Assembly (NCBI GenBank): GCA_017849455.1
Contig: JAFIGX010000022.1
Coordinates: 62,001 to 126,000 of the forward strand
DNA from: Pseudobacter sp.
GTDB lineage: Bacteria > Bacteroidota > Bacteroidia > Chitinophagales > Chitinophagaceae
Direction of reading: 5' to 3'
DNA length: 64,000 nt
Part shown: in pieces, positions 1-64,000 of the stretch
Position numbering within the stretch: position 1 is the stretch's first letter
How the letters are laid out: the number at the start of each line of letters is the position of its first letter
Notes under the pieces: model-generated
Told to the model about the DNA's origin: nothing
The model's database searches: none
The model's input: the letters and a program-made list of their open reading frames with translations, nothing else
Position numbers and translations under genes: made by a program

Positions 1-602
1 ATACCTTTCACGAATACCTCCACGTCCTTGATCTCGCTGCCGGTATGGATATGCAGATCACTGATGCGGATATTGTACCTGTTCACCACGGCGAGTATCC
101 TGTCGATCTGGTCTACCGGAATGCCGAATTTACTTTTTTCATGCCCGGTAGAGATCTTCAGGTTACCGCCGGCCATGATATTGGGACGAAGGCGCAGTCC
201 AACGGGATAGCTATGCCCGTACCTGGCACCGAACTTTTCGAGGTTGGAGAGACTGTCGATATTGATGATCACGCCCAGGTCCTTTGCTTCTTCGATCTCA
301 CCGAATGCAATGCCATTGGAAGTATAGAGAATACGTTCCGGCGGAAAACCCGCATGAAGGGCCAGCTTTACTTCATTGATGGAGCTGCAGTCCACATTGG
401 CTCCCAGGCTGCGGATATACCGGAGGATATTGATATTGGTAAGGGCCTTGCAGGCATAGAAGAAAACGGTATCCGAATTGCGGAAGGCCGCCTGGAGTTT
501 CTCATATTGTCTTTTGATGGTATCGGCATCGTATACATAGAGAGGCGTACCATATTCAGAAGCCAGTTGAGATAAATAACCGTTGGATAGATGCTGTGAC
601 AT
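1..602 (-). CDS. lysA: diaminopimelate decarboxylase, C-terminus beyond the window edge
   Basis: Last step of lysine biosynthesis: PLP-dependent decarboxylation of meso-diaminopimelate to lysine in the cytoplasm. About 200 N-terminal residues are visible; the reading frame is open to base 1. The start is the ATG at 602-600 (MSQHLSNGYLSQLASEYGTP). The fold-type III decarboxylase signature is clear: LYVYD near residue 21, then YACKALTN near residue 49, whose lysine is the expected PLP Schiff base, and later the HIHTGSEI motif of the alanine-racemase-like barrel. The family is normally about 400 residues, so roughly half is missing only because the window ends. Upstream, TATATTCG is a near match to the TAnnTTTG box. 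Identification is firm. Confidence 0.93.
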   Translation of the reverse strand, partial: MSQHLSNGYLSQLASEYGTPLYVYDADTIKRQYEKLQAAFRNSDTVFFYACKALTNINILRYIRSLGANVDCSSINEVKLALHAGFPPERILYTSNGIAFGEIEEAKDLGVIINIDSLSNLEKFGARYGHSYPVGLRLRPNIMAGGNLKISTGHEKSKFGIPVDQIDRILAVVNRYNIRISDLHIHTGSEIKDVEVFVKG

Positions 603-669
603 AGTCTGCGAATATACTGCAAAAAGAAAGCGCCACAGCCGGAGCCATGGCACTTTGTTGCATTACAGA

Positions 670-702
670 AAAACCTGCCGGATGAAACACCCGGCAGGTT
701 TT
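670..702 (-). terminator. intrinsic terminator after scpB
   Basis: AAAACCTGCCGG (670-681) pairs perfectly with CCGGCAGGTTTT (691-702) around a 9-base loop. Read on the minus strand it lies directly after the scpB stop codon and is followed by a T-run. It separates scpB from lysA. Confidence 0.85.
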
Positions 703-704
703 AT

Positions 705-1613
705 TTATGATTGCTTATGTTCGTCGGGATCTGTTCCGGGGTCATCGTCACTATCGCCTTCTTCCCCTTCATCGTCCTCTTCGGTATCGTTCTCCCCTTC
801 TTCTAAACCGGGCCCAGGCTCTCCTCCATCTGCAAAGGGATCATCCTCTTCTTCGATGATCGTTATATGCTCTACGATGATCCCATCCCCTGCTTCGGTC
901 GTTCTTTCTTCTTGAACTTCATTTTCCGGACCTACGATCAGTTGCCCGTTCTCACCCACCACCAGGGAAGAACCTTCGGCATCATCTTCCGTGGCAGGCC
1001 TGGCCGGAAGATCTTCTACAGGATTGGCATTCCCTTCATTCACCACGGTGGCGTTCACCATGGTCTCATCGAATACTTCTTTGAGCTTGGGAAGGTCTTC
1101 CGGTGAGTTGATCCCGAAATAATCCATGAAATTTTTGGAGGTGGCATATACGAGCGGATGCCCGGGCAATTTTTCATTGCGGCCCGTGATCACGATCAGT
1201 TCTTTTTCCAGCAGTTTCTGGATGGCGTAATCGCTGCTCACGCCGCGGATGGCTTCGATCTCGGCCTTGGTGACCGGTTGCTTGTAGGCAATGATGGACA
1301 GTGTTTCCAAAGCAGCGGTAGACAGGCGTTTCAGGAATTTATCGCCGTTGAGCTGTGCTACCGTTTTATGATAATCTTTCTTGGTAAGGAATTGCCAGCC
1401 GCCGCCACTCTCACGCACTTCGAAAGGATAAAACTCCGATCTGTATTTTTCCACGATCCCTTCCAGTGATGATTCTACCTGGTCGAGAACGATCTTGTCT
1501 TCCATGAAACCAAAGGCATTGTTGATCAGTTCGGTGATCTCCAGGGCCGTCAATGGCTTTTCACTGGCAAAGATCAGCGATTCAATGTGCGGTATGAGGT
1601 TTCCGATTTCCAT
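705..1613 (-). CDS. scpB: segregation and condensation protein B with a long acidic tail
   Basis: ScpB is a winged-helix kleisin-associated subunit of the SMC-ScpAB condensin that helps chromosome segregation. Residues about 1-190 match the family: the IGNLIPHIESLIFASEKPLT start, the conserved ALETLSIIAYKQPVTKAEIEAIRGV block, and the LLEKELI / GRPLVY-like segment (here GHPLVYATSKNFMDYFGI). Beyond residue 190 the protein carries about 110 extra residues very rich in Glu, Asp and Gly, ending near DDDPGTDPDEHKQS. Typical ScpB is about 180-220 residues; acidic extensions are seen in other Bacteroidota (from memory). It lies 54 bp downstream of atpG on the same strand and may be cotranscribed. The start is the ATG at 1613. 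Confidence 0.93.
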   Translation of the reverse strand: MEIGNLIPHIESLIFASEKPLTALEITELINNAFGFMEDKIVLDQVESSLEGIVEKYRSEFYPFEVRESGGGWQFLTKKDYHKTVAQLNGDKFLKRLSTAALETLSIIAYKQPVTKAEIEAIRGVSSDYAIQKLLEKELIVITGRNEKLPGHPLVYATSKNFMDYFGINSPEDLPKLKEVFDETMVNATVVNEGNANPVEDLPARPATEDDAEGSSLVVGENGQLIVGPENEVQEERTTEAGDGIIVEHITIIEEEDDPFADGGEPGPGLEEGENDTEEDDEGEEGDSDDDPGTDPDEHKQS

Positions 1614-1667
1614 TATTCAATTTACTGACTAAGTTTACACATTTTTCACGGTCGCACCTGAATTTCA

Positions 1668-2549
1668 TTAGCCTTGCAAGGCAGCAGCGCCGCTCACGAT
1701 CTCCGTCAATTCGGTAGTGATCGCTGCCTGGCGGGCGCGGTTATAGCTGATCTTGAGGCTGCGCAACATTTCGTTGGCATTTTCAGTGGCTTTATCCATG
1801 GCGGTCATGCGGGCCCCGTGCTCCGAAGCATGGGCGTCCAGTACAGCTTTGAATAATTGGGTGTTGAGGATCTTGGGCATGAGCTCAGCGATCAGTTGTG
1901 TTTTTTCAGGCTCGAAGATAAAATCGCTTTTTTTGGCGCCTTCTTTTTTCTGCACTTTGGGGATCGGCAGGAAAGGCTCTACCACGAAACGCTGGGTGGC
2001 GGCATTCTTGAATTCACTGTACACGATCTCTACCGCGTCGAATTCCTTGTTCTCGAATGCTTTTACGGCAGCCTGTGCGCAAGCCTGCACATTTTCGAAG
2101 CTGAGGTGCAGGAAAATATCTTTGAAAGTTTCGCTGGCTTTGAATTTGTTCTTTATGAAATGCTCATATCCTTTCTTGCCGATGCTCCAGATCTGGAGAT
2201 TGCCTTTGGCAGCCTGGCTGGCGTATTTTTCGCGGATGGTCTGCTTGGCCAGCTTGATGATATTGGCATTGTAAGCGCCGCAAAGGCCACGGTCGCTGGT
2301 AATGACGATCAACAAAACTTTTTCAACCGGTCTTTCCACCGCCAGGTTCATTCCCAGGTCACCTTCCGAGCTGCTCACGATATTGCTCAGCACTTCCTGC
2401 AGTTTGCGGCTATAGGGCCTCATCTGCACAATGGCATCCTGCGCTTTCCTCAGTTTGGCCGCGCTCACCATCTTCATGGCCTTGGTGATCTGTTGGGTAT
2501 TTTGGACCGATTTGATCCTGTTGCGGACTTCTTTTAATTGACCTGCCAT
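1668..2549 (-). CDS. atpG: ATP synthase F1 subunit gamma
   Basis: Central rotor shaft of F1F0-ATP synthase. The protein (293 aa) starts at MAGQLKEVRNRIKSVQNTQQ (ATG at 2549); the reading frame stays open upstream, but the family N-terminus and normal length fix this start. The N-terminal coiled-coil helix (TQQITKAMKMVSAAKLRKAQ) and the C-terminal helix (ATENANEMLRSLKISYNRARQAAITTELTEIV), which pair to form the shaft, are both well conserved, as is the SDRGLCGAYN segment. Other atp genes are not downstream; upstream the region turns to divergent surE, so atpG is separated from any atpAD here. Firm. Confidence 0.97.
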   Translation of the reverse strand: MAGQLKEVRNRIKSVQNTQQITKAMKMVSAAKLRKAQDAIVQMRPYSRKLQEVLSNIVSSSEGDLGMNLAVERPVEKVLLIVITSDRGLCGAYNANIIKLAKQTIREKYASQAAKGNLQIWSIGKKGYEHFIKNKFKASETFKDIFLHLSFENVQACAQAAVKAFENKEFDAVEIVYSEFKNAATQRFVVEPFLPIPKVQKKEGAKKSDFIFEPEKTQLIAELMPKILNTQLFKAVLDAHASEHGARMTAMDKATENANEMLRSLKISYNRARQAAITTELTEIVSGAAALQG

Positions 2550-2760
2550 AGAGCGTTGATAGGTTGAAAAGTTTAAATCGGCTGCAAAGGTAGCGCAAAG
2601 CGGCCGAAATTCCGCCAGGGGATGGAAAATTCTCCGGGGCCTCCTATCTGCCATCTGAGCGGTATCGGAGCCTGCTGCACACCGGCCTTTGAGCTTCAGC
2701 CGGGTATCTGAATTTTTTGCCGCCAAGACTGGAAAAAAAGCAGCATTTTTGTTCTCCATT

Positions 2761-3555
2761 ATGAGTACAAGTACGAAGAAGGAGAAAGCAGAACCTGTTA
2801 TCCTGGTCACCAATGATGATGGAATCACAGCCCCGGGCATCCGGAACCTGGTAGAGGCAGTAAAAGATCTTGGAAAGATCGTGGTGGTGGCGCCCGACAA
2901 GCCGCAATCCGGCATGGGACATGCCATCACCATCGGACAGCCACTGCGCCTTCATGCCATGCATATTTTCGATGGAGTGGAAGCCTGGCAATGCTCCGGT
3001 ACACCGGTAGATTGCGTAAAACTGGCGGTAGATAAAGTATTGCATCGCAAACCCGATCTCTGCCTGAGCGGCATCAACCATGGAGCCAACCATTCCATCA
3101 ATGTGATCTATTCAGGCACCATGTCGGCCGCCGTTGAAGCCGCCATCGAAAGTATCCCCTCTGTAGGATTCTCCCTGCTCGACTATAGTATCGAAGCCGA
3201 TTTTTCCGCAGCCCGCAAATATGCCCGGCTGATCGTGGAAAAACTGCTGAAAGGCACGCCAGACAGGCATATGGTCCTGAACGTGAACATCCCTTCCGTT
3301 CCGGATGAGCTGATCAAAGGTATCAGCGTTTGCCGCCAGGCCTATGCCAAGTATGAAGAGGATTTCATCGAACGTAACGATCCGAATGGCCATAAATACT
3401 ATTGGCTCACCGGCCAGTTCGTGAATTTCGATGAAGGAAAAGATACCGATGTCTGGGCACTTGAACATAATTACGTAAGTGTGGTCCCCGTACAATTTGA
3501 TCTTACGAATTACGTTCTAAAGGACAAACTCGAAAAAATGTGGAAACCTTCATAA
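2761..3555 (+). CDS. surE: 5'/3'-nucleotidase SurE
   Basis: Metal-dependent nucleoside monophosphatase acting on 5'- and 3'-nucleotides in the cytoplasm. Residues 12-25 carry the metal site ILVTNDDGITAPG (Asp-Asp), followed by VVVAPDKPQSGMGHAIT, CSGTPVDCVKLA and LSGINHGANHSINVIYSGTMSAA with the conserved Asn ligand. About 264 residues, normal for the family. The ATG at 2761 gives the expected N-terminus; an in-frame ATG at 2689 would add 24 unconserved residues and overlap the promoter region. It is divergent from atpG. Its TAA stop overlaps the ATG of the next gene (TAATG), so the two are probably translationally coupled. Confidence 0.95.
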   Translation: MSTSTKKEKAEPVILVTNDDGITAPGIRNLVEAVKDLGKIVVVAPDKPQSGMGHAITIGQPLRLHAMHIFDGVEAWQCSGTPVDCVKLAVDKVLHRKPDLCLSGINHGANHSINVIYSGTMSAAVEAAIESIPSVGFSLLDYSIEADFSAARKYARLIVEKLLKGTPDRHMVLNVNIPSVPDELIKGISVCRQAYAKYEEDFIERNDPNGHKYYWLTGQFVNFDEGKDTDVWALEHNYVSVVPVQFDLTNYVLKDKLEKMWKPS

Positions 3556-3851
3556 TGCTCAAGAAAGATAACCTCCGCTTAGGCCTCCTGCTGGGTTTCC
3601 TGGCCCCCCTGCTCAGCCTGGTCGTTTATTATTTTATTAAATTCTATCCTACATTTTCAGTAGGCGATTTTTTCAGGTTCGTGGCTGAGAATAAAAAACA
3701 GATCACCGCCATTTCTGTCCCCTGCCTGATCCTCAATATCGCCCTGTTCACCATTTATATCAATACGCACCGCGACAAGACCGCTAAAGGCATCTTTGCC
3801 ATCACGCTTGTTTACGCGATCGTTGCCCTGTTGTTGAAATTCCTGTTGTAA
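3555..3851 (+). CDS. small three-helix inner-membrane protein of unknown function
   Basis: A 98-residue protein starting at ATG 3555 that shares bases with the surE stop codon. It has three hydrophobic segments: about residues 8-28 (LGLLLGFLAPLLSLVVYYF), 47-66 (ITAISVPCLILNIALFTIYI) and 79-97 (AITLVYAIVALLLKFLL), separated by short lysine-containing loops. No catalytic motif is visible. The tight surE-this-lpxB order suggests one operon; similar small membrane proteins occur between surE and lpxB in related genomes (from memory, not checked). Function unknown. Confidence 0.82.
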   Translation: MLKKDNLRLGLLLGFLAPLLSLVVYYFIKFYPTFSVGDFFRFVAENKKQITAISVPCLILNIALFTIYINTHRDKTAKGIFAITLVYAIVALLLKFLL

Positions 3852-3985
3852 GCGCTCCCGCCTGTTTCCGTTCTCAGGCTTTCTACAGGATGGGCATTCC
3901 CTGCTTTCGATACCGACCAGTCCGCTTTTGCCTACAGCGGCCATCATTCTTTTCAGTACTTTGCACCATAAAACAATTCGGCCGC

Positions 3986-5167
3986 ATGCGCTATTATTTA
4001 ATTGCAGGGGAAGCTTCGGGTGATCTGCATGGTAGTAATCTTATCAAGGAACTGAAAAAACTGGACAATGCGGCCGTGGTCCGATGCTGGGGCGGCGACC
4101 TGATGCAACAGGCAGGCGGTGAGCTCGTAAAACACTACCGTGACCTCGCCTTCATGGGCTTCATTGAAGTGGTTCGCAATCTCGGCACCATCCTGCGCAA
4201 CCTCCGTATCTGCAAAGAAGATATCCGGCAATTCAATCCCGATGCCCTGGTGCTGATCGATTACCCTGGCTTCAATCTGCGCATAGCAGAATGGGCCCAT
4301 GCCCAGGGCCTTAAAGTGATCTATTATATTTCGCCGCAGGTTTGGGCCTGGAAAGAGAACAGGGTGAAGAAAATGAAACAGACGATCGACAAGATGCTGG
4401 TGATCCTGCCTTTCGAGAAAGATTATTACCGCAATAAATGGAACTGGGAAGTGGAATACGTGGGGCATCCATTGGTGGAAGTGGTGGAAGCGTATCAGCA
4501 GAGAGTTGGCAGTGGGCAATGGGCAATGGGCAGTTCACAGCCAGCCGCTGCAGGAGGTCCCGAAATTATTACGCAACAACTGCCAACTGCCAACCGCCAA
4601 CTGCCCATTATTGCCGTTCTACCCGGCAGCAGGAAGCAGGAGATCCTGAAGAAATTACCGATCATGCTGGAGCTCGGCCATTCATTTCCCGATCATCAGT
4701 TCGTGGTGGCGAAAGCGCCGGGACAGGAAGACAGTTTTTACGAGCCTTTGCTGCAAGGGCATCCCAATGTAAGCGCTGTACGTGATCAGACTTATGCCCT
4801 GCTGATGCAATCGAAGGCCGCGATGGTGACGTCGGGTACAGCTACACTCGAAACCGCTTTGTTCGGCGTACCGGAAGTAGTCTGTTATAAAGGAAGCAAT
4901 ATTTCTTACCAGATCGCCAGGAGGCTGATCAAAGTGAAATATATTTCCCTGGTAAACCTTATCATGGATAAGCTGGTAGTGAAAGAACTGATCCAGCAGG
5001 ACCTCACTCCCCAAAACCTGCAGCGCGAGCTCGATGAACTTCTCCATGACCCCCAACGCCAACAACAACTGCGCACCGATTATGCAGCCCTGAAAAAGCT
5101 ATTGGGTGAAGGCGGACATGCATCCGCAAAAGCCGCTGAGCAGATCATTTCATTTTTGAAAGACTAG
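3986..5167 (+). CDS. lpxB: lipid-A-disaccharide synthase, with an inserted repeat-encoded linker
   Basis: GT19 glycosyltransferase that joins UDP-2,3-diacylglucosamine and lipid X to form the lipid A disaccharide at the inner membrane. The start MRYYLIAGEASGDLHG (ATG 3986) is the canonical family N-terminus; a box TACTTTGC lies about 30 bp upstream. Further family blocks: DYPGFNLRIAEWAHAQG, YYISPQVWAWKENRVKKM, YVGHPLVE, VLPGSRKQEI, and the nucleotide site TSGTATLETALFGVPEVVCYK. At 393 aa it is slightly long. The excess lies between GHPLVE and VLPGSRKQE, where residues near 174-208 (around GSGQWAMGSSQ and LPTANRQLPII) are encoded by a GTTGGCAGTGGGC-type inverted repeat (see 4504-4609). The frame is kept, so the enzyme is probably functional. 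Confidence 0.94.
   Translation: MRYYLIAGEASGDLHGSNLIKELKKLDNAAVVRCWGGDLMQQAGGELVKHYRDLAFMGFIEVVRNLGTILRNLRICKEDIRQFNPDALVLIDYPGFNLRIAEWAHAQGLKVIYYISPQVWAWKENRVKKMKQTIDKMLVILPFEKDYYRNKWNWEVEYVGHPLVEVVEAYQQRVGSGQWAMGSSQPAAAGGPEIITQQLPTANRQLPIIAVLPGSRKQEILKKLPIMLELGHSFPDHQFVVAKAPGQEDSFYEPLLQGHPNVSAVRDQTYALLMQSKAAMVTSGTATLETALFGVPEVVCYKGSNISYQIARRLIKVKYISLVNLIMDKLVVKELIQQDLTPQNLQRELDELLHDPQRQQQLRTDYAALKKLLGEGGHASAKAAEQIISFLKD
4504..4609. repeat. inverted-repeat element (GTTGGCAGTGGGC type) inside lpxB
   Basis: The left arm 4504-4535 is made of near-repeats of GTTGGCAGT / GGGCAATGGGCAAT; the right arm 4578-4609 is made of AACTGCCAACTGCC / AACCGCCAACTGCCC, an imperfect reverse complement. The middle is about 42 bp. 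It has the same design as the elements at 24478, 28388, 29646 and 59781, but with different words. Here it is translated, without a frame break, as part of the LpxB inter-domain linker. Confidence 0.8.
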
Positions 5168-5171
5168 ACCT

Positions 5172-5345
5172 TTATCTTCTGTGAAAAACGAATATCTTCA
5201 GTATGATAATAATGAGCGCGATCAGGAACATGAAGATGGAGATACGGTTGATGCCATGCATATAACGCATCCATTTGGAATGCGGCGCATTGGGATCGCG
5301 CTTTTTGATATAAAGGTATTCAGCTACCTGACGAAGTATGCCCAT
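5172..5345 (-). CDS. DUF6728-like single-pass membrane protein (57 aa)
   Basis: Starts at ATG 5345 (MGILRQVAEYLYIKKRDPNAPH) and ends at TAA 5172. The first 35 residues are charged and cytoplasmic in character; residues about 36-54 are one hydrophobic helix (ISIFMFLIALIIIILKIFVF), followed by HRR. The pattern YLxIKKRDPNAP... MHGINRIS matches, from memory, the short Bacteroidota family DUF6728; no function is known. It lies convergent to lpxB, 4 bp from its stop, and downstream of the haemoglobin gene on the same strand. Confidence 0.75.
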   Translation of the reverse strand: MGILRQVAEYLYIKKRDPNAPHSKWMRYMHGINRISIFMFLIALIIIILKIFVFHRR

Positions 5346-5415
5346 ACTGATCTCGATTGACCTGTAAAATTAAGAATTCCCTGCCAGCTTCGATTGCCCA
5401 TTCCCCTGATTTGCA

Positions 5416-5784
5416 TTAGGATAACTTTATCTGCATGATAGTGGCGATGGAAACGGCCCTTTGCCTGGCCAGTTCTGCCTTCTCCCCTTCAAAAAAATCC
5501 GTTACCGTGGCAGTGAACAGATCTTTCCAGCGTTCGAAATGTTCAGGACGTATGGGGATACGCTGATGGATCTGCTGATGCACGCGCATGGGGTTGCCGT
5601 TATAATTCCGTGACTGGAACAGCGTATCTTCCCAAAAATTGTACATAATGGGCAGGTGGGCATCCCAGTTAGTGCCGATGATCGTTTCGAATATGGGCCC
5701 GATGAGGATGTCCTGCCTCACTTTGCTGTAGAAGCTGTCCACCAGCATTATTATATCTTCCCTGTTTTGAATATCCTGTTTCAT
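5416..5784 (-). CDS. group III truncated haemoglobin
   Basis: A 122-residue 2-on-2 haem protein. Family features: the DIIMLVDSFYSKVRQDILIGPIF N-terminal helix, the IMYNFWEDTLFQSRNYNGNPMRVHQQIH stretch, and PIRPEHFERWKDLFTATV with the proximal histidine (PEHF). Group III globins lack the Gly-Gly hinges of groups I and II, as here. The role is probably in O2, NO or peroxide chemistry, which cannot be told from sequence. The adjacent zinc-ribbon gene lies 9 bp upstream on the same strand, so the two are probably cotranscribed. The start is ATG 5784. Confidence 0.88.
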   Translation of the reverse strand: MKQDIQNREDIIMLVDSFYSKVRQDILIGPIFETIIGTNWDAHLPIMYNFWEDTLFQSRNYNGNPMRVHQQIHQRIPIRPEHFERWKDLFTATVTDFFEGEKAELARQRAVSIATIMQIKLS

Positions 5785-5793
5785 AAAAAAAAC

Positions 5794-6072
5794 TCATTCC
5801 ACGGCCGTCGGATGCTCGCGCCACCGCTCCAGCTTACTCATCTTTCGTGTAAACAAGCCCGTCATGAAGCGTGGGATGCCGAACTCCACCAGTTTACCTC
5901 TTACCCTTTCTTTCATCTCATCTAAAGTGATATTATGATGGGTAAAACGGCCTTCCTGGAAACAATGATGGCAATACATATTGTTCCTGCTGCCGTCGGG
6001 ATTGGTGCCTCTGTGGTCATCCCTTTTCATGGGCATGCCGCAGGACTGGCAATTTTTGTATGTTCTTTCCAT
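5794..6072 (-). CDS. zinc-ribbon domain protein
   Basis: A 92-residue protein from ATG 6072 (MERTYKNCQSCGMPM). The four cysteines come as CQSCGMPM and CHHC, with GTNPDGSRNNMYCHHCFQEG between them, matching the putative zinc ribbon family PF12674. The remainder (HNITLDEMKERVRGKLVEFGIPRF) is a helical tail of the same family, whose members are usually 80-95 residues. An upstream extension to 6126 is open but unconserved. Probably in an operon with the haemoglobin gene. The molecular role of the family is unknown. Confidence 0.82.
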   Translation of the reverse strand: MERTYKNCQSCGMPMKRDDHRGTNPDGSRNNMYCHHCFQEGRFTHHNITLDEMKERVRGKLVEFGIPRFMTGLFTRKMSKLERWREHPTAVE

Positions 6073-6235
6073 AACAGCAGATTTTTGGGTGTTGTACAAT
6101 ATACAAATTCTTTCTTTTATGACCACCGGCTTTTTTGAGATTTGTACGCATCAAAACAACTGATCGTGATGGGGTGAAATGACCCCGTATTGGTGTCGGA
6201 ACACCAGGATCCTGCCTGAATGCGTACCTTTAAGA

Positions 6236-6919
6236 ATGCTCAGTTCCGAAGATATCAAAAAAACGGTAGGTACGCTCGCGGCACGGGAGGTACAGGAAAA
6301 TATGACGGTCGGGTTAGGCACCGGCACTACGGCCCACTGGCTCATCGTGGCGCTTGGCGAAAGGGTGCAGCAGGGGCTTCAATGCCGCGCGGTGCCGACA
6401 TCCAGGCAAACGGCTTTGCTGGCGGAGGCCAACAATATCCCGCTCGTACCACTCAATGAAGTGGAACGCATCGACCTCACCATCGATGGGGCAGACGAGA
6501 TCGACCCGCAGCTACAGCTCATCAAGGGAGGAGGAGGCGCGCTGCTGCAGGAAAAAATGGTGGCCAGCGCCTCACAACAAGTGCTGATCATTGCAGACCA
6601 TACCAAGCTGGTACCGCGACTGGGTTTGTTCCCGCTGCCCGTTGAACTGGTGCCCTATAACTGGAAGCAGGTGCAACGCATCATTGAAAAAAAATATTCC
6701 ATCAATACCAACTTACGCGGCGGGCAACAACCCTTCGTTACCGACCATGGGCATTATATCCTCGATTGTCACTTCAAACAGATCCCCGATGCAGAAGTTC
6801 TGGCCCAGGCCCTCCGCAATATCACCGGGGTGGTGGAAGTGGGACTATTCCTGCATTTCAACGCACAAGCCATGATAGGTTATCCGGATGGAAGCATCAA
6901 AATGATCGGTCCTGAATAG
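6236..6919 (+). CDS. rpiA: ribose-5-phosphate isomerase A
   Basis: Interconverts ribose-5-phosphate and ribulose-5-phosphate in the non-oxidative pentose phosphate pathway. 227 aa, normal length. Conserved motifs: VGLGTGTTAHWLI near residue 27, DLTIDGADEIDP (catalytic Asp) near 83, KGGGGALLQEKMVA (catalytic Glu and Lys) near 99, and a late GVVEVGLF segment. The start is ATG 6236; the upstream GTACCTTTAAG resembles a -7 box so close to the ATG that the leader must be very short. An open extension to 6179 is not conserved. Confidence 0.95.
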   Translation: MLSSEDIKKTVGTLAAREVQENMTVGLGTGTTAHWLIVALGERVQQGLQCRAVPTSRQTALLAEANNIPLVPLNEVERIDLTIDGADEIDPQLQLIKGGGGALLQEKMVASASQQVLIIADHTKLVPRLGLFPLPVELVPYNWKQVQRIIEKKYSINTNLRGGQQPFVTDHGHYILDCHFKQIPDAEVLAQALRNITGVVEVGLFLHFNAQAMIGYPDGSIKMIGPE

Positions 6920-6931
6920 ATCTTATTTTGT

Positions 6932-6939
6932 TAATTTTG
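6932..6939 (+). promoter_or_regulatory. TAnnTTTG -7 box upstream of the MocR-type regulator
   Basis: TAATTTTG matches the Bacteroidota housekeeping -7 consensus exactly and lies 23 bp before the ATG at 6962. Confidence 0.5.
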
Positions 6940-6961
6940 GCTATATCAGATCAAATCCATC

Positions 6962-8404
6962 ATGGCCAGAACAAAATTCTCCGCAGACGATCATCTCTAC
7001 CTGCAGGTAGCCGACGGCATTGAAAAAATGATCGGGGAGGAAGTATTGAAGATCGGCGACAAACTGCCTTCCGTCCGCGTATTGAGTGAAGAATATGGGA
7101 TCAGCATGGGAACGGCCTTCCAGGCCTACTACCACCTCGAAGGAAAAGGGCTGATCGAATCGAGGCCCAAATCGGGATATTACGTGCGCTTCAATCACCG
7201 CCGGTTCCCGGAGCTTCCAACGGTGATGCCTACCCTATCTGAAACACAGGAGGTGAGCGTTCAGGACATCATCATGCAATTGCTCCGGAATATGCGCACC
7301 AAGGACATGACCAATTTCGCACTGGCTTCTCCAGCCATCGAGTTGCTGCCGATGGCCAAGCTGAGCAAATCGGTGGTACAAGCCTTACGCCGTGATCCCA
7401 ATCACTGCCTGCATTATGAAGAGGTACAGGGCAATGCTGAATTGCGCAAGCAGATCGCACGGCTCTCCTTCAATTGGGGTGGAAAGATCAGGCCGGAGGA
7501 AGTCGTGATCACGGCCGGCTGCATGGAAGCGGTGGTAACCTGCCTGCGGGCGGTGACCAGGGCCGGCGACACGATCGCGGTGGAATGCCCTTCTTATTTC
7601 GGGATATACCAGGTGGTGGAAAGCCTCGGACTGAAACTGGTGGAGATCCCGTCGCATCCTACGGAGGGGATCGATCTCGAATGTCTTCAGCAGGTCATCG
7701 GGGAACTGACCATCAATGCCTGTCTGCTTGTTCCGAACTTCAGCAATCCTTCCGGCAGTTGCCTCTCGGATGCCAATAAGAAAAAGTTGGTGGACCTATT
7801 GGCCAGGCACCAGATACCCCTGATCGAAGATGATATATATGGAGAGCTATACTTCGGAAGGCATAGGCCCAAGCCCTGCAAATACTACGACACGAAGGGA
7901 TTGGTGATGCATTGCTCCTCCATGTCGAAGTCACTGGCGCCCGGCTACCGGATCGGGTGGATCTTTCCCGGTAAATTCCTGGAGGAGGTGAAAGCCATCA
8001 AATCCATGCATACGGTCAGCGGTACAACGATCACACAGGCGGCCATGGCGCATTTCCTGGGCATCGGCCGGTATGAATATCATTTGAAGAACCTGCGAAA
8101 AGCTTTACATACGCAATGCTTGCGTTATATACAGGGCATCCTGCAATATTTTCCGCCGGATACGAAAATCTCACGTCCGCAGGGTGGGTTCGTATTGTGG
8201 GTGGAACTGAACAGGAAGGTAAATACGTACAAGTTATGTGTAGAGGCAATGAAGCACCACATCTCTATTGCTCCCGGCAGGATCTTCTCCAATAGCGCCA
8301 ATTATTCGCATTATATGCGGATCGGTTATGGCACACCGTGGAACGATAAAGCGGACAAGGGGTTAAGAACATTGGGTAACCTGATCAAAAAAATGATGGC
8401 CTGA
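6962..8404 (+). CDS. MocR/PdxR-type GntR regulator with aminotransferase domain
   Basis: A 480-residue fusion. Residues about 10-78 are a GntR winged helix (HLYLQVADGIEKMI, LPSVRVLSEEYGISMGTAFQAYYHLEGKGLIESRPKSGYYV with the lines broken here by family variation). Residues about 115-475 are a class I aminotransferase fold: TAGCMEAVVTCL, ECPSYFGIYQVVE, VPNFSNPSGSCLS, IEDDIYGELYF and SSMSKSLAPGYRIGWI, whose lysine would bind PLP. Members regulate PLP, GABA, taurine or amino-acid genes; the target here is not evident because neighbours are rpiA and an XRE regulator. It could also be a true aminotransferase, but the HTH is complete. Confidence 0.92.
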   Translation: MARTKFSADDHLYLQVADGIEKMIGEEVLKIGDKLPSVRVLSEEYGISMGTAFQAYYHLEGKGLIESRPKSGYYVRFNHRRFPELPTVMPTLSETQEVSVQDIIMQLLRNMRTKDMTNFALASPAIELLPMAKLSKSVVQALRRDPNHCLHYEEVQGNAELRKQIARLSFNWGGKIRPEEVVITAGCMEAVVTCLRAVTRAGDTIAVECPSYFGIYQVVESLGLKLVEIPSHPTEGIDLECLQQVIGELTINACLLVPNFSNPSGSCLSDANKKKLVDLLARHQIPLIEDDIYGELYFGRHRPKPCKYYDTKGLVMHCSSMSKSLAPGYRIGWIFPGKFLEEVKAIKSMHTVSGTTITQAAMAHFLGIGRYEYHLKNLRKALHTQCLRYIQGILQYFPPDTKISRPQGGFVLWVELNRKVNTYKLCVEAMKHHISIAPGRIFSNSANYSHYMRIGYGTPWNDKADKGLRTLGNLIKKMMA

Positions 8405-8427
8405 GGAACTGTGCTGAAAAAATCGAC

Positions 8428-8712
8428 TTAATCGAAATCATATTTCAATAGATCGGAAGGATGCATATCGAGCCCTTTGGCCAATTCGTACAAAGTAGAG
8501 ATCTGCACATTGAACCTTCCATGCTCCATCTTGGAAATATTACTGTCGTCCAGGTCACAATTCTGTGCTACCTCCCGCAGGCTCAGTCCTTTATCCAGGC
8601 GAATTTTCTGAAGGTGTTCTCCAAACTGCTTCTTTAGCCGGGAGTAATCCTTCTTCGTTTTTGTTTTCTTCTTCATAGGTTTGCTTGTAGGTTTGTTGGT
8701 TCTGTTTGTCAA
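8428..8712 (-). CDS. small XRE-family DNA-binding protein
   Basis: A 94-residue protein. The first 30 residues are Lys/Thr-rich (KKKTKTKKDYSRLKK); residues about 33-92 form a cro/C1 helix-turn-helix: IRLDKGLSLREVAQNC, DDSNISKMEHGRFNVQ and TLYELAKGLDMHPSDLL. Alone it looks like a stand-alone regulator; there is no toxin partner next to it. Upstream on the other strand lies the candidate structured RNA at 8846. An ATG 12 codons downstream (MKKKTK) is an alternative start. Confidence 0.85.
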   Translation of the reverse strand: MTNRTNKPTSKPMKKKTKTKKDYSRLKKQFGEHLQKIRLDKGLSLREVAQNCDLDDSNISKMEHGRFNVQISTLYELAKGLDMHPSDLLKYDFD

Positions 8713-8771
8713 GGTGAGCGTTTTTTTAAAAAAATATGCGGTAATATTTCACCGCAAATGAAAAATAATTC

Positions 8772-8779
8772 TATATTTG
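8772..8779 (+). promoter_or_regulatory. TAnnTTTG box upstream of candidate RNA (distal)
   Basis: TATATTTG, an exact consensus match, in the AT-rich gap between the divergent XRE gene and the candidate RNA. A start about 4-7 bases after it would add a leader to the RNA at 8846. Confidence 0.4.
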
Positions 8780-8833
8780 TGCCGGCTCATGATTTAGGTT
8801 GATCCGTACAGTTATTATTAGAAAAACTATTAC

Positions 8834-8841
8834 TAGTTTTG
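8834..8841 (+). promoter_or_regulatory. TAnnTTTG box upstream of candidate RNA (proximal)
   Basis: TAGTTTTG, an exact consensus match. It lies inside a short inverted repeat (AAAACTA ... TAGTTTT) and just before the folded region that starts about 8846. Confidence 0.45.
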
Positions 8842-8845
8842 CGAA

Positions 8846-9199
8846 CTTCATAAAGAGATCGTTTGAAGCTTTCGCTTTGATTCTCGTCCTGAAAAATTGG
8901 CGTTTTAAAGGAAACGGGAAGATAAGTGAAGAGCCCACGTTACTGCGTGGGTTCTCTCTTACTCGTTTCCGGGCCGCCAATGCCTTCAGGACGGTAAGCT
9001 GAGACCTACGCTTTTTTATTGCAGTGTTCTGACCACTCCCATCTAAAAGCGATTAGTCCCAAACTACCAGAGCTCCGGCGCGGAAAGCTCAGGTTATACA
9101 TGACCGTGTGCAGGGTCTCATGCTTACACAATTTTTTCTCTTATCGGAATGCTGGTTAAAGGCTCAGGTTCTCCTTTCAGTGCGGGAGGAGAACTTTTT
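8846..9199 (+). ncRNA. candidate structured non-coding RNA, family unknown
   Basis: No convincing protein is encoded between 8713 and 9244, yet the region is more GC-rich than normal spacers here and folds on paper. Domain 1 (8885-8993) is a rod of nested helices: 8885-8893 CGTCCTGAA with 8985-8993, 8897-8902 TTGGCG with 8975-8980, 8910-8916 GGAAACG with 8964-8970, and 8934-8939 CCCACG with 8946-8951. Domain 2 (8994-9127) is closed by a 13-bp helix: 8994-9006 GTAAGC-TGAGACC with 9114-9127 GGTCTCA-(T)-GCTTAC; inside are GAGCT...AGCTC and TAGT...ACTA hairpins. Two promoter boxes precede it; a T-run (9131-9137) and a strong terminator (9168-9199) follow. It lacks the RNase P, tmRNA and SRP core sequences I know. 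A 5'-UTR of the decayed sigma gene is the main alternative. Confidence 0.5.
9168..9199 (+). terminator. intrinsic terminator after the candidate RNA
   Basis: GTTCTCC (9168-9174) pairs with GGAGAAC (9188-9194) and is followed by TTTTT. It lies before the ATG of the sigma-factor remnant, so it would end or attenuate a transcript coming from 8846. Confidence 0.7.
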
Positions 9200-9244
9200 C
9201 TGGTTCATTCGACATTCGAAAGCAAACCACCACAACAACAACTA

Positions 9245-9775
9245 ATGAACTATTTCGCAAAGGGTACGGCCGCACCGAAGGACCTTACCACCTTTATCCG
9301 ACAATTTGTATCCGGCGACCCGAAAGCATTCAGGTCCGTATTCTATCAGTTCTATCCGGCGCTTTGCTTTTTTGCCAATCGCCTTATCAACGATCCCGCT
9401 GCAGGAGAAAAGATCGTAGCAGACAGTTTCAGCGGGCTCTGGCGCCAACGCTCTTGTTTTAAAGACCTCACAGCGATCAAAACTTTTCTGTACAGCAGTA
9501 CCCACAAAGGCTGTTCTCAGCATCTGCGCAGCCAGCCCAACCAACACCATGGATCATGCCACGGGGAACAGTTATCGAACTCAGGAGACCATCTGCTCCA
9601 GGAGGTCATCCGGGCCGAGCTTATTCGCAGCATCGATACCGTTCCAGGTCTGCTGCCGGCAGGCTTTCAGCATAAGACCGGCCGCAGACGATCCGGCAAA
9701 TCATACCCGGCACAGAGAAAAAAAACACGGGGGCCGATTCCCCGGGACCACTCATCAAAAGGATCACCTATTTGA
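9245..9775 (+). pseudogene. ECF sigma factor with a degraded region 4
   Basis: From ATG 9245 (MNYFAKGTAAPKDLTTFI) the first 110 residues are a good sigma-70 region 2 of the kind seen in Bacteroidota: AFRSVFYQFYPALCFFANRL, EKIVADSFSGLWRQR, and AIKTFLYSSTHKGC. After RSIDT (about residue 137) the expected region 4 helix-turn-helix is absent in this frame, which turns into Arg/Lys/Pro-rich sequence. Pieces that resemble region 4 appear in the two other frames: CRQAFSI in one, and TIRQII followed by PLIKRITYLIS in another, as if two indels had scrambled it. Region 4 binds the -35 promoter element, so the product should not work normally. No anti-sigma gene follows. A short divergent region-2-only protein is the alternative. 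Confidence 0.65.
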
Positions 9776-9821
9776 TCAGCTAACTATTATCAACAAACGA
9801 CAATAATAATAAAAACATTTC

Positions 9822-10139
9822 ATGCAGCGGGCTTCCCAGCATACAAAACAGGTAGACAGGGGTACAAAACAGGGACCCATGCTGGTTATCCATGAGTTTT
9901 GTAATGGATACCACCTGCATGAAGCGAAACAAATGCTGTGGGACTGGCTGGTTACAGCCATCTCCAAGAACCATAGCCTTTATGATGAAGCAAAGGAAAG
10001 AAGCAGCCTGGTATTTTTCTTTGAACAGCTCAATGCCCTGCTCGATGCAACTTATGCCCTCCATCAGCAGGCATCACCCAAACAAAAAACGAAGAAAACA
10101 ACAATCAATAAGCGGCTCAGGCCGCCAGCCAAGCCCTGA
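9822..10139 (+). CDS. small conserved-looking protein of unknown function (105 aa)
   Basis: Reads MQRASQHTKQVDRGTKQGPM then a hydrophobic/aromatic helical core, residues about 21-80: LVIHEFCNGYHLHEAKQMLW, DWLVTAISKNHSLYDEAKER and LVFFFEQLNALLDATYALH, followed by a Lys/Arg/Pro-rich tail ending KPPAKP-like. No signal peptide or known domain. Amphipathic pattern and spacing of Trp, His and Phe support a folded helical protein; the alternative start is MLVIHEF (residue 20). I recall similar small proteins in Chitinophagaceae near ECF sigma genes, but cannot name a family. It ends 10 bp before the motif at 10149. Confidence 0.6.
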   Translation: MQRASQHTKQVDRGTKQGPMLVIHEFCNGYHLHEAKQMLWDWLVTAISKNHSLYDEAKERSSLVFFFEQLNALLDATYALHQQASPKQKTKKTTINKRLRPPAKP

Positions 10140-10148
10140 GCCGGAACT

Positions 10149-10195
10149 CTTTTCATTAGGATAAGGTTTAATGTGTTATTGGATTTGATTAGTAC
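10149..10195 (+). repeat. two-copy motif GGATAAGGTTTA-N18-GATTAGTAC (copy 1)
   Basis: The block runs CTTTTCATTAGGATAAGGTT, TAATG, then to GATTAGTAC at 10187-10195. The second copy at 57227-57270 keeps CTTT-CAT-AGGATAAGGTTTA, TG-GTTA and GATTAGTAC with only small spacing changes. Copy 1 runs directly into the hairpin at 10196. Nature unknown: a small-RNA 5' part or protein-binding element. Confidence 0.5.
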
Positions 10196-10229
10196 AGTCC
10201 CCTTTATTCTTATAGGGGACTTGTTTTTT
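10196..10229 (+). terminator. intrinsic terminator
   Basis: AGTCCCCT (10196-10203) pairs perfectly with AGGGGACT (10214-10221), followed by TGTTTTTT. It directs plus-strand termination; mscS converges on it from the right. Confidence 0.85.
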
Positions 10230-12588
10230 ATTTCATTTCTATGCCCTGCCCGCCAAGCTTTTGATAGATGGCATACCGGATCTCACTTTTAGCCATATCC
10301 GCTTTATACAGGTCATTACACCAGAAAAATACTTTTAGCCCATATTCATTTTTGCTCAATCGCTCAATCAGCACCACAGGCTCCCGTTTGTCGTAGACCT
10401 GCGGGGAAGACCGGACCGCTTCCCTGATCAGGGCTGTGATGGTATCCTTGTCCTTGTCGCTCACTACCGTCAGCGAAAGGTCTACCCGCTTATGATTATT
10501 GCTCAGCGTCCAGTTCACGATCTGCTGCGAAAGGATATCCCCATTCGGGATGATCACTTCAGCCCCATCAGCCGTGAACAAAGTGCTCGATCGAAGGCTG
10601 ATCTCTTTTACCTTTCCAACTTTATCTCCCACTTCTATGGAATCACCCACCCGCAGCCGCCTGTCGAACACGAGTATGATCCCCGACACAAAATTGTTCA
10701 CGATATTCTGCAGGCCCATACCAATGCCCACACCCAATGCGCCGAGCACGATCGTGATCTTATCGACCGGCAGGCCCGACGCCGCGATCGCCAGCAGGTA
10801 ACCGCCGATCAATAACAGGAGCCTGGTCACTACCAGTTTCGAACGGGTGCTCTTTTGTTCATTGTCGTCGTCATCGATGCCCGTTTCACCAAAGAAATAA
10901 CCGATGAAACGTTGCAGCAGGTGCGCCACCCAGATGATCACGAAGACCATCAGCACATTCCCGAACGTGAAATTGATACTGCCCATCTTTCGCGGTGAAT
11001 GGAGCAGGTCGACCAGCGCATTGAATAAAGACGTATATAGGTTAAGGTTAGTAGTGAACACGATCAGCCACAACAGGAATGCTGTTAGTTGCACCGGTTT
11101 CCGGAATCCTTCCAGGATATGCGATGCTTCAAAAGGCGCGTCGATGCCACGTTTGATGCGACTTGCCTGGACCTGCAGCAGCACAGCTTCCAGCCATATC
11201 CCGACGAATACGGAAAGGGCCAGCACCTGCGTGATGGTGAAAATGGTGGCGATACCGATGATCTGCGAGAGGGAGAAACGGCCAAACAGGTTGAAGAGTA
11301 TCGCCAGCCCGCTCAGGCTGATGGCCATGATCAGCACAAAGCGGACGAACTTTCTCCAGGGCAGATCATACGGGAGTTGGCGCAGCAGAAGCCAACCTGC
11401 CAAAGCAGTAAGCCCATTCAGAACGATCAGCCAGCAACGCTGACCAAATCCCGGCACCACGATATGACTGGTAAATGAATACAAAATGAACAGGACCACC
11501 AGCCCGAGCCAGTAATAGAATAAACGCCGCGGCCATTGCCTGTAAATAATGAATGATAAGGCGATCAGCAGGAGGAACTGCATCGATTCCACATATACGG
11601 CCGGCGCATGCAGATCGAAGAGCGGAGCAAGGCAAAGCATGATCACGAATGAAGCCGCAAGACGCTGCTTCGGCAGTATCTTTACACCATAGGATGACAG
11701 CGTATCGAGCTTGTCGAAACGGCGCAGCCGCCGTAGATTGCGTGAGATCCACCAGAAGAAAAGGGCCCCTGCCAGCAACAGCAGCAGTCGTTTGCTTCCT
11801 GCATTTCGGAAGTAATAATCCAGCGCTTTCCTTTCCCCGTTATATGATTTTTTGATCTCTTCGTTGAGCTTCCCGTCGCCCCCACTGCTTCTACCCTGCC
11901 AGAGATAAGGATATTCTTTCCCAAATGCCTTTTCTCCCGAACGGTTGAGCAGGTCATCTACCCTGTTCATCAGTTCCGAGGCCTGAATAGCGCCTGCAGA
12001 CGCATGTGTTTTGAATTGGTTCAAAGTGGCGAGACTGCTGCGAAGGAGGCTGTCGGACAACCGCCACTTGACCCGCAACTCCTTCAATTGCGGCAGGAAT
12101 TGCTGCCGTACCACCGAATCCCTGATCAACTGCCGTAGTATGGTGTCTTTGCGCAGATCGAGCATTTCCTTTTTGAGAGCTTCCAGTTTGTTATCGGCCT
12201 CATCGAGATGCCCGCGATGATGTTTGAGATCTACTTCTATATTTTGCAGCAGCACCCGGTACATCTGCAGATTGCGCAGGTTGAGGGTATTGCTGTACAG
12301 GGCAAGGTTCCCGCTCACCAGTTTCAGGGCAGTGTCGCTTTGCGCCAACTGCTGACCGATGAGCATCACTTCGAAGCCCAACCCACCATCATTCTCTATA
12401 TGGTTGAGGGTCTGGTACACCGATTCGAGATGCACCATGTATTCACCGGAGCTGATGGTATTGGTATCGGAAAATAGGGTAATGGGCCTGTCTTTCTTTT
12501 TCGTTGTGTCCTGCGCCGCTGCCCGGATAGAATAAAGGGAGAAGAGGGCCAACAGGCCGATCAACCTTGGGTACCTGGAGAATTTCAT
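10228..12588 (-). CDS. large MscS-family mechanosensitive channel
   Basis: A 786-residue inner-membrane channel expected to open on membrane tension. A signal peptide (MKFSRYPRLIGLLALFSLYSIRAAA) precedes a periplasmic, helix-rich domain (about 30-240). About ten hydrophobic segments follow (about 260-560), then the MscS core: pore helix LGALGVGIGMGLQNIVNNFVSG, the beta domain RRLRVGDSIEVGDKVGKVKE, LRSSTLFTADGAEVIIPNG and NWTLSNNHKR, and the C-terminal alpha/beta part to GQGIEMK. The architecture is like MscK/MscM-type large channels rather than MscS itself (286 aa in E. coli). Monocistronic on the minus strand, with an inverted repeat at its promoter (12596-12624). Confidence 0.92.
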   Translation of the reverse strand: MKFSRYPRLIGLLALFSLYSIRAAAQDTTKKKDRPITLFSDTNTISSGEYMVHLESVYQTLNHIENDGGLGFEVMLIGQQLAQSDTALKLVSGNLALYSNTLNLRNLQMYRVLLQNIEVDLKHHRGHLDEADNKLEALKKEMLDLRKDTILRQLIRDSVVRQQFLPQLKELRVKWRLSDSLLRSSLATLNQFKTHASAGAIQASELMNRVDDLLNRSGEKAFGKEYPYLWQGRSSGGDGKLNEEIKKSYNGERKALDYYFRNAGSKRLLLLLAGALFFWWISRNLRRLRRFDKLDTLSSYGVKILPKQRLAASFVIMLCLAPLFDLHAPAVYVESMQFLLLIALSFIIYRQWPRRLFYYWLGLVVLFILYSFTSHIVVPGFGQRCWLIVLNGLTALAGWLLLRQLPYDLPWRKFVRFVLIMAISLSGLAILFNLFGRFSLSQIIGIATIFTITQVLALSVFVGIWLEAVLLQVQASRIKRGIDAPFEASHILEGFRKPVQLTAFLLWLIVFTTNLNLYTSLFNALVDLLHSPRKMGSINFTFGNVLMVFVIIWVAHLLQRFIGYFFGETGIDDDDNEQKSTRSKLVVTRLLLLIGGYLLAIAASGLPVDKITIVLGALGVGIGMGLQNIVNNFVSGIILVFDRRLRVGDSIEVGDKVGKVKEISLRSSTLFTADGAEVIIPNGDILSQQIVNWTLSNNHKRVDLSLTVVSDKDKDTITALIREAVRSSPQVYDKREPVVLIERLSKNEYGLKVFFWCNDLYKADMAKSEIRYAIYQKLGGQGIEMK

Positions 12589-12595
12589 ACCGATT

Positions 12596-12624
12596 GGAAT
12601 ACGTTTTATAATACTTTGTATTCC
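12596..12624. promoter_or_regulatory. inverted repeat at the mscS promoter
   Basis: GGAATAC (12596-12602) and GTATTCC (12618-12624) form a perfect 7-bp inverted repeat with a 15-bp AT-rich spacer, 8 bp upstream of the mscS ATG. It could be an operator or a leader hairpin. Confidence 0.35.
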
Positions 12625-12661
12625 TAAAGATATTATTAACCTGATAACCCGTCAATGTTTT

Positions 12662-15586
12662 TTAAGACCTGCGTCCGCCACCGCCTCCGCCGCCACGCAT
12701 ACCATCCCGCTGCATTCCGCCACCGCCACGGTTCTGTGCATTGCCCTTGCCTCCGAACCGGTTGAGGCTGTACATGAAGCTTACCATGAAATAACGGCGC
12801 AGGGTTTCGGTGAAGGTGTCCTCGATATAGTTATCACCTATAATACGATCGATATTCCTGTTCTGGTTCAGTATGTCCACCACGCTGAACTTCAGTTCTC
12901 CATTCCTTTTCTTGAACATGATATAAGAAAGACTGGCATTCCACAGGGGAACACTCTGGTTGAAGCCATCACTGCGGCCCGTGTTCACGTAATAATCGAA
13001 ATCGGTATCGAGCATGAAGTTTTTGAAGAATACATAGTTCAGCTCCAGTGAGTAGTTATGATTGAAATACCGGTTATTGAGATTCTGCTGCACGGTATAG
13101 GTGGCATCATTATAGTTGAAGTTGGCCCTGGCGCCGATATCGAGCTTGTCGGGGATATTGTAATCGAACCTGATACGCTGACTAACAGTACGGGTAGAGT
13201 TGAAGTTGAGCACCTTATTCAGCTTGCTGGCATCACGGCTGTACCGCAGGCTGGTGGTAAGGTTGAGGTTCATGGGGCTCCTGCGACCGGTGGTCACTTT
13301 TTTGAGCGGTATGCCGATGGTCCCTGAAAAACCTACATTGTAGGAGCCATTGAGGTTTTCGGGTCTCGTGAGTTGTACGCCGCCATTCAGCAGCTCCGTG
13401 CTGTTCACGATCTTGTTACTGACCATACTGGCGGACAGGTCCATATTCACGAACAGGAAGTTGGTCATGTTGAACGTGTTGAACGTGAGGTTCACGTTAT
13501 GGCTGAATTCCTGTTTCAGGTTGGGATTGCCTTCCCGGATATTGAGCAGGTTGCTTTCATCTCGCACATCCTGCAACTGGGTGATCGAAGGAGCGCGTGT
13601 GCTTCCACGATAGTTGAATCGGATGCTCTTTCGGGTCCCCATATTATAATTGAAAGAAGCGTTGGGGAAGAAATTGGTGTAATGCTGGGTCATCATACTG
13701 TCTTTCCCGAATATCTCCCGGTGGCTCATGTTCTGAAGCGACGCGAATTGGACCGAGCCGCCTACCTGCCAATCGTATTTTGTTTTCTTCACCCGGAAAT
13801 TGGCGCCGATCCTGCTGAAAGTATTGAGGTTCTCGAAATAATTGGTGAGTGATTTATTGACGCTATCGAATTTGCCGGTGGCATCCCTGTATTCGTAGGT
13901 ATCCCTGTCGCTCGTGTTCTTATTGGTCGTGAACGCATAATTCAATTCCACGATCTTGGTGGAATCGAGCATTTCCGTAATGGAAGTGCTGATGGTATTA
14001 TTGAAGGAACGGGTGGACTGATCATTCCGTTGCCGTTGGTTACGGATATTGATGGTATCGCCACCGGGATCCAGAAAATAATAGGGTGATTGATTGAAGC
14101 CTTCTCCGTCACTGTTATTGACGCTGGTGTTCCAGCCAATGGTGAAGGTACGACCCGGCTTTTTGAACCGGTGCCTGAATAAGAGGTTATTGCTGAAGTT
14201 GACACCATCACGGCTGTTGGAACGTTCACTGCTCCGGGTAATGGCATTGTAATTGAACTTGGGACTGGTAGCCTGTGTGATGGAAGAATCGATGCTCATG
14301 GAATTGGACCGCTGCACATTCACAGATGGGTTCATGAGGATCGAGTTCATGCTGTCGATCGAATATTCCCAACGGAAAGTAAAGCGGTGGTTGACACTTT
14401 CATTCTTCCTGTAAGAATTATCATTGACATACGCCACTGAATCATTGGCAAAAAAGTTCTGACGATATCCCCTGCTACGGTTGGTAGTGGTATTCCCTGA
14501 AACGAGATAGCTGCCGGTGAAATCCATCTTCGGGCCCCAATCGTCCCGGTAATTCACCCCGGCGCTCCACGACTTTGTATTACCCGGCCCTGCGCTGCCA
14601 CCGCCTCCCCCTCCGCCAAAACCGCCGGTCCGGCGCACACCTCTGCCACCACCACCTCCACCTAATCCGCCGGAACTGAATCCACCCATACCGCCCATCG
14701 TGCTGATCATATCGGTGGATGTAAACCCAAGGCGGTTGATATTGTTGGCACCACCGACCAGGGACACACGCAGGTCATTATTGAAAGAATTGAGAGAGAG
14801 CTGACCATTGTAAAGATCATTGCTGCCGGCGCCTGCGGTCGCTCTTCCGAAAACTCCTTTGCGCCTGTCTTTCTTGAGCTTGATATTGATGGTACGCTGA
14901 CGGCTGCCATCGTCGATCCGGGTGAACTTGGCCTGATCGCTCATATCATCGAAGACCTGGATACTTTCCACCATTTCGGCGGTCAGGTTCTTGGTCGCGA
15001 TCTTGGGATCGTTACCAAAAAATTCTTTTCCATCCACATAGATCTTGGGGATGTTCTCACCCTGTGAAGTAATATTACCGTCTTTGTCCACTTCCATGCC
15101 CGGCAGTTTTTTCAGCAGGTCTTCCACGGTAGCATTGGGCTTTGTCTTGAAAGCGCCGGCGCGAAATTCGACCGTGTCTTTCTTGATGGTGATGGGAGGA
15201 ACAGAAACGATCACACTGGCGAGCATGGCCGTGTCGACAGAAAGCCGGACCGTATCCATATCGATCGTTGGCCTGGCAGCAGTGATCTCTATGTTCCTGA
15301 TGAATTCTTTATATCCTGTGAAGCTGATCCCAAGAATGAAGGAGCCGAACGGTACATTTTTGATCTCGAAGGACCCTGTTTTATCGGCCACTGCAAAACC
15401 CACGGCCACGGAATCTTCCCTGTTGAGAATGGTGACGGTAGCATCAGGCAATGACTGCCTGTTTTTTACATCCACTACTTTTCCTTTGATATTGCCAGCG
15501 CTCTTGCTGTTCCCGGAGGATTTCTCCTGTGCGTTCATGAAAAGAATAGAGAGCAGCAGCAGTAAGGTCAGGAAAAGTTGTTTCAT
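12662..15586 (-). CDS. outer-membrane beta-barrel protein with carboxypeptidase-like N-domain
   Basis: A 974-residue TonB-receptor-like protein. Signal peptide (MKQLFLTLLLLLSILFMNAQ), then a carboxypeptidase regulatory-like beta-sandwich (about 30-115: GNIKGKVVDVKNRQSLPDATV), then a plug-like region (ATVEDLLKKLPGMEVDKDG, GKEFFGNDPKIA, VESIQVFDDMSDQ), then the barrel. Two Gly-rich stretches are odd: about residues 296-340 (GGMGGFSSGGLGGGGGGRG) and the last 25 residues. It fits the outer-membrane beta-barrel family PF14905 rather than SusC, and has no SusD partner or TonB box I can be sure of. The substrate is unknown. Confidence 0.85.
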   Translation of the reverse strand: MKQLFLTLLLLLSILFMNAQEKSSGNSKSAGNIKGKVVDVKNRQSLPDATVTILNREDSVAVGFAVADKTGSFEIKNVPFGSFILGISFTGYKEFIRNIEITAARPTIDMDTVRLSVDTAMLASVIVSVPPITIKKDTVEFRAGAFKTKPNATVEDLLKKLPGMEVDKDGNITSQGENIPKIYVDGKEFFGNDPKIATKNLTAEMVESIQVFDDMSDQAKFTRIDDGSRQRTINIKLKKDRRKGVFGRATAGAGSNDLYNGQLSLNSFNNDLRVSLVGGANNINRLGFTSTDMISTMGGMGGFSSGGLGGGGGGRGVRRTGGFGGGGGGGSAGPGNTKSWSAGVNYRDDWGPKMDFTGSYLVSGNTTTNRSRGYRQNFFANDSVAYVNDNSYRKNESVNHRFTFRWEYSIDSMNSILMNPSVNVQRSNSMSIDSSITQATSPKFNYNAITRSSERSNSRDGVNFSNNLLFRHRFKKPGRTFTIGWNTSVNNSDGEGFNQSPYYFLDPGGDTINIRNQRQRNDQSTRSFNNTISTSITEMLDSTKIVELNYAFTTNKNTSDRDTYEYRDATGKFDSVNKSLTNYFENLNTFSRIGANFRVKKTKYDWQVGGSVQFASLQNMSHREIFGKDSMMTQHYTNFFPNASFNYNMGTRKSIRFNYRGSTRAPSITQLQDVRDESNLLNIREGNPNLKQEFSHNVNLTFNTFNMTNFLFVNMDLSASMVSNKIVNSTELLNGGVQLTRPENLNGSYNVGFSGTIGIPLKKVTTGRRSPMNLNLTTSLRYSRDASKLNKVLNFNSTRTVSQRIRFDYNIPDKLDIGARANFNYNDATYTVQQNLNNRYFNHNYSLELNYVFFKNFMLDTDFDYYVNTGRSDGFNQSVPLWNASLSYIMFKKRNGELKFSVVDILNQNRNIDRIIGDNYIEDTFTETLRRYFMVSFMYSLNRFGGKGNAQNRGGGGMQRDGMRGGGGGGGRRS

Positions 15587-15732
15587 GCTTCTATAGCTTT
15601 AGGTTTGTTTGGGTCGCTTCCAGTTTGACGCCACCAAAATCCTAAAACCAGCAGAAGCCGGATCAATTTTTTATACGAATGGATGAGAATGCCAATAGGC
15701 CGCAGTAAAATGCCAATCCGGTTCAACCTTTT

Positions 15733-16167
15733 CTATTGCAGTTTCACGGCCTGGCGGGCCAGCAGTGTCCATTGTTTACCTTGTTTGACCCATACGAGCA
15801 GGATGCCGAGGTTCACGGAACCGGGTTTTCCTCCGTCGTTGGTTGTGGCCGATAATTTATGACGAACGATAGCAGTGCTGCCGAGCACTTTGATGGTTTG
15901 TTCTGTAAGATCGATGGTCACGAAATCGGAACGTCCGCTCACGATGCCATCCACAAAGGCCGCTTTATCTTCCAACCTTCCGCCGGAATGTCCATAGCTA
16001 AGGTCTTTTGCAGTGAGTGCCTCCAATGTTGTTTTATCGGCATCGATCATTGCTTTTCGTAAGGATTCCACTGCTGCTGCCACGGCAGCTTCATCTTTGG
16101 TCTGTGCCATTGTAGTATTGCTCAACATAACTGTAGTGAATAATAGGGCGATGAATAGTGTGCGCAT
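15733..16167 (-). CDS. secreted NTF2-like (DUF4440) protein
   Basis: A 144-residue protein. Signal peptide about 1-21 (MRTLFIALLFTTVMLSNTTM AQ). The rest has the cone-shaped NTF2/SnoaL pattern: AAVESLRKAMIDADKTTLEAL, DLSYGHSGGRLEDKAAFVDGI, TIKVLGSTAIVRHKLSATT and LLVWVKQGKQWTLLARQAVKL. This fold serves as a ligand-binding or isomerase scaffold; no catalytic residues can be assigned with confidence. It lies between the metal operon and the barrel gene, apparently on its own. Confidence 0.82.
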   Translation of the reverse strand: MRTLFIALLFTTVMLSNTTMAQTKDEAAVAAAVESLRKAMIDADKTTLEALTAKDLSYGHSGGRLEDKAAFVDGIVSGRSDFVTIDLTEQTIKVLGSTAIVRHKLSATTNDGGKPGSVNLGILLVWVKQGKQWTLLARQAVKLQ

Positions 16168-16231
16168 ACAATTATATACATAAGTTAACGATAGGTCTAA
16201 ATTAATCGTTTATCCGGGAAAAGCAAGGGGC

Positions 16232-18226
16232 TCATGGTTTGCCATTGTAGCCCAGTAATCGCAATGCGTTCAATACCACTACCAGTGTGGATCCTTCGTG
16301 CATGGCCACGGCCGGGCCGATATTGGTAATGCCAAGGATAGTGAGCGGGATCAGTAATGCCACCATCCCAAGGCTCAGGAAAAGGTTTTGCCTGATGATA
16401 CGTTTGCTTGCTTTGCTGAGCCCGATAGCAAAAGGCAGATTGGTAAGCCGGTTTCCCATCAACGCTATATCGGCCGTTTCCAGTGCTACATCGCTGCCTG
16501 CCGCCCCCATGGCGATGCCTACGGTGCTGCGCGCCATGGCAGGAGCGTCGTTCACGCCATCACCGATCATGGCCAGTTTATTCTCCTGTTCTTTCAATGT
16601 TTCGATAGCCGCTACTTTTTCTTCGGGCAGGAGATCGCCCTTTGCATCGGTTAGCCCGATCTGCCTGGCAACGGCATCGGCTACCCGCTGGTTGTCGCCC
16701 GTGAGCATCACCATCTTTTTGATCCCGATGTTTTGCAGGTCGGCCAATACCTGTTTGGCTTCCGGCCTGGGCTGGTCCATCACCCCAAGGATGCCGATAA
16801 ACGCCAAACCTTTTTTGATGATCATGGTAGTATTTCCATCCTGTTGTAATCCCGCCACCTTTTCTAGTACTTCCTGTGGCAACTGTTGTGCGCCCTGGCT
16901 ATCCCTGAACAGTTCATCATTGCCGATGAGTATCTTTTCTCCCTGCCATTCTGCTTCGATCCCTTTGCCCATTACGGCACGCATATTCGAAGCAGGGGGA
17001 ACAGATTGCCCATCGAGCTTTTGCATACCACCTTCAACAATAGCCGAAGCCAGCGGATGATCGCTCAGTCTTTCTATGGCTACCGCTACACGCAGCAGGT
17101 CCTGTTCACTCGTACCATTCAGTGGCATGATGGCATTGAGCCTGGGCCTTCCTTCGGTCAGTGTGCCGGTCTTATCGAATGCCAATGCCGTGAGCACGCC
17201 CAATTCTTCCAACGGCCTGCCTCCTTTCACCAATACCCCCTGCCTGGCGGCACGCGCCACGCCGCTCAACACGGCGCTGGGTGTGGAGATGGCCAGCGCA
17301 CATGGACTGGCAGCCACCAGTACTGCCATTGCCCTGTAAAAACTTTGTTTGAAAGTTTCATCGATCACGACAAAAGCAAAAATGAGCAATACAACCAGCA
17401 TCAGCACGGCCGGCACATAATACCGTTCCACTTTTTTAGTGAACTGCTGTGTAGGCGATTGCTGCTGCTCTGCTTCGCGCACCATTTGCAGCACACGGGC
17501 AAGTGTGGAATCTTTGGATGTTTTCAACACTTTTATTTCGAGGGCGCCGGCGCCATTGATCGTTCCTGCAAAAACGCTGTTCTCTGCAGGGACCTTGTTT
17601 TCATATTGAAAGTTGCGTTCGGCGCCAGGCAGCGGTGATTTGTCTACCGGTACACTCTCTCCTGTGATCGGCGCCTGGTTCACTGCACTGTTGCCAGCCA
17701 CCACTACCCCATCCGCAGGGATCTTGCTATTGGGCTTCACGAGTACGATATCCCCTTTTTGCAGTGATTCAACCGGTATTTCCTGCTCCACCCCATTACG
17801 CCTCACAGTAGCCGTTTTCGGCGCCAATGCTGCCAGCGATTCAATCGATCTTTTGGCTTTGTTCATCGCCAGGTTTTCGAGTGCATGGCCGAGGCTGAAC
17901 AAGAACAGCAACAGGGAACCTTCCACCCATTTGCCGAGAATGGCCGCGCCCACTGCAGCCACCAGCATAAGGAAGTCTACTTCGAACTCACCTTTCCTGA
18001 TAGAACTGATAGCTTCGCGCAGTGTGAACCAGCCTCCGAAAAAATAGGCAATGATAAATGAGATCAGGCTGAGCGTAGCCAGTCCTGCATTTATTTTCAT
18101 CAGCAGGTAACCGGCGCCGAGCATTCCCCCGCAGATCAGGGAAAAGATCAGCTCAGTCTTTGGGCCGAATATCCCGCCATGGTCATGCGTATGATCATCG
18201 CCGGGAGTATGAATATGTTTTTTCAT
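16232..18226 (-). CDS. P1B-type heavy-metal ATPase, probably subgroup P1B-4
   Basis: A 664-residue inner-membrane cation exporter. The N-terminus is a His/Asp-rich tail (HIHTPGDDHTHDHGG) instead of a ferredoxin-like metal domain. Then six or more helices, the actuator segment (PITGESVPVDKSPLPG), the membrane motif SPCALAISTPSAV, the phosphorylation site DKTGTLTEGRP, LTGDNQRVADAVARQIGL and GDGVNDAPAMA, and a final helix with HEGSTLVVVLNALRLL. An SPC motif together with HEGST marks subgroup P1B-4, known for Co/Zn/Cd/Fe export (family knowledge). It is the last gene of the efflux operon that starts at 24951, 16 bp behind the membrane-protein gene. Confidence 0.93.
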   Translation of the reverse strand: MKKHIHTPGDDHTHDHGGIFGPKTELIFSLICGGMLGAGYLLMKINAGLATLSLISFIIAYFFGGWFTLREAISSIRKGEFEVDFLMLVAAVGAAILGKWVEGSLLLFLFSLGHALENLAMNKAKRSIESLAALAPKTATVRRNGVEQEIPVESLQKGDIVLVKPNSKIPADGVVVAGNSAVNQAPITGESVPVDKSPLPGAERNFQYENKVPAENSVFAGTINGAGALEIKVLKTSKDSTLARVLQMVREAEQQQSPTQQFTKKVERYYVPAVLMLVVLLIFAFVVIDETFKQSFYRAMAVLVAASPCALAISTPSAVLSGVARAARQGVLVKGGRPLEELGVLTALAFDKTGTLTEGRPRLNAIMPLNGTSEQDLLRVAVAIERLSDHPLASAIVEGGMQKLDGQSVPPASNMRAVMGKGIEAEWQGEKILIGNDELFRDSQGAQQLPQEVLEKVAGLQQDGNTTMIIKKGLAFIGILGVMDQPRPEAKQVLADLQNIGIKKMVMLTGDNQRVADAVARQIGLTDAKGDLLPEEKVAAIETLKEQENKLAMIGDGVNDAPAMARSTVGIAMGAAGSDVALETADIALMGNRLTNLPFAIGLSKASKRIIRQNLFLSLGMVALLIPLTILGITNIGPAVAMHEGSTLVVVLNALRLLGYNGKP

Positions 18227-18242
18227 AAATAAGTTCCTCCTG

Positions 18243-18857
18243 TCAGTGAATAAAGAATGAGAGGATACCGGTAATGATCAGTATGCCACCGGTAATAATG
18301 CCTGCATTGTGTTCCAGCTTGTGCCAGTTCAGGCGCAGCATGCCTTTATAGGCGATCCGCACCCAGAGCACCATGCCGGTGACGGTGATCAGTCCGTACA
18401 TCAGGGCCAATAACCCTACCAGCCACCAGCTCCTGCTGCCTGCCACGAGGAAATACACTTCGATCTCGAAACAGGGAGAGAGGAACATGGCCAGTACGAG
18501 CGCAGCAATGATCTTAGCTTTGGAACTGTTCCGTACCTGGGTCTTATGCAAGTGGAAATGATGGTGACGATAATGCTGGTAGATGAAGAACAATCCCATG
18601 GAGACCAGGACGGCAGGGGCTACCCACCGGGAAAAATCAGACCATCGCTGATTCAGTTGCCAGCCTGCTACAGCCAATACCAGGCCGATCAGTATTGTGC
18701 TGATCACATGTGCCAACCCCGACCACAAAGTTACCTTCACCACTTCCTGCTCATTCCACTGTTCCTTGCGACCGATAGCCAGCACCGGCAGCCAGTGATT
18801 GGGTATAACGGCGTGCAGCAGGCTAAGCAACAAACTTCCTATAATGATCTGGTTCAT
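18243..18857 (-). CDS. six-helix membrane protein, NicO/RcnA-like, in a metal efflux operon
   Basis: A 204-residue protein with about six hydrophobic segments. Suggestive residues: LLHAVIPNHWLPVLAIG at the start, a His-rich loop YRHHHFHLHK near residue 100, and LSPCFEIEVYF near residue 125. The first motif resembles the H-x4-D/H-x-L pattern of the nickel/cobalt exporters and UreH/SfsA-like transporters. The His loop and the operon position (between cusB and the P-type ATPase genes, 8 and 16 bp away) support a role in metal export. The exact family is not certain. Confidence 0.8.
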   Translation of the reverse strand: MNQIIIGSLLLSLLHAVIPNHWLPVLAIGRKEQWNEQEVVKVTLWSGLAHVISTILIGLVLAVAGWQLNQRWSDFSRWVAPAVLVSMGLFFIYQHYRHHHFHLHKTQVRNSSKAKIIAALVLAMFLSPCFEIEVYFLVAGSRSWWLVGLLALMYGLITVTGMVLWVRIAYKGMLRLNWHKLEHNAGIITGGILIITGILSFFIH

Positions 18858-18865
18858 GTTAGCAA

Positions 18866-20062
18866 TTAATGGCCATGCGATTCGTCTTCTCCACTATTCT
18901 TCAATTTACTCAATAAATCATACCCTCCCTTCACGACTATCCTGGTATTTTTGGGGTCGAGCCCTGCAGGTATCTCCAGTTCTATATAACCCAGTTCCGC
19001 AACACCCGTCTTCACTTCTACCGGCCGGAAATGATTCGCTTCATCCATGGCAATGAAAATATAATTCTTTCCTTCAAAGCTAACCACCGCCGATTCGGGC
19101 ACCGCCGGCAGTTGCAGGTTCTTCGTTTCCACATAGGCAGTAAGGTACATGCCTGGCAACAGCTCTTTGTCTTCCCGGTCGAGGTGACAATGAATGCGCA
19201 CCGTTCTGTCGGCACTGATCTCCCGCCCCACGAGATATACGGTTGCCATTCGTTCCGTGGTTTCATTGGCCAGTTGAAAACGTACTTTCTGCCCCACTTT
19301 CAACCGGGGCACATCTTTTTCGAATACGGTCAGCTCCGCATGCAGGTGTTCGGTGTCCACGATCTCGAACATCATATCGGTAGGGTTTACAAACTTGCCG
19401 ATATTCACGTTCACCTGCGTTACATAACCTGAAATGGGCGCATATATATTGATGGTAGACTGTATATTTCCTTTTTCCAAAACAGCAGGATCGATATGCA
19501 TAAGCTGAAGCCTTGCTCTCAACCCTTTCACTTTGGCCTGCATTGCCAGATAGTTGGCCTTTGCCTGCTGTAAGGTCTTCCCGGCATTGATATTTTCTTT
19601 GGCAAGCTCCTGCTGGCGCTCGTATTCGGCTTTAAGGAATTCGTGCTGGCTTATGCTTTCGAGATAGTCCTGCTGGATCTGGATATAGGAAGGGTCTTCC
19701 ATCACTGCTATCAGTTGACCTTTATTCACATGCTTACCCTGCAACATTTCGGAGGCGCGAAGAAAGCCGCCCATGGGGGCAGAAACGCTCACCAGTTGCT
19801 GAGGCGGAACATCCAGCGTTCCATTCACTTTTATGGTCCCGCTCAGGGTACGGTTCTCGATGGAGCCTGTTTCGATGCCGACAGTTTTCGCCTGTTCGGC
19901 CGTGAGCTCAACAACCATTTTTTCATCATGATGGGCCGAATCCTTTTTATCAGCGCCTATTTCCGGCGCTCCGGCACTGCCGCCGCAGGCGGCAATAGTA
20001 AAGATCAGCACCAGGGCCGTTGCCCATTTTCCACTAAGGGATATGATAGTTTGAAAGTTCAT
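18866..20062 (-). CDS. heavy-metal RND efflux periplasmic adaptor (CusB/CzcB type)
   Basis: A 398-residue lipoprotein: the signal sequence ends in the lipobox IAAC (residue 26). Membrane-fusion-protein order: beta-barrel/lipoyl part (VSVSAPMGGFLRASEMLQGKHVNKGQLIAVMEDP), an alpha-hairpin (about 130-195, SISQHEFLKAEYERQQELAK), second lipoyl half (STINIYAPISGYVTQVNV), beta-barrel (LKVGQKVRFQL) and the membrane-proximal domain. It bridges the CusA-type pump to the outer-membrane channel. A short His/Glu tail (GEDESHGH) ends it. Between cusA-tolC and the NicO-like gene in one operon. Confidence 0.92.
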   Translation of the reverse strand: MNFQTIISLSGKWATALVLIFTIAACGGSAGAPEIGADKKDSAHHDEKMVVELTAEQAKTVGIETGSIENRTLSGTIKVNGTLDVPPQQLVSVSAPMGGFLRASEMLQGKHVNKGQLIAVMEDPSYIQIQQDYLESISQHEFLKAEYERQQELAKENINAGKTLQQAKANYLAMQAKVKGLRARLQLMHIDPAVLEKGNIQSTINIYAPISGYVTQVNVNIGKFVNPTDMMFEIVDTEHLHAELTVFEKDVPRLKVGQKVRFQLANETTERMATVYLVGREISADRTVRIHCHLDREDKELLPGMYLTAYVETKNLQLPAVPESAVVSFEGKNYIFIAMDEANHFRPVEVKTGVAELGYIELEIPAGLDPKNTRIVVKGGYDLLSKLKNSGEDESHGH

Positions 20063-20094
20063 TGGTAATATATTGAATGTCGGAATTTTTATTG

Positions 20095-23000
20095 TTAGAT
20101 GCCTGATAAATATTGTATGGTGAGCACTGCCTGGTTATATTGCCCCACGGCCTGCAGGTATTCCCGCCGGATATCTCCGGCTGTTTTCAAAGCCTGCAGG
20201 TATTCCACGTAGCTGATCTCCCCGCTCTCAAAGGCTTTGGTGGCCTGCGTCAATAACAGGGTGGCATTGGGCAGGGCATCCTTCTCATAATAATCCAGGT
20301 TGCGCTTTTCCTTTTCATAGCTCAATACGGCTTCCCGGTAACGGCCGGATAGATTGGTCTGCAACAATTGGTAATTGCTTTCAGCGATCTGCTTTTCCAC
20401 CTTTGCCGCTTTTACCCGGTTCGTAAGGGCCTTACTGAAGACGGGAATATGTATACCCGCCTGCACACCCTGGAACCGCTGGCCTCCGTTATAATACTTT
20501 TCAGCGCCATCCACATTCTGGAACCCGATGATCGACTGGTTGAAATACCCAACTGAAAAATCCGGTCCGGCCTTCGCCTTTTCCACTCCCACCTGTTTAT
20601 CCTGTAGCTCGATCTGTTGTTTCTGCCAGGCCATCAACGGATGCCTGGTGAACGTGCTATCACTAACGTTGATGGATAATTGCAATTTATTCAGTGGAGC
20701 TTCTGCAATGGTGAGCACACTATCAGTATTGAGCAGCCTCAATAACTCAGTCATTGCAATTCCCAGATCGGTCTCATTCTTTTGGATCAGGTTCCGGTTC
20801 TCCTTCAGTTGTGTATTGGCGGTTGTTTTCTCCAGTAGCCTGGTCTCCCCTGTCTTGTAACGCAGTTCTGCCGCCCTGAGAAAATTGCTGTACACACTGT
20901 CCTGGCTTTGCAGGAAACGGCGCTGCGCCTGCAACCAGTTCAACTGGTACCAGGCTGCCTGTACCTGGTAGATCAGCTCATGCCGGGATACGGCCAGGTT
21001 GAGCTCACTGCTTTTTACCTGTGCATCGGCAAAACGTCGCTGGTTTTTGAACAGGGCGGGATTTGGGATATTCTGGGTAATGGAAAAATGGTTATCCCAC
21101 TTGATGCTATTGGCCTGCCCATATTGAGCTGCCAGTACCGTCTTCCCGGGATCGGCGGCCGTTTTTGTCAGGTACCTGTCCCTTTCGATCATGAGATTCG
21201 ATGATCGGATAGCCGGGTTATTGCGAATGGCCATGTCGATGGCCTGTGGCAGATCGATGGGTTGTTGGGCCTTGCTGAACAGCGGGCTTCCCATCAACAG
21301 CAGGACCATTCCCATGCCGGCAACCTGCCTGCCTTTTTTGTACTTCCCTATCCTTTCAAATAAAGCATAGAGGCAGGGCAATACCAGGAGGGTGAGTAAA
21401 GTGGCAGTCACCAATCCGCCGATCACCACTGTGGCAAGTGGCCTTTGAACTTCGGCGCCACTACCCTGCGAGAGTGCCATGGGTATAAAGCCCAGTGAAG
21501 CAACGGTGGCTGTCATGATCACGGGCCGCAGGCGCGTGGCTGTGCCGGCCAGGATGATCTCTTTCAGATTAGTCATACCTTCTTCTTTTCTTAACCGGTT
21601 AAATTCCGCGATCAGTACGATCCCATTCAGTACGGCCACACCGAAAAGCGCAATGAATCCTACTCCTGCCGAGATACTGAATGGCATGCCCCTGATCCAC
21701 AGTGCAACGATCCCGCCAATGGCGGAGAGGGGAATGGCGGTAAAGATCAGCAACCCGTATTTCAGGGAACCGAATGTAAAGTAGAGCAGGAGGAGGATCA
21801 GCAACAATGCCACTGGAACAGCGATGCTCAACCGCTTTTTGGCATCCTGCAGGTTCTCGAATGTGCCGCCATAGGCGGTATAATATCCCGGAGCAAAGCT
21901 GACCTCCTTGCTGATGCGCTGTTGGATCTCCTGCACAATGCTGGCCACATCGCGGCCCCGCACATTGAACCCTACCATGATGCGGCGGCGGGCATCTTCA
22001 CGCTGGATCTGGTTAGGCCCGATCGTGAGCTGCACATCGGCGATCTGGTCGAGCGGCACCTGGTTGCCATTGGGCGCTGTCACGTAGAGGGTACGCAGGT
22101 CTTCGATGGACTGCCGGTTCGTTTTATCCAATCGTACCACCAGGTCGAAGCGGCGCTCATTCTCGAATACCTGTCCGGCCGCATCTCCTGCAAAACCTGC
22201 CCGGATCACCTGGTTCACATCTTCAATATTCAATCCGTACTGTGCGATCTTATCGCGTTTGAACTTCACCACTATCTGCGGCAGACCGGTAGCCCGTTCC
22301 ACATACACGTCTTCTGCTCCTTTGATGGATGCGGCGATCTTGCCTATCCTGGTAGCATAGTCGGAGAGTTGTGCAAGGTCTTCTCCAAAGATCTTGACCA
22401 CCACATCCTGGCGGGCCCCCGACATCAGTTCATTGAAGCGCATCTGGATCGGTTGCTGGAAACCGAATGTTACACCGGGGATATGCTTATCGAGTTCGTC
22501 CTGCATTTTATTGGCCAGTTCTTCCCGGGAGCGGGCGGAGGTCCACTCGCGTTTATCTTTCAGTACCACGATAAGGTCGCACAATTCCACCGGCATGGGA
22601 TCGGTGGGTATCTCACTGGATCCGATCTTGCCGATCACCTCTTTTACTTCCGGGAATTTTTTCAGCAGCAAATCGCCGGCTTTATTGGAGACCTCCACTG
22701 TTTTCGAGAGACTGCTGCCCGTGAGCAATCTCGTTTCCACGGCAAAATCGCCTTCATCGAGTGTAGGGATGAACTCAGCCCCCATACGGGTAAAAAGCAG
22801 AAGACTAACCACCAGCAATACCAGGGCAGCCCCGATGGTGAGCTTTTTATATTGCAACGCCCCCCGGAGAATAGGCTCGTACAATCGATGCAGGAACTGC
22901 ATGATATGATCGGAGATATTTTTTTTATGGGAGGGCATCTTGCTGAGAAATAGTGCGCTCATCATGGGCACATAAGTAATGGAAAGCAACAGGGCGCCGA

Positions 23001-24453
23001 GAATGGCGAATGAAACGGTTTCTGCCATGGGCCGGAACATTTTCCCTTCGATGCCGGTGAGTGAAAGGATGGGCAGGTAAACGATAAGGATAATGATCTG
23101 GCCGAAGGCAGCAGAGTTCATCATTTTTTTGGCTGAGGAAAATACCTGCAGGTCCATGGCCGGTTGATCGAGCCGGTCTCTTTTGCCGATGCCCAGTTGA
23201 TGGATGGTGGATTCCACGATGATCACAGCGCCGTCCACGATCAGCCCGAAGTCGATTGCTCCAAGGCTCATGAGATTGCCGCTCACGCCGAAAATATTCA
23301 TCATGGCGATGGCGAAGAGCATGGCGAGCGGGATCACGGAAGCGACGATCAGTCCACCCCGGAGATTACCCAACAACACCACCAGTACGAAGATCACGAT
23401 CAGTGCGCCTTCCACGAGATTGGTGGAAACAGTGCCGATAGCGCTCTTCACCAGTTTCGTTCTGTCGAGGAAGGGATCGATGCCGACACCTTCCGGCAGG
23501 GTCTTTTCGATCTGCGCCACTCTCTCCTTCACCTTACTGATCACCGCCGATGAATTGGCGCCTTTGAGCATCATCACAACAGCCCCGGTCACTTCTCCTT
23601 CATTGTTGCGGGTCATGGCGCCATAGCGGGTGGCGGTGCCGAACTGGACTGTCCCTACATTACGAATGAGGATAGGCACATTATTGGAAGTGTTCTTCAC
23701 CACGATATTCCCGATATCGTCAGTGGAGCCGATGAGGCCGATGCTGCGCACGAACCATGAGTTGGGATTCTTGTCGATATAAGCTCCCCCTGTATTCTGG
23801 TTGTTCTTTGCCAGCGCATTGAATACATCGGTGATGCTGAGGTTCATGCTGCGTAGCTTTTCGGGGTTGAGCGCTATTTCATATTGTTTGAGGCGGCCCC
23901 CGAAGCTGGATACGTCGGCCACTCCTTCCACACCCAGTAATTGCCGGCGAATGATCCAGTCCTGGATAGTGCGCAGGTCCATGGGTGAGTATTTATTTTC
24001 ATACCCTTTTTTAGCATAGACCACATACTGGAATATCTCTCCCAGCCCGGTGGTGAGCGGCGCCAGTTCGGGAGCGCCCATGCCTGCAGGGATCTGGTTC
24101 GATACCTTGCTCAGCCGTTCGTTCACCTGCTGGCGTGCCCAGTACACATCGATATTCTCTTTGAACACGATGGTCACCACGCTCAATCCGAAACGGGAGA
24201 AAGAACGGATCTCCTGTATGCCCGGGATGGTGGCCATGGTTTGTTCTACAGGAAAGGTGACGAACCGTTCTATATCTTCTGCCCCGTTCGATGGGGAGAT
24301 GGTGAGCACCTGTACCTGGTTATTGGTGATGTCGGGCACTGCATCGATGGGCAGTTTGGTGAGCGAGTATACTCCCCAACCTACCAGCATCAGGGTGAAT
24401 AGCCCGATGATCAGTTTATTGTGAATGGAAAAATGGATGATCTTACTTAACAT
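20095..24453 (-). CDS. CusA/CzcA-family RND pump fused to a TolC-like channel
   Basis: A 1452-residue fusion. Residues about 1-1035 are a heavy-metal-efflux RND permease: the start LSKIIHFSIHNKLIIGL, twelve helices, GLIVDGAVIIVE in TM4 (single Asp in the HME pattern), TLDEGDFAVETRLL, and GVAVLNGIVLIAEFNRLR. After KKGRQVAGMGMVLLLMGSPLFSKA, a second signal-like helix, residues about 1055-1452 form a TolC/OEP domain (DLPQAIDMAIRNNPAIRSS ... GEISYVEYLQALKTAGDIRREYL). This pump-channel fusion is common in Bacteroidota and explains why there is no separate tolC gene in this operon. Exports monovalent or divalent metals; which one cannot be told. First large gene of the operon. Confidence 0.95.
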   Translation of the reverse strand: MLSKIIHFSIHNKLIIGLFTLMLVGWGVYSLTKLPIDAVPDITNNQVQVLTISPSNGAEDIERFVTFPVEQTMATIPGIQEIRSFSRFGLSVVTIVFKENIDVYWARQQVNERLSKVSNQIPAGMGAPELAPLTTGLGEIFQYVVYAKKGYENKYSPMDLRTIQDWIIRRQLLGVEGVADVSSFGGRLKQYEIALNPEKLRSMNLSITDVFNALAKNNQNTGGAYIDKNPNSWFVRSIGLIGSTDDIGNIVVKNTSNNVPILIRNVGTVQFGTATRYGAMTRNNEGEVTGAVVMMLKGANSSAVISKVKERVAQIEKTLPEGVGIDPFLDRTKLVKSAIGTVSTNLVEGALIVIFVLVVLLGNLRGGLIVASVIPLAMLFAIAMMNIFGVSGNLMSLGAIDFGLIVDGAVIIVESTIHQLGIGKRDRLDQPAMDLQVFSSAKKMMNSAAFGQIIILIVYLPILSLTGIEGKMFRPMAETVSFAILGALLLSITYVPMMSALFLSKMPSHKKNISDHIMQFLHRLYEPILRGALQYKKLTIGAALVLLVVSLLLFTRMGAEFIPTLDEGDFAVETRLLTGSSLSKTVEVSNKAGDLLLKKFPEVKEVIGKIGSSEIPTDPMPVELCDLIVVLKDKREWTSARSREELANKMQDELDKHIPGVTFGFQQPIQMRFNELMSGARQDVVVKIFGEDLAQLSDYATRIGKIAASIKGAEDVYVERATGLPQIVVKFKRDKIAQYGLNIEDVNQVIRAGFAGDAAGQVFENERRFDLVVRLDKTNRQSIEDLRTLYVTAPNGNQVPLDQIADVQLTIGPNQIQREDARRRIMVGFNVRGRDVASIVQEIQQRISKEVSFAPGYYTAYGGTFENLQDAKKRLSIAVPVALLLILLLLYFTFGSLKYGLLIFTAIPLSAIGGIVALWIRGMPFSISAGVGFIALFGVAVLNGIVLIAEFNRLRKEEGMTNLKEIILAGTATRLRPVIMTATVASLGFIPMALSQGSGAEVQRPLATVVIGGLVTATLLTLLVLPCLYALFERIGKYKKGRQVAGMGMVLLLMGSPLFSKAQQPIDLPQAIDMAIRNNPAIRSSNLMIERDRYLTKTAADPGKTVLAAQYGQANSIKWDNHFSITQNIPNPALFKNQRRFADAQVKSSELNLAVSRHELIYQVQAAWYQLNWLQAQRRFLQSQDSVYSNFLRAAELRYKTGETRLLEKTTANTQLKENRNLIQKNETDLGIAMTELLRLLNTDSVLTIAEAPLNKLQLSINVSDSTFTRHPLMAWQKQQIELQDKQVGVEKAKAGPDFSVGYFNQSIIGFQNVDGAEKYYNGGQRFQGVQAGIHIPVFSKALTNRVKAAKVEKQIAESNYQLLQTNLSGRYREAVLSYEKEKRNLDYYEKDALPNATLLLTQATKAFESGEISYVEYLQALKTAGDIRREYLQAVGQYNQAVLTIQYLSGI

Positions 24454-24477
24454 ACTTTATTTTGAAAGAGACTGTTA

Positions 24478-24610
24478 CGTTTGTAGTTTATTGTTGGTCG
24501 TTTGTTGTTGTTGATAGTGGAATATACGCTACTGATATGGACCAGCCTGCAATCAATGAAGGCATTCGGAATGCCGGTAACGACAAACGACCAACCACGA
24601 ACAACAAACG
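24478..24610. repeat. inverted-repeat element (GTTTGTNGTT type) upstream of cusA
   Basis: Left arm 24478-24513 (CGTTTGTAGTTTATTGTTGG...) and right arm 24579-24610; the reverse complement of the right arm matches the left over about 30 bases (shared: CGTTTGT-GTT, GTTGGTCGTTTGT). The spacer is about 65 bp. It lies in the 5' leader of the metal operon between DUF6660 and cusA-tolC. Confidence 0.8.
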
Positions 24611-24636
24611 AAATCAGAGATCAGGAAGGGATGCGA

Positions 24637-24951
24637 TCATCCCAGTTGTGGCGGTTGCCAGATGGGGAGGGAGACTTCAATAACTGTAGCCACGTGGTGC
24701 AGCCTGTATTGAGGATGCGCGATGACCGGTACGGGAATTATCTCAGGTACCTGATGAGGAATGGATACGGTGGCACAGCAGGTACAATGGCAGAAAGGAG
24801 TGCAGGTGTCTTTATGTTCATTGCCCTGCTCGGAGGCAGGCAGGTGGAATTGTGATCTGCTTGTCCTGGCAGACTGGGCACAGGTATCCGTGCAAGGTAA
24901 GAGGCTCAGGGCCAGAACCAGTATTGCCATTATGAAAGCGATCCAACGCAT
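24637..24951 (-). CDS. DUF6660-like small exported Cys/His-rich protein
   Basis: A 104-residue protein from ATG 24951 (MRWIAFIMAILVLALSLLPC), with an export signal. Middle: HKDTCTPFCHCTCCATVSI, a cluster of five cysteines and one histidine, and the C-terminus EVSLPIWQPPQLG. The PFC-x-C-x-C pattern and the -SIWQPP end match, from memory, the Bacteroidota family DUF6660, which tends to lie at the head of CusA-type operons. A role in periplasmic metal sensing or scavenging is an inference from the cysteines and place. An open upstream extension to 25032 is ignored. Confidence 0.8.
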   Translation of the reverse strand: MRWIAFIMAILVLALSLLPCTDTCAQSARTSRSQFHLPASEQGNEHKDTCTPFCHCTCCATVSIPHQVPEIIPVPVIAHPQYRLHHVATVIEVSLPIWQPPQLG

Positions 24952-25032
24952 GGGGGCAAAAATAACAGTTTGTGCGGGGATTCTGTTATATGGGGAAGGA
25001 TAAAATATAAACGGGGTTGCAAAAGGAAGCAA

Positions 25033-25185
25033 TTATTTGCACCATTTCAGGTTGGCGATTATTTCATTAGCCAATTTCTGTTTTTCAGGAAATAGTACCT
25101 TGCCGGAATACTTGTTAAGAGATTTATCTATCACAACTTTTACTCCGAATGCTTCCGGCCCTTTTAATTTAATCTTTGTTTTCAT
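25033..25185 (-). CDS. 50-residue partner of the DUF6934 protein
   Basis: From ATG 25185: MKTKIKLKGPEAFGVKVVID, then KSLNKYSGKVLFPEKQKLAN, then EIIANLKWCK. Highly basic and short. The ATG comes one base after the TGA of the DUF6934-like gene, so the two are almost certainly translated from one mRNA. From memory, DUF6934 genes in other Bacteroidota are often followed by such a small Lys-rich protein containing GKVLFPxK. Function unknown; a two-component toxin-antitoxin-like module is possible but unproved. Confidence 0.65.
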   Translation of the reverse strand: MKTKIKLKGPEAFGVKVVIDKSLNKYSGKVLFPEKQKLANEIIANLKWCK

Positions 25186-25186
25186 A

Positions 25187-25630
25187 TCATAAATTTAATA
25201 TAGTTTTTCTTTTTATAAGGAATCCCTGGTATGTTTTATTTTTTTCGAATTTCTCTGTACAATACCCGAATCTTGAAATATGGACACCAAAAATGTCAAA
25301 ATCAGCACTAAGCTCAGCCAGGTTGATAGTTAATGCCATTCTGTAAAGCCTTGTCCGCTCTGGCGTACTTCCTGTAAAAAATACGTGGGCGCCCGGATAT
25401 TTCAAAGTAAATGCAAAGATAGCCATTGCAATTGTGGCTAACACTTTGTTCCTATCATCATTGGCATTCTTGACCTTGTCGTCAATATTTCCATTTGGCA
25501 ATAAATTTCCAAATGCCAGGTTATAGACTCCCGGATCACTGGTTTCCAGGAACTGGATAATTATTGTAATAGTCCCATTGGGCCCCATACTGATAAACTC
25601 GTATTCCAGACCATCCTCTGAAGAATACAA
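25187..25630 (-). CDS. DUF6934-like protein of an AT-rich gene pair
   Basis: About 147 residues. Family-like core: EFISMGPNGTITIIIQFLET, GVYNLAFGNLLPNG, DDRNKVLATIAMAIFAFTLK, YPGAHVFFTGSTPERTRLYR and the end QGFLIKRK. No ATG is available: the frame opens at CTG 25657 (reading LEKYEKYRLLYSS) after a stop, and TTG 25630 is the first usual alternative start, so either a rare start is used or the gene has lost its first codon. Base composition is clearly lower in GC than its neighbours, suggesting transfer. The partner small gene follows directly. Confidence 0.75.
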   Translation of the reverse strand: MYSSEDGLEYEFISMGPNGTITIIIQFLETSDPGVYNLAFGNLLPNGNIDDKVKNANDDRNKVLATIAMAIFAFTLKYPGAHVFFTGSTPERTRLYRMALTINLAELSADFDIFGVHISRFGYCTEKFEKNKTYQGFLIKRKTILNL

Positions 25631-25784
25631 TAATCTATATTTTTCATACTTCTCCAGTTATTTTTTTACTAACAATATTATATAAACGCTTTTACATAAA
25701 AAATAAAAAAATGTTCTTGCAGGAATTATTTTTTAATCCTGCTAACATTCATTGAATTGATATAATTATTGTCAGAAAATAGTG

Positions 25785-26681
25785 CTACCGGTGATCTGAA
25801 TAATAGTTTTCGTGTATAGATGACTGCAACTTTTTGTATTCGGCATCCGAAAGCATTGGTGTATCGAATGTCGCCAGGGCCTCTTTCAATTGTTCCGGCG
25901 TTCTGATACCCACTACCGCAGATGTAATGGCAGGATGATGGCACACGAAACGGAGAGCAGTTTGCGCAGCGCTGCGGGCTTCACCGGATATAGCCCTGAT
26001 GGAGTTGGCCGCCTGCACTACGGCTTCTTTATGATATTGAAGAAATGGCTCTGCCGGTTTGTTCACCAGCAAGCCCTTTGCAACCGCCCCTCTCGCCAGC
26101 ACTCCTACCTGGTTTTGTTCCAGTAATGTTAGACAGGATTCTTCCGGCCGGCGGTCGAGCAGGCTGTATTGCATCATTACACTCACGATGGCCGATTCCT
26201 TTATATACTCACGGATCACATTGGGCCTGATAGACGAGATCGCATAGTAGCGGACCTTCCCCTGTTGTTGCAGCAACTGGAATGCTTCGATGACTTCTGC
26301 CCGGTCATCTTCCAGGGTGCCCCCATGCAACTGGTACAGGTCGATATGATCGGTCCCCAACCTTTGCAGACTTTTTTCGGCCGCCTCCAGGATATAGGCT
26401 TTCCGCGGGTTCCAGTCCCACCCGCTCCCATTGGCCCGCCACTGGTTGCCCACTTTGGTGGCCAGCATTACCTCCTGCCGCCGGCCCCGGAGCGCCCTGC
26501 CTACCATCGTTTCATTTTGTCCCTGCCCATACAGGTCGGCGGTATCGAAAAAATTGATCCCGCCGTCGATGGCCTGGTGAAGGAGGCGATCGACGGCAGA
26601 CTGATCATTTCCCAGCGACATACAGCCGAAGCCGATCCTGCTGATCCGCAGGGCCGACCGGCCTAATTGTTTGTATTCCAT
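25785..26681 (-). CDS. aldo/keto reductase
   Basis: A 298-residue NADPH-dependent (beta/alpha)8 oxidoreductase. The catalytic residues are in place: DTADLYGQGQNE (Asp and Tyr), LATKVGNQW (Lys) and DHIDLYQLHGG (His). The cofactor-binding end is present (AVVGIRTPEQLKEAL near residue 262). Family members reduce aldehydes, ketones or quinones; the substrate is not evident. It is divergent from the tolC operon by 349 bp, a gap that contains a promoter and no gene. Confidence 0.93.
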   Translation of the reverse strand: MEYKQLGRSALRISRIGFGCMSLGNDQSAVDRLLHQAIDGGINFFDTADLYGQGQNETMVGRALRGRRQEVMLATKVGNQWRANGSGWDWNPRKAYILEAAEKSLQRLGTDHIDLYQLHGGTLEDDRAEVIEAFQLLQQQGKVRYYAISSIRPNVIREYIKESAIVSVMMQYSLLDRRPEESCLTLLEQNQVGVLARGAVAKGLLVNKPAEPFLQYHKEAVVQAANSIRAISGEARSAAQTALRFVCHHPAITSAVVGIRTPEQLKEALATFDTPMLSDAEYKKLQSSIHENYYSDHR

Positions 26682-26864
26682 AATTTTTTAAACAATTTCC
26701 CGGCCCAGAATGTTTAGCAACCCGGTAGGCCCCGGCGAATATAGCCTGCGTTATATAACCGATTAAAAAAGTTTCCTATACCAATAAAATGGTTTTACAA
26801 CCAATCATCGCATTAAAAAGTACTTACAACCCGGAAATTTCATGTGGATTGTCGCTGGTTTATA

Positions 26865-26872
26865 TACTTTTG
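26865..26872 (+). promoter_or_regulatory. TAnnTTTG box upstream of the tolC-acrAB operon
   Basis: TACTTTTG, an exact match, 158 bp before the tolC start. It is the best promoter candidate in the 26682-27030 gap, in which I see no gene. The 5' leader would be long (about 150 nt). Confidence 0.45.
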
Positions 26873-27030
26873 CGAGGAAATTTATCGTTCGATCCTTTCC
26901 CGTTCAGTTTGAATATGACTGTTACCGGAAGATCATCTACCCCTGATTGTATCGATGCTTGCTATCACCGAACTGTTCCCGGAAGTCCGGCATGCAGAAG
27001 CATCCATCTTCTTAGTTCACGAATAGATAA

Positions 27031-28383
27031 ATGCGCTTTATGAATAAGTTGTTTGCACTGGTTCAACTCAAATGGAAAATCTTTATAGTGTCTGCGGTAC
27101 TGGCTGTGCAATCCCTGCAGGCACAGCAAACGGCCAATGATAGTTTGCTCACGAATGCCACACTCGAAAATGTGATCCAGTATGCGCTTAAGCGTCAGCC
27201 ACAGGTCCAGAAAGCGCTGATCAATGAAGAGATCACGGAGACCACGATACGTGGCAAACTGGCCGACTGGTATCCCCAGCTAAATTTCGGCTATAACCTG
27301 CAGCATAACTTCAAAGTACAAACGGCCGTGATAGGCGGTAACCCCATCAAACTGGGGGTCGATAATACTTCCAGTTTCCAGTTCACCGCCTCCCAGAATA
27401 TCTTCAACCGCGACGCCCTGCTGGCCAGTCGCACCGCCGGGGAAGTGCGAAAATATGCCAAACAGAATACCGGCAGCAGCAAGATCGACGTGGCCGTGAA
27501 CGTTTCGAAAGCCTTCTATGATGTGCTCGCCACCAAACAGCAGATCAAGGTCACCAGGGAAGATATCGTACGCCTCGAAAGAAGCCTCAGGGACGCATTC
27601 AATCAGTACCAGGCAGGCGTAACCGATAAGACCGATTATAAACGGGCTACCATCGCCCTCAATAATACCCGTGCTTTGCTGAAAAGCAATGAAGAAGCAT
27701 TGAAAGCCAAACAGGAATACCTCAAAGCCCTGATGGGCTACCCGGTGAATGCTACGCTCGATATCGTTTACGATACCCTGCAGATGGAAAAAGAGATAGT
27801 GCTCGACACACTTCAGGCGCCCAGCTATACTTCCCGCATAGAGTACCAGTTGCTGGCCACCCAGCGGAAACTGCAGGAAGCCAATCTCCGTTACCAGAAA
27901 TGGAGCTATATCCCTTCGGTCACGGCTTCGGGCGCTTACAATTTCAATTACCAGAACGATAAGTTCAGCAAATTGTACAATACCAATTACCCGCAATCAT
28001 TCGCCCTGCTGAATGTATCGGTGCCTATTTTCCAGGGAGGGAAAAGGAAATACAATATCCAACAGGCCGAATGGCAACTGAAAACGATCGACTGGGATAT
28101 TGCCGACCTGAGGAACAATGTGAATGCCCAGTATACCCAGGCGCTCGCCGTATACAAAAGCAACCTGGCCAATTACCTGGCCCTGAAAGATAACCTGGCT
28201 CTCGCACAGGAAGTGTATGATGTGATCCAGTTGCAATACAGGAATGGGGTGAAGACCTACCTCGAAGTGATCACTTCGGAAACCGACCTGCGCACTGCAC
28301 GCATCAATTATTACAATGCCCTGTACGCCGTTCTTTCAGGAAAGATCGATGTGCAGAAGGCTTTAGGGCAAATTGTATACTAG
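27031..28383 (+). CDS. TolC-family outer-membrane efflux protein
   Basis: A 450-residue trimeric outer-membrane channel subunit. The signal peptide is MNKLFALVQLKWKIFIVSAVLAVQSLQAQ. Two homologous alpha-hairpin halves follow: TLENVIQYALKRQPQVQKAL ... and LEANLRYQKW-like ... VSVPIFQGGKRKYNI, TYLEVITSETDLRTARINYYNALYAVL, with GKIDVQKALGQIVY at the end. Two starts are possible (ATG 27031, or ATG 27040 three codons on). It is the first gene of a plus-strand RND operon; tolC in front of the adaptor and pump genes is an uncommon order. Confidence 0.92.
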   Translation: MRFMNKLFALVQLKWKIFIVSAVLAVQSLQAQQTANDSLLTNATLENVIQYALKRQPQVQKALINEEITETTIRGKLADWYPQLNFGYNLQHNFKVQTAVIGGNPIKLGVDNTSSFQFTASQNIFNRDALLASRTAGEVRKYAKQNTGSSKIDVAVNVSKAFYDVLATKQQIKVTREDIVRLERSLRDAFNQYQAGVTDKTDYKRATIALNNTRALLKSNEEALKAKQEYLKALMGYPVNATLDIVYDTLQMEKEIVLDTLQAPSYTSRIEYQLLATQRKLQEANLRYQKWSYIPSVTASGAYNFNYQNDKFSKLYNTNYPQSFALLNVSVPIFQGGKRKYNIQQAEWQLKTIDWDIADLRNNVNAQYTQALAVYKSNLANYLALKDNLALAQEVYDVIQLQYRNGVKTYLEVITSETDLRTARINYYNALYAVLSGKIDVQKALGQIVY

Positions 28384-28387
28384 ATCA

Positions 28388-28482
28388 CGTTTGTAGTTCG
28401 TGGTGTGTCGTTGTTTAAATTCCAGGAGACGTCGGAACTATAGGAAACCCTAACGACAAACAACTAACGACCAACAACAAAC
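28388..28482. repeat. inverted-repeat element (GTTTGTNGTT type) between tolC and acrA
   Basis: Left arm 28388-28417 (CGTTTGTAGTTCGTGGTGTG...), right arm 28452-28482 (AACGACAAACAACTAACGAC...). The right arm's reverse complement GTTTGTTGTTGGTCGTTAGTTG shares the words of the left arm and of the element at 24478. Spacer about 34 bp. It is the whole content of the tolC-acrA gap. Confidence 0.78.
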
Positions 28483-28518
28483 ATTTAAGAAAACTTTTCA
28501 TAAGTGAAACTAAAATAT

Positions 28519-29646
28519 ATGTTGAGCACAAATTTTCGGAAATACGCAGGCATCGGTGGCATTATGGTACTGGCTGCCTGTGGCGGAAAAAATCAGCAAC
28601 AACCAGGTATGCAGGGCCCTCCGCCCGCCGTGTCGGTATCCATCTTCCAGGTAACGGCCGCGAACGCCAGGTTTGCGGATGAATATCCTTCTACCGTAGC
28701 AGCACTGGAGCTGTCGGATATCCGCGCGCAGGTGAACGGCTATGTAACAGGCATCTATTTCAAGGATGGTGACCGTGTCAGGAAAGGCCAGCGCCTCTAT
28801 TCCATCGACCAGCAACAGTATGAAGCCACTTACCATCAGGCTGTCGCTAGCCTGCAGGTGCAGGAGGCCAACCTGGTAAAAGCGCAGAAAGATGCCGACC
28901 GTTTCCACGCACTCGACAAACAGGACGCCATTGCCAAGCAACAGGTCGACAATGCAGATGCGGCCCTGGAAGCTGCGAAAAAACAGGTGGAAGCTGCCAA
29001 GGCCAATATACGCGCCGTACAAACGAATGTGCGCTATACCAACCTTTCGGCCCCTTTCGACGGCACCATCGGCATTTCCCAGGTGAAAGTCGGGACCCCT
29101 GTTTATGCAGGCCAAACTATATTGAATACCGTTTCCTCCGATAACCCCATCGCAGTCGACTTTGCCGTTGATCAGCGGGAGGTATACCGTTTCACGCAAT
29201 TGCAGCAACAGGCAGGCAAGGGAAATGATTCCACCTTTACACTGGCATTCGGGACCGACGTATATCCCTTCCATGGAAAGATCAGCCTAATCGACCGTGC
29301 CGTCGATCCGCAAACAGGCTCCATCAAAGTGAGGCTCGTATTTCCCAACAATAAGAATATGCTGAAACCGGGCATGAGCGGAACGCTCCGCGTGATGGGC
29401 AATGCGGCCAATGCCGTGATCATTCCATATAAGGCCATCACAGAACAATTGGGTGAGTTCTTTGTGTATGTGGTGAACGGCGATAAAGTGTCGCAACGCA
29501 AAGTTGTATTGGGCAAACCCAATGGCGCCAATATCATTGTGAAGGATGGACTGAAGGATGGTGAAACGATCGTGGTGCAGGGCGTACAGAACCTGCGTGA
29601 AGGAGCATCGATCAAGATCGCTTCCGACACGGCACACAAAAAATAG
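28519..29646 (+). CDS. RND efflux periplasmic adaptor (AcrA type)
   Basis: A 375-residue lipoprotein. The lipobox is VLAACGG (Cys near residue 21) after MLSTNFRKYAGIGGIM. Adaptor layout: VAALELSDIRAQVNGYVTGIYFKDGDRVRKGQ, a hairpin of about 60 residues rich in Lys/Ala (LQVQEANLVKAQKDADRFHA), LSAPFDGTIGISQVKVGTPV, and the membrane-proximal end with VVVQGVQNLREGASI. It connects the AcrB-type pump to TolC. ATG 28519 is preferred; a GTG at 28504 would add five residues. Confidence 0.92.
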   Translation: MLSTNFRKYAGIGGIMVLAACGGKNQQQPGMQGPPPAVSVSIFQVTAANARFADEYPSTVAALELSDIRAQVNGYVTGIYFKDGDRVRKGQRLYSIDQQQYEATYHQAVASLQVQEANLVKAQKDADRFHALDKQDAIAKQQVDNADAALEAAKKQVEAAKANIRAVQTNVRYTNLSAPFDGTIGISQVKVGTPVYAGQTILNTVSSDNPIAVDFAVDQREVYRFTQLQQQAGKGNDSTFTLAFGTDVYPFHGKISLIDRAVDPQTGSIKVRLVFPNNKNMLKPGMSGTLRVMGNAANAVIIPYKAITEQLGEFFVYVVNGDKVSQRKVVLGKPNGANIIVKDGLKDGETIVVQGVQNLREGASIKIASDTAHKK

Positions 29647-29732
29647 TTGGTGGTTTGTCGTTTAAGATTTTCTAAAAGGCATTATTGGATCCTGGGTCAT
29701 AACGACCAGCAACAAACCTCAAACAACAAACG
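29646..29732. repeat. inverted-repeat element (GTTTGTNGTT type) between acrA and acrB
   Basis: Left arm 29646-29662 (GTTGGTGGTTTGTCGTT) begins at the last base of the acrA stop; right arm 29701-29732 (AACGACCAGCAACAAACCTC...), whose reverse complement contains GTTTGTTGTTTGAGG and GGTCGTT. Spacer about 38 bp. A looser copy than the others, but with the same words. Confidence 0.7.
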
Positions 29733-29762
29733 AATCAGGGTAATCGAACAATTAGAGAAATT

Positions 29763-32700
29763 ATGATAGCGGATACTTTTATAAAAAGACCAGTTACAGC
29801 CATAGTCATATCGATCGTGATCGTTCTGGTGGGGTTGATCTCGCTGAGCAGTCTGCCCATTGCACAATATCCCGATATCACACCACCGGCAGTGAGCGTA
29901 TCGGGGACCTTTACGGGCGCCGATGCGCAAACAGTGGAGCAGACCACCACTACTGCCATCGAAACACAGATCAACGGTACGCCCGGCATGTCCTATATCA
30001 CCAGTAACAGTACCAGCAGCGGGCAGTCGAGCGTGAACGTCACTTTCGACATCGGCACCAATATCGATATTGCTGCGCTGGACGTACAGAACCGCGTGAG
30101 CGTTGCCGAGCCTACTCTCCCCGATGTGGTAAAAAGATTGGGTGTGGTAGTCCGTAAGCGTAATCCCAGTATCATGATGGTGATGGCCCTGTTCTCACCC
30201 AATGGCACACACGACGCCACCTTCCTGGGCAACTACGCCAATATCTATGTGAAGGATGCCTTGCTGCGCGTGAAAGGGGTGGGCGATATCACTTCACTGG
30301 GAGATGATTTCGGGATGCGGATCTGGCTGAACCCTGAAAAGCTGGCCAACCTGGGCATGACGCCCAATGACGTGATGGCCGCTCTCACGGAACAAAACCT
30401 CCAGATCTCCGGCGGTACCGTTGGCGGTAACCCGCAACCAACTGCCCAAACTTTCGAATACAGTGTGCTCACCAATAGCCGCATCAACCGTAAGGAAGAT
30501 TTCGAGAACCTGGTGGTACGCAGCATCCCCAGCCGGGGTTCCATCGTTTACCTGAAAGATGTGGCCAGGGTGGAACTGGCAAAGTTCAACTATGGCTTCA
30601 ATGCTTTCGTGAATGGAAGAAGGGCCGCCTTCATGCTTATCTATCAGGCGCCTGGCGCCAATGCGCTGGAAACTTATGATGGTATCTCCAAAGCCCTGAC
30701 CGAGCTGAAAAAATCATTCCCGAAAGATGTAGATTATATATCGCCCTTTGAAACTGTTTCCGTGGTACGGGTTTCCATAGCCGAAGTGGTAGAAACACTC
30801 CTCATTGCATTGGTCCTCGTAACATTGGTGGTATTCCTCTTCCTGCAGAACTGGCGGGCCACCCTGATCCCGGTGCTGGCCATCCCGGTGTCCATCATCG
30901 GTACATTTATATTATTCATACCACTGGGCTTTACCATCAACACGCTTACGCTTTTCGGGTTTGTGCTGGCCATCGGTATTGTGGTGGACGATGCGATCGT
31001 GGTGGTGGAAGCTGTACAGCATTATATCGATCATGAGAACCTGTCGCCCAAAGAGGCCACGATGCGGGCCATGAAGGATATCTCCGGGCCGGTAGTGGCC
31101 ATCGCTTTGATCCTGGCGGCCGTATTCGTGCCGGTAGGGTTCATACCCGGTATCGTGGGAAGGCTCTACCAACAGTTCGCCATCACCATTGCCGTATCGG
31201 TACTGATCTCGGCCTTTGTGGCCCTTTCGCTCACACCGGCGCTCTGTTTGCTCCTGCTCAAACATTCCAAAGGGGAAGGAGAAAAGAAGAACCTGTTGGA
31301 AAAATTCTTTGCTGGCTTCAACCGCTGGTTCGGTAAAGTGACCAGTTCCTATACCTGGGGTGTTGGCAAATGGATCAAAGGCACTCCTTATGTGCTCATC
31401 ATGCTGATCTGTTTGTTCGTAGGGTTGTTCTTCCTCTTCAAGACCAAGCCAACGGGCTTCATTCCAACAGAAGATGAAGGCCGCCTGTATGTAACGTATG
31501 AGATGCCGGAAGCCACTTCTACTACGCGCAATATCCAGATGCTGGACACCATCATGAGCCGAATCGGGAAGATGCCCCAGGTGAAGGCAGTGGGTGGTGT
31601 GGCCGGTCTGAACGTGATCACCTTCTCGAACAAATCGAATTCAGGCACCCTGTTCGTTTCACTGAAAGACTGGAGCCTTCGTAAAAATAAAGCCGACCAT
31701 GTAACGGCTGTGATCGGACAGATCATGGGCCGCATGTCGGACCTCAAAGAAGCGCGTGTACTGGCCATTGCTCCGCCGGCCATTCCCGGTCTCGGCGCCA
31801 CAGCCGGTTTCACTTTCGAAATACAGCAGACTACCAGTACCGACAATATCCAGCAGTTCGAAGCGGTAAGCCGTAACTTCCTCATGGAACTGTACAAGAG
31901 ACCGGAGATCGGACTGGCCTATACGTTCTTCAATACCCGTACGCCGAGTTACCAGGTGAATGTAGACAGGGAGAAAGCCAAGAAATTGGGTGTACTGGTA
32001 TCCGATGTATATGGTACGATGTCGACCATGCTGGGCAGTAGCTATGTGAACGACTTCAATCTTTATGGAAGGAATTTCCGGGTGATGGCCCAGGCCGACA
32101 GCAGCTACCGGACGGACCTTTCCAACCTGGAAAAATATTATGTGCGGAACAATGCCGGTAATATGATCCCGATGAGCGCGCTGGTCACTACCAAAGTGGT
32201 AGAAGCGCCGGCAGTGATCTCCCACTTCAATATTTACCGGTCGATCGAGATCAATGGATCGCCCAAACCGGGGTATAGTAGTGGTCAGGCCATACAGGCC
32301 CTGCGGGAAACGGCCGATAAAGTATTGCCCGCGGGCTACTCTTATGAATTCTCCGGCCTGAGCCGGGAGGAGATCAAGGCCGGTAACCGCACCGTCCAGA
32401 TCTTCGCCATCTCGATCGTATTCGTGTTCCTGTTCCTGGCAGCCCTGTATGAGAGCTGGTCCATTCCATTCTCTGTATTGTTCGCCGTGCCGATCGGGGC
32501 ATTCGGGTCGATCCTGACGTTGACCCTGCTGCCCAACCTCTCGAACAACGTATATGCGCAGATCGGGCTGATCACGCTGATCGGGCTGGCCGCGAAGAAC
32601 GCGATCCTGATCGTGGAATTCGCCAAAGAAAGGGTTGACCGTGGCATCGATATCATCCACGCCACCCTGCAGGCCGTTCAACTTCGCTTACGCCCCATCG

Positions 32701-32957
32701 TGATGACCTCCCTGGCCTTCATCCTGGGTGTGTTGCCGCTGGCCTTCTCCAGCGGTGCAGGATCGGAAGCGCGTAAAACGATCGGGTGGACGGTATTCGG
32801 CGGTATGCTGTCCGCCACTACGCTCGCCATCTTCGTAGTACCGGTATTGTTCGTGCTCATCACGAGGATCGCTTATGGAAAGCATCTGAAGAAACTGAAA
32901 GAGCATCATGCCATCGAAGAGGCTGCCGATAAGAACCTGGCCGACGACAGGAGCTGA
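29763..32957 (+). CDS. HAE1-family RND multidrug pump (AcrB type)
   Basis: A 1064-residue proton-driven inner-membrane transporter. Twelve helices with two large periplasmic loops; MIADTFIKRPVTAIVISIVI at the start, GQSSVNVTFDIGTNIDIAALDVQNRV, the TM4 proton-relay GIVVDDAIVVVEAVQ with the two adjacent Asp, a lysine region GLAAKNAILIVEFAKERVDRG, and the end FGGMLSATTLAIFVVPVLFVL. Exports hydrophobic drugs or lipids; the substrate is unclear. Third gene of tolC-acrA-acrB, closed by the strong terminator at 32978. Confidence 0.95.
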   Translation: MIADTFIKRPVTAIVISIVIVLVGLISLSSLPIAQYPDITPPAVSVSGTFTGADAQTVEQTTTTAIETQINGTPGMSYITSNSTSSGQSSVNVTFDIGTNIDIAALDVQNRVSVAEPTLPDVVKRLGVVVRKRNPSIMMVMALFSPNGTHDATFLGNYANIYVKDALLRVKGVGDITSLGDDFGMRIWLNPEKLANLGMTPNDVMAALTEQNLQISGGTVGGNPQPTAQTFEYSVLTNSRINRKEDFENLVVRSIPSRGSIVYLKDVARVELAKFNYGFNAFVNGRRAAFMLIYQAPGANALETYDGISKALTELKKSFPKDVDYISPFETVSVVRVSIAEVVETLLIALVLVTLVVFLFLQNWRATLIPVLAIPVSIIGTFILFIPLGFTINTLTLFGFVLAIGIVVDDAIVVVEAVQHYIDHENLSPKEATMRAMKDISGPVVAIALILAAVFVPVGFIPGIVGRLYQQFAITIAVSVLISAFVALSLTPALCLLLLKHSKGEGEKKNLLEKFFAGFNRWFGKVTSSYTWGVGKWIKGTPYVLIMLICLFVGLFFLFKTKPTGFIPTEDEGRLYVTYEMPEATSTTRNIQMLDTIMSRIGKMPQVKAVGGVAGLNVITFSNKSNSGTLFVSLKDWSLRKNKADHVTAVIGQIMGRMSDLKEARVLAIAPPAIPGLGATAGFTFEIQQTTSTDNIQQFEAVSRNFLMELYKRPEIGLAYTFFNTRTPSYQVNVDREKAKKLGVLVSDVYGTMSTMLGSSYVNDFNLYGRNFRVMAQADSSYRTDLSNLEKYYVRNNAGNMIPMSALVTTKVVEAPAVISHFNIYRSIEINGSPKPGYSSGQAIQALRETADKVLPAGYSYEFSGLSREEIKAGNRTVQIFAISIVFVFLFLAALYESWSIPFSVLFAVPIGAFGSILTLTLLPNLSNNVYAQIGLITLIGLAAKNAILIVEFAKERVDRGIDIIHATLQAVQLRLRPIVMTSLAFILGVLPLAFSSGAGSEARKTIGWTVFGGMLSATTLAIFVVPVLFVLITRIAYGKHLKKLKEHHAIEEAADKNLADDRS

Positions 32958-32977
32958 TCTTAATAATTTTCAATATG

Positions 32978-33015
32978 AAACGGTGAGCATGCTGAGTGGA
33001 TGCTCACCGTTTTTT
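32978..33015 (+). terminator. intrinsic terminator of the tolC-acrAB operon
   Basis: AAACGGTGAGCAT (32978-32990) pairs with ATGCTCACCGTTT (33000-33012) around GCTGAGTGG, followed by a T-run. Confidence 0.92.
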
Positions 33016-33041
33016 ATTCCACAATCAGTAACTTTATTGCC

Positions 33042-33731
33042 ATGGAAGCTGAAAAACATTATGTGAACAGGAGCGGTTGGTTGAGGGCCATGGTCCTCGG
33101 GGCCAATGACGGTATCCTTTCCACCTCCAGTATTGTTATCGGCGTTGCTGCCGCCGGTAACCCCCGAAGCACGATCATACTGACCGCACTGGCAGGGTTG
33201 GTGGCCGGCGCTTTCTCGATGGCCACCGGCGAATATGTTTCCGTCAGTTCACAGGCCGATACAGAAAAGGCCGACCTGCAAAGAGAACAGAAAGAACTGG
33301 AAGAAATGCCCGAGTTTGAATTGCAGGAGCTGGCAAAAGTGTATCAGAAGAGGGGGCTCGACAAAAACCTTGCTATGCAGGTAGCCGTGCAGCTCCACGA
33401 TCACAACGCCCTGGAAGCACATGCGAAAGACGAACTGGGCATCAATGAGATCACCCAGGCCAATCCTCTGCAGGCAGCGCTCGCTTCATTCGGATCATTT
33501 ATTGTTGGGGCCCTTTTACCGGTTATCGTTTCGCTGCTCGCCCCGCTCCCATTCATGGTGTACTTCCAGTATTCCCTTTCCATTTTATTTCTTATTATTC
33601 TTGGGGCCATTGCCGCAAGGGCAGGAGGGTCTTCCATCAGAAAAGCCATTGTAAGGATCACATTCTGGGGCACTGCGGCCATGGCGGCAACTGCACTGGT
33701 AGGTTACCTGTTCGATGCCAAAGTTTCATGA
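33042..33731 (+). CDS. VIT1/CCC1-family transporter
   Basis: A 229-residue membrane protein starting MEAEKHYVNRSGWLRAMVLG (ATG 33042). The family signature GANDGILSTSSIVIGVAAA is followed by GAFSMATGEYVSVSSQADTEKADLQRE, then the cytoplasmic loop with EFELQELAKVYQKRG and LGINEITQANPLQAALASFGSF, and three more helices. Plant and yeast homologues move Fe(II) or Mn(II) into vacuoles; bacterial members are probably Fe/Mn exporters (inference). A -7-like TAACTTTATTG lies directly ahead of the ATG, so the leader is short. It is not cotranscribed with acrB because of the terminator. Confidence 0.9.
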   Translation: MEAEKHYVNRSGWLRAMVLGANDGILSTSSIVIGVAAAGNPRSTIILTALAGLVAGAFSMATGEYVSVSSQADTEKADLQREQKELEEMPEFELQELAKVYQKRGLDKNLAMQVAVQLHDHNALEAHAKDELGINEITQANPLQAALASFGSFIVGALLPVIVSLLAPLPFMVYFQYSLSILFLIILGAIAARAGGSSIRKAIVRITFWGTAAMAATALVGYLFDAKVS

Positions 33732-33760
33732 GCTGCGTAGGTTGTTCAGTAAAATAAAAG

Positions 33761-33782
33761 CCCGCAGTAGACACTGCAGGCG
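33761..33782 (-). terminator. hairpin terminator for the 33820-34131 gene
   Basis: On the minus strand GCCTGCAGT-GTCT-ACTGCGGGC is followed by TTTTATTTT; one T-G pair in the stem. It lies 38 bp after the stop codon of the regulatory-domain protein. Confidence 0.65.
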
Positions 33783-33819
33783 TAATACCCATAACAACAA
33801 TTAAAGGTTTGTAAGCAAG

Positions 33820-34131
33820 CTATTTTCTCTTCATAACAACATCGTAAACTTGTTGATCGCGCCTGATCTTCAGTTCCTGCGTTTCATATTCCTCCAGGCT
33901 CACCACCAATACAGCATCACCCTCTTTAACGGCAAGCGTATAAGTACCATCGGGCTGCGTGCCTGTGCCATTCTTCGTTCCTTTTACCATGATGCTCACC
34001 CCTTCCAGTGGCAGCGATTCTTCGAATGAGATCACTTTCCCGTTGATCAATGCCTCCCTTAGCCTGGGAGTGAGGGAACTGAGCCCGGATACCAGTATGG
34101 TCAGCAGGGCGATTATCCATAACCGTTTCAT
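33820..34131 (-). CDS. secreted carboxypeptidase-like regulatory-domain protein
   Basis: A 103-residue protein: signal peptide (MKRLWIIALLTILVSGLSS, ATG 34131) plus a single beta-sandwich of the CarboxypepD_reg type: ALINGKVISFEESLPLEGVS, IMVKGTKNGTGTQPDGTYTL and GDAVLVVSLEEYETQEL. This domain is normally the N-terminal module of SusC/TonB receptors; here it stands alone, with nothing resembling a barrel downstream. The gene has a full Bacteroidota promoter with a palindrome over its start site (34242-34267). Its partner may be another envelope protein. An upstream extension to 34179 is unlikely. Confidence 0.82.
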   Translation of the reverse strand: MKRLWIIALLTILVSGLSSLTPRLREALINGKVISFEESLPLEGVSIMVKGTKNGTGTQPDGTYTLAVKEGDAVLVVSLEEYETQELKIRRDQQVYDVVMKRK

Positions 34132-34241
34132 ACAATAATATTTTAATGGATGCCGGTCCCGCCATTCATGCAGGGTCACAGGCAGGCTCGATGAACGATC
34201 GTTGATCAGTGATTGAATGGACAGGCAGGTTCGTTTTAATA

Positions 34242-34292
34242 GTCTACTAAATTAGTAGACAAATATACTGAACAAATATTCTCTCCTCCAAA
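34242..34292 (-). promoter_or_regulatory. promoter with a 19-bp palindromic operator
   Basis: On the minus strand, TTTG (34289-34292) and TATATTTG (34260-34267) stand 21 bp apart, the expected spacing for this phylum. The perfect palindrome GTCTACTAAATTAGTAGAC (34242-34260) starts at the box and would cover the transcription start, as repressor sites do. A BlaI/MecI/CopY-type repressor is conceivable by shape (TACTAA...TTAGTA) but none is encoded nearby. Confidence 0.6.
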
Positions 34293-34368
34293 AAAATTTT
34301 ACCTCCCCGCTTAATTTAATTACATTTAATAGGGATGTGTAGCGGCGGGTAATCCAAAAACATTCACA

Positions 34369-35781
34369 ATGAACAATACATTCAGGGTGGAACACGATTT
34401 CCTGGGAGAAAAGAAAGTTCCCAACGACAAATACTATGGCGTTCAGACCCTCCGGGCCAAAGAGAATTTCGATATTACGGGCATCCCGCTCAGTAAGGAA
34501 CCGCAATTCATCAAAGCTTTCGGTTATGTAAAAAAAGCCGCCGCCCTTGCCAACAGGGATGCCGGCGTGCTCGATCAAAAGATCGTCGACGCCATCACCT
34601 TCGCATGCGATGAGCTGATCAGGGGCAACTATACCGACCAGTTCATCAGCGACCTGATCCAGGGCGGGGCCGGTACTTCCACCAACATGAATGCCAATGA
34701 AGTGATCGCCAATATAGGGCTCGAATACATGGGTTATCCCAAGGGCGACTATGAACATCTTCATCCCAATAACCATGTGAACTGTTCCCAGAGCACGAAT
34801 GATGCCTACCCTACTGCATTCAGACTGGCCCTTTATTTCATCATCGATGAATTCACGGAAGCCCTCACGCAGTTGCAGGGATCTTTTTATCAAAAAGGAA
34901 AAGAGTTCGGCAACGTACTTAAAATGGGCCGCACCCAATTGCAGGATGCAGTACCCATGACACTGGGGCAGGAATTCAATGCCTTTGCCACCACCATCGG
35001 CGAAGATGTATTGCGGATGCGTGAAGTACAACAGCTCATTACCGAAGTAAATATGGGCGCTACTGCCATCGGCACCGGTGTAAACGCACCGGAAGGATAT
35101 GCGCAGAAATGTGTTCAATACCTTGCCGATCTCAGCAAAGTGCCGGTAAAGCTGGCTGCCGATCTCATCGAAGCCACTTATGATACAGGCGCCTATGTAC
35201 AATTGAGCGGCACCATGAAACGCTGCGCCGTCAAGCTCAGCAAGATCTGTAACGATCTCCGGTTACTCAGCAGCGGCCCGCGTTGCGGACTGCAGGAGAT
35301 CAACCTTCCACCCATGCAGCCCGGCTCTTCCATCATGCCCGGCAAGGTAAATCCCGTGATCCCCGAAGCAGTGAACCAGACCTGTTTCTACGTGATCGGG
35401 GCCGACCTCACCGTTACCATGGCTGCCGAAGCTGGTCAGTTGCAGCTCAACGTGATGGAGCCGGTGATCGGGTTTGCCCTGTTCACTTCGCTCGAATACC
35501 TTACCAAGGCCTGTACTATGTTGCGTGAAAAATGTGTGGATGGCATTACCGCCAATCCTGAACATACCAAAGAAATGGTGATGCACAGTATCGGCATCGT
35601 TACGCAGTTGAATCCTATATTGGGATATGAACAATCGGCCGAGATCGCCAAAGAAGCGTTACATACGGGTAAGTCTGTCCATGATATTGCCGTGAAAGAA
35701 CGTAAGCTGATCACACAGGAAAAATGGGATGAGATCTATTCCATCGAAAACCTGATACATCCCAAATTCATCAATCGATAA
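34369..35781 (+). CDS. aspA: aspartate ammonia-lyase
   Basis: Reversibly splits aspartate to fumarate and ammonia in the cytoplasm. 470 aa. The fumarase/aspartase signature GSSIMPGKVNPVIPEAVNQ is near residue 318; also NVNCSQSTNDAYPTA-type block (here NHVNCSQSTNDAYPT), and GAGTSTNMNANEVIAN near residue 102. The N-terminus FRVEHDFLGEKKVPNDKYYGVQT favours aspartase over class II fumarase. Monocistronic, convergent with proA. Confidence 0.93.
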   Translation: MNNTFRVEHDFLGEKKVPNDKYYGVQTLRAKENFDITGIPLSKEPQFIKAFGYVKKAAALANRDAGVLDQKIVDAITFACDELIRGNYTDQFISDLIQGGAGTSTNMNANEVIANIGLEYMGYPKGDYEHLHPNNHVNCSQSTNDAYPTAFRLALYFIIDEFTEALTQLQGSFYQKGKEFGNVLKMGRTQLQDAVPMTLGQEFNAFATTIGEDVLRMREVQQLITEVNMGATAIGTGVNAPEGYAQKCVQYLADLSKVPVKLAADLIEATYDTGAYVQLSGTMKRCAVKLSKICNDLRLLSSGPRCGLQEINLPPMQPGSSIMPGKVNPVIPEAVNQTCFYVIGADLTVTMAAEAGQLQLNVMEPVIGFALFTSLEYLTKACTMLREKCVDGITANPEHTKEMVMHSIGIVTQLNPILGYEQSAEIAKEALHTGKSVHDIAVKERKLITQEKWDEIYSIENLIHPKFINR

Positions 35782-35796
35782 TCAAATCCGCTCCTG

Positions 35797-37038
35797 TCAG
35801 CGGACCTGCCCGCTGCCTTTCACCAGCCACTTCTCCGTCACCAGTTTTTCCAGTGCGAAGGGGCCGCGGGCATGCAATTTCTGGGTCGAGATCCCGATCT
35901 CCGCTCCCAGCCCGAATTCTTCCCCATCAGTGAAACGGGTAGAGGCATTGGCGTATACAGCCGCAGCATCTACTTCTTCCAGGAAACGCTGACATTTTTT
36001 TTGGTTTTCCGATACAATGGCCTCGGAATGTTTGGTAGAATACTCACGGATATGATCCAGCGCTTTATCGAGGTCACTCACCAGCTTCACGGCGCATTTG
36101 AGACTGAGGAATTCCCGGCCAAAATCGGCAGGGGTAGCTTTTTGCAGGTATGGGTACGCTTTGAGCAATTTATGGGCATGGGGGTCTGCAAAGATCTCTA
36201 CCTTATGCTCAAGGAATCGCGGTTGTAACCGGTTGAGGAATTTACCGGCGATCTTTGCATCCACCAGCACCGTGTCCACTGCATTGCACACACTGGGCCT
36301 CGATACCTTCGCATTCACCACGATGTTCACTGCCTTATGGATGGCGGCTGCCGATTCCACATAGATATGACAAACACCGGCGCCTGTTTCAATGACAGGC
36401 ACCTGGCTGTTCTTTCGTACAAACCGGATCAGTGCATCCGAACCACGGGGGATCAATACATCCACATACTTCGTAGCCGTGAACAATTCCTGTACGGCTT
36501 CCCGCTCCGATGGCAATAACGTTACACAATCCGGGTCGATACCATGCGCTTTCAATACTTTTTTGATGATCGCCACAGCAGCTTTATTGGTATGTTCCGC
36601 TTCGCTGCTGCCTTTGAGCAGGCAACCATTCCGGCTACGCAGGCAGAGTGCAGCAATATCGAATGTAACATTGGGCCTCGATTCATAGATCACTCCTACT
36701 ACACCCAGCGGGACGGTGACCTTTTGCAATAGCAATCCGTTCTTCAATTCTTTTTCTTCCAGCAGTCGCCCGCCCGGATCAGACAGCCGTGCAATGGTAC
36801 GGATACTGTTCGCTATCTGACGGACCCGGTCTTCATTCAATAACAAACGGTCAGTGCGAGGATTATTGGGGTCTTGCCTGGCCAGGTCTTTCCGGTTGGC
36901 CCTGATCAGGGCAGCACTGTTTGCTTCGAGTGAGCGGGCAAGGTCGGTCAAAGCGGCTTTGATCGATCTTTCGGTTGCCCGTCTGAGTGATATGGCAGCC
37001 TTATAGGTTTTCAGTATAAGAGGTTGTACCGGTTTCAT
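35797..37038 (-). CDS. proA: glutamate-5-semialdehyde dehydrogenase (gamma-glutamyl phosphate reductase)
   Basis: Second step of proline synthesis: NADPH reduction of gamma-glutamyl phosphate. 413 aa. Family blocks: LGVVGVIYESRPNVTFD, LCLRSRNGCLLKGSSEA, LIPRGSDALIRFVRKNSQVP, VNAKVSRPSVCNAVDTVLV with the catalytic Cys, and the C-terminal GAEIGISTQKLHARGPFALE. It starts 9 bp after proB on the same strand, so proBA form an operon. ATG 37038. Confidence 0.96.
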   Translation of the reverse strand: MKPVQPLILKTYKAAISLRRATERSIKAALTDLARSLEANSAALIRANRKDLARQDPNNPRTDRLLLNEDRVRQIANSIRTIARLSDPGGRLLEEKELKNGLLLQKVTVPLGVVGVIYESRPNVTFDIAALCLRSRNGCLLKGSSEAEHTNKAAVAIIKKVLKAHGIDPDCVTLLPSEREAVQELFTATKYVDVLIPRGSDALIRFVRKNSQVPVIETGAGVCHIYVESAAAIHKAVNIVVNAKVSRPSVCNAVDTVLVDAKIAGKFLNRLQPRFLEHKVEIFADPHAHKLLKAYPYLQKATPADFGREFLSLKCAVKLVSDLDKALDHIREYSTKHSEAIVSENQKKCQRFLEEVDAAAVYANASTRFTDGEEFGLGAEIGISTQKLHARGPFALEKLVTEKWLVKGSGQVR

Positions 37039-37047
37039 TGCATGCTT

Positions 37048-38082
37048 TTAAAAGATCACGATATCATCGGCATGAGCCGCCACTACATTTTTGGTCGACA
37101 GGTTTTCCCGGATCGCAGCAGTGCCCAGTTTCACTTTGGCTACCCCGATGATCCCCGCCCCTTCTTCCATCAGTTGCACCACTTCACCTGCCTCGAATTT
37201 CCCCTGCACTTCGCTGATGCCAACGGTAAGCAGGCTGCGACGCTGATGCAGTGCTTTGGCAGCACCTTTGTCGACGGTGATGCTGCCCAACGTGATGGAA
37301 CCGCTGGCCAGCCATTTCTGCCGGGCTTTCAGGTTGGAAGCCTGGGGCCTGAACAGAGTACCATTGCCACCATCGAGCGCTGCATGAAAGGGAGCATCTC
37401 CTTTCAACCCGCAAATGATCACCTGGATGCCAAGGGAGTTGGCCAGTCGCGTGAAAGTAAGTTTCGAGGTCATCCCTCCCAGCCCCAGGCTGCTCTTGTC
37501 TGTGCTCACACAACCCAGGATGGTATTATCGATCCTGTTCACCACCGGGATGATCTTTTTCTCCTGGTCCATAAACCCGCCTACCGAAGTACAGATGATC
37601 AATGCTTCTGCATCGAAGCCGATGGCCATGAGGGTAGCCAGCTCATCATTATCGGAGAATTTCAGTTCCACATTGCTCACGAGATCGTTCTCATTCACGA
37701 TGGGTATGATACTATTTTGCCAGAATGTTTCGAATGTTTCTTTCAGTTGAAGGAACTGGGGGCGGTTCGAAAAATGATAGCGTTCGCAGAGGGCCTGCGC
37801 CACCGGTATATCGAAGGCCGAGAAATGCTTCTGGTATAACTGGATCAATAACGGATTGCCCACTGCGGCCGCGGCCTTGCGCTCGGTGATGGTGCCTTTA
37901 TATTGTTTGATAAAAGATTTGCCGCTGCCCACAGCACCGCTCGATACGAGTACGATGCGGTAGCGGCCCGACAGGGCCGCGATCTCGGCCGCCACTTTAC
38001 GGATGATGGCCTGACTGATCACGCCTTTATTATCGGTGATGACGGCTGTGCCTAACTTGATAACTAAAACCGGCTTCTGCAT
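37048..38082 (-). CDS. proB: glutamate 5-kinase
   Basis: First, feedback-regulated step of proline synthesis: ATP-dependent phosphorylation of glutamate. 344 aa from ATG 38082 (MQKPVLVIKLGTAVITDNKG). The amino-acid kinase fold shows IVLVSSGAVGSGKSF, IPIVNENDLVSNVELKFSDNDELATL and LGLGGMTSKL, and a short C-terminal PUA domain is present (FEAGEVVQLMEEGAGIIGVAKVKL). An in-frame extension to 38100 is rejected because a promoter box (38087-38094) lies inside it; the mRNA seems nearly leaderless. Confidence 0.95.
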   Translation of the reverse strand: MQKPVLVIKLGTAVITDNKGVISQAIIRKVAAEIAALSGRYRIVLVSSGAVGSGKSFIKQYKGTITERKAAAAVGNPLLIQLYQKHFSAFDIPVAQALCERYHFSNRPQFLQLKETFETFWQNSIIPIVNENDLVSNVELKFSDNDELATLMAIGFDAEALIICTSVGGFMDQEKKIIPVVNRIDNTILGCVSTDKSSLGLGGMTSKLTFTRLANSLGIQVIICGLKGDAPFHAALDGGNGTLFRPQASNLKARQKWLASGSITLGSITVDKGAAKALHQRRSLLTVGISEVQGKFEAGEVVQLMEEGAGIIGVAKVKLGTAAIRENLSTKNVVAAHADDIVIF

Positions 38083-38086
38083 ACGA

Positions 38087-38094
38087 CAAAAGTA
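38087..38094 (-). promoter_or_regulatory. TAnnTTTG box giving a leaderless proBA mRNA
   Basis: On the minus strand TACTTTTG, an exact match; a start 4-5 bases after it falls on the ATG of proB at 38082. Confidence 0.6.
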
Positions 38095-38104
38095 ATCCAC
38101 AAAA

Positions 38105-38746
38105 TCATTTCAGGATACCTGAATCCACCACTCTCCGCAGATACTTTTTATCCTGTATCACCCAGGTCACTTCATAACTGCCAATGGCTTCTTTGTTCAG
38201 CATATAGATATAGATGTTCCGCTTATCGGGAGAAAAGTATACTCCGTTATGGGTCCTCGCCGCTCCCTTGCCATCGCTATAAGTGAACTCAGGGCTATAC
38301 AGATCGAAATAAGCAGTTGGCGGAATGGCCACCGTATCCTTACCCATGATGACCGTAACGGACGCAATGGTGTTCTGCGGCATGGTGCCGTAGCTACCAT
38401 AAAAAGGCTTTCCGTCGATCTTCACCAAATGCTTCTCTTCGTAATAGCCCAGTTTATGTTTCGCAGGATCGAATGTTCCTGACCTGATGGTAACCTGCAC
38501 ATTGTTGCCCTCGAACGTAATATAATTAGCGCCATAGTCCGTGGCCGGTATCGTTTGAAGGGGTTGTTTGCCCATCCTGTCTTCCAGCGCGGCAAATGCA
38601 AAAGATGCCAGATCACTCTTGATATCTTTTTCCGCCATCCGGGAATATCCTTCCGTCTTCTTCCGGTAGTCGGGAATGGGTGTGTCGTCCTGGCCTGCTG
38701 CACTGATGACAGAACATATTAAGATTAAACACCAGATTGTTCGCAT
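38105..38746 (-). CDS. exported protein of unknown function (213 aa)
   Basis: Signal peptide MRTIWCLILICSVISAAG (ATG 38746), then a soluble domain: RKKTEGYSRMAEKDIKSDLA, SFAFAALEDRMGKQPLQTIP, NNVQVTIRSGTFDPAKHKLG, KIDGKPFYGSYGTMPQNTIA and KDTVAIPPTAYFDLYSPEFT. The C-terminal part alternates strands (RNIYIYMLNKEAIGSYEVTWVIQDKKYLRRVV), like an adhesin or immunoglobulin-like fold. I do not recognise the family. It is upstream of proB on the same strand, 23 bp from it, but proB has its own promoter. Confidence 0.8.
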   Translation of the reverse strand: MRTIWCLILICSVISAAGQDDTPIPDYRKKTEGYSRMAEKDIKSDLASFAFAALEDRMGKQPLQTIPATDYGANYITFEGNNVQVTIRSGTFDPAKHKLGYYEEKHLVKIDGKPFYGSYGTMPQNTIASVTVIMGKDTVAIPPTAYFDLYSPEFTYSDGKGAARTHNGVYFSPDKRNIYIYMLNKEAIGSYEVTWVIQDKKYLRRVVDSGILK

Positions 38747-38841
38747 AAGGGAATTTTGCCCTAAAGGTAAGGATAGGCAGGCTTGATTTCTGGTTTTTTC
38801 TCGGTAGCTTTCCATCCTGATCAACCTTCAATGTATCCTGC

Positions 38842-40356
38842 ATGACCACTGCACCTGCTAACCGTTATTTCTTATCCCTTCTCTGTACCCTATTGCTCTT
38901 CGTTATCTTCCGCCAGGTATGGTACGCCGATTATGCCTATCTCGATGAAGCGCACGAAATATGGCATAGGAAGGATGGTTCCAATTTTCTCATGCTCTTT
39001 GTGCAGGGCCGCCCGGTAGCAGGATGGATCATTCACAAAGCCTTCGCTTCCATAGATACCATCGGTGCCCTGAAATGGCTCCGTATTATTTCATTGTTCG
39101 GATGGACCATCACCCTGTTGATGTTCTTCAATATGCTGAAGAAATGGGTACGAATGTCGGGGCTCCATTCACAATTGATCCCCATCATCAGTATACTGGC
39201 CTGCTGTAGCTGCTCTGTAGCCATCTATATAGGATGGGCATCCTGCCTGGAAGTATTTTTCGCGCACTTCTGTGGATTGCTGAGTGGGCATGTACTGTTC
39301 ATGGCCCTGAGTAAACAGGACCATGCACGAAAGTTGCCGGTTGCTCCGCTGATCGCAGCAATCTTACTGGGATTATTCGCCTTATTCACCTATCAAACCG
39401 CATTCGGCGCATTCCTCCTGCCATTCTTTCTTTATTACCTGGGGAAAAGATATCAAAAACCCGACAGGCTGCTCATCACAGGCCTGGTGGTGTACATCGC
39501 CATCAGCATCCTCTATTTTTTCCTTTTCAAATATTCGTTGAAACAGGGAGGCGTTGCCGCCAGCGATCGCACCGGCATTTCCACTGACCTGATCGGAAAA
39601 ATAGGGTTCTTCTTTTCCACCCCACTGGCACAGGCATTCAGCTTTAATTTCCTGTATAATATCAGCGGGATATTTTCACAGGTGTTTTATTATGGAGCGC
39701 TGGCCTGGTGGGTGGTGAGCGTGTTCATCCAGGGGAGCACCAATACCGTTAGAGCCGGGGGCTTTCATATCCTTCGCTGCCTGGGGTTCCTGGCATTGAT
39801 CTATTTACCCATCATGGTGGCAAAGGAAAATTTTGCATCTTACAGAACGATGTTTTGCCTGAATATAGCAGGCAGCATATTGTTGATAGATGCATTATTG
39901 CCATTGCTGAAAAATCAAAAGGTCAACATAGAGCGGGCATCTGTTTGGGGTTTTTGCCTATTCATCGTCTATATCGCCCACAAAAATTTCAACCGGAATT
40001 TCATCAACCCGTTGAGAACAGAATATACCGTACTCAGGAATGAAGTGCAACGTCAGTACTCACCAACTGTTCAAAGCATCTATTTTGTACGGCCTAAAGA
40101 ATCATTGTTCCGGGAAATGTTCGGGGTACTGACCTATCGCGATGAGTTCGGAGAACCTTCCACTTATAAAGACTGGACACCTGACCCACTACTCCGCCAG
40201 ATCATCACCGAAATAACCGGCAACAGGAAAATGGCAGAGGAACAGATCAAGGTAATTCATGTGGCCGATCAATCGGCCTTAACTGGAACAGGCGTTAAAG
40301 AAAGTTCCACCAACATATATATTGATATGAATCTGTTCTTTGAGATCGGTCGGTGA
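38842..40356 (+). CDS. polytopic membrane protein, glycosyltransferase-like
   Basis: 504 aa with about ten hydrophobic segments up to residue 385, then a soluble C-terminal part (LRTEYTVLRNEVQRQYSPTV, VRPKESLFREMFGVLTYRDE). The early loop VWYADYAYLDEAHEIWHRKD contains acidic residues in a place typical of GT-C glycosyltransferases (Asp/Glu near the first helix), which use polyprenyl-phosphate sugars. I cannot match a named family; GtrII-like flippase/transferase proteins are similar in layout. Between the exported protein gene and the large glycosidase-like gene, all with their own starts. Confidence 0.72.
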   Translation: MTTAPANRYFLSLLCTLLLFVIFRQVWYADYAYLDEAHEIWHRKDGSNFLMLFVQGRPVAGWIIHKAFASIDTIGALKWLRIISLFGWTITLLMFFNMLKKWVRMSGLHSQLIPIISILACCSCSVAIYIGWASCLEVFFAHFCGLLSGHVLFMALSKQDHARKLPVAPLIAAILLGLFALFTYQTAFGAFLLPFFLYYLGKRYQKPDRLLITGLVVYIAISILYFFLFKYSLKQGGVAASDRTGISTDLIGKIGFFFSTPLAQAFSFNFLYNISGIFSQVFYYGALAWWVVSVFIQGSTNTVRAGGFHILRCLGFLALIYLPIMVAKENFASYRTMFCLNIAGSILLIDALLPLLKNQKVNIERASVWGFCLFIVYIAHKNFNRNFINPLRTEYTVLRNEVQRQYSPTVQSIYFVRPKESLFREMFGVLTYRDEFGEPSTYKDWTPDPLLRQIITEITGNRKMAEEQIKVIHVADQSALTGTGVKESSTNIYIDMNLFFEIGR

Positions 40357-40482
40357 TGTATAGGTAATCGATGATGGTTTGGCGGCTGACGGCCCACACA
40401 CAGGTTGCCAAAATCACTCAATCGTTTGCAACTGAAATATCAATTTTCTTTCCCTAGTTTTAAGCCTTCAACCATTCCACCA

Positions 40483-43470
40483 ATGAAAAGAACCGGTCTC
40501 CTGTCGGCATTGCTATTTACCGCCGGCATTCTACCCGCACAGGTATTATCCTACCGCTCCGGTAATAATAACTGGAATGCAGATTCTCTGGGCGATCAAC
40601 GCGCCGTTGTGCAGTTCACCGGCACAGGCCCTGTAGCTAAAGTGATCATACCCTGGCGCAGAGCGGATCATGAACCACAGAACAAGCGCATCATTGTACA
40701 GGATGGCCAATCACGGCAACTGGTGCAGAATGTAAAGACTGGCAACATCAATGAAGAGAGCGGTGAATTATATTTCGAACCGGTATCCGGCAAAGGCATC
40801 TATTACATTTATTATATGCCCGCCAAAAACGAAGGCCGCTCCAATTATCCCAAAGGCGTTTACCTGGCCCCTTTGAATACGGCATCCGAAAAATGGCTGG
40901 GGACCGTTCCATCGGCGATAAAGCCCAACACCACCGTGCAGGCCATCGAATCCATCGACGCCTTCAATAGTTTCTACCCGATGCTGGTTTGCGCCACGGC
41001 AAAAGAAACGGCGGAGCTGCTCGCCAGGAATAAAGGCCGTGATTATCTCGTTTTCCCTGAAGACCGGCAATATCCCATTAAGATGAGAGACCGGCTACCC
41101 TATCGCTGGATACAACAGGGCCCACAGTCCGTATTCAAGGGAAAGGCCGACAGAGGCGAGTATTTCGCCTGGCAGCTAGGTATTTACGCTCTCGTTCCAC
41201 TCGATGACCTGGCCATTCAATTCACCGATCTGAAAAACAGCCAGGGCGCAATGATCAACAAAACAAATATTTCCTGTATCAATAATACCGGCACCGACTA
41301 TACCGGTGCGCCCATGACCAGGCAGGTCAATGTTCCTCAAAATAACGTTCAGGCCATGTGGTGCGGGGTCGATATACCTCCAACCGCCGCAGCAGGTGTT
41401 TATACCGGAAAGGCTATCATAACCGCCAGCGGGAAACAGTCTACCAGTATCGTTATACAGCTAACGGTCAGCAATACCCTGCTTTCAGATGGTGGCGGCA
41501 GTGAGCCCTGGAAACAGACCAGGTTGAAATGGCTGAATTCTACCATGGCACAGGAAAATACCGTGATAGCGCCCTATTCGCCATTGCAAATTCAAAACAA
41601 TACCATCAGTCTGCTGGGCCGGAAAGTGGAACTCAATGAGGACGGATTCCCGAAACAGATCCAGACATATTTCACCCCGGCCATGACAGCCATCGGCGAT
41701 CAGGCCAACAATCTCGTCACCGAACCTGTCCATTTTCATTTCGTACGATTGTCGGATGGAAAGAATATGCCCTGGAAGACCAAAGGACTTCAGTTCACCC
41801 AAAAAGAAGCGGGCACAGTACAATGGAAAGCTGCCAGCGGTAACGATACGCTCCAGATGGATGTGGAAGCACGCCTGGAATTCGACGGCTTCCTGGCTTA
41901 TACAGTGAAACTGACTGCCCTTCATGATGTCGATCTCAAGGATATCACTATGCACATCCCTTTCCGGAAAGAAATGGCGAAATATATGATGGGACTTGGA
42001 CAGAAAGGCGGATATCGCCCGGAAAATGTAGACTGGAAATGGGATGTAGCACATAAGAACCAGGATGGCGCCTGGATCGGTGCGGTGAATGGCGGACTGC
42101 AATTTTCCCTGCGCGATGAAAAATATGTGCGACCGCTTAATACCAATTTCTACCTCCAGAAACCTTTGCTGTTGCCCGCCTCCTGGGGCAATGACAACAA
42201 AGGCGGCATCACGGTGGGCATGAAAGGCAATTCGATGCTGGTGAACAATTATACCGGGGAAAGACACCTGAAAAAAGGCGACCAGCTCTACTTCAACTTC
42301 AACCTGCTGATCACCCCATTCCACCCAATCGATACCGATGCGCAATGGGCCACACGTTTCTACCATCGTTACCAATCCATCGACAGCATCAAGGCCACCG
42401 GCGCCACGGTGATCAATATCCATCACGCCACTCCCATCAATCCCTGGATCAATTATCCATTCATCGAGCATAAAAAAATGAAAGCCTATATCGATGAAGC
42501 ACATAGCAAGGGCCTGAAAGTAAAGATATATAACACCGTACGGGAGCTTTCGAATAAAGCCTGGGAAACCTTCCCGATGCGCAGCCTTGGGCATGAGATC
42601 TATTCTCCCGGTAAGGGCGGGGGATTCCGCTGGCTGCAGGAACATATCGGATATGATTATATCGCGGCCTGGTTCGTCCCGGAAATAAAAGATGCAGCCA
42701 TCATCAACAGCGGCATGAGCCGCTGGCACAACTATTACGTGGAAGGCATGAACTGGCTGGTGCAGAACGTAGGCATCGATGGCATCTACCTCGATGATGT
42801 GGCATTCGACCGCATTACCATGAAACGGATCAAAAGGGTATTGACCAATAACGGTCATCCCGGCATCATCGACCTGCATTCCGCCAATCAATACAATAAA
42901 AGCGATGGCTTCAATAACAGCGCCAATCTCTATATGGAGCATTTCCCCTATCTCAACCGCTTGTGGTTTGGAGAATATTTCGATTACGAAAAGAACGGGC
43001 CCGATTTCTTTCTGACGGAAGTGAGCGGTATCCCTTTTGGTTTGATGGGTGAGATGCTGGAGAACGGAGGCAATCCCTGGCGCGGTATGGTCTATGGCAT
43101 GACCAACCGCATGCCCTGGAGCGAGAATGCCGATCCCCGCCCCATCTGGAAAGCATGGGACGATTTCGGTATGAAGGGATCGGAAATGATCGGGTATTGG
43201 ACGGAGGCCAGTCCTGTTACCAGCAATAACGTCGATGTACCGGTGACCGTGTATATGAAAAAGGGATCGGCCATGATCGCGCTGGCAAGCTGGGCGCCGG
43301 AAAATACAATGGTACAATTGAAGATCGACTGGAACAAACTGGGCATCGATCCTTCCAAAGCCAGGATCACCGCCCCTGACATCAGGAATTTCCAGCAGGG
43401 CCGCAGCTTTGACATCGATGAAGCAATACCGGTGGAGAAGAATAAAGGCTGGTTACTGATCCTTCAATAG
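40483..43470 (+). CDS. large secreted glycoside-hydrolase-like protein (DUF6067-like)
   Basis: 995 aa from ATG 40483. Signal peptide MKRTGLLSALLFTAGILPAQ, then several beta-sandwich domains (about 25-400), a middle part with AKYMMGLGQKGGYRPENVDW and GAVNGGLQFSLRDEKYV, and a barrel-like C-terminal half: VINIHHATPINPWINYPFIE, KGLKVKIYNTVREL, NWLVQNVGIDGIYLDDVAFD and DLHSANQYNKSDGF. The last two contain Asp and His residues at strand ends, as in a retaining glycosidase active site. It resembles, from memory, DUF6067 glycosidase-like proteins of Bacteroidota. The substrate is unknown and no SusCD pair is near. Confidence 0.78.
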   Translation: MKRTGLLSALLFTAGILPAQVLSYRSGNNNWNADSLGDQRAVVQFTGTGPVAKVIIPWRRADHEPQNKRIIVQDGQSRQLVQNVKTGNINEESGELYFEPVSGKGIYYIYYMPAKNEGRSNYPKGVYLAPLNTASEKWLGTVPSAIKPNTTVQAIESIDAFNSFYPMLVCATAKETAELLARNKGRDYLVFPEDRQYPIKMRDRLPYRWIQQGPQSVFKGKADRGEYFAWQLGIYALVPLDDLAIQFTDLKNSQGAMINKTNISCINNTGTDYTGAPMTRQVNVPQNNVQAMWCGVDIPPTAAAGVYTGKAIITASGKQSTSIVIQLTVSNTLLSDGGGSEPWKQTRLKWLNSTMAQENTVIAPYSPLQIQNNTISLLGRKVELNEDGFPKQIQTYFTPAMTAIGDQANNLVTEPVHFHFVRLSDGKNMPWKTKGLQFTQKEAGTVQWKAASGNDTLQMDVEARLEFDGFLAYTVKLTALHDVDLKDITMHIPFRKEMAKYMMGLGQKGGYRPENVDWKWDVAHKNQDGAWIGAVNGGLQFSLRDEKYVRPLNTNFYLQKPLLLPASWGNDNKGGITVGMKGNSMLVNNYTGERHLKKGDQLYFNFNLLITPFHPIDTDAQWATRFYHRYQSIDSIKATGATVINIHHATPINPWINYPFIEHKKMKAYIDEAHSKGLKVKIYNTVRELSNKAWETFPMRSLGHEIYSPGKGGGFRWLQEHIGYDYIAAWFVPEIKDAAIINSGMSRWHNYYVEGMNWLVQNVGIDGIYLDDVAFDRITMKRIKRVLTNNGHPGIIDLHSANQYNKSDGFNNSANLYMEHFPYLNRLWFGEYFDYEKNGPDFFLTEVSGIPFGLMGEMLENGGNPWRGMVYGMTNRMPWSENADPRPIWKAWDDFGMKGSEMIGYWTEASPVTSNNVDVPVTVYMKKGSAMIALASWAPENTMVQLKIDWNKLGIDPSKARITAPDIRNFQQGRSFDIDEAIPVEKNKGWLLILQ

Positions 43471-43535
43471 GATGCGACAATAACGCCCGGCAAACCTGCA
43501 TGGAGAGATCGATACTCCATTCGAAGAATGAGCTA

Positions 43536-44963
43536 TTATCTTCCGAAAATATCTTTCAGCGCCCTTTTTGCAGCATGATAACCGCACATACCATGCACGC
43601 CGCCGCCAGGCGGCGTAGAGGAGGAACAGATATAGATGCCTTTGGCCGATGTACGGTAGGGTGATGCCCTCAATGCCGGCCGTGTAAAGAGCTGCCCGAT
43701 ATCGATGGTACCACCGTTGATATCACCTCCTACGTAATTATTGTTGTAAGCTTCCAGCTCTGCCGTATTCATCGTATGCCTGGCAAGGATACGCTCCCGG
43801 AAACCAGGGGCAAAACGTTCCACCTGCTTTTCGATGCGTTCCGTCATATCCTGGGTGGAACCATTGGGCACATGGCAATAGGCCCAGCCTGTATGACGGC
43901 CCTCCGGCGATCGTGTATGATCGAACAGGCTTTGCTGTCCTAATATTACAAATGGTTTGTCGGCGTGCAGGCCATCTCCCGTCAGTTGCTCTGCAAGCGC
44001 GATCTCCTCCATTGTATTACCTATATGTAATGTTCCCGCCTCCCTGCAACCGGATGCAGTAAATGGGATCGGCGCATCCAGTGCCCAGTCTATTTTGAAT
44101 ACGCCCATCCCGTAACGGTATCTTTCCAGTTGCCATTTATAAATGGAAGTGAAACGATGGCCTGCGATCTGCAGCAGTTGTCTGGGCGTTACATCGAGCA
44201 ATACAGCATGAGAAGATGGCAATTGATCAAGCGATTGTACGTATACGTTAGTTTCGATCACTCCTCCCATCGAAATGAAAAAGGCCGACAGGGCATCGGC
44301 GATCGACTGTGACCCGCCTTTGGGCACCGGCCACCCCCGCAGATGACCTGTTATCATCAGCACAAGCGCAATGGCCGATGTGGTGGCATTCGTCAATGGC
44401 TGCAGGGCATGGGCAGCCATGCCTGCCCATAACCCCTTTGCCGCCTTTGTGCGGAAGCGGTTCGACAGGGCCATGGCGGAAGGCAATGCTTTCAAACCGA
44501 ACTGCGCCATCGCAATAGGGTTTGCAGGAAAATGGAGCGGGCCCAGTACATCGGCGGCAATCGATGGCCAGTTGCGCACCAGCGGCCTCAACAATTGCAG
44601 ATAGGCCTGCTCATCTTCTCCGAGCCAGTGGGCTGTCTGCTCCAGGGAAGGACTGAGCAACGCTGCGGCGCCATCATCGAAGGGATGCGCCGCGGCAATG
44701 GGAGGGAAAATATATTCGAGCCCGAATTGCTCTAATGGAAGAGTACTAAAAAAAGGGGAACTAACTGCCAGGGGATGAATGGCCGAACAGGTATCGTGCT
44801 TAAAGCCAGGCAGGGTCAGCGCTGCTGTGCGAAGACCTCCGCCAACGGAGGCAGCAGCTTCCAGCACCAATACCCGCAGGCCGGATTGCTGTAAGGTAAT
44901 AGCGGCAGCCAGTCCGTTAGGCCCGGCTCCCACTACTACTGCATCGAAATCGCGTTTGTCCAA
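43536..44963 (-). CDS. phytoene-desaturase-like FAD flavoprotein
   Basis: 475 aa. The N-terminal FAD-binding site is [23 protein letters not shown] followed by [14 protein letters not shown]; the C-terminal FAD segment is [24 protein letters not shown]. This arrangement is that of CrtI-like and related NAD(P)/FAD oxidoreductases (COG1233), but no crtB or other carotenoid gene is near, so the substrate is open. The only upstream start in frame is TTG 44963 (MDKRDF when read as Met); the frame is closed by a TAA ahead of it. Confidence 0.85.
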
Positions 44964-45061
44964 TTTTGCACAATATTACCGCGAAGTTAACAGGGATTCC
45001 CGATACAGGGTCCATATTTCAATGATAGTCCAGCAGTTTAGCAGACTTCTTCAAACGGTTA

Positions 45062-46033
45062 CTATTTGATCCTGTTGAACAGGACCATTTTTTCTGCCAT
45101 CAGCGTGAATCCCTTTACCTGCCCTTTATCGGTCCGGTCGAATCGCACATCGAGCGGCATGTTCTCGTTGACGAAGAAAATGGTATTGGAAGCTGCTTTG
45201 AGCTCGAAGGAATTATTGCTTTGGTCGGTACCCTGTAGTTTTCCATCTTTTATGAAGAGGTTTACAGTATCCTTGAAGTGATCGGCATACCGGCCTGCAT
45301 AGCTGGCGAGTATCGCAGGATCAGGCACAATGCTTTTATACGTAAACCTTTTCTGATCGAGGAACCATTGATACAGGCTGTCGTTATTGTAGGTGACCGT
45401 CCAGCTATTATGATTGGCTTCCGGATAAAGCGTAAATCGTACAGAAGGATTGTATTTTTTCACAGCATCGACCATCATCTCACTGGAGCGTGGAGGGACC
45501 ACATTGTCCTTGGCCCCATGGAACACCCATACCTTCATATTGCGCAACCTCCAGGCGGTCTCGATATCGCCTCCGCCACAGATCGGCGCGATCGCGGCAA
45601 ATTCTTCCGGGTGTTTCATGGCCAGGTCCCAGGTGCCGAAGCCGCCCATGCTCAGGCCGGTGAGATACACCCGGTCGGGGTCCACCCGGTATTGCTTTTT
45701 GAGGGACTGCAGGAATCTATACAATTCGCTCTGCTCCCATCCGCCATCGGGTTTGGCCTGTGGAGATGCAATGATGAAAGGGAATTTTTTCCCCGCAGCC
45801 GCCAGCATGGGAGGGCCATGCATTTTTACTTTTTCGAGATCATTCCCTCTTTCCCCACTTCCATGGAGGAAGATGATGAGGGGCCATTTTTTGACTGTAT
45901 CCTGCGCATATCCATCGGGGAGATATAGCAGGTAATCCAGTTCCTGCACAAATTTCTGCGGTGTTTGTTGGGCGTTGGCTGCCTTTGTGAAAACCAGGAA
46001 GGCGATCACCAGGACAAGGAGATTCCTAAGCAT
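45062..46033 (-). CDS. secreted alpha/beta-hydrolase (esterase/peptidase type)
   Basis: 323 aa. Signal peptide [21 protein letters not shown]. Core: [38 protein letters not shown] (oxyanion loop), [20 protein letters not shown] with the nucleophile Ser, [19 protein letters not shown] with the acid, and [13 protein letters not shown] with the His. This is the predicted-peptidase/ferulic-esterase branch (COG4099). Residues after 235 form a small beta domain. The substrate is not predictable. Alone on the minus strand. Confidence 0.9.
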
Positions 46034-46101
46034 ACGGGATATTTTTCGGGATGAATTGTTTGGTAAAAGTTACGGAATTGCTTTCATATCCATATAAAAA
46101 A

Positions 46102-46125
46102 GAGAGGCTGCTTTCGCAACCTCCC
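46102..46125 (-). terminator. intrinsic terminator of the NDPK-like gene
   Basis: On the minus strand GGGAGGTTGC-GAAA-GCAGCCTCTC (GNRA-type loop) is followed by TTTTTT, 34 bp after the stop at 46159. Confidence 0.88.
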
Positions 46126-46158
46126 TTCACAACTATAAAACAAAATTTCAATAGGTCC

Positions 46159-47190
46159 TTATACGTTTGCTTTCAGCAAGGCAATGGCTTCATCGGAATC
46201 TTTCTCTTCTGTAAGGTCGAATACGGAAATGGATTTGCCGTTCACGGAAAGATTGGCATTACCCACGATCTTTTCGATCTGCTCTTTGCTGAAATGCTCA
46301 GCCAGTTTCTTTCCGAAGCTGAAATCTTCAAAGGCTTTTGTTTTGGTATTATCGGCGAAATTGGAATTGTAGCGCCTGAGCTCTACGAGGGCTTCTACTG
46401 GCCCGGCAGACAAATGCACACCATTCACGCCCTGTGATACTTCTGCCAGCCCGAGTTCAGCTTTCTTTTCCAGGAACTCCCGGCGCAGGCTGCCTGCATT
46501 GGCATTCTGGGGAATGGTAGCGCCGATGAAATTATTCCGGGTATCGCTCCAGTGGAGGTTGCCGGAAAGCGTCATTACTACAATGCTTCTGCCCTTTTCA
46601 GTAAAATGTTTCAACTGGCGGGGATGGAATCCATTGATCATATAGATCACTTCATTGTCGATCTTCACGTCTTCAGCATAGGTGCCACCTGCGAGTTTCT
46701 TGTTCTCTTTGTTTTGCCAGAGGTAATCGAGAGAATAGGCATTGAATGCAGGATACTGTGCGAGGAACTCGACACCACCCAGCACTTTCACTTCATTCAC
46801 CGACTTGCCATAAATGGAAGCGAATTTTTCTTTAGCGGATTCGGAGAGATGCTGTTTTGCGTCAGAAGCGATCTTGTTGATAACGCCATAGTGTTGTGCA
46901 ATGATATTGAATTGCTCAAGGTATTTGGCAGAGAGGACTTTCACATTGTGAATGGTCAATCCGAATTGTTCGATCTTCTCCTGTACCAGATCGAGGATAG
47001 CTTCCAACTGAATGGAACCGGCAGCCTGTGTGATCTCCGGTTTGATAAAAAACAGGAATTCGTTCTTCCCGACAGGCGCAGCGGGATTATTGTAAAGCTC
47101 TTCAAAGTAGAGGGTCTCCTGCTGTGCTTTCTTGATGCTTCCGGCGATCGTCGCTGTTAAATGACCGGCCGTTACCATAGTATTGCTCAT
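46159..47190 (-). CDS. nucleoside-diphosphate-kinase-fold protein with a large insertion
   Basis: 343 aa from ATG 47190 (MSNTMVTAGHLTATIAGSIK). The NDP-kinase motifs are split over the length: NEFLFFIKPEITQA (strand with the IKP motif) near residue 45, VVMTLSGNLHWSDTRNNFIGATIPQNANAGSLRREF near 220-255 (like GATxPxxAxPGTIRGD), and NGVHLSAGPVEALVEL near 270, where the His would be the phosphorylated residue. Classical NDP kinases are about 140-150 aa; here roughly 130 residues lie between the first and second part. It may be a diverged, possibly non-canonical kinase. It is well expressed-looking (strong terminator). Function unproved. Confidence 0.7.
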   Translation of the reverse strand: MSNTMVTAGHLTATIAGSIKKAQQETLYFEELYNNPAAPVGKNEFLFFIKPEITQAAGSIQLEAILDLVQEKIEQFGLTIHNVKVLSAKYLEQFNIIAQHYGVINKIASDAKQHLSESAKEKFASIYGKSVNEVKVLGGVEFLAQYPAFNAYSLDYLWQNKENKKLAGGTYAEDVKIDNEVIYMINGFHPRQLKHFTEKGRSIVVMTLSGNLHWSDTRNNFIGATIPQNANAGSLRREFLEKKAELGLAEVSQGVNGVHLSAGPVEALVELRRYNSNFADNTKTKAFEDFSFGKKLAEHFSKEQIEKIVGNANLSVNGKSISVFDLTEEKDSDEAIALLKANV

Positions 47191-47430
47191 TGTCTGTAAA
47201 AAATTTTTGCAAAGATATTCGGTTTGGGGAAATGGAGAATTCAATTTTCATAATTAGATTAATTGATTCACAATAGTTTAATAATTGAAGTTAGTTGTTA
47301 GGAGCAATACAGGATGTTTGGAAAGTTAGTGAAGGGTCAATTGATCGAAAACAACTTTATAATTCATATATTTACGTATATATGAGAATTTAGAACTTTT
47401 TCGTGTTTTTGCAGGAAAATAGCTGGCCAA

Positions 47431-47623
47431 ATGACATTTAGAAAGGATGTTGAACAGTTCCTGCAGGATTTTAAGTGTAAACTGGATTTTTGGGTACTTG
47501 GAAAAATGATCAGGGAAAAAAAAGGTTTATATAAAGATCCAGTTAGGCCATCCTTCCTCTCAGACGATCTGTGTTTCGTTTCACTTTCCGGAATATCGCA
47601 TGAGCTATCCTTTTAAATTATGA
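47431..47623 (+). pseudogene. broken MqsR-like toxin gene next to its antitoxin
   Basis: The frame from ATG 47431 (MTFRKDVEQFLQDFKCKLDF) begins like the Bacteroidota MqsR-family toxins, then jumps to WVLGKMIREKK, skipping about 45-50 residues of the usual core. After a run of eight A (47516-47523) the correct continuation is in another frame: VYIKIQLGHPSSQTICVSFH followed by FPEYRMSYPFKL, the normal toxin end. So the gene has both an internal deletion and a one-base slip. Read in that second frame, the TGA (47621-47623) overlaps the antitoxin ATG (47620), as in an intact operon. Read in the first frame it ends as a 61-aa nonsense product. The family assignment is from memory of homologues. 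Confidence 0.75.
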
Positions 47624-48624
47624 AAAAGATGAAAAGTCCTATTACAGGTAAACCGATGGAACTTATCAGAGAAAAAAGGTCTTTGGAGTTTCGGAAAGAA
47701 ACTTTTGAGGTGAGCTATCATTATTATAGGTGTGCGGATAGTGGTGAGGAATTTGTTGATGAAACAACAGGGAACCTTAACCTTGCACAGGTATACAATG
47801 CATACAGGGCAAAGCACAAGTTACCATACGTCGAAGAGATCAGGGCGATTCGCCAAAAATATGAATTGCCAGCGACGGCAATGTCTGATGTACTTGGTTT
47901 TGGAGTAAATCAATACCGGTTGTATGAAGGAGGGGATATTCCCAGCGAAACCAATGCCCGCCTGATCCAGATGGCGGAAGACCCTAATGAATTTCTCCGC
48001 CTTATCGAACTTAGCGATGCAGTCCAGGGAAGGCAAAAAGAAAAACTGATAAAACGAATAGCCCTCCTGAAGGACCAGGTTACTCCATTGGAACAAATGA
48101 AAGAAAAAATGTTGGGCGTGAATAATCCTGGAGAATTGAATGGATACAAGCGAACCAGTCCCCAAAAGGCTTATCATGCTATCCGGTTCTTTGCAGATCA
48201 CTTAACCCCTTTGAAAACATCACTCAACAAATTATTATTCTATTCAGACTTTTTTCATTTCAAACAATATGGAACAGGCATAAGCGGTCTCCCTTATCGT
48301 GCTATTCAATGGGGCCCTGTTCCAAGCCAATTCGATTATTTGTTCAAGATGGCTGAAGAAAATGGCATCATCAACCTTCGATATGAAATCCGTGACGGAG
48401 ACAGGGAAATGGTTATCATTGAGCCTTCCGGTTCATCTGGTTTTAAAAAAGAACTTTTCGATGAAGAGGAGATCAGGACCATGAAAACTGTTTTGGATAA
48501 ATTAAAGAACCTTAAAACCAGGCAGTTAGTAGACCTGAGCCATCGGGAATCAGCCTGGAGAGAAAATATTGAGGGCAGAAAATTGATCCGTTATCAATAT
48601 GCATTTGACCTTTTAGGCATTTAA
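47620..48624 (+). CDS. antitoxin: MqsA-like HTH fused to a Panacea (SocA/DUF4065) domain
   Basis: 334 aa. Residues about 1-60 resemble the MqsA N-terminal part (MKSPITGKPMELIREKR, YHYYRCADSGEEF) without the four zinc cysteines; about 65-125 is a helix-turn-helix (IRAIRQKYELPATAMSDVLG FGVNQYRLYEGG); about 180-300 is the DUF4065/Panacea domain (YHAIRFFADHLTPLKTSLNK LLFYSDFFHFKQYG, GPVPSQFDYLFKMAEENGII). Panacea domains neutralise many unrelated toxins (published family knowledge). The coupled toxin gene in front is broken, so this is now an orphan that may still autoregulate or act on other toxins. Confidence 0.88.
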   Translation: MKKMKSPITGKPMELIREKRSLEFRKETFEVSYHYYRCADSGEEFVDETTGNLNLAQVYNAYRAKHKLPYVEEIRAIRQKYELPATAMSDVLGFGVNQYRLYEGGDIPSETNARLIQMAEDPNEFLRLIELSDAVQGRQKEKLIKRIALLKDQVTPLEQMKEKMLGVNNPGELNGYKRTSPQKAYHAIRFFADHLTPLKTSLNKLLFYSDFFHFKQYGTGISGLPYRAIQWGPVPSQFDYLFKMAEENGIINLRYEIRDGDREMVIIEPSGSSGFKKELFDEEEIRTMKTVLDKLKNLKTRQLVDLSHRESAWRENIEGRKLIRYQYAFDLLGI

Positions 48625-48670
48625 GACCTGATTTTTTTAGTTTATTTCTCCCTCCCCCACCCGTTGGCCA

Positions 48671-48886
48671 TCATACCAAATTCCTTCTCAAACCCTTTAC
48701 CAGAAAGGGCTTTAACTTTTTATATTGTGGTTTACCATCCTGAAATGGGCCTTTATTTGGTTTGCCCATCGGATAATCCCGTTTTATGTTTGCATCATCA
48801 ATAGAAAACGCACCGCTCCAGGTGCCTGAAAAGCAGAAACGATCCTGCACATCTAACTTCCCTTGCTTGCTCCACGATTGCCCCAT
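48671..48886 (-). CDS. possible small protein (71 aa), low support
   Basis: MGQSWSKQGKLDVQDRFCFS, then GTWSGAFSIDDANIKRDYPM, then GKPNKGPFQDGKPQYKKL and PFLVKGLRRNLV. Composition is protein-like (GTWSG, DYPMGKPN), but no family is recognised, no promoter is visible, and the gap 48625-48933 contains nothing else. It may be a remnant of a longer gene. I would not rely on it without a homologue. Confidence 0.3.
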   Translation of the reverse strand: MGQSWSKQGKLDVQDRFCFSGTWSGAFSIDDANIKRDYPMGKPNKGPFQDGKPQYKKLKPFLVKGLRRNLV

Positions 48887-48933
48887 GACACTGTTTTTTG
48901 AGACCTGATTTTAAACTTTTAAAATATACGATT

Positions 48934-49344
48934 ATGAAAAAGATGATGAAAAACTCCGTGTTGGTGGCTGTAGCCTTATTCCTGGTTTTCTCTGTAGTAT
49001 TCTCTGCCACTGCATCTGCTAACGAAGGTAAAAAAGATAACCCTGTCATAGAATTGAAACATATCGGTACATACGATAACCAACCCATCTTCCAGTTGAG
49101 CCTGAACACACCGGTTGAGGAAGAGTTCACCATCACCCTCCGTGATAAAGATGGCAACGTATTGTACAGCGATAAAGTAAAAGGTACCAGCATCACTAAA
49201 AAATTCCTGCTGTCTACCGAAGAAGTAGGTGATAATATCCTGAGCGTTGAAGTGAAAGCAAAGAAGAATACAAAAGCCGAGATCTATACCATCAACAGGA
49301 AACAGAACCTCGTAGAAGAAACGCTGGTAACCAAGCTGAAATAA
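48934..49344 (+). CDS. small secreted protein with one beta-sandwich domain
   Basis: 136 aa. Signal peptide MKKMMKNSVLVAVALFLVFSVVFSATASA, then a beta-rich domain: NPVIELKHIGTYDNQPIFQL, TPVEEEFTITLRDKDGNVLY, SDKVKGTSITKKFLLSTEE and VGDNILSVEVKAKKNTKAEI. The pattern is like the immunoglobulin-fold C-terminal modules of T9SS proteins, but a canonical end (x-G-x-Y-x6-G, then KxxK) is incomplete here. No enzymatic motif. It has its own strong terminator at 49387; short proteins of this layout are often abundant periplasmic or surface proteins (inference). Confidence 0.78.
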   Translation: MKKMMKNSVLVAVALFLVFSVVFSATASANEGKKDNPVIELKHIGTYDNQPIFQLSLNTPVEEEFTITLRDKDGNVLYSDKVKGTSITKKFLLSTEEVGDNILSVEVKAKKNTKAEIYTINRKQNLVEETLVTKLK

Positions 49345-49386
49345 GCCAGCAGACTGGATTATAGTTAGATAGTGTTTGAAAAAATG

Positions 49387-49417
49387 AAAAGTGCATCATT
49401 TACTGATGCACTTTTTT
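49387..49417 (+). terminator. strong bidirectional terminator
   Basis: AAAAGTGCATCA (49387-49398) and TGATGCACTTTT (49404-49415) form a perfect 12-bp stem with a 5-base loop, followed by TT. It stands between the secreted-protein gene and the convergent NUMOD4 gene. Confidence 0.93.
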
Positions 49418-49424
49418 ATTTGGT

Positions 49425-50213
49425 TCAATACCTGGATTTCATGGCATGTCCATTGACTCCATTGACCCCGTTCCGGCCCCTGAACAATGGGGATTGCCGT
49501 CCTCCCCTTAACGACAGCGTATCGATCCTGCTGGCCTTCCCATACCGCCAGAGGAATCCGCCGGCGGTCAGTGCATTGCCCTTGGCCACCTGCAGGATAT
49601 TGGATGCATTCCCATCTGTGAAACGGGCCGCCTCACGGGCACTGGGGAAGGTCTGGATCTTTTTCCCGCGGAAGCTGTATTGAGTAACAGGTTTCATCCG
49701 CTTGGCCCTTGCATTTTGCAGCCTTTCGAGGATCTGCCGCCTGGTGAGCTTGTGCAGCGGCGAAGGCGAGCGCCGCAGTTCTTTGATGCGTTTCTGTTTT
49801 TCGCTCAGCGTGGCAGTGCGGAGGTTCGATGGTGTTAGATTGAACGAGTTACCATCCTTGTAAAAGATCACAATGGTATGATCATCCAGATCGATAGGGC
49901 GAACAAAACAGTGATATACCAGTCTTGCAACGGTATAACGATGACGAACACCCTCAACTGTCAATGTGATACTGAGATAGGATTTGTAATCACCCTTGTA
50001 TTCATTTCTGTGGCGATGAACATAGGGCTTCATGATCATGGTGCGTTCACGGTAAATGATGCCATTGGAGTAGATCGCTTCGTAACGCATCCTTTTCACA
50101 CGTCCTTTGCTGGAAATTCTGAAGTAACCTTCGAGGCCTGGAATATCTTTCCATTTCTCACCATCGATATTCGCAAGCGTGAGATCAAGATAAGGTAATG
50201 TTGCTTTTCCCAT
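49425..50213 (-). CDS. NUMOD4/NUMOD1 HNH-type protein lacking the usual HNH histidine
   Basis: 262 aa. NUMOD4 (residues about 18-60: GEKWKDIPGLEGYFRISSKG RVKR), an HNH-like region (about 85-140: HRYTVARLVYHCFVRP, VIFYKDGNSFNLTPSNLRTA) and NUMOD1 (about 172-225: KPVTQYSFRGKKIQTFPSAR EAARFTDGNASNI). In HNH homing enzymes the line reads VxHxxGNxxxNxxxNL; here HI-type His is replaced by Phe-Tyr (IFYKDGN), so cleavage may be lost and DNA binding kept. No intron or split gene is near. C-terminal residues NGVNGVNGH form a short repeat. Such genes are frequent in Bacteroidota. Confidence 0.85.
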   Translation of the reverse strand: MGKATLPYLDLTLANIDGEKWKDIPGLEGYFRISSKGRVKRMRYEAIYSNGIIYRERTMIMKPYVHRHRNEYKGDYKSYLSITLTVEGVRHRYTVARLVYHCFVRPIDLDDHTIVIFYKDGNSFNLTPSNLRTATLSEKQKRIKELRRSPSPLHKLTRRQILERLQNARAKRMKPVTQYSFRGKKIQTFPSAREAARFTDGNASNILQVAKGNALTAGGFLWRYGKASRIDTLSLRGGRQSPLFRGRNGVNGVNGHAMKSRY

Positions 50214-50488
50214 AGGTGTAAAGTGTACCGTCTTTCTCTAATGCCTAGACGCATACAAACAATAAAAATACTATTTCTGTAAAATCAACGTTGCGGAAAA
50301 TGGAATTTTTTAAATATTAATTATTCATATAGGTTGGCCGGGTGCGTTCCCGGCTCATCCTTTAACCATCAAACCCTTTCCTGGTCTGCATTTCCGGTGC
50401 AACAGCCAACCGGTTATGTTTCTGGCATGGCCCGGCAGGTACAGTATCCGCCATCAGGCAGAAAGTACCGGTGATAATATGATCGGTA

Positions 50489-51103
50489 CTACCAGTTGTT
50501 CATTTGTTCCTTGTTCACACGGTCAGGTTCTACGATATCCCCTTTATCCCAATTTGGACTATAATGCACAAAAAAGGCCAGCCAGATACTCCGCGAAAGC
50601 CGCATCAGCGGGGGCTGTAGCAGGACCAATAAAATAGCGTTGAGCACGATCCACCAGACGAAGCGATGGTCCTGCGATGATAAACCGATCAACACCCACC
50701 ATGCAATAAAAGTAGCCGCACTGATCATCACAGTGAGCGCATAGCTCACATAGCTGGTGCCATAATAAAACCCGGGCTCCATGTCGAAGGTCTGCCCGCA
50801 TACCTCACATCGTTGATGCATCTGCATGAAACGGGCCAGGCGGTAGGGATTGTCCTGCCGGAACAATTTTCCCCTGCGGCACCGGGGGCATCTGCACTGT
50901 AATAAACTGAGCAATAATCCGGGTCTTTCTTCCTGTTGATCGCGCATAACCATTAGGTTTATTGTTGAATAGTTTTTTTTGAATTCATCGGGTGTCAGCT
51001 TCTCATACTTTCTATAATTTTTATCGATCAGTATTTCACCGTTGGCCTGTGACCCGTCCGGGATGCTGCAACTACTATGGACGGGAATTTTTCCGGTACG
51101 CAT
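50489..51103 (-). CDS. DUF983 zinc-ribbon membrane protein
   Basis: 204 aa from ATG 51103. Residues 53-80 carry the DUF983 zinc site: SLLQCRCPRCRRGKLF and CEVCGQTF, two CxxC pairs, followed by EPGFYYGTSYVSYALT and two membrane helices (about 115-165). Homologues usually start near MRDQQEERPGLLL (ATG 50947, residue 53), giving 152 aa; I keep the longer frame because a consensus promoter (51124-51131) lies 20 bp before the first ATG and the extension has no stop and protein-like composition (KNYRKYEKLTPDEFKKNY). Both starts are possible. Function unknown; family members are near terminal-oxidase genes elsewhere. Confidence 0.82.
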   Translation of the reverse strand: MRTGKIPVHSSCSIPDGSQANGEILIDKNYRKYEKLTPDEFKKNYSTINLMVMRDQQEERPGLLLSLLQCRCPRCRRGKLFRQDNPYRLARFMQMHQRCEVCGQTFDMEPGFYYGTSYVSYALTVMISAATFIAWWVLIGLSSQDHRFVWWIVLNAILLVLLQPPLMRLSRSIWLAFFVHYSPNWDKGDIVEPDRVNKEQMNNW

Positions 51104-51123
51104 TGCCCTCTCTGTTTATGACA

Positions 51124-51131
51124 CAAAGGTA
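51124..51131 (-). promoter_or_regulatory. TAnnTTTG box upstream of the DUF983 gene
   Basis: On the minus strand TACCTTTG. In the 51132-51343 gap to ndh I see no gene. Confidence 0.5.
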
Positions 51132-51343
51132 GCACGGTACACTGGAGTATCGATGACACTATTTATGGGCAGTATGGTACTTTTTACTGGTCCGGTCACA
51201 TTACAGGGCCCTGGTTTGTCCTTATTATCGAACAAACAATCAATGGCTGCGTTTAAGCAACAAAAATAATCCGGCCATAAGAGCGGATAAAGTAAATTAC
51301 ACCGCCTGGCCGGCTTCATGGCAGGAATCAAAACCTTTCAGAT

Positions 51344-52618
51344 ATGGAAACGAATACCAAAAAAGTTGTAGTGATCGGCGGAGGATTTGCAGGGATCAAT
51401 TTCGCAAAACAACTATGTAAAGACAAAAGGTTCCAGATAACATTGGTCGACAGGAATAATTACCATTTCTTCCCTCCCCTGCTCTACCAGGTAGCCACGG
51501 CCTTCATCGAACCTTCCAATATCAGTTACCCCTTCCGGAGAATGTTCCAGGACAAAAGCAATCTTCGCTTCCACATGGGATCGCTGGTAAAAGTAGACCC
51601 GCAGAACAATACGGTAGAGACCGACACAGGCATACTCGATTACGACTATCTCGTATTGGCCATAGGCGCCGAGACGAATTATTTCGGCATTGAAAGCGTG
51701 AAGCAGAACGCCTTACCGATGAAGACCATCGACGATGCCCTGAACCTGCGCAACCATCTTTTGCTGAACCTGGAGAAAGCTGTTCAGTCGAACGACCCGG
51801 CAGAAAAAGTAAGAAGGCTCAATATCGTCATCGCCGGTGGCGGGCCGACCGGTGTGGAAGTGGCCGGCATGCTGGCAGAACTGGGCCGGTATATTGCCGC
51901 CAAGGAATATCCCGAGATCAAAGACCTGCAATCCCATATTTACCTGGTGGATGCGAGCCCGGTATTGCTGGGCCCCATGAGCAAGGGATCGCAGGAGGAA
52001 GCAAAGAAAGTGCTCAGTAAGCTCGGTGTACAGATCATCCAGAATACCCCTGTCAAGGATTATGTGGATGGAAAGGTGGTCCTGGCCGACGGAAGAACGA
52101 TCGAAACGAAAGCGCTCATCTGGGCTTCCGGTATCATTGCGCGTGAAGTGCCCGGTATTCCGGCAACAGCCGTAGGCAAAGGGAGGAGATTACTGGTCGA
52201 TGCCTATAATAAGGTCAACGACACCACCAATATCTATGCCCTGGGTGATCTCAGTTTTCAAACAACCGACCCCAATTACCCGAACGGGCATCCGCAACTG
52301 GCGCAGGTAGCCATACAGCAGGGAAAAACGCTGGCGAAGAACCTTACCCGTTCGCTGGATGGGGAGCCGATGAAGGCTTTCTCCTATTATAATAAAGGTT
52401 CGCTGGCCATCATCTCCAAGTACAAGGCAGTGGCCGATCTGCCAAAAGTTTTCTTCAAAGGGTTCATAGCCTGGTGCATCTGGCTGTTCGCACATATCAT
52501 ACCACTCGTTGGATTCAGGAACAGGCTGAAACTGGCCTTCAACTGGTTCTGGTCATTCATGACGAATAACCCTACCCTGCGGCTGATCATCCGGCCGAGG
52601 AAAGAGGATTTCAAATAA
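51344..52618 (+). CDS. type II NADH:quinone oxidoreductase (NDH-2)
   Basis: 424 aa single-subunit flavoprotein at the inner face of the cytoplasmic membrane that moves electrons from NADH to quinone without pumping protons. FAD site VVVIGGGFAGINFAKQLCKD, the PPLLYQVATAFIEPSNI block near the quinone pocket, the second dinucleotide site IVIAGGGPTGVEVAGMLAEL, and IYALGDLSFQ, with LAQVAIQQGKTLAKNL. The C-terminal amphipathic helices (FIAWCIWLFAHIIPLVGFRN) would anchor it to the membrane. Length and order fit the family. Confidence 0.93.
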   Translation: METNTKKVVVIGGGFAGINFAKQLCKDKRFQITLVDRNNYHFFPPLLYQVATAFIEPSNISYPFRRMFQDKSNLRFHMGSLVKVDPQNNTVETDTGILDYDYLVLAIGAETNYFGIESVKQNALPMKTIDDALNLRNHLLLNLEKAVQSNDPAEKVRRLNIVIAGGGPTGVEVAGMLAELGRYIAAKEYPEIKDLQSHIYLVDASPVLLGPMSKGSQEEAKKVLSKLGVQIIQNTPVKDYVDGKVVLADGRTIETKALIWASGIIAREVPGIPATAVGKGRRLLVDAYNKVNDTTNIYALGDLSFQTTDPNYPNGHPQLAQVAIQQGKTLAKNLTRSLDGEPMKAFSYYNKGSLAIISKYKAVADLPKVFFKGFIAWCIWLFAHIIPLVGFRNRLKLAFNWFWSFMTNNPTLRLIIRPRKEDFK

Positions 52619-52909
52619 AGAGATAGTTGATAAGATCAGTGAAAATAAAAGATCGAAAAGGGGATCAGTTTCTTTCAAAATACCCGGAAACAGTCAAAAA
52701 AGCTCCTGGAAAAAGCGGTGGCCTCTTATGGTCATATTCCCGGAAATCCAATAGCAGTCGATATTTGCCAAGGATAACCGGTGTTAACCCCGGATACCTG
52801 TTATTCCAGAATTTGTAATGATCGAAATACTCCATGGGCATTGTTGAGATGATATAACATAAAAAGGAATAATTTCCGTTATAGATTTTATCCTTTAACC
52901 ATCTCATAC

Positions 52910-55063
52910 ATGAAAAACCCTCATTTATTACTAACTGCTATTGTATGCCTTCTTGCATACAATTCTTTTTCTCAACCTATTTGCGGCTTCGATATCATAC
53001 ATCAGCGGGAAATGAACCTGAACCCGGCATATCGAAGGAATGTGCTCGAAAATGAGAAGCAGATCCAACGGATCATCCAGGAGCAGGATATCTCACGGTC
53101 ACTTAGCACGGAAGGGGCCAATCCTCCCGCCAGTCCACTGGCAACATTGTACACCATTCCTGTAGTGGTGCATGTGGTAAATACAGGTGGCGCGGTTGGG
53201 ACTATCTACAATCCCGACGACACCCGCATCATCAATACCCTCAATTACCTGAACGCCTGTTACAACGGTACTTATCCCGGCACTACACCAGGCGCTGGCG
53301 ATATCCAGGTCCAGTTCCAACTGGCAACCCGTGGCCCGAACTGCCAGGCCACCACCGGTATCGACAGAGTTGACGGCTCCTTCCTGGCCGGATATGTAGC
53401 GAATGGAGTAAAGGCAAATACGGCCGGTGTAGCAGATGCCGATCTGAAATATGCAGTGGGATGGAACCCCAGACTTTACTACAATGTTTATGTGGTCAAT
53501 AAGATCGACGGAGCTGATGGCACTGTTGGGCAGTTCATCGCCGGTTATGCTCTTTTCCCCGGAGCCTCTCCTGTGATGGATGGGATAGTGATGCTGGCCA
53601 CCCAAATGAATGTCGGAGCGAAAACATTACCGCACGAGATTGGTCATGCCCTGCAATTGTATCATCCCTTCCAGGGCTCGAACGATGTAACGCAATGCCC
53701 TCCGAATGCAGATTGTAACGTAGATGGTGACAAGGTATGTGATACTGATCCCATCAGCTACAACCAAAGTGGCGGTGTCGTCAATTTCACGCCACGCACC
53801 GGTACTAATTCCTGTAACGGTTTACCATATACGGACAATACGGAACGGAACTTCATGAACTATACGAATACCGGCGCCGCAGGTTATCTGTTTACCAATG
53901 GGCAGAAGACCCGGATGCTGGCAGCCATGAACCTGTACGATCGTGTTGCATTACCGGTTTCTCCGGCATTCTATACCTCATATCCATTGCCCACTTTTAC
54001 TCCGCCTGTTGCCGCTTGTCCTTCAGTAACCAGCAGCACTGGCCTTGGTGGTGGGTTTGCTGGACTGCTGAAAGTATCCGTCGATAATAAAACATTTGGT
54101 TCAGGCCCTACACCCGTAGATACAGGTTACCTGAATAACGCCAATAAATGTTTATACCTGATGCCACTTGTCGTGAATGGCAACTATGTTTTAACAACCA
54201 CCATGCTTGGTGTCAACAACGAACAGATCAGGGCCTGGATAGATTATAATAATGACGGGGTGTTCGACAATGCCACCGAGCAGCTTGTTCATAATACCAA
54301 CATCGGTATATTGACCAACAGTTATAACTCACTTTCCACTCCTTTCACTGTTCCTGCCGGTGCCACACAAAACACGATATTGCGGATGCGCATCATTGAA
54401 GAAATATCCACCGTTTATGGTGCAGGGTATAATATCACCGGCGCCTGCTACAACCCAACCTATGGTCAGGCAGAGGATTATCCTGTGATCATCACGGCCG
54501 CTCCGTTGCCGGTATTACTGGAATATTTTAAAGGAAGCCCGCTCAATAAATCCGTACGGCTTTCCTGGAAAACAGCCTTTGAACAAAATGCAGACGTTTT
54601 TGAAATAGAACGTTCCAACGATGGAACTCATTTCAGCAGGATCGGATCAGTACCTGCTACCGATAATTCCAATGGCTCCGCCTATCAGTACGATGATGCC
54701 GGTTATACCGGCTCTATCCTGTATTATCGACTGAAGCAGATCGATAAGGATGGACGGCCCACTTACAGCAATGTGATCACGATCAAACTCCCGGACCAGG
54801 ATGAAAGTATTGTATCCACACCCAATCCATTCTATGATCAGCTTACTGTTCGCGTGAGAACAACGGACCGGACTTCCGTAAGAGTGGACCTGGTGGATGT
54901 AACGGGACAACTGATCTATAGCAAACAGGCCAGTGTACTGAACGGCTCCCTGGTGGTCCCGGTCCCGAATACAACGCAGCTATCCGCCGGTATCTATTTT
55001 CTCCGGGTGACCATGAACGGTAAAACGATCACGAAAAAACTGGTGAAGGAGCAGCGGCCTTAA
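52910..55063 (+). CDS. secreted M43 metalloprotease with GEVED domain and T9SS signal
   Basis: 717 aa. Signal peptide (MKNPHLLLTAIVCLLAYNSFS). Protease domain about 80-345 with the zinc site LPHEIGHALQLYHPF (HExxHxxxxxH), several Cys, and a Met-turn candidate NFMNYTN: the pappalysin-type M43 family. A GEVED domain (about 370-540) ends GQAEDYPVIIT. A fibronectin-like part then leads to the type IX secretion signal: STPNPFYDQLTVRV ... AGIYFLRVTMNGKTITKKLV. So it is exported by the Por system and probably anchored at the cell surface. The gap 52619-52909 before it has no supported gene. Confidence 0.92.
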   Translation: MKNPHLLLTAIVCLLAYNSFSQPICGFDIIHQREMNLNPAYRRNVLENEKQIQRIIQEQDISRSLSTEGANPPASPLATLYTIPVVVHVVNTGGAVGTIYNPDDTRIINTLNYLNACYNGTYPGTTPGAGDIQVQFQLATRGPNCQATTGIDRVDGSFLAGYVANGVKANTAGVADADLKYAVGWNPRLYYNVYVVNKIDGADGTVGQFIAGYALFPGASPVMDGIVMLATQMNVGAKTLPHEIGHALQLYHPFQGSNDVTQCPPNADCNVDGDKVCDTDPISYNQSGGVVNFTPRTGTNSCNGLPYTDNTERNFMNYTNTGAAGYLFTNGQKTRMLAAMNLYDRVALPVSPAFYTSYPLPTFTPPVAACPSVTSSTGLGGGFAGLLKVSVDNKTFGSGPTPVDTGYLNNANKCLYLMPLVVNGNYVLTTTMLGVNNEQIRAWIDYNNDGVFDNATEQLVHNTNIGILTNSYNSLSTPFTVPAGATQNTILRMRIIEEISTVYGAGYNITGACYNPTYGQAEDYPVIITAAPLPVLLEYFKGSPLNKSVRLSWKTAFEQNADVFEIERSNDGTHFSRIGSVPATDNSNGSAYQYDDAGYTGSILYYRLKQIDKDGRPTYSNVITIKLPDQDESIVSTPNPFYDQLTVRVRTTDRTSVRVDLVDVTGQLIYSKQASVLNGSLVVPVPNTTQLSAGIYFLRVTMNGKTITKKLVKEQRP

Positions 55064-55065
55064 GA

Positions 55066-55926
55066 CTATTCTTTTTTTAACATGCCGGGCGTTTTTCCTG
55101 TGAACTTTTTGATCACGGTAGAAAAATATTGCTGGGAAGAAAAGTTCAATGAGTATGCCAGGTCTTTCAGGGAAAGGCCGGGCGATCGCTGCAGTTCCTT
55201 CACAGCAAATGCTACGCGGCGGCGTTGTACATAGTCCATCGGTGTAAATCCCGACAACTCCCTAAACCATCCCTTGAACCTCGATTCGGAAAAATTCGCT
55301 TCCCTTGCCAGCCGGGCAATGTTCAGGTCATCTTCGAGGTGGTCTTCTATGAACCGGTAAACCTGGTGGAGCCTTGTATGATCGGGCAATCGTTCGGCAG
55401 ACCGGCTTTTCTCCCAAACCTTCAGCAGGAATAACTGTGTCAGCAACCTGACCCGGATGCGAATGAACGCTGCCGGTTCTTTCGAACGCATGGTGGCAAA
55501 TATCTCTTCGAGGAACTTTTTGATCCCGGCCCCGCCGCTGAAATGTCTTTTTCCATTTTTCACCAAAGCCCGTAACAGGTAATCAAGGTCGTTACTGCCG
55601 GAAGCCTTCTTGCCGGTATCCAGGTTCAGGATAAACCAATACAGGCTCCCTTTCTCTTCAGGATAACCACCCGATCCATGCGATTCGTTGGGGAAGTGGA
55701 TAAAAAGGTCACCCCCTTTCACGAGGTATTTTTCATCATTCACGGCAAAGACCTGGCTGCCTTTATCATAATAGCATATCTCGATCATTTTGGAGTGTCG
55801 ATGGGCCTGCAGGTCTTTCTCCGCTTTCCGGTACCGATAATGGCCCAGCACGCAGAGCGGACCAAAGCCCATTCCCCGGAAATCGATGATAGTACGGTTG
55901 CGTGTTGAACGAACATCCAGTCGCAT
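55066..55926 (-). CDS. AraC-family regulator, probably of the divergent PhyH gene
   Basis: 286 aa. Cupin-type sensor domain about 1-130 (HRHSKMIEICYYDKGSQVFA, LVKGGDLFIHFPNESHG). DNA-binding domain at the end with both helix-turn-helix units: LNIARLAREANFSESRFKGW FRELSGFTPMDYV and LSLKDLAYSLNFSSQQYFST. It starts with MRLDVRSTRN (ATG 55926), and a consensus box sits 5 bp ahead, so the mRNA is close to leaderless. Divergent from the PhyH gene, with ACTATC repeats between them. Ligand unknown. Confidence 0.92.
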   Translation of the reverse strand: MRLDVRSTRNRTIIDFRGMGFGPLCVLGHYRYRKAEKDLQAHRHSKMIEICYYDKGSQVFAVNDEKYLVKGGDLFIHFPNESHGSGGYPEEKGSLYWFILNLDTGKKASGSNDLDYLLRALVKNGKRHFSGGAGIKKFLEEIFATMRSKEPAAFIRIRVRLLTQLFLLKVWEKSRSAERLPDHTRLHQVYRFIEDHLEDDLNIARLAREANFSESRFKGWFRELSGFTPMDYVQRRRVAFAVKELQRSPGLSLKDLAYSLNFSSQQYFSTVIKKFTGKTPGMLKKE

Positions 55927-55930
55927 GTAC

Positions 55931-55987
55931 CAAAGTTATCGATAGTGATTTTTATAAAAAAGTACTATCGTATAAAATTATACTATC
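55931..55987. promoter_or_regulatory. divergent promoter with ACTATC repeats
   Basis: On the minus strand TAACTTTG (55931-55938) is the -7 box of the araC gene. Beside it are GATAGT, then ACTATC at about 55965 and about 55981, a 16-18 bp spaced direct repeat with one inverted copy: a likely site for the AraC protein. Confidence 0.5.
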
Positions 55988-56029
55988 CTTATTTTGAAAT
56001 AGCGTTATTTTATTCTTCAAATATTTAAT

Positions 56030-56797
56030 ATGAAGCCCGTCATACTCACACCCGAGCAGATCGATCTTTTCAACCGGCAGGGTTACCTGGTGGTGGAACA
56101 ACTCATAGACCATGAAGAAACGGAGGCATACAGGAAGATCTACAATGCTTTTCTGCAAGGGGAGATCGATGCCGGCGCCAATCGTTCCGACCTGGGGATT
56201 GGATTGGGCGATAACAAATCCGTAGAAAACATCACGCAGATCATGTGGCCCAGTGATTTTGTGCCGGGCATCCTCGACAAAGCATATCATCAGCGGGCTC
56301 TGGGCATAGCACGTCAGCTCCAGGGCGATGATATGAGCATGGATTTCGATATGCTGATCGACAAAGCTCCGCATACCAACACCCCAACGCCCTGGCATCA
56401 GGATGCGGCCTACTGGATCAATATGCCGGATAAAAGGGCCGTCAGTTGCTGGCTTGCCCTCGATGATGCCACGATCGACAACGGTTGCATGTGGTATGTT
56501 CCAGGATCGCACCTGTTACCTTTACGGCCACATACAAGCGCCGGCGGAAAAGGCGGAGCACTGCGCTGCGAAGCCAGTGAGTCGGAGGGTATCGGGATCG
56601 GGATCGCCGCAGGCAGTTGCATTCTTCATCATGGTCAAACCCTGCACTACAGCCGGGGAAACAGTACCGGTTCACACAGGAGGGCCTATATCATCAATTT
56701 CAGACCGGCCGATATGATCGAGCTGGAAAGGGCGCAGGGCTTCGATCATGGAAGGAGTGGCGGCGCGGCCGACAGAAAGGTGAGGACGAAAAATTGA
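56030..56797 (+). CDS. phytanoyl-CoA dioxygenase (PhyH) family protein
   Basis: 255 aa Fe(II)/2-oxoglutarate-dependent oxygenase. The iron triad is visible: TPWHQDAAYWINMPDKRAV (His-x-Asp), later LHHGQTLHYSRGNSTG with the second His, and HRRAYIINFRP with the Arg that binds 2-oxoglutarate. N-terminus: ILTPEQIDLFNRQGYLVVEQ. Family substrates range from fatty acyl-CoA to amino acids and halogenated compounds, so the reaction is open. It is divergent from the AraC gene and probably under its control. Confidence 0.92.
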   Translation: MKPVILTPEQIDLFNRQGYLVVEQLIDHEETEAYRKIYNAFLQGEIDAGANRSDLGIGLGDNKSVENITQIMWPSDFVPGILDKAYHQRALGIARQLQGDDMSMDFDMLIDKAPHTNTPTPWHQDAAYWINMPDKRAVSCWLALDDATIDNGCMWYVPGSHLLPLRPHTSAGGKGGALRCEASESEGIGIGIAAGSCILHHGQTLHYSRGNSTGSHRRAYIINFRPADMIELERAQGFDHGRSGGAADRKVRTKN

Positions 56798-56818
56798 ACT
56801 GGAAGAACAGAAAATAGT

Positions 56819-57097
56819 TTATTTTCTACGAGGGACCTTCCGGGAAGCGTTATGCTGATTATAGACAAGCTCAAATAAAGTCTTCGCATCTATACCGATC
56901 AACCCGCTCAGGATGAAGATCTCTTTACAGGTGAGAAGGTCGGCATTATCGATGATCCTGTTCATTTTATTGAAATGGATACCCATATCCGCGGCTACCT
57001 GAGTTTTGGCAATATGTTCGAAAATATCTCTGAACATCGGTACATGACCGCCTTCGATTAGAATTTTTACCGTATTGTACCGCTTGTCCTTTGCCAT
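56819..57097 (-). CDS. small HTH-like protein (92 aa)
   Basis: MAKDKRYNTVKILIEGGHVPM, then FRDIFEHIAKTQVAADMGIH, then FNKMNRIIDNADLLTCKEIF and ILSGLIGIDAKTLFELVYNQ. The pattern (Q/K-x-VAADMGIHFNKMNRII) is a divergent cro/C1 helix-turn-helix, as in a recurring Bacteroidota family. Ends in a basic tail KVPRRK. It stands convergent to the PhyH gene with 21 bp between stops. Probably a DNA-binding regulator; target unknown. Confidence 0.72.
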   Translation of the reverse strand: MAKDKRYNTVKILIEGGHVPMFRDIFEHIAKTQVAADMGIHFNKMNRIIDNADLLTCKEIFILSGLIGIDAKTLFELVYNQHNASRKVPRRK

Positions 57098-57226
57098 TAT
57101 CCAAAGAAATGATTAAAGGACAAGTGAAATGGGTGCTACTACATACTAATAAGTAAATAACTTCTAAAAATACATTATTTTACTGCAAAATCAGAAGTAT
57201 TTTAAGGCAAATTAATTATATTCATA

Positions 57227-57270
57227 CTTTCATAGGATAAGGTTTAGTGGTTACGGCAAAAGATTAGTAC
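57227..57270 (+). repeat. two-copy motif GGATAAGGTTTA-N16-GATTAGTAC (copy 2)
   Basis: CTTTCATAGGATAAGGTTTA, GTGGTTAC and GATTAGTAC (57262-57270). Compared with 10149-10195: GGATAAGGTTTA and GATTAGTAC are identical, the flank CTTT-CAT-A is shared. It is followed by a hairpin TTTCGT-TTTCT-ACGAAA and then the terminator at 57308. Confidence 0.5.
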
Positions 57271-57307
57271 CGTTGTTTCGTTTTCTACGAAATGACGAGG
57301 AATTCAG

Positions 57308-57340
57308 AAACCGGTGTGCGCGATTTACACCGGTTTTATT
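57308..57340 (+). terminator. intrinsic terminator
   Basis: AAACCGGTGT (57308-57317) pairs with ACACCGGTTT (57327-57336), followed by TATT. Sits 40 bp before the stop of the SDR gene and could serve both strands. Confidence 0.75.
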
Positions 57341-57380
57341 ATTGCTTTTTGAATACCTCCTGCCAATTCCGGCCACCGGT

Positions 57381-58235
57381 TTAGGATGTCACACTTTCGC
57401 CTTCAAAGTTCGTAGCAGTGGCCAGTTCTTTCACAGCTACCATGTCCTGTTGCACGGCCGAGATCTTTTTGGCAGCCAGCTCATAGGCATCCTGCCCCAA
57501 AAAAAGATGTAAAGGAGCCGATTCGCGTGAAGCCATCTCGATCATCACGGCTGAAGCTTTGTCCGGGTCGCCAGGCTGGTTGCCATTGATATCGATCTGG
57601 TGAAGCAGTTGTATTTCGCGCACATCCGTATACTCACTGATAGGGTTCTGCGGTACGCCCAGTGAAGAGTCCAGGAAATTGGTCCGGAAATATCCTGGAG
57701 AAACGATCGTTACCTTGATGCCGAATTGCTTTACTTCCGCCGCCAGCGATTCGGAAAAGCCCTGCATGGCAAATTTGGTAGCGCAATAGATCCCAAATCC
57801 GGGGAATGATCCCGTAAACCCTCCGATCGATGAGATATTGAAGATATGGCCCGATCGCTGAAGGCGCATATAGGGCAATACTTTCCTGATCACATTCAAT
57901 GCCCCGAAAACATTGATGTCGAAGTTGGCCCTTGTTTCCGCATCGCTCAGTTCTTCGATGGCGCCGCTCAGTCCGTAACCGGCATTGTTCACCACCACAT
58001 CGATGCGTCCGAAATGATCGATCACCGAACGTATGCCTCTTTCCACATTGCGCTCATCCTTTAAATTCATGGTCAAAGGAAAAAAATCGCCGGGGGCCGC
58101 TCCTGCCACCTTTTGCAGTTCATTCACATTCCTGGAAGTGGCGGCCACACGATGGCCCGCTTTCAATAACGATTTCACCAGTGAGAGCCCCAGTCCTTTG
58201 GAAGCTCCTGTAATTAGCCAGACTTGTTGTTTCAT
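57381..58235 (-). CDS. short-chain dehydrogenase/reductase
   Basis: 284 aa NAD(P)-dependent oxidoreductase. Rossmann motif LITGASKGLGLSLVKSLL at the start, DVVVNNAGYGLSGAIEEL, and the catalytic IYCATKFAMQGFSESLA (Tyr-x3-Lys) with ISSIGG (Ser). Classical SDR; the substrate is unknown. The gene has a TTCAAAC-N14-TTCAAAC site 100 bp upstream, shared with the AraC gene at 58777, which suggests regulation by that protein, as in other SDR-AraC pairs. Confidence 0.93.
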   Translation of the reverse strand: MKQQVWLITGASKGLGLSLVKSLLKAGHRVAATSRNVNELQKVAGAAPGDFFPLTMNLKDERNVERGIRSVIDHFGRIDVVVNNAGYGLSGAIEELSDAETRANFDINVFGALNVIRKVLPYMRLQRSGHIFNISSIGGFTGSFPGFGIYCATKFAMQGFSESLAAEVKQFGIKVTIVSPGYFRTNFLDSSLGVPQNPISEYTDVREIQLLHQIDINGNQPGDPDKASAVMIEMASRESAPLHLFLGQDAYELAAKKISAVQQDMVAVKELATATNFEGESVTS

Positions 58236-58334
58236 TGCTGATTGATTGTTGTGCCTGAATAGAATTTCATCGATGTTATCCGGCCGGGTAACCTTTCAAA
58301 GGTAGGTACGGCAACAGCAGGCATTGTTACGCGG

Positions 58335-58362
58335 TTCAAACAGTTACTTATATAATTCAAAC
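58335..58362. promoter_or_regulatory. TTCAAAC-N14-TTCAAAC site upstream of the SDR gene
   Basis: Direct repeats TTCAAAC at 58335-58341 and 58356-58362, 21 bp apart start to start (two helical turns). The spacer contains TTACTTA. The same block occurs at 59737-59764. Fits an AraC-type dimer site. Confidence 0.65.
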
Positions 58363-58384
58363 AAGGGAAAATTATGGTGGGCGA

Positions 58385-58714
58385 TCAGCGCGATACACCT
58401 CCCAATTGGTGGATCTTGGTGATGGTATGAATGAGCTCCTGTAAATAGATCCGCTGGAGATGATCTGAGAACGCATAGCCTGATCCTTTTTCATCATACA
58501 TCTTCCGGAAGATCTGCATTACATGGCTGTCCTGGTCATCATCCAGCATATACACGCTGTTGCGGGCATCGTTGAAGATCGACAATGACCGGATATGCCG
58601 TAGGGAGCGCCTGGGGAGAAAGTCCTTATGAAATAAATAAAGGCAGGGTGCTACCGGCTGGTGCGGGAAATAACTGATCAGGTAAAGATTCTGTATCGTA
58701 GACAGGATGATCAT
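58385..58714 (-). pseudogene. fragment of an AraC-family regulator
   Basis: 109 codons that align to the middle of the neighbouring AraC protein: FPHQPVAPCLYLFHKDFLPR against TEQPTGYFCIFKEGFL, and IFRKMYDEKGSGYAFSDHLQ against IFEKMLEEISSDYMYKYDLL. The cupin start is missing at one end, and the entire C-terminal HTH at the other, where a stop follows LGGVSR. Hence it cannot bind DNA by itself. It is probably a decayed duplicate of the 58777 gene. A functional short ligand-binding protein is the alternative. Confidence 0.68.
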
Positions 58715-58776
58715 TGCTGGTGAGCTTGAAGCAATGGCGGCTGGCAGCAGCCATTTTGTTTCACCTGCCCGGCGGC

Positions 58777-59676
58777 TCAGGACCTGAAGGCTGAGGGCGT
58801 GAGATTTGTTTGCTTTTTGAAAAAATTGCTGAAATGCGAAGGCTCTTCAAAGCCCAGGCAGTAGCTGATCTCAGCTATGTTCCAGTTGGTATGTTTCAGC
58901 AGGGCCTTGGCCTCGCTCGCCAGCCTTTCACCGATATGATCCGTAGTGCTTTTGCCTGTAGTGAGGCGGATGGCACGGTTGAGATGGTTCACGTGCACGG
59001 ACAACTGCTCGGCAAAATCCCTGGCCGACCGCAGGGTGAACCGCTGCGACGGGGATTCGATGGGGAATTGTCGCTCCAGCAATTCCGTGAATACCGTAGT
59101 GATCCTTGCATTGGCATCTGAATGCTGGTATAATGTTTCCGTAGGTTGGATCTTCATCGCGTACAGGATCATCTCCATGGTATAGTTCCGGAGCAGATCG
59201 TATTTGTACATATAGTCAGAGCTGATCTCTTCCAGCATTTTTTCAAAAATGCCACTGATATATTTATCATTGGCTTCATTCAGAACATAGCTCGGCGTGT
59301 TGCCGATGGCAAACATCGGCAGTTCCCTGATATTGCTGCGCAGCCTTTCCGTGAGGAACCCTTCCTTGAAGATGCAAAAATAGCCGGTGGGCTGTTCGGT
59401 CAATGATTCAACCGTATAAGGTACACTGGGATTGAAAAAGATAAGCGTGGTGCCCGATACTTCGAGGCTCTTGTCGGCATAATGATAAATATTCCTTCCC
59501 CTGAACATGGAGATCTTATAGAAATCGCGCCGGCTGTATTGTACGGGCGCTTTGCCGGGCCCTACACAATCTTCTGTCCTGAATACATTGAAATGCCCAA
59601 TATCCTTTTTGAGATTATCGGGCATCCAGTTGAATTTCTTTTTGTAAAAATCCTCGAGTGTTTCCGTCTTCGTCAT
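58777..59676 (-). CDS. AraC-family transcriptional regulator
   Basis: 299 aa. Sensor domain about 1-175, then the DNA-binding domain: TLRSARDFAEQLSVHVNHLN RAIRLTTGKSTTDHI and NIAEISYCLGFEEPSHFSNF FKKQTNLTPSAFR, typical of the branch that controls an adjacent SDR. Starts MTKTETLEDFYKKKFNWMPD. A TTCAAAC repeat site lies 61 bp upstream and may serve autoregulation. Ligand unknown. Confidence 0.92.
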   Translation of the reverse strand: MTKTETLEDFYKKKFNWMPDNLKKDIGHFNVFRTEDCVGPGKAPVQYSRRDFYKISMFRGRNIYHYADKSLEVSGTTLIFFNPSVPYTVESLTEQPTGYFCIFKEGFLTERLRSNIRELPMFAIGNTPSYVLNEANDKYISGIFEKMLEEISSDYMYKYDLLRNYTMEMILYAMKIQPTETLYQHSDANARITTVFTELLERQFPIESPSQRFTLRSARDFAEQLSVHVNHLNRAIRLTTGKSTTDHIGERLASEAKALLKHTNWNIAEISYCLGFEEPSHFSNFFKKQTNLTPSAFRS

Positions 59677-59736
59677 AACCTATTGTTTGATCCCTGTTCC
59701 AAATGTACGCCTAATTGCAGCAACTCCTTTGCAGTA

Positions 59737-59764
59737 TTCAAACGATTACTTACAAAATTCAAAC
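59737..59764. promoter_or_regulatory. TTCAAAC-N14-TTCAAAC site upstream of araC
   Basis: TTCAAAC at 59737-59743 and 59758-59764; spacing and core (TTACTTA, AATTCAAACAA) equal those at 58335. Same orientation relative to the minus-strand genes. It also faces the TonB-receptor gene. Confidence 0.65.
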
Positions 59765-59780
59765 AACGGGCCGGCCTGGG

Positions 59781-59865
59781 AGTTGAAAGGTTAACAAGTT
59801 GGCATGTTGATAAGGGAACCCTGAACTATGAAGGTCCCCTTATCAACCTGTTAACCTTTCAACTT
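59781..59865. repeat. inverted-repeat element (GTTGATAAGG type) upstream of the TonB receptor
   Basis: Left arm 59781-59820 (AGTTGAAAGGTTAACAAGTT...), right arm 59833-59865. The reverse complement of the right arm AAGTTGAAAGGTTAACAGGT equals the left arm over its outer 17 bases and again over GTTGATAAGG-GACC. A stem of more than 25 bp with one bulge; a T-run follows at 59872-59878, so it may terminate. It is one of the five-member element family. Confidence 0.85.
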
Positions 59866-59951
59866 ATTAACTTTTTTCTGTTTCCTGTTCTCGTAACTGC
59901 AATTCCGTATTTTGAAAATCACTGGTTTAGATGGGCTGTAGCTTTGCGCCC

Positions 59952-62339
59952 ATGAAAAAGACATTACTGCTTACGACCCTCCTGTTAGTCTGCGCCCTGC
60001 TCACCTTCGCCAATGAAGGCAGCGGCATCATCAAAGGCAAAGTAAGAACGGCCGATGGCAAGCCTGCGGCCTTCGTGACCGTTCAGATCAAAGGCTCCAG
60101 GAAAAGTACCGTTACCGGTGAAGATGGCATCTTCGTTCTCAAAGGCATCGGCAGTGGCAGCCATGAAGTGGAAATTTCACTGGTAGGCTATGCCACTGCT
60201 ATCCAGTCGGTGACCATCCAGGATAATGAAACAGTGAATATCGCCATCACTCTCCAGCTCTCGGAAAGCCAGTTGAAGGAAGTGGTTTTCACCGGCGGTA
60301 AAAGAAAATTCATCCGCCGCTCCAGCGATTATGTGGCCAGGCTTCCGCTGAAGAACCTGGAAAATCCACAGGTCTACAATACGATCAGCGCCGAACTCCT
60401 GAAAGAACAATCCATCGTCAATTTCGATGATGCCATCAAGAATGCCCCTGGCATCGATAAGCTCTGGTCTTCCACAGGCCGCGGTGGTGACGGGGCCGCT
60501 TATTATTCCATCCGTGGCTTCAGTGTACAGCCTTCCATGATCAATGGTATTTCAGGACAAACCAATGGCGGACTGGACCCCGCCAATATCGAGCGGCTCG
60601 AAGTGATCAAAGGGCCATCCGGTACCTTGTTCGGCAGCAGCCTCGTTTCATTCGGCGGCCTCACCAATATCGTTACCAAAAAACCTTATGATTCTTTAGG
60701 TGGAGAGATTACCTATACCGGAGGCGGCTTCGGACTGAACCGGCTGGCATTCGATCTCAATACACCGGTCGATAAAGACAGGAACGTACTGCTCCGTGTA
60801 AACGGCGCCTATCATTATGAGAACAGCTTCCAGGATGCAGGTTTCAAAAAGAGTTTTTTCCTCGCCCCTTCCCTCACCTATAAAGTGAATGACAAACTCA
60901 ACTTTCAACTCAATTCGGAATTTTATAATGGCGAATCCACCAGCGCCCTGATGGTGTTCATCAACAGGACCCGCAAGCTGGTAGCCACCAATCCTGCCGA
61001 ACTGGGAATGGATTACAAAAGATCATTTACGAGCAATGATGTAACCATGAAAACACCCACGGTGAATATCTATGCCCAGGCCAATTATAAGATATCCGAT
61101 AGCTGGACCTCCCAAACCAATTTCTCCCATAGCAACCGCAAGTCGGATGGATATTATCAATACGTGATGTTCAACCTTCCCGGCGATTCGTTGTTGAACC
61201 GCTATGTGAGCGATCAGCATTCCACTACCCTTGCCACGGATATCCAGCAGAATTTCATCGGTGATTTCAGGATCGGCACCCTGCGCAACAGGATCGTGGC
61301 AGGTATCGATTATTACCAGGTGAAGACCATCAATAATAGCTTACCCTACGTTCTTTTCGATACCGTTCGTTCCGCCAAAGAAGACCCGAAATATACACGC
61401 CTTACACGTTCCGCACTGGACGCGCGTTTCGCCCAGTCCGGCACTCCGGCAAAAACAAATTCCACTTCCTCTACTTATAGCGCCTATGTTTCCGATGTGC
61501 TGAATCTCACCGACGAATTGATGGCGATGCTCAGCCTGCGGGTAGACCGCTTCGACAACAAAGGCACCTACAACCTCCAGACCATGAAGACCACCGGGGC
61601 TTTTGCACAAACTTCTTTCTCCCCGAAATTCGGGCTGATCTACCAGTTGGTGAAAGACAGGCTCTCGGTGTTCGGCAATTATATGAACGGTTTCCGCAAC
61701 GTGGCCGCCGTTACACAACCTGATCAGACCGTGAGCAATTTCAAACCACAACAGGCCAACCAGTGGGAAGGCGGTATCAAGGCCGACCTGCTCGATGGAA
61801 AGCTCACCGGCACGCTCAGCTATTATGATATCTATGTAACGAACGTTACCCGTCCCGATCCTGAGAAAGCAGGCTTCACCGTTCAGGATGGAAATATTTC
61901 CAGCAAAGGGTTCGAAGCAGATGTCATCGCCAATCCGATACCCGGGCTCAATATCATTGCAGGGTACAGTTACAATACGAGCCGGAACGACAAGACCGAC
62001 AGCACCATCAATAAACGCAGGCCCGTAAGTTCCGGCCCCGAACAACTGGTGAATGCCTGGATCAGTTACACTGCCGTACAGGGTTTATTGAAAGGTGCAG
62101 GCATCGGGATCGGTGGTAATTACGCCTCCGGGAACCTGATCACCAATAATGCCGTGAATGGTCAATTCACGCTCCCTTCTTACACGGTACTGAATGCAAC
62201 CCTTTTCTACAATGCAAAAACCTTTCGCATCGCAGTGAAAGTGGATAATTTAACGGACAAGAGATATTATAAAGGCTGGACCACCATGGAACCACAGATG
62301 CTCCGGAGAGTATCGGCCACGATAGGGTTCAGGTTCTAA
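59952..62339 (+). CDS. TonB-dependent siderophore-type receptor
   Basis: 795 aa from ATG 59952. Signal peptide MKKTLLLTTLLLVCALLTFA; a carboxypeptidase-like N-domain (about 25-105: GIIKGKVRTADGKPAAFVTV); plug (about 115-240) with IVNFDDAIKNAPGIDKLW, SIRGFSVQPSMINGIS, ERLEVIKGPSGTLFGSS and TNIVTKKPY; then a 22-strand barrel to the terminal aromatic RVSATIGFRF. The plug features suit ferric-siderophore receptors (TIGR01783-like). No iron box is recognised. An AraC regulator is divergent; whether it controls this gene is open. Confidence 0.92.
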   Translation: MKKTLLLTTLLLVCALLTFANEGSGIIKGKVRTADGKPAAFVTVQIKGSRKSTVTGEDGIFVLKGIGSGSHEVEISLVGYATAIQSVTIQDNETVNIAITLQLSESQLKEVVFTGGKRKFIRRSSDYVARLPLKNLENPQVYNTISAELLKEQSIVNFDDAIKNAPGIDKLWSSTGRGGDGAAYYSIRGFSVQPSMINGISGQTNGGLDPANIERLEVIKGPSGTLFGSSLVSFGGLTNIVTKKPYDSLGGEITYTGGGFGLNRLAFDLNTPVDKDRNVLLRVNGAYHYENSFQDAGFKKSFFLAPSLTYKVNDKLNFQLNSEFYNGESTSALMVFINRTRKLVATNPAELGMDYKRSFTSNDVTMKTPTVNIYAQANYKISDSWTSQTNFSHSNRKSDGYYQYVMFNLPGDSLLNRYVSDQHSTTLATDIQQNFIGDFRIGTLRNRIVAGIDYYQVKTINNSLPYVLFDTVRSAKEDPKYTRLTRSALDARFAQSGTPAKTNSTSSTYSAYVSDVLNLTDELMAMLSLRVDRFDNKGTYNLQTMKTTGAFAQTSFSPKFGLIYQLVKDRLSVFGNYMNGFRNVAAVTQPDQTVSNFKPQQANQWEGGIKADLLDGKLTGTLSYYDIYVTNVTRPDPEKAGFTVQDGNISSKGFEADVIANPIPGLNIIAGYSYNTSRNDKTDSTINKRRPVSSGPEQLVNAWISYTAVQGLLKGAGIGIGGNYASGNLITNNAVNGQFTLPSYTVLNATLFYNAKTFRIAVKVDNLTDKRYYKGWTTMEPQMLRRVSATIGFRF

Positions 62340-62341
62340 AC

Positions 62342-62373
62342 AAAAAAGCCCCGCAGGATTGCGGGGCTTTTTT
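62342..62373 (+). terminator. intrinsic terminator after the TonB receptor
   Basis: AAAAAAGCCCCGCA (62342-62355) pairs with TGCGGGGCTTTTTT (62360-62373), a perfect 14-bp stem with a GGAT loop. Works in both directions. Confidence 0.95.
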
Positions 62374-62491
62374 ATTGTACAAATTTTCAGATCATGAATA
62401 ATTAACCGTCGAATAATTACCTATCCTACCAGCGAACTCTGCAAAAATCGGTAAATTAGTGTGTGTACTATTCTACATTCAATTTATCGCC

Positions 62492-62959
62492 ATGGTACTG
62501 ATCGATCTCCACGTGAATGGGAGAGTCTTTCATATCGACACAGATCCCGCCACTCCTTTATTATATGTGTTGAGGAACCAACTGGCATTGAACGGGCCCA
62601 GGTATGGGTGCGGCCTACAGCAATGTGGGGCCTGCATGGTGCTGATCGATGGCAGGGCCGAGCCAGGTTGTATGCTGCCTGTGCAGGCTGTAAAAAATAA
62701 AAAGATCGTAACCCTGGAAGGACTGGCGAATAGCAACAACCATTTACACCCGGTACAGGAAGCATTTGTACAGGAACAGGCAGCCCAGTGCGGATACTGC
62801 CTTAATGGAATGGTGATCTCAGCCGTTTCATTACTGGACCAACATCCCAATCCCGATGATGCCACCATTCGCGCCGGCCTTCAACGATGCCTTTGCCGTT
62901 GCGGTACCCAGTCGAGGATCATGAAGGCTGTTAAACTCGCTGCCGCTAAGATGAAATAG
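62492..62959 (+). CDS. [2Fe-2S] subunit of a xanthine-dehydrogenase-family molybdoenzyme
   Basis: 155 aa electron-transfer subunit. Start MVLIDLHVNGRVFHIDTDP (ATG 62492). First cluster: YGCGLQQCGACMVLIDG and later GC; second cluster: QCGYCLNGMV with RCLCRCGTQSRI. This is the IorA/CoxS type. It transfers electrons from the molybdenum subunit encoded next (38 bp downstream). Substrate class (isoquinoline, aldehyde, nicotinate) undecided. Confidence 0.94.
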   Translation: MVLIDLHVNGRVFHIDTDPATPLLYVLRNQLALNGPRYGCGLQQCGACMVLIDGRAEPGCMLPVQAVKNKKIVTLEGLANSNNHLHPVQEAFVQEQAAQCGYCLNGMVISAVSLLDQHPNPDDATIRAGLQRCLCRCGTQSRIMKAVKLAAAKMK

Positions 62960-62998
62960 AACGATGCATGCTGCTGCACGTCATGTAACATTATTTAT

Positions 62999-64000
62999 AT
63001 GCACACTTCAAGAAGAGATTTTATCAGATCTACCGGATGCCTCACCATCGGTTTCTGTCTGGGCAAGTGGTCCCTTGCCGAATCAGTTCCCTTTGCACAG
63101 GAGTTACCTTCCGGCCTTCGGATGAACGACAGGATCAATGCCTGGCTGGAAGTGCTGGCCGATGGCCGCGTGCGGGTCTTCACAGGCAAGCTGGAACTCG
63201 GACAAGGTATCCGTACTGCCATTGCACAGGTAGCCGCTGAAGAGCTCGATCTCGAGATGCAACAGGTAGAAGTGAAACTCGTGGAGACAGGCATCACTCC
63301 CAATGAAGGATATACTGCCGGCAGCGCATCCATCGAGAACAGCGCCATGTCGGTACGATATGCCGCTGCCGCTGCCCGGCAAAAACTGATGGAAATGGCA
63401 TCACAAAAACTGGGCATTCCTCCGGCACAACTCCAGATGATGCACGGCGTCATCAGCCCGCTGGCCGGTGGCCGGAGCGTGAATTTTGCAGAGCTGCTGA
63501 ATGGCCAACAATTGACGGATGAAGTGCGGCAGCCCGTTCCTCTCAAACCAAAAGATCAATACCGTCTCGTTGGCAAAGCCATTCCCCGCGATGATATCGG
63601 CAGGATGGTGCTCGGTGAACCTGTCTATGTGCAGGACCTTCGTTTTCCAGGCATGGTGCATGCACGCATCGTGCATCCTCCCAATTACCAGGCAAAACTT
63701 TTGCAATTCGATGAAGCATCGATCAGGAAAAGATTTCCCGGTTTGCTGAAAATAGTGGTGAATGGAAGTTTCCTCGGTGTGATCGCTGCCGATGAATACA
63801 AGACTATGCAGGCACAGCAGGCGCTACAGCAAAATGCCAGGTGGTCGGCGCCGGATAAGCTGCTTTCACTCAATGGGCCTTCACTGATCGATCATATCAT
63901 TAGCCTGCCAACAAAAACCGAGCAGGTGCACAAAAAGGGAACGATCGATGGCAATGCAGGCATGACCCTGCAGGCACGCTATTTCAAACCGTATATCATG
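62999..64000 (+). CDS. molybdopterin-binding subunit of the same enzyme, cut by the window end
   Basis: 334 codons visible, open to the end of the window. The start ATG 62999 gives MHTSRRDFIRSTG, a twin-arginine export signal (SRRDFIRST), then LTIGFCLGKW. Next are the IorB-type sequences WLEVLADGRVRVFTGKLELG, QGIRTAIAQVAAEELDLEMQ, TPNEGYTAGSASIENSAMSV and VGKAIPRDDIGRMVLGEPVY. So it is a periplasmic single-polypeptide molybdenum subunit (normally about 700-750 aa) of the xanthine-oxidase family, unlike the cytoplasmic three-part enzymes. Confidence 0.92.
   Translation, partial: MHTSRRDFIRSTGCLTIGFCLGKWSLAESVPFAQELPSGLRMNDRINAWLEVLADGRVRVFTGKLELGQGIRTAIAQVAAEELDLEMQQVEVKLVETGITPNEGYTAGSASIENSAMSVRYAAAAARQKLMEMASQKLGIPPAQLQMMHGVISPLAGGRSVNFAELLNGQQLTDEVRQPVPLKPKDQYRLVGKAIPRDDIGRMVLGEPVYVQDLRFPGMVHARIVHPPNYQAKLLQFDEASIRKRFPGLLKIVVNGSFLGVIAADEYKTMQAQQALQQNARWSAPDKLLSLNGPSLIDHIISLPTKTEQVHKKGTIDGNAGMTLQARYFKPYIM

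Follow-up and report, generated by a model that had tools for sequence, protein, structure and literature searches.

A heptad-armed palindrome in the LpxB linker of a Pseudobacter genome, probably one copy of a dispersed genome-specific element

RESULTS

A palindrome translated within lpxB

How did a palindrome built of 7-bp repeats come to be translated inside lpxB: did it arise in place or did it arrive from elsewhere? The window (the whole 64-kb stretch of DNA that was analyzed) is a part of a 5.51-Mb genome in 26 contigs (G000, contig C11). In this genome lpxB is single-copy as far as found, with one tblastn match; its product has structural relatives in PDB (5w8n, 5w8s). The features discussed below are:

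3986-5167, + strand: lpxB, lipid-A-disaccharide synthase, 393 aa (NCBIfam TIGR00215, 250.8 bits versus a cut-off of 190.25)
4463-4633, + strand: codons from GHPL to PGSR, the inter-domain linker with flanking motifs, 57 residues (alignment with congeners)
4504-4602, + strand: heptad palindrome, likeliest span of the inserted unit, 99 nt, ends AGTTGG...CCAACT (end phase; absent from congeners)
4504-4535, + strand: G-rich arm made of GGCARTK units, AGTTGGCAGTGGGCAATGGGCAATGGGCAGTT
4536-4576, + strand: spacer between the arms, 41 nt, translated about as SQPAAAGGPEIITQ
4577-4609, - strand: C-rich arm, reverse-complement heptads, CAACTGCCAACTGCCAACCGCCAACTGCCCATT

The lpxB frame stays open through both arms and the spacer, and Tandem Repeats Finder reported period 7 in both arms. 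A search of the window for TGGGCAGTTGGCAGT with up to three mismatches gave 9 matches, 7 of them in the lpxB stretch (expected number 1.78); a count of 9 was equalled by none of 100 shuffles.

The heptad phase suggests that the true unit would be 4504-4602; positions 4603-4609, similar both to a heptad variant and to the native CCCATC of the congeners, may be native lpxB sequence. Folded as RNA, the lpxB copy was no more stable than its dinucleotide shuffles (z = -1.15), while six other copies had z = -4.5 to -14.2; the lpxB hairpin is decayed.

The LpxB linker in congeners and in structure

The GHPL-PGSR interval of 57 residues compares with 35 residues in G001, G002 and G005 and 46 in G004, the four of five congeners compared (G003, 88% complete, yielded no lpxB match); thus the net gain is 22 residues versus three congeners and 11 versus G004. 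G001, G002 and G005 have a common GNTPPAI...TKP linker without heptads, to which the linker of G004 is unrelated; the lpxB linker of G005 has the very same DNA sequence as a Pseudoflavitalea rhizosphaerae record (L137), and going by such named relatives the host most likely belongs to Chitinophagaceae. The insert has taken the place of native linker, about 12-13 residues having gone out and about 35 come in, and is no clean addition.

In E. coli LpxB (5w8n) about 20 residues lie between the two aligned domains at the linker position. The AlphaFold2 model of our LpxB (39-sequence alignment) had a mean pLDDT of 85.8, with pLDDT <50 only at residues 178-198, within the insert; by this model the segment is a linker predicted to be disordered.

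A preliminary description of this locus had placed two mirrored heptad arms at 4504-4609 between the LpxB motifs; these coordinates are exact by sequence and by Tandem Repeats Finder. Its assignment of the segment to an inter-domain linker agrees with the predicted disorder, its statement that the frame is kept with the open frame 3986-5167, and the check it proposed on relatives turned out as expected, congeneric linkers being shorter (35 or 46 versus 57 residues). What it called an extra segment is indeed longer than in four congeners, by 11-22 residues, though native linker was replaced instead of simply being extended.

A dispersed family in the source genome

A degenerate three-heptad pattern (up to three mismatches) matched the source genome 505 times versus 4 times for a reversed control. 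In the five congeners the same pattern gave 4-13 matches versus 3-8 for their own controls, i.e. background. The reversed control matched G025 154 times and G011 77 times; these two genomes possibly hold another dispersed heptad family.

Pairs of arms were delimited among the matches listed (about the first 100 of 505). Arms were sought in 54 loci and 48 loci were used for pairing, with L008, L012 and L097-L100 left out as repeats of contig ends; at least 47 pairs were obtained, to which the loci with unpaired arms (L069, L074, L085, L096) do not contribute. Among the matches listed the G-arm came first in 47/47 pairs, the median arm length was 32-33 nt (47 pairs), and most copies were intergenic, with a minority in genes. 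No reversed pair was seen among the 54 loci scanned.

Four contig ends, of C1, C3, C7 and C26 (L003, L008, L012, L016), consist of TTGGCAG units alone over about 80-104 nt and have one spacer in common; apparently, these are two loci with a recently copied long element at which the assembly broke. A search for plasmid carriage with a long copy gave no match. An exact heptad 24-mer was present in 27 IMG/VR contigs labelled viral (L292-L318), mostly in unpaired arrays of the same orientation; some of these contigs have several arrays each, and there were only three G-first pairs (L301 twice, L315).

A detector of lag-7 runs, applied to 400 of about 7800 kb of congener G001 and to 400 kb of G031, found 2 runs in G001 (0 paired) and 30 in G031 (3 paired), with 2 and 0 in the Markov control. 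The decayed lpxB copy was itself not flagged as paired; thus, the detector is insensitive to old copies.

Ends, arms and spacers

Among the matches listed, one heptad phase (AGT...) prevailed at the outer ends, being present at 53 of 78 ends of intergenic elements (1/7 expected, p = 6e-27) and at 8 of 13 ends of in-gene elements (p = 1e-4). Arms mirrored each other within an element better than between elements (20.55 versus 17.28, sd 0.52; the largest of 5000 permutations was 19.74). Several intergenic copies among the matches listed have homologous spacers; in one pair, spacers of 86 and 87 nt are 97% identical with unrelated flanks. No target duplication was seen: the flanks of 38 intergenic elements had an average match of 0.97, versus 0.79 (sd 0.22) in permutations. 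Phase-locked ends, mirrored arms, common spacers and absence of target duplication argue for a moving unit.

One could suppose instead that the arrays arose locally in unconstrained linker DNA, polymerase slippage making the 7-bp arrays and fold-back template switching making the second arm, with no movement between loci. Simple repeats of bacteria are described as containing an excess of heptads, for which slippage was proposed (PMC4692102). Independent slippage, however, would yield different heptads at each locus, while here the same few heptads, absent from congeners, come back at dozens of places in a single genome; neither the phase-locked ends nor the spacers common to several loci fit a local origin.

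In-gene copies differ from the intergenic ones. Among the matches listed, spacers of 38-87 nt were found in 38/40 intergenic copies, while in-gene copies had spacers of 14-42 nt, less than the bulk of the intergenic copies (Mann-Whitney p = 5e-4). No in-gene spacer, that of lpxB (4536-4576) included, matched any other element spacer, and in-gene arms mirror each other less well than intergenic arms. With short unmatched spacers and poor arm mirroring, it is only by their arms and ends that in-gene copies can be equated with the mobile unit. We read these differences as drift under protein-level selection, a reading that also leaves room for local origin.

No transposase or other enzyme was linked to the heptad element, and no autonomous partner with the same ends was found among the loci read. 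The palindrome could belong to a RAYT-mobilized REP/REPIN family, moved as single-stranded DNA by the genome's Y1_Tnp enzyme, for which there is one gene. Absence of target duplication would fit, and GTAG REPs too are described as standing after genes, forming TAG stops with their ends, making pairs of opposite orientation and occurring within genes (PMC3733652). However, GT precedes AG at just 4 of 61 phase-locked ends, so that there is no GTAG tag; the Y1_Tnp locus of the source genome is without heptad arms; no paired heptad element was seen in 18 Y1_Tnp neighbourhoods from 12 genomes (four had one lag-7 run each; one was masked); and a Y1_Tnp gene is present in 5/5 congeners searched, the heptad family in none. 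With no GTAG tag and no paired heptad element seen at Y1_Tnp loci, RAYT mobilization was unsupported on test, and we consider it highly improbable.

A second palindrome, with period near 8 (AAGTTGATAAGTTAAC type), was observed in L101 at about 2974-3092 (contig C7), about 1.2 kb from the Y1_Tnp gene, and also in L285; genes beside the L101 palindrome look like aromatic biosynthesis.

Copies within genes

Besides lpxB, an open frame runs through the element in tilS, pyrD, birA, anmK and a gene for a double ABC ATPase; rmlD, split over two contig ends, probably has a further in-frame copy. Spanning ORFs at L028 (second copy), L061, L062, L072, L090 and L095 were judged spurious and not counted as in-gene. 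Genes tilS and birA, as lpxB, had one match each in the source genome; two extra matches for pyrD cover only arm peptides.

In comparison with relatives, pyrD is longer by about 40 residues, gained within a short loop, and birA by about 20 residues; in tilS the element stands in place of native sequence and the protein is about 3 residues longer; the anmK and ABC ATPase copies were assigned from their open frames and protein family matches. At the positions of the lpxB, pyrD and birA copies, relatives have empty or shorter sites, in support of insertion. Replacement with almost no length change, as in tilS, is unexplained by simple insertion and favours local origin.

The consensus heptads, TTGGCAG, TTGGCAA, TGGGCAG and TGGGCAA, have no stop codon in six frames, and as three heptads make 21 nt, an array encodes one and the same cyclic peptide whatever the frame (LAVGSWQ and LPTANCQ types). 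Open heptads are not special, being 50% of all heptads; nonetheless, arms open in six frames made up 28/47 of G-arms and 28/47 of C-arms among the matches listed, versus 2.6% of shuffled arms. With a stop-free cyclic peptide available in any frame, landing in a disordered linker would add a tolerated flexible peptide.

Placement after genes

Among the matches listed, 24 of 75 intergenic ends were no more than 9 nt away from the stop codon of a long ORF (120 codons or more), and several adjoining genes owe the AG of their TAG stop to the element. In the case of metH, gene and element meet within the stop codon (T/AG), and the element nearly fills the interval to the convergent gene (L020); in congener G004 (L286) metH ends with TGA followed by an intrinsic-terminator-like hairpin with a T-run, in the place of which the heptad palindrome is found here.

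Such placement would be expected if the element primarily had a function at 3' ends, as RNA or DNA (a terminator or an mRNA protector), and was selected after stops, in-gene copies being by-products; the metH replacement and the fold stability of several copies, much above that of shuffles (z down to -14.2), point the same way. On the other hand, sequences of delimited elements have no T run after them, 14 loci gave no match to a known RNA family (Rfam) on the element itself, and congeners manage without the element. We find this explanation rather unlikely; as it concerns function after arrival, not origin, it is compatible with a dispersed element. At one locus a Bacteroidales small SRP RNA (RF04183) adjoins an element (L064:1823-1930).

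LpxB linkers of other genera

We collected 109 LpxB loci of relatives; two without the motif were dropped, and the remaining 107 include four duplicate linkers, leaving 103 distinct ones. A strong 7-bp period (at least 14/21 matches at lag 7) was present in 29 of 107 linkers (28 of 103 distinct). Lags 4-6 and 8-11 gave 0-3 linkers, shuffled linkers gave 0.7 on average, and just 1 of 214 neighbouring coding segments had such a period. About 24 different canonical heptads occur among the 29 periodic linkers; only some of these linkers are palindromic, a single arm being frequent.

Fourteen of the 29 periodic linkers have 33-34 residues, thus no extra length, and linkers with and without heptads do not differ significantly in length (p = 0.07), which argues against pure insertion as the only mode. 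Heptads without added length and frequent single arms are what local origin would predict. Weighing them against the dispersal of the same few heptads over the source genome, we regard local origin of the lpxB segment as improbable.

Some linkers do have dispersed kin. The linker query of a Ferruginibacter MAG (L191) matched its own genome 16 times. A Chitinophagaceae MAG (L152/G060) has in its lpxB linker an AGTTTGG...CCAAACT palindrome of a family with 79 matches in that genome and 0 in four other genomes; 21 loci read contained 12 G-first pairs, the lpxB one included, and no reversed pair. This is an independent replication: a linker copy drawn from the genome's own dispersed palindrome family. 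Also, G031 has a palindromic heptad insert of different sequence in the same PyrD loop as the source genome.

We tentatively consider, as a somewhat doubtful generalization, that Chitinophagaceae have a class of elements defined by architecture, i.e. inverted G-first period-7 arrays, with the heptad renewed in each genome and the same loops (LpxB linker, PyrD loop) being revisited. As 7 is coprime to 3, such elements could enter protein genes in any frame. If so, the spreading agent must recognize period or fold and no fixed sequence.

DISCUSSION

The lpxB segment, with its dispersed kin, defined ends, in-frame position, absence from congeners and predicted disorder, is in our view quite likely a copy of a palindromic element that is specific to the source genome and is dispersed there, having spread after divergence from the congeners. 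We infer that it moved as a discrete unit mobilized in trans, probably via a fold-back intermediate, since the arms mirror one another and there is no target duplication. The element would consist of an AGTTGGC-type heptad array, a short spacer and the mirrored array, always with G-arm first. Copies would have settled mainly between genes, often directly past stop codons; a minority would have entered genes at loop or linker codons, selection keeping only in-frame versions. In lpxB the unit would have taken the place of about 12-13 native residues and drifted since.

The preliminary description had expected other copies in spacers; dozens are present in the source genome, most between genes. 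It also proposed movement of the element into coding DNA, which agrees with the dispersed copies and the in-frame copies in other genes, the mode of movement being our inference; the entry into an essential gene, which it called unusual, is so but has precedents in Rickettsia palindromic elements (RPE) and intragenic REPs. As in-frame palindromes are known in essential bacterial genes, the lpxB event is not unprecedented. No report of Chitinophagaceae heptad palindromes or of lpxB inserts was found in the literature searched, mostly outside subscription journals. Thus, the general kind is known; what appears new is its genome-specific form with heptad arms, together with the repeated occupation of the LpxB linker.

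These observations extend protein-invading palindromes to a free-living Bacteroidota family and to single-copy housekeeping genes, and offer a simple account of heptad tolerance in coding DNA. Different heptads have colonized the linker of one core enzyme again and again, an insertion experiment of nature that makes both the mobility mechanism and linker tolerance directly testable. There is also a warning for annotation: stretches similar to QLPTANCQ or FGVWSLE in Bacteroidota proteins may be translated repeats.

Comparison with known systems

Being small and multicopy with terminal inverted repeats (at least 47 pairs among the matches listed), the element resembles MITEs; unlike in MITEs, no target-site duplication was detected. 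TAACTGA heptamers form dispersed 7-bp arrays in Beggiatoaceae, Cyanobacteria and some Bacteroidetes, as described in PMC4679880; these are, however, direct rather than inverted and mostly located just upstream of start codons (PMC4679880).

In Xanthomonas, convergent inverted pairs of GGGAATC heptads number 70 in Xcc and 75 in Xac and are described as mainly intergenic, near stop codons on the coding strand, with ORF overlap of 7-11% (PMC4692102). G-rich period-7 arrays in convergent pairs near stop codons were found here too. The heptad is a different one, and the Xanthomonas repeats were described for quadruplexes (PMC4692102); term searches of that paper turned up nothing on in-frame insertion into housekeeping genes. 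Four or more G-tracts of 3 were absent from the lpxB G-arm, which has three GGG and one GG; with many units having GG only (the consensus unit being GG or GGG), G-quadruplex formation was ruled out as a general principle.

GTAG/CGTC REPs are described beside gene 3' ends, with termini that give TAG stops, dimers of opposite orientation and intragenic inserts; two Xanthomonas species have different REPs at about the same recB site (PMC3733652). Position at the 3'-end, TAG stops, opposed arms and in-gene copies recur here, while the arms are tandem heptads with no GTAG tag and no linked RAYT.

Rickettsia palindromic elements, as described, are about 100-150 bp long and occur both between genes and in frame in conserved genes, where the peptide is tolerated (PMC2229807, PMC10969869). 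RPE families encode a conserved peptide, while here 7-bp arrays vary by genome in a Bacteroidota host, and the likeness is one of description. Here too a palindromic repeat resides in frame in conserved genes, lpxB, pyrD and birA, and in tilS as a replacement.

Follow-up and report, generated by a model that had tools for sequence, protein, structure and literature searches.

Amino-acid operon attenuators (trp, phe and leu and, within the phylum Bacteroidota, Bacteroid-trp, RF01692) set a 1:2 helix and a 3:4 terminator against a 2:3 antiterminator, and transcription-terminating riboswitches couple a complex kissing-loop junction to the choice between antiterminator and terminator before a gene. 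The EAR and HK022 put read-through RNAs are structured leaders near the transcription start of long operons, and 6S RNA (RF00013) and 6S-Flavo (RF01685) form long rods. We analysed a window of 64,000 nucleotides from Pseudobacter sp. (contig JAFIGX010000022.1, positions 62,001 to 126,000) and found that one of its spacers is, as judged by comparison with related loci, one copy of a putative and undescribed RNA element found at hundreds of Bacteroidota loci. We propose that this element acts in cis as a bistable transcription attenuator: a leader RNA that has its own promoter and lies ahead of the gene or operon it would control. We give this reading a probability of about 0.74.

The element has the same strand arrangement as the amino-acid operon attenuators, but it has no conserved leader peptide, its hairpin loops pair together (P1–P3, kissing P2) and its cargo is other than amino-acid biosynthesis. 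It resembles the riboswitches in its kissing-loop junction coupled to a terminator choice before a gene; unlike them, it has no evident ligand or pathway, and its two folds account for most of the conserved bases. Its length (about 185 nt) and long rod are similar to those of 6S RNA and 6S-Flavo, from which it differs in being multi-copy and cis-linked, without a central bubble and with a bistable terminator. Compared with the EAR and put RNAs, it has its own conserved terminator and shows no sign of an effect on distal terminators. Leader-peptide (ribosome-mediated) attenuation was rejected as a candidate mechanism, as few copies (6 of 81 and 5 of 61) carry an ATG-started ORF of at least 8 codons.

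Search for known RNA families

The initial annotation, made from the letters of the window, had suggested a novel structured RNA, possibly phylum-specific or 6S-like, and had proposed an Rfam scan and a covariation analysis. In the Rfam 15 scan of the window no family reached its gathering score (best sub-threshold match 20.4 bits, with 55 needed), and two of the four sub-threshold matches were Phe_leader and Leu_leader. Across 20 related loci no family was found at the element, the hits above threshold being one tRNA and a Flavo-1 RNA that lies apart from it. The 6S RNA model had no match in the genome or the window (this model matches only 5 of 14 control genomes), and 6S-Flavo had no match in the full Rfam scans. 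A search of a collection of papers found no earlier description of the element, the survey of 224 motifs being addressed only via the Rfam scan. Together with the massive compensatory change reported below and the confinement of the copies found to the phylum, these results bear out the suggestion of a novel, phylum-specific structured RNA.

Extent and distribution of the element

The spacer contains the conserved element and, further downstream, a second terminator-like repeat:

8838–9021, + strand: whole conserved element, about 185 nt (alignments and a match of 173 bits to the covariance model R1)
~9169–9198, + strand: second terminator-like inverted repeat and T run, read from the sequence, outside the conserved element and with no homology in BLAST searches

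The region 8846–9199 had a fold energy of -133.8 kcal/mol (z -5.9, better than 100 of 100 shuffles), and its opposite strand folded equally well (z -6.1), so that the strand cannot be read from folding energy, which by itself proves little. BLAST matches to relatives ended near query position 170–180 of 354 and the R1 match ended at 9021; the unit is thus about 185 nt and not the 290–350 nt that had been proposed. Homology stopped at the T run near 9020, and the distal half (9021–9199) was mostly unconserved and specific to the window copy, except for the tail partner at 9113–9127 described below. The earlier picture of two domains is wrong, and the evidence as a whole favours a cis-acting leader.

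A DNA search with the element found 5 places in the same 5.5-Mb genome and copies in 30 of 197 genomes of the family, at 70–78% identity over the first ~175 nt. We aligned 34 copies and built R1, which recovered 5 copies in the window's own genome. Of the genomes scanned, it found the element in 89 of 194 in the family (at most 8 copies each), 70 of 295 in the class and 18 of 198 in the phylum, 2 of the last being weak hits outside the class; with the strict filters applied, all these counts are lower bounds. The copies found thus all lie within the phylum and nearly all in one class. Carriers include Terrimonas, Niabella, Lacibacter, Sediminibacterium, Parafilimonas, Pinibacter and Agriterribacter and, more distantly, Chryseobacterium, Kaistella and Flavobacterium. 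Two groups stand out in the R1 scores: copies above 115 bits form the main family, usually beside a divergent XRE gene, and those at 54–93 bits form the diverged subfamily 2.

A multi-copy sequence rich in palindromes could also be a repeated DNA element (MITE- or REP-like) whose hairpins serve its own mobility. We consider this highly improbable and strongly disfavour it, since copies within the own genome (65–77% identical to each other) are no closer than copies between genomes (mean 70%), no copies were found in the plasmids, phages and viral contigs searched, promoter position and gene orientation are fixed, and two alternative folds both carry compensatory change.

Fold A, a rod with a kissing-loop contact

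The first of these folds, fold A, is a rod composed of P1, P3 and P4 with hairpin HP1 on its 5' side and HP2 on its 3' side, and the loops of HP1 and HP2 pair to form P2. Its parts in the window are:

8885–8893, + strand: P1 5' strand (helices 1–2, double changes in 6 of 6 pairs)
8891–8906, + strand: HP1 hairpin with an A-rich / U-rich stem, loop 8897–8902 being the P2 5' strand (helix 3, 92.6% paired, double changes in 2 of 4 pairs)
8910–8916, + strand: P3 5' strand, partner of 8964–8970 (helix 5, double changes in 4 of 4 pairs)
8914–8939, + strand: strand 2, including the P4 5' arm at 8921–8939 (covariation in both folds, fold energies)
8945–8962, + strand: strand 3, the P4 3' arm, paired to strand 2 in fold A and to strand 4 in fold T (covariation in both folds)
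8964–8970, + strand: P3 3' strand (fold A covariation)
8972–8984, + strand: HP2 hairpin GGC/GCC, loop 8975–8980 being the P2 3' strand that kisses the HP1 loop (helices 4 and 9)
8985–8993, + strand: P1 3' strand (fold A covariation)

The rod at 8885–8993 is thus present as the initial annotation described it. Among 100 copies, 94.9% of cells were standard pairs, 30 of the 37 pairs showed compensatory change and 705 cells were double-changed, counts that lean towards the rod because alignments A2 and A9 were fitted to the rod model. Covariation reached 0.547, compared with at most 0.09 with slid partners, and the P2 kissing helix showed double changes in 7 of 7 pairs with 98.3% paired. We infer that in three dimensions the modelled pairs of fold A would form a four-way junction in which the two hairpin loops kiss.

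Fold T, a predicted conserved terminator

Fold T joins strand 1 to strand 2 and strand 3 to strand 4, and the U-tract comes directly after strand 4. The additional parts are:

8841–8875, + strand: 5' hairpin, GCGAACTTCA / TGAAGCTTTCGC, overlapping strand 1 (94–96% of cells paired)
8868–8887, + strand: strand 1, the putative anti-antiterminator, pairing with strand 2 in fold T at -18.0 kcal/mol (94–97% paired in the main family)
8994–9011, + strand: strand 4 (tail), 3' half of the predicted terminator (fold T covariation, pairing energy)
9012–9020, + strand: terminator U-tract (77 of 81 main-family copies carry 6 U or more in the 9 nt that follow the 3:4 helix)

The structure of R1 lacks the strand 1:2 and 3:4 helices, and RNAalifold picked fold T unprompted. 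Overall, 94.8% of cells were paired, 28 of the 40 pairs showed compensatory change, 361 cells were double-changed, and covariation was 0.349, compared with at most 0.08 with slid partners. The pairs of HP1, HP2 and P2 are common to both folds; without these common helices, the 1:2 and 3:4 helices were still 79–99% paired, with both sides changing. The 5' hairpin is nearly invariant, and for this reason it provides weak structural evidence. The sequences of subfamily 2 differ widely, yet 57 of 61 copies there retain complementarity between strands 1 and 2 (p≤0.05, mean z -3.3).

Pairing of strands 3 and 4 in the window amounts to -20.6 kcal/mol, just before the T run, and these two strands with the T run are predicted from the comparison to be the conserved terminator. 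The initial annotation also named a terminator; an inverted repeat and T run do lie at the distal site listed above, and the conserved one has its T run at 9012–9020. Its statement that the helices nest without conflict likewise fails, given that the tail, which it had put in a second domain, also pairs with strand 3 of the rod.

Two mutually exclusive folds

Strands 2 and 3 each take one partner at a time, so folds A and T exclude each other. In 87 of 97 copies, all six core columns of strand 3 are able to pair with either partner. This strand seldom changes, and at its most-changed column (A-U-A to G-C-G) 5 of 5 copies keep both helices. Main-family copies give the two folds similar energies (-59.3 and -54.9 kcal/mol). 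In subfamily 2, where fold T was modelled with main-family columns, it is far weaker (-30 kcal/mol, compared with -55 kcal/mol for fold A). Comparison of the copies shows that selection maintains both outcomes. The element thus has, at the level of sequence, the general mark of an attenuator, namely two mutually exclusive conserved folds of which one is a predicted intrinsic terminator.

Pairings past the U-tract

A third alternative for the tail would exist only in read-through RNA:

9113–9127, + strand: downstream partner of the tail (-21.2 kcal/mol with 8994–9011)

This is the 13-bp closure of 8994–9127 reported in the initial annotation, and it does exist. A tail partner past the U-tract was found at p≤0.05 in 23 of 141 copies, with 7 expected, and tail pairing before the start codon is a minority feature that includes the window copy. 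Universal pairing of the tail or of the 5' GAGTC past the U-tract was rejected: a first test was weak, and in a retest with the full tail just a minority of copies was enriched.

These pairings, with the window's 13 bp among them, and a start codon that falls within an inverted repeat in some copies (L014, L101) would suit a read-through or translation device, in which the leader modifies RNA polymerase (as put and EAR do) or tail pairing gates the start codon. We regard such a device as unlikely, because most copies have no tail pairing or an unremarkable one and strand 3:4 pairing with a U-tract is near universal.

Just past the U-tract, loci L014, L099, L100 and L101 carry the inverted repeat GACTCATAA...TTATGAGTC, with the sigma start codon within the possible hairpin; the first arm of this repeat also matches the GAGTC of strand 1. 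At L080, L082, L090, L092 and L096, the U-tract and the following GTG can pair with CACAAAAAA beside the start codon, and these loci precede DNA-methylase and other restriction-type genes.

Promoter box and upstream gene

Two features lie on the upstream side of the element:

8431–8712, - strand: divergent Cro/C1-type (XRE) regulator gene, 94 aa (Pfam HTH_26 3e-10, HTH_3 2.6e-9)
8834–8841, + strand: predicted element promoter -7 box of Bacteroidota type, TAGTTTTG (sequence)

Both the XRE gene and the two exact TAnnTTTG boxes (at 8772 and 8834) had been noted in the initial annotation and are confirmed here. TAnnTTTG stands at exactly the fixed place of the second box in 48 of 81 main-family copies, with ~6 expected anywhere in -60 to +12. 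A divergent Cro/C1 (XRE) gene is the usual upstream neighbour in the main family; HTH_3 by itself matches 41 of 75 divergent neighbours. This divergent regulator probably sets how often the element promoter fires.

Downstream genes

The next gene, defined as the first downstream ORF of at least 100 aa, shares the strand of the element in 70 of 80 main-family copies (70:10) and in 18 of 18 subfamily-2 copies (18:0), and the element is therefore upstream of and co-oriented with a gene, as an attenuator would be. The distance to the start codon is tight for sigma genes (~45–52 nt) and wide for other genes.

Own promoter, own terminator and long rod, in several copies per genome as in some sRNA families, could also belong to a stand-alone RNA regulator, 6S-like or acting in trans, that finishes at the U-tract and has bystander genes downstream. 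The same-strand bias argues against this, a conserved alternative to the terminator would have no obvious use in such an RNA, and the rod has no 6S-like central bubble; 6S RNA is not known to occur in up to eight divergent copies. We therefore consider a stand-alone RNA improbable, and the 6S-like reading of the initial annotation finds no support in a multi-copy element tied to a same-strand downstream gene and carrying an internal terminator/antiterminator switch.

Products downstream of the main family included sigma-70 region 2 proteins (21 of 73), TonB receptor domains (~9), redoxins (7) and response regulators (3), and operons took the forms sigma - FecR - SusC - SusD or redoxin - SusC. 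Most proteins downstream of subfamily 2 were unclassified, many beginning with what resembles a signal peptide; the rest included type III and type II DNA methylases (up to 5 of 58), RibD_C (3), response regulators (3) and a type I HsdR. In the window, the downstream gene is:

9245–9772, + strand: decayed ECF sigma gene, region 2 kept and region 4 lost (Sigma70_r2 9.3e-6 with no other match; alignment)

The initial annotation had called this gene dead, in agreement with the match to Sigma70_r2 alone. Small sigma-like proteins with region 2 and little or no region 4 follow several copies, two of them in the own genome; examples are the window gene, L116 4354–4818 and the downstream ORFs of L012, L046 and L118. 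They reflect either repeated decay or a genuine class of proteins that have region 2 only.

Small unclassified proteins (70–200 aa, e.g. MPEENYYPGFNIPASQLSKF-type ORFs) recur downstream (L001, L004, L006, L015, L020, L030, L077, L129, L130 and L133), with no convincing Pfam match in those scanned. The fifth copy of the own genome is followed by an ORF (L117, 1336 onwards) that resembles, by eye only, a retropepsin-like aspartic protease (LLDSGADECMFP). A Flavo-1 RNA (RF01705, 63 bits) was found at L091 1073–1148, ~350 nt upstream of a subfamily-2 copy.

Proposed mechanism and meaning

Comparison of copies brings out both folds, the U-tract, the promoter box and the same-strand gene. On the attenuator reading, termination by fold T in vivo, read-through by fold A and a signal-driven choice between them would be the consequences, and the order of folding events during transcription would be as follows. 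Strands 1 and 2 would pair as they are transcribed and, if this helix is stable, strand 3 would meet strand 4 and polymerase would stop at the U-tract. If strand 1 is held off (e.g. by the 5' hairpin or a stabilised junction), strands 2 and 3 would pair as P4 and polymerase would continue. In fold A, P4 would stack on P3 and P1, held by the two kissing hairpins, and strand 4 would be left without a partner, allowing read-through into the gene. The fold would be chosen by a signal that acts on strand 1 or the four-way junction and could be a small molecule, a protein or the kinetics of transcription; the downstream cargo is diverse, so no single ligand suggests itself.

The window copy is intact by score and keeps both folds. 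It has ~200 extra bases ahead of the sigma gene, including the second terminator-like repeat, and because of these bases and the loss of region 4 from the sigma gene, the locus may be a functional relic though its RNA is typical.

A wider and more speculative possibility, which we hold tentatively, is that the element is a phylum-wide orphan switch with near-balanced folds, targeting SusC/D uptake operons, restriction-modification genes and secreted proteins. It would then be a general RNA device for bet-hedging or state-sensing, in up to eight copies per genome and often with a dedicated Cro/C1 regulator.

Covariation reveals both states of the proposed switch. Point mutants that lock one fold or the other could therefore be made in laboratory strains straight away, which turns the search for the trigger into a well-posed problem. 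If the attenuator reading is true, a large class of regulatory RNA would be added to a phylum with few known, at loci that govern which nutrients are taken up and which defence genes are active.
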